DNA of 6,429 nucleotides from a bacterium (GTDB taxonomy: Bacteria; Eremiobacterota; Eremiobacteria; Baltobacterales; Baltobacteraceae). Location: assembly GCA_021781095.1 (NCBI GenBank), contig JAJXXM010000204.1:1-6429 (forward strand), in the 5' to 3' direction. Below are positions 1 through 6,429 of this stretch, in pieces. A program made the translations under genes and the position numbers. The notes below the pieces were generated by a model that worked only from the letters and a program-made list of their open reading frames with translations, was not told the DNA's origin and searched no databases. Every line of letters begins with the position of its first letter. Within the stretch, counting starts at the first letter, position 1.

Positions 1-1023
<1,023 letters not shown>

Positions 1024-1027
<4 letters not shown>

Positions 1028-1680
1028 GGCGAACCGATTCGATCGGTCGACGAAATCCAGTAGCGTTCGTCGGGGGTGGGATTGCGGAGCGCGAGTCCGC
1101 GCGTTGTGTGGACGCTTCGGGCGATACGCCGCCAAATGCGGGTGACTTTCACGACGTAATGCTGCGTTTCGTAATACGGTGGAATGCCGCCGTATTCGAC
1201 GACCGCTTTCGGCCCGGCATTATAGGCGGCGATTGCGTTGCGATAGGGATGGTGCGTTTTCGCGAAGCGCTGCACTTGCTCGCTGAGATAGCGCGCCGCT
1301 CCGGAGAGGTTTTGCAGGGGGTCGTGCGGGTCGATGCCCATGCGGGCTGCGGTTCCGGGCATGAGCTGCCCTAAGCCGACGGCGCCCGCCCACGAACAGG
1401 CGTGCGTGTGCCAGCTCGATTCCACGGTGACCAACGCAACCAGCAAATTCGCGTCGATATGGTAGTGCCAGGCGCTGCGAAGCGCGTGGAGGGCGAGTTG
1501 CTCGCGCTGCCAGCGCGGCATCTGCGGGTTGACCTTCTGGAGAAAGCGGGCGTAGGCGCGGGCGTTGCCGATCGTCGCCGGGATCGGCTGGGGGCGGGGA
1601 GCCGCAAGAACGCGTAGCGGCGCGAGGACAAGCAGGCCCACAGCAAACGCTGCGGGGAGCAGGGTTCGGTATCTCCGCAT
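1024..1680 (-). CDS. Exported lytic transglycosylase (SLT / family 1 domain)
   Basis: The protein cleaves the MurNAc-GlcNAc bond of peptidoglycan, forming 1,6-anhydro-MurNAc, in the periplasm. From the start chosen here it has 218 residues. A signal peptide covers about residues 1-27 (MRRYR n-region, hydrophobic core, cleavage near VLAAP). The SLT domain spans about 60-185, with the catalytic Glu in VESSW (E87), then AVGLGQLMPGTA (100-111) and AYNAG (152-156), the order expected of Slt70-like enzymes. The start is the ATG read from 1680. An ATG at 1797 is also open, but it would put 39 unrelated residues before the signal peptide and run through a plausible small gene on the other strand. No strong Shine-Dalgarno site is seen at either start. 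Its TAA overlaps the gmhB TAG tail to tail. The short length suggests a housekeeping wall-remodelling enzyme, with no LysM or other binding domain. Confidence 0.93.
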
Positions 1681-1717
1681 GGAGGCCGAGGGTTCGCGGC
1701 GTGCCGAAGAGAGCCCT

Positions 1718-1873
1718 ATGAGCCGATTTTCACAGATGAGCCCGACCAGTAAACGCGCCTGGGGGGTAGGATTGATCCTTTTTTTCGTTCTACTCATCGG
1801 TGCTATCGGCTATTCCCAGTGGTATGCGATCCACGTCAACGTGCCGCATTACGAACGCTCCGGTACCCCGTAA
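1718..1873 (+). CDS. Small single-pass membrane protein, function unknown
   Basis: This 51-codon ORF would encode a polar, basic N-terminus (MSRFSQMSPTSKRAW), one hydrophobic segment at about residues 15-33 (GVGLILFFVLLIGAIGYSQW), and a short polar tail ending at TAA. A purine-rich GAAGAGAG lies about 5 bases before the ATG and could serve as a weak ribosome binding site. It is divergent from the lytic transglycosylase, with 37 bases between the two chosen starts, so the pair would share a very short control region or use promoters inside each other's 5' ends. I do not recognise the family. A clean transmembrane segment just after a charged N-terminus supports a real gene, but an ORF this short could occur by chance. 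Confidence 0.5.
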   Translation: MSRFSQMSPTSKRAWGVGLILFFVLLIGAIGYSQWYAIHVNVPHYERSGTP

Positions 1874-2016
1874 CGGCAGGAGCGCCGCATTTTCGTACCG
1901 CACTGCAGGGGAAAGGGGTGGAGGGGTTCACCCGGCGTCGGCACGACGCGAAGCGCCCACCGCGGGCCAATAACTCCTGACGAGCTATCGAGTTCTTCAG
2001 AAGGAGCCCGCCGATC
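1874..2016 (+). promoter_or_regulatory. Structured leader upstream of the DUF190-crcB unit
   Basis: This 143-base gap contains consecutive inverted repeats: GGGTG/CACCC (1916-1920 with 1929-1933), GCGTCG/CGACGC (1935-1940 with 1944-1949, three-base loop) and GCCC/GGGC (1955-1958 with 1964-1967). Near the start codon, CTCCT at 1974-1978 can pair with AGGAG at 2002-2006, covering the Shine-Dalgarno site, while AACTC at 1972-1976 can instead pair with GAGTT at 1990-1994. The two pairings exclude each other. This would suit an RNA switch, but the stems are short and the DNA is GC-rich. The conserved bases of the crcB fluoride riboswitch were not found. Confidence 0.3.
2001..2006 (+). promoter_or_regulatory. 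Ribosome binding site of the DUF190 gene
   Basis: AAGGAG lies 10 bases before the first of two tandem ATG codons (2017 and 2020). Spacing favours 2017 as the start. The site may be covered by pairing with CTCCT at 1974-1978. Confidence 0.7.
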
Positions 2017-2355
2017 ATGATGACACGAGTGCAACTCCTACGCGTCTACCTCCACGAAGGCGACCGTTTCGAGGATCGTCCCGCCTATGTCGCGCTGATC
2101 GAGCGTTTGCGCGCCGCAGGCGTCACCGGAGCGAGTGTCTTTAAAGGAATCGAAGGCTTCGGCGGCAGCGGTACCGTGCATTCCGCGCGCGTCTTCGATC
2201 TCTCGACGAACTTGCCGGTCGTCGTCGAAGTGATCGAAAGCACCGAGAAAATCACCGCGATCCTGCCGATCCTTCACGAGACGCTCGCCAGCGGACTCCT
2301 CACGCTCGAGGGCGTCGAGATATTGCGGTTGCCGGCGATGGGAGAGAAACGATGA
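2017..2355 (+). CDS. DUF190 family protein, companion of CrcB
   Basis: This 112-residue soluble protein belongs to the DUF190 family, small alpha/beta proteins with a fold related to PII signalling proteins. Typical family stretches are visible: LLRVYLHEGDRF near the N-terminus, then LRAAGVTGASVFKGIEGFG, then VVVEVIES and a terminal VEILRL strand. The length is normal for the family. Its biochemical role is not established. DUF190 genes are very often found beside crcB, and the ATGA overlap with crcB here indicates co-translation. That suggests, without proving, an accessory or regulatory role in fluoride export. The start is the first of two tandem ATG codons, chosen for its spacing from the AAGGAG site. 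Confidence 0.92.
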   Translation: MMTRVQLLRVYLHEGDRFEDRPAYVALIERLRAAGVTGASVFKGIEGFGGSGTVHSARVFDLSTNLPVVVEVIESTEKITAILPILHETLASGLLTLEGVEILRLPAMGEKR

Positions 2356-2741
2356 ACCTGAAGGCGATTCTCGCGGTCGCGTTGGGCGGCGGCGTCGGTT
2401 CGGCGTTGCGGTACATCGTGAATTTCGTCGTCGTCGCACGCGTCGGGCCGGGTTTCCCATTCGGCACGCTGCTCATTAATATTACCGGGAGCTTACTGAT
2501 CGGCGTCGTCGCCGAGCTGGCAGCGACATCCTCGCTGGGAATGACGCCCCTGCTGCGTCTCTTCCTCGCCGTCGGCGTACTCGGCGGTTACACGACGTTC
2601 TCAACCTTTGCCTTCGATACCGTGACCTTGGTTGGGGATCGGACGATCGGTCTTGCGACGATGTACGTACTCGCAAGCGTTTCGCTCGGTGTTCTTGCTG
2701 CTTTTGCCGGGCAGGTGCTCGTGCGCTTGGCGATGCGCTAG
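2352..2741 (+). CDS. crcB: Fluoride exporter CrcB/Fluc
   Basis: Fluc proteins are small dual-topology membrane channels that let fluoride leave the cytoplasm. The 129-residue sequence has four hydrophobic segments and the family signatures in order: GGGVGSALRY (12-21), GTLLINITGS with the conserved pore Asn (N43), and GVLGGYTTFSTFAFD (75-89), which holds the two phenylalanines (F83, F86) of the fluoride path and the sodium-site TTFSTF segment. Only one copy is present, so a homodimer inserted in opposite orientations is expected. GGAGAG at 2341-2346 provides a ribosome binding site 5 bases before the ATG, inside the DUF190 gene. The ATGA overlap couples it to DUF190. The final residue of the third motif is Asp where Glu is common, a conservative change. 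Confidence 0.95.
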   Translation: MNLKAILAVALGGGVGSALRYIVNFVVVARVGPGFPFGTLLINITGSLLIGVVAELAATSSLGMTPLLRLFLAVGVLGGYTTFSTFAFDTVTLVGDRTIGLATMYVLASVSLGVLAAFAGQVLVRLAMR

Positions 2742-2757
2742 GCGGGACGGCGGCTTT

Positions 2758-2774
2758 GCGCGTTTTTTACGCGC
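2758..2774 (+). terminator. Possible weak terminator after crcB
   Basis: GCGCGT at 2758-2763 pairs with ACGCGC at 2769-2774 around a loop of five T. The 6-bp stem sits 16 bases after the crcB stop, the right place for an end of transcription, but no T run follows the stem, so function as an intrinsic terminator is doubtful. Confidence 0.3.
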
Positions 2775-2826
2775 CGGGAGCAACGCTAAATTCGCGTAGT
2801 GAGTTATGGTGCGAGGTTTCCCTAAG

Positions 2827-2832
2827 AAGGAG
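2827..2832 (+). promoter_or_regulatory. Strong ribosome binding site of the PYP gene
   Basis: AAGGAG, within a longer AAGAAGGAG run, sits 5 bases before the ATG at 2838. It fixes the start and suggests efficient, independent translation of the PYP gene, which lies 96 bases after crcB. Confidence 0.8.
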
Positions 2833-2837
2833 CAGTC

Positions 2838-3212
2838 ATGCACGATAATGATTTGATCGAACGCGTTGAGGCAATGAGCGCACGCGAGATCGATGGGTTG
2901 CCCGTCGGCGTTATTACATTAGGGCTCGACGGAATGATTCGGCGTTACAATCGCACCGAGGCGGAGATGGCGCGCCTCGACCAGAGATCGCAGGTAGGGC
3001 GAAACTTCTTTACCGAGGTCGCTCCCTGTACTGCGAATCCGGAGTTTCAGGGGCGCTTTACGGCCCTCGCTGCGAAGTCGAGCGGCGGTATCGAGACCTT
3101 CGACTACACCTTCCGTTTCGCTTGGGGCGCGCAGCGCGTACACATTACGTTCGTACACAAAGCGGGTCGCGACGATGTCGACGTGCTGGTGACGCGGATG
3201 TCTGCCGGATAA
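2838..3212 (+). CDS. pyp: Photoactive yellow protein (PYP), stand-alone blue-light-sensor PAS domain
   Basis: PYP is a soluble cytoplasmic photoreceptor that binds p-coumaric acid by a thioester to one cysteine and isomerises on blue-light absorption. The 124 residues align along their whole length with Halorhodospira PYP, as recalled: IDGLPVGVITL (18-28) for the first strand, YNRTE (37-41) carrying the chromophore-binding Tyr42 and Glu46 equivalents (Y37, E41), GRNFFTEVAPCTANPEF (54-70) with the anchor cysteine C64 (Cys69 in the reference), then FDYTFRF (88-94) and VHITFVHKA. Matching length and retained Cys/Tyr/Glu argue for a true PYP rather than a generic PAS domain. Positions aligned with reference Thr50, Arg52 and Met100 appear to be A45, L47 and W96, so colour and dark recovery may differ. 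It has its own ribosome binding site and is followed by a strong hairpin, so it is probably monocistronic. No output domain is attached. Confidence 0.9.
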   Translation: MHDNDLIERVEAMSAREIDGLPVGVITLGLDGMIRRYNRTEAEMARLDQRSQVGRNFFTEVAPCTANPEFQGRFTALAAKSSGGIETFDYTFRFAWGAQRVHITFVHKAGRDDVDVLVTRMSAG

Positions 3213-3245
3213 CCGACGCGATTCGTGAAGTTTTGAACAATATTT

Positions 3246-3273
3246 GAGGCCGCGCTCGCAGGAGCGCGGCCTC
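3246..3273 (+). terminator. Perfect 12-bp hairpin, probable terminator of the PYP gene
   Basis: GAGGCCGCGCTC at 3246-3257 pairs perfectly with GAGCGCGGCCTC at 3262-3273 around a GCAG loop, 33 bases after the PYP stop. Stem strength and position fit a transcript end. No T run follows on the plus strand, so it may act with Rho or protect the 3' end instead. Confidence 0.6.
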
Positions 3274-3316
3274 CATTCGAGGACTCCCCGGGCAAGAATC
3301 ATGACGCTCTTCTCGA

Positions 3317-3321
3317 GGAGG
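3317..3321 (+). promoter_or_regulatory. Ribosome binding site that decides a TTG start
   Basis: GGAGG, within GAGGAGG at 3315-3321, lies 6 bases before the TTG at 3328. The competing in-frame ATG at 3301 has no comparable site upstream, and the GGAGG would fall inside its coding sequence. Confidence 0.6.
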
Positions 3322-3327
3322 TTCTCG

Positions 3328-6300
3328 TTGTCTCGCACATCCGTACGCTGGGCGCTCGCCGCTACAGCCCTTTTTGCACTTACTCTTCCCTCGTTCGCGC
3401 GCGCCGCGGGCGCGTCGAGCGCCTCACCCGCCACGAGCGCGGTGAAGGCGACGCCGAAGCCCACGCCCACGCCGACTCCCCCGCCGCCATACAAGCAAAT
3501 GCATTGGCGCGCGATCGGCCCCGCAGCCGGAGGCGGGCGCGTGACCTCCGTTGCCGGCTCAGCAACGAACGTGAAGCTCTATTACGTCGGCTCTGCCGGC
3601 GGTGGGGTTTGGAAGACGATCAACGGCGGCTTCACCTGGACGCCGGTCTTCGCGAATCAGAAGGTCGCCGCAATCGGTGCGCTGACGATCGATCCCAGCA
3701 ACAATAATACGGTGTGGGTTGGAACCGGAGAGAGCAATCCTCGCAACGACGTCAGCTACGGCGACGGACTCTATAAATCGACGAACGGCGGCATGACCTG
3801 GAAACTGGTCGGGCTCAAGGGCGTTCGTTCGATCTCGCGCATCGTCGTCGATCCGAAGGACGGCAACCACGTGGTGGTCGCGGCATTCGGCGACCCCTAT
3901 CGGAACAGCGTTCATCGCGGCGTCTACGTCACGTTCGACGGCGGAAAGACCTGGAAGAAGACGCTCTATCTCGCGCCGGATAGCGGAGCGAGCGATCTGG
4001 CAATGGTGCCAAGCGACCCGAACGTCGTCTATGCCGGGATGTGGGAGTTCCGTCGCAAACCGTGGACCTTCCGCAGCGGCGGTCCGAACGACGGGCTCTA
4101 CAAATCGACCGACGGTGGGAAGACGTGGACGAAACTCGTCGGCAACGGCTTGCCGAACGGGATCACGGGACGCATCGGTCTCGCCGTTTCGCAGAGCGAT
4201 CCGAATTACGTCTATGCGCTCATCGAAGCAGCGCACGGAATTCTCTGGCGCAGCGAAAACGCGGGCAAGAGCTGGAAGATGGTCAGCGATAACACGCTCG
4301 TCGACCAGCGTCCGTTCTATTTCACGCACATCGCCGTCGATCCAAAGAATCCGAAGAAAGTCTATGCCGTTTCGGAGATGACCTCGGTCTCCACCAATGC
4401 CGGCAAGACGTTCCACCCGATCGCGCTTGCGGTTCATGTCGATTATCATGCGATTTGGATTGCTCCAAACGATCCATCGCGTATCATGCTCGGCGAAGAC
4501 GGCGGGTACGCCCTCACCGTCGATGGCGGAGCGAATTGGTTCTTCTCGAAGAATCTTCCGATTGCGCAGATCTATCACGTCGGGCTCTCTAACGAGAATC
4601 CGTATGAAGTCTGCGCGGGCCTCCAAGACAACAACGCGTTCTGCGCGCGGGAGAACTCACTCGATCCCAGCGGGCTGCTCAACAAATATTGGAAGGTGAG
4701 CGTCGGTGGCGACGGTGAGTGGTCGGTCCCCGATCCCTCCAACCCAAATTACATTTGGAGTGACTCGGAGAACGGCTCCGTCGTCGTGTGGAATAAGAAC
4801 ACGCAGGACCAATGGTCGGCGCAACCCTACATTCAGGGTGTCAAAGAACAGTACGACCTGCGCACGAGCAAATATCGCTTCAATTGGGATTCTCCGATTG
4901 CTTTTGCACCGTGGAATCCGCATATCGCTTGGGTCGGCGGCGACGTCGTCTTCCAGAGCACCGATCGCGGCAAGAGCTTCAAGGTCATTAGCCCCGATCT
5001 TACCTTAAATATGAAGGCGCACCAGATTCCCTCGGGCGGCCCGATTACGCATGACGTTTCGGGAGCGGAGTATAGCGATACGCTGCTCGATATCGAAGGC
5101 TCTCCGGTTCGCAAGGGCGAGATCTGGACCGGCGCCGACGACGGCGTCATCGGCCTTACGCTCGATGGTGGAAAGCATTGGAAGAAGATGCTGATTCCCG
5201 GCGTGCCGCCGTACGGTCGCGTCGAAACGGTTGCCCCGTCGCCGTTCAACGCCGCAACCGCCTATGTCTCGATCGATCGCCATCGCTCCGGCGATTATAA
5301 ACCGTACGTTTTTGTAACGCATAATTACGGAAAGACCTGGAGTTCGATTGCGAGCAATCTTCCGAAGAACGTCTTCGTCCGGACGATCCGCCCCGACATT
5401 AAAAACTCGTCGATTCTCTACCTCGGTAACGAAACGGGCATCTTTATCTCGTTCAACGATGGAAAGAGTTGGAAGAGCTTTAAGAACGGCATGCCGACGG
5501 TTTCGGTTCGCGATATCCGCATGCAGCCGACGTTCGACGATCTCGTCGTCGCAACGCACGGGCGTTCGATCTATATCATGGACGACATGACTCCGATCCA
5601 GCAACTCGCTCGCGCGAAAGCTGCCGGCGGACGGTTCTTCCCGGTTCGTGTCTCCTATCAATACACGCTACACGAAAACGACGAAGGCACCTACACCGAT
5701 TACGTCGGTAATAACCCGCCCTTCGGCACCATCTTCGACTACTATCAGAAAACGGCGAACGCAAAAACCCCGCCGACCCTGCAAATCTTCAACGCTCGCG
5801 GGCAGTTAATGCGTTCGATCTCCGGCACCCATAAAGTCGCCGGGAAAGCGAAATCGCGCATGCCCAATGCCGTTGGTCTCAACCGCTATGTGTGGGATTG
5901 GGGCACCAACGGGGTCGCACTGTGGAAGGGCGCGGCGAAGAAATCGTACCAAGGCTTCCCTGAGGGGCCGGCGGTGCCGCCGGGTACCTATACCGCGAAG
6001 CTCACCTTCGACGGGAAGACCTACACGCGTCGATTTGTCGTAAAACCCGACCCGCGCTCGAAGTTTACGCAGGCCGATTACAACCGATCCTTTGCCTTCG
6101 CAATGAAGTACGAGGTGATGTTCGGCAAGATCGACACGATGCTCAATAACCTCGATGCATTGAAGAAGCAACTCGCTGCTGCGAAAAAAGCCGCTACTGC
6201 GAAGAAAGCAACGGCTGTGCTTCCCGCAATCGCCGAGCTCTCCGGTAGTCGTCGCGGAATGTTCAATATTCTGACGGCGAACTATCAAAACGATGAGGAC

Positions 6301-6429
6301 TCCATCGAGCGTCCGGGTGCGCTGCGCGAAGATTTCGAGCAGCTCTACTTCGTCGCTCAAGGGCTCATCACGCCGCCGACGGTTGCCTTCGCGCACCGCC
6401 TCGACGGAAAATATGCTCGAGCAATCGGG
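3328..6429 (+). CDS. Secreted Asp-box (BNR) beta-propeller protein, sortilin/Vps10-like (3' end outside window)
   Basis: This large exported protein has 1034 codons in view and no stop. Residues 1-26 form a signal peptide (MSRTSVRW, hydrophobic core, cleavage near ARA), and residues 40-54 are a Thr/Pro linker (TPKPTPTPTPPPP). Eleven Asp-box motifs of S/T-x-D/N-x-G-x-T/S-W/F type begin at about residues 97, 151, 202, 260, 309, 355, 397, 544, 611, 664 and 708, marking propeller blades to about 755. The GLQDN stretch near 430 is common in Vps10-like bacterial proteins. C429 and C439 are the only cysteines I found and could form a disulfide. A beta domain follows (PGTYTAKL near 885), then a Lys/Ala-rich helix at about 946-962. 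Asp boxes are structural, so no enzyme activity can be assigned. The TTG start is chosen for its Shine-Dalgarno site; ATG at 3301 would lengthen the n-region by nine residues. Confidence 0.9.
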   Translation, partial: MSRTSVRWALAATALFALTLPSFARAAGASSASPATSAVKATPKPTPTPTPPPPYKQMHWRAIGPAAGGGRVTSVAGSATNVKLYYVGSAGGGVWKTINGGFTWTPVFANQKVAAIGALTIDPSNNNTVWVGTGESNPRNDVSYGDGLYKSTNGGMTWKLVGLKGVRSISRIVVDPKDGNHVVVAAFGDPYRNSVHRGVYVTFDGGKTWKKTLYLAPDSGASDLAMVPSDPNVVYAGMWEFRRKPWTFRSGGPNDGLYKSTDGGKTWTKLVGNGLPNGITGRIGLAVSQSDPNYVYALIEAAHGILWRSENAGKSWKMVSDNTLVDQRPFYFTHIAVDPKNPKKVYAVSEMTSVSTNAGKTFHPIALAVHVDYHAIWIAPNDPSRIMLGEDGGYALTVDGGANWFFSKNLPIAQIYHVGLSNENPYEVCAGLQDNNAFCARENSLDPSGLLNKYWKVSVGGDGEWSVPDPSNPNYIWSDSENGSVVVWNKNTQDQWSAQPYIQGVKEQYDLRTSKYRFNWDSPIAFAPWNPHIAWVGGDVVFQSTDRGKSFKVISPDLTLNMKAHQIPSGGPITHDVSGAEYSDTLLDIEGSPVRKGEIWTGADDGVIGLTLDGGKHWKKMLIPGVPPYGRVETVAPSPFNAATAYVSIDRHRSGDYKPYVFVTHNYGKTWSSIASNLPKNVFVRTIRPDIKNSSILYLGNETGIFISFNDGKSWKSFKNGMPTVSVRDIRMQPTFDDLVVATHGRSIYIMDDMTPIQQLARAKAAGGRFFPVRVSYQYTLHENDEGTYTDYVGNNPPFGTIFDYYQKTANAKTPPTLQIFNARGQLMRSISGTHKVAGKAKSRMPNAVGLNRYVWDWGTNGVALWKGAAKKSYQGFPEGPAVPPGTYTAKLTFDGKTYTRRFVVKPDPRSKFTQADYNRSFAFAMKYEVMFGKIDTMLNNLDALKKQLAAAKKAATAKKATAVLPAIAELSGSRRGMFNILTANYQNDEDSIERPGALREDFEQLYFVAQGLITPPTVAFAHRLDGKYARAIG

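Follow-up and report, generated by a model that had tools for sequence, protein, structure and literature searches.

A predicted stand-alone photoactive yellow protein with tryptophan at the Met100 position in Eremiobacterota

An open reading frame at positions 2838..3212 (+ strand) of the window, the whole 6,429-nucleotide stretch of DNA analysed here, raises the question of whether this bacterium carries a functional photoactive yellow protein (PYP) and, if so, which output the protein serves. A sequence-only reading had proposed a PYP without an output domain, bearing an anchor cysteine (C64) in an APCT motif together with Y37 and E41, in a probably little-cultured lineage. The lineage, Eremiobacterota (Vulcanimicrobiota), is indeed little cultured, and the description of the protein also held. 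The gene, pyp, was read from the sequence as 124 codons plus a stop, with no output domain attached to the product, and an AAGGAG stretch resembling a Shine-Dalgarno element (2827..2832, + strand) lies 5 nt 5′ of its ATG.

Sequence, fold and pocket of the window protein

Aligned with the PYP of Halorhodospira halophila, whose numbering is used below, Cys64, Tyr37 and Glu41 of the window protein correspond to Cys69, Tyr42 and Glu46. The cysteine required for the thioester is thus present, within APCT, and all nine pocket residues listed in PMC12826048 (I31, Y42, E46, F62, V66, A67, P68, C69 and F96) are identical. Thr50 is replaced by Ala and Arg52 by Leu, which are the family consensus at these positions (PMC12826048). 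Clearer departures are Met100 to Trp (residue 96 of the window protein), Pro102 to Ala and Trp119 to Asp. Among the 51 close relatives P0002–P0052, equivalents of Cys69 and Glu46 occur in every protein and Tyr42 in 50, the remaining one having a gap.

Comparisons with known structures point the same way. A phmmer search of PDB sequences returned the PYP domain of Ppr (1mzu_A) as the best match (E 1.2e-19), and 33 of the 34 distinct sequences at E<=1 are PYP or PYP-derived, the other being RpfR (E 0.12). An AlphaFold model built from a 50-row alignment (mean pLDDT 87.2, pTM 0.79) was compared with PDB structures by using Foldseek, and the best 40 matches were all PYP or PYP-derived, including FAST and nanoFAST, with TM values of 0.67–0.89 by query length across those 40.

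The sequence-only reading had called for a profile search. The PYP model TIGR02373 (photo_yellow) aligns with residues 4–120 at 84.1 bits (E 8.1e-24), against only 20–23 bits for generic PAS models, but this score falls below the curated cut-off of 143.05 bits and the protein was therefore kept out of TIGR02373; Pfam assigns it to PAS_4. No protein in our phylum-level set of 149 genomes (Eremiobacterota/Vulcanimicrobiota) passes that cut-off. According to Xing et al., TIGR02373 captures only some 20% of PYPs, and some 30% of the PYPs in their set mostly match PAS_4 (PMC9664959). Judged by these comparisons, the product of 2838..3212 is a genuine PYP.

A scan of genome contigs found 14 loci, all in genomes of the 149-genome set, with a PYP 66–95% identical to that of the window. 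In total this orthologue, termed PYP1, was found in 15 genomes (loci L001–L014 and L068). Values of dN/dS between the window pyp and eight close orthologues range from 0.03 to 0.09, and the gene is under purifying selection.

Chromophore supply, signalling partner and gene neighbourhood

We hold it probable that the window protein is a functional stand-alone PYP, that is, a p-coumarate-based blue-light receptor whose docking partner would be encoded elsewhere in the genome. By analogy with known PYPs, p-coumarate activated as its CoA ester would be bound as a thioester to Cys64, with the phenolate held by Tyr37 and Glu41. Light would then isomerise the chromophore, Glu41 would give up a proton and the protein would open. 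p-Coumarate is common in soil, and we guess that the precursor comes from the environment or from broad-specificity enzymes.

An alternative that we consider unlikely is that the lineage lacks the chromophore pathway and the protein is a PYP-fold PAS sensor that no longer carries p-coumarate in vivo and instead detects another small phenolic, or redox state through Cys64. The search for supply genes speaks for it. None of the 14 PYP1 genomes tested has a coumarate-CoA ligase (pCL) over the TIGR02372 cut-off, and neither a pCL nor a TAL gene occurs in the window. A PF00221 lyase is present in all 14 tested PYP1 genomes, but this family is no marker of PYP, because 132 of the 149 genomes carry it and G093, which has six PYPs, does not. 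Each of the 15 PYP1 genomes has a single PF00221 protein with a Ser-His pair, which we take to be the mark of histidine ammonia-lyase (HAL). In all 15, therefore, the lyase looks like HAL, and the PF00221 search revealed no TAL-like enzyme among them. Moreover, a relative in this phylum that lies beside hemL (L071) lacks the cysteine, so such loss does happen. Against this alternative, Tyr42, Glu46 and Cys69 are conserved together under purifying selection, and, among 113 published pyp operons, TAL is found in only 5% and pCL in 32% (PMC12826048). p-Coumarate is, besides, common in soil.

One candidate supply gene elsewhere in the phylum was rejected. At locus L088 of Vulcanimicrobium alpinus, a PYP gene follows an acyl-CoA ligase gene whose AMP-binding product might have been a pCL; its best match is a FadD7-type fatty-acid CoA ligase, it scores below the cut-off, and relatives 61% identical to it occur in G099 and G107, both of which are without a PYP match.

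For the predicted photoreceptor, the opened state may expose a surface that docks on a distant partner. This step is a guess by analogy with relatives, and the most plausible partner would be a chemoreceptor (MCP) array or a c-di-GMP enzyme. We suggest these two because PYPs of relatives sit near MCP genes (L095 and L085) or in a GGDEF-EAL fusion (L093). All 15 PYP1 genomes have MCP matches (2–9 each), which is weak evidence because MCPs are common. Phototaxis of V. alpinus is triggered by 470 nm light but also by green and red (PMC9758169), so PYP alone cannot explain it; the strain carries other PYP paralogues, not the window orthologue. The 15 PYP1 genomes gave no reaction-centre match (PF00124) and no rhodopsin match (PF01036), the latter being found in two of the 149 genomes (G093 and G119). 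Absences from PYP1 genomes carry little weight, because many of these genomes are MAGs in many contigs.

The window itself offers no adjoining signalling gene. Profile searches give the order ThiC C-terminus, HAD phosphatase, lytic transglycosylase (− strand), DUF190 protein (2017..2355, + strand; PF02641, 112.1 bits), CrcB fluoride exporter (2352..2741, + strand; TIGR00494, 84.5 bits, above the cut-off of 80.45), PYP and a Sortilin/Vps10-like BNR-repeat protein (3301..6429, + strand; PF15902, 105.5 bits) whose gene runs off the window. The two flanking genes are those named at first reading. Between pyp and the Vps10-like gene lies a perfect, GC-rich 12-pair hairpin (3246..3273, strand unassigned), a possible terminator. 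The scan that reported it found one site against 1.7 expected in shuffled sequence, which is not significant, and detected its T-rich tail solely for the − strand. Searches returned no Rfam match across the window and no promoter prediction between 2300 and 3600.

This neighbourhood is well preserved. A Vps10 gene follows PYP1 at 15 of 15 loci, CrcB precedes it at 14 and DUF190-CrcB at 13, and 14 of the 15 genomes retain the order CrcB-PYP-Vps10, even where PYP identity falls to 66%. Such constancy could indicate that PYP forms one functional cluster with fluoride export or with the Vps10-like protein, a proposal to which we give very little credence because the same site exists without PYP. 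Of 20 loci read upstream of Vps10 in other genomes, three place CrcB beside Vps10 without PYP: G092, where DUF190 is present as well (DUF190-CrcB-Vps10), and G073 and G090 (CrcB-Vps10). In G109, DUF190-CrcB is some 4 kb away, and 16 of the 20 show no DUF190, CrcB or PYP match. The CrcB, DUF190 and Vps10 neighbours are therefore probably not partners, and the synteny is explained by descent. Vps10-like relatives at E<=1e-100 are found in 108 of the 149 genomes. Furthermore, 13 of the 15 PYP1 loci (window 3301–6429, L001–L014) have a further downstream copy of the Vps10/BNR-repeat gene, roughly 62–71% identical to that of the window.

A clan of PYPs in Eremiobacterota

In 23 of the 149 genomes there are strong PYP matches, scoring at least 54.7 bits; the next matches, at 29.8 bits and less, look like generic PAS domains. 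A second orthologue group comprises G002, G003, G005, G007, G014 and G076; at L032, the sole locus of this group that was scanned, PYP is followed by a PfkB-type kinase gene.

A phylogenetic tree had been proposed as a check of the identification, and it separates PYP from ordinary PAS. The PYP rows split from eight PAS rows with support of 96/92 and, once long-branch rows are removed, from five PAS rows with 100/100, the outgroup PAS rows in both trees coming from this phylum alone. Chance or convergent resemblance of an ordinary PAS domain to PYP is hardly credible: the PAS_4 assignment and the sub-threshold TIGR02373 score stand in its favour, but the pocket residues, the 40 best structure matches, both trees, the gap between 54.7 and 29.8 bits and the limited coverage of TIGR02373 all say PYP.

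An unrooted tree of 73 rows divides with support of 99/91. One side holds 37 of 39 Eremiobacterota rows, including all four V. alpinus PYPs, and two metagenomic rows (P0060 and P0064) from an unknown host, whereas the other holds 32 of 34 references along with the Eremiobacterota rows L092 and P0200. The references comprise named clade A proteins (H. halophila and Rhodospirillum centenum) and clade C-like plasmid proteins, with no named clade B. The value of 99/91 includes P0060 and P0064; without them the clan receives 73/64 in the same tree, and a clan of 32 rows reaches 100/99 after removal of long-branch rows (L071, P0064, P0069, P0060, L094 and three PAS rows, with nine more thinned). L133 (Rhizobium rhododendri), a plasmid relative without annotation, was excluded. 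Thus, nearly all sampled PYPs of the phylum appear to form one clan, with 99/91 support, apart from clade A and clade C-like references; the clan may yet be tied to clade B. In a first outgroup-rooted tree the references were nested among Eremiobacterota lineages; after row removal, which took out P0060 and P0064, the references formerly on the clan side, the root now lay on the clade C-like side and the clan held together as a single group. Because the rooting is unstable, we make no claim about the origin of PYP in Eremiobacterota.

Two observations bear on the limits of the clan. P0012, a close relative at 74% identity, is named Candidatus Dormibacteraeota; if that name is right, it argues against a clan restricted strictly to Eremiobacterota. 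L092 (1360–1815, in G118) and P0200 (named Vulcanimicrobiaceae) belong to another type of PYP; they are placed among the references, close to the clade C-like rows, and so were probably acquired separately. Forcing all Eremiobacterota rows, including these two, into one clade was rejected (p-AU 0.004, for a group named post hoc with the tree already seen), which supports a second, separate acquisition.

The sequence-only reading had regarded the gene as extending the range of PYPs. That does not stand as new, because PYPs of Eremiobacterota have been in print since 2022 and again in 2025: homologues are reported in Ca. Eremiobacterota (PMC12826048), and the description of the V. alpinus isolate names one PYP gene in its text, WPS_26150, of unidentified function (PMC9758169). 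The paper that defines PYP clades A, B and C does not mention the phylum in the sections covered (PMC9664959). What seems new is a clan with a consistent change at Met100. In open-licence literature, supplements excluded, we found no description of the clan, of the Met100 replacement or of the bchZ-pyp-hemL gene order described below.

Met100 is kept in none of 46 aligned clan rows, many of them close orthologues of one another, against 38 of 42 references, a count that omits L071, P0060 and P0064 and treats L092 and P0200 as references. The position is Trp in 31 clan rows, and the others have Phe, His, Lys, Arg and, in one case, Ser; all 51 close relatives P0002–P0052 have Trp. Two wider lists retain Met100 in 116 of 116 and 77 of 89 proteins (P0066 left out); like the list of close relatives, they were compiled from similarity to individual queries and do not represent the family evenly. 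P0061, P0065 and P0069, outside the clan, also lack it. Met100 is reported to be highly conserved in clade C and is proposed to catalyse re-isomerisation of the chromophore (PMC9664959); PMC12826048 regards it as a probable site of natural tuning. Because Trp occupies this position in the window protein, we guess that its dark recovery is altered, and probably slower. Replacement throughout the sampled clan with the pocket kept offers a natural test of the role of Met100.

Phototroph paralogues and comparison with known systems

PF00124 matches occur in six of the 149 genomes, and five of these have strong PYP matches: one in G074, six in G093, four in G098, six in G118 and four in G119, with none in the sixth genome, G073. 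The co-occurrence gives a Fisher p of 3e-4, uncorrected for kinship among the 149 genomes. We take G119 to be V. alpinus WC8-2, with four PYP genes. A single contig carries puf and, further along, bchX-bchY-bchZ-pyp-hemL in G119 (L160, 2796–14426), G098 (L161, 6–10712; hemL cut by the contig end) and G093 (L162, 2–11256; pufL cut). In G118, bchZ-pyp-hemL lies on one contig (L087, 4593–8558), and a second contig carries puf, bchX and bchY along with the beginning of bchZ. Alignment ends of bchZ and pyp are about 35 bases apart in G098 and 800–900 in G119 and G093. The Bch models score below strict cut-offs in these assignments, and three hemL proteins pass NF000818, not TIGR00713. From its gene number, WPS_26150 is probably the bchZ-hemL copy of V. 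alpinus.

Other PYP genes of the phylum have different surroundings. The copy by hemL in G093 (L094, 5577–6395) is without the Tyr42/Glu46 stretch, and a relative followed by hemL in G083 (L071, 1111–1848), a genome with no PF00124 match, has lost Cys69; both may be decayed or re-purposed. In G119, the L095 PYP lies near an MCP gene, which follows it (6893–7804) and encodes a signalling domain only, of 189 aa; a TAG cuts its Pfam match short. A PYP with Gln in place of Glu46 (L085, 5824–6321, G118) is followed shortly by an MCP gene truncated at the contig end. In G093, a 723-aa frame (L093, 4246–6414, − strand) has the architecture PYP-PAS-GGDEF-EAL and keeps the Cys69 equivalent.

These observations admit a broader and distinctly tentative reading. 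The clan would be a further main PYP clan largely confined to Eremiobacterota, in which Trp-Gly replaces Met-x-Pro in the Met100 loop, with different recovery kinetics as a result. As part of the same possibility, the phototroph paralogue would belong to the photosynthesis cluster (bchX-bchY-bchZ-pyp-hemL) and couple bacteriochlorophyll/tetrapyrrole synthesis to blue light, and the window orthologue would be kept without reaction centres for another output, such as taxis. Taken alone, the window gene is of moderate interest; what deserves following up is the clan, together with the bchZ-pyp-hemL link. The gene order touches the question of what single-domain PYPs signal to and, in the culturable V. 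alpinus, provides a directly testable link from PYP to photopigment synthesis. The window gene complements this, its PYP being retained in genomes with no reaction-centre match. A proven tie of the clan to clade B would lower its novelty.

Among known systems, the Ppr PYP domain of R. centenum (1mzu) is the best PDB sequence match and shares the fold and the Tyr, Glu and Cys residues. It forms part of a PYP/bacteriophytochrome/histidine kinase protein (PMC9664959) and keeps Met100, whereas the window PYP is stand-alone and has Trp there. H. halophila PYP is likewise stand-alone, of similar length, with the nine pocket residues, a TM of about 0.87 and 32–34% identity. It differs in having Thr50, Arg52, Met100, Pro102 and Trp119 where the window protein has Ala, Leu, Trp, Ala and Asp, and in having pCL and TAL in its operon (PMC12826048), neither of which is in the window.

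The PYPs of V. alpinus WC8-2, including WPS_26150, share phylum and clan with the window protein, but they are paralogues in a phototroph, one of them between bchZ and hemL, whereas the window orthologue occurs in 15 genomes with no reaction-centre match. Clade B PYPs (Leptospira, Salinibacter), compared here by description only, often lie beside a chemoreceptor gene without a sensory domain (PMC9664959), an arrangement that L095 of V. alpinus resembles. Finally, the clade C-like PYPs of beta- and alphaproteobacteria (Caballeronia M1242, Comamonadaceae and others), assigned by resemblance to the published description alone, are also single-domain proteins that have lost Trp119. They lie in a separate part of the tree from the window clan, and by the published description clade C retains Met100 and has lost Phe92/Phe96 (PMC9664959), the reverse of what is seen in the window PYP.
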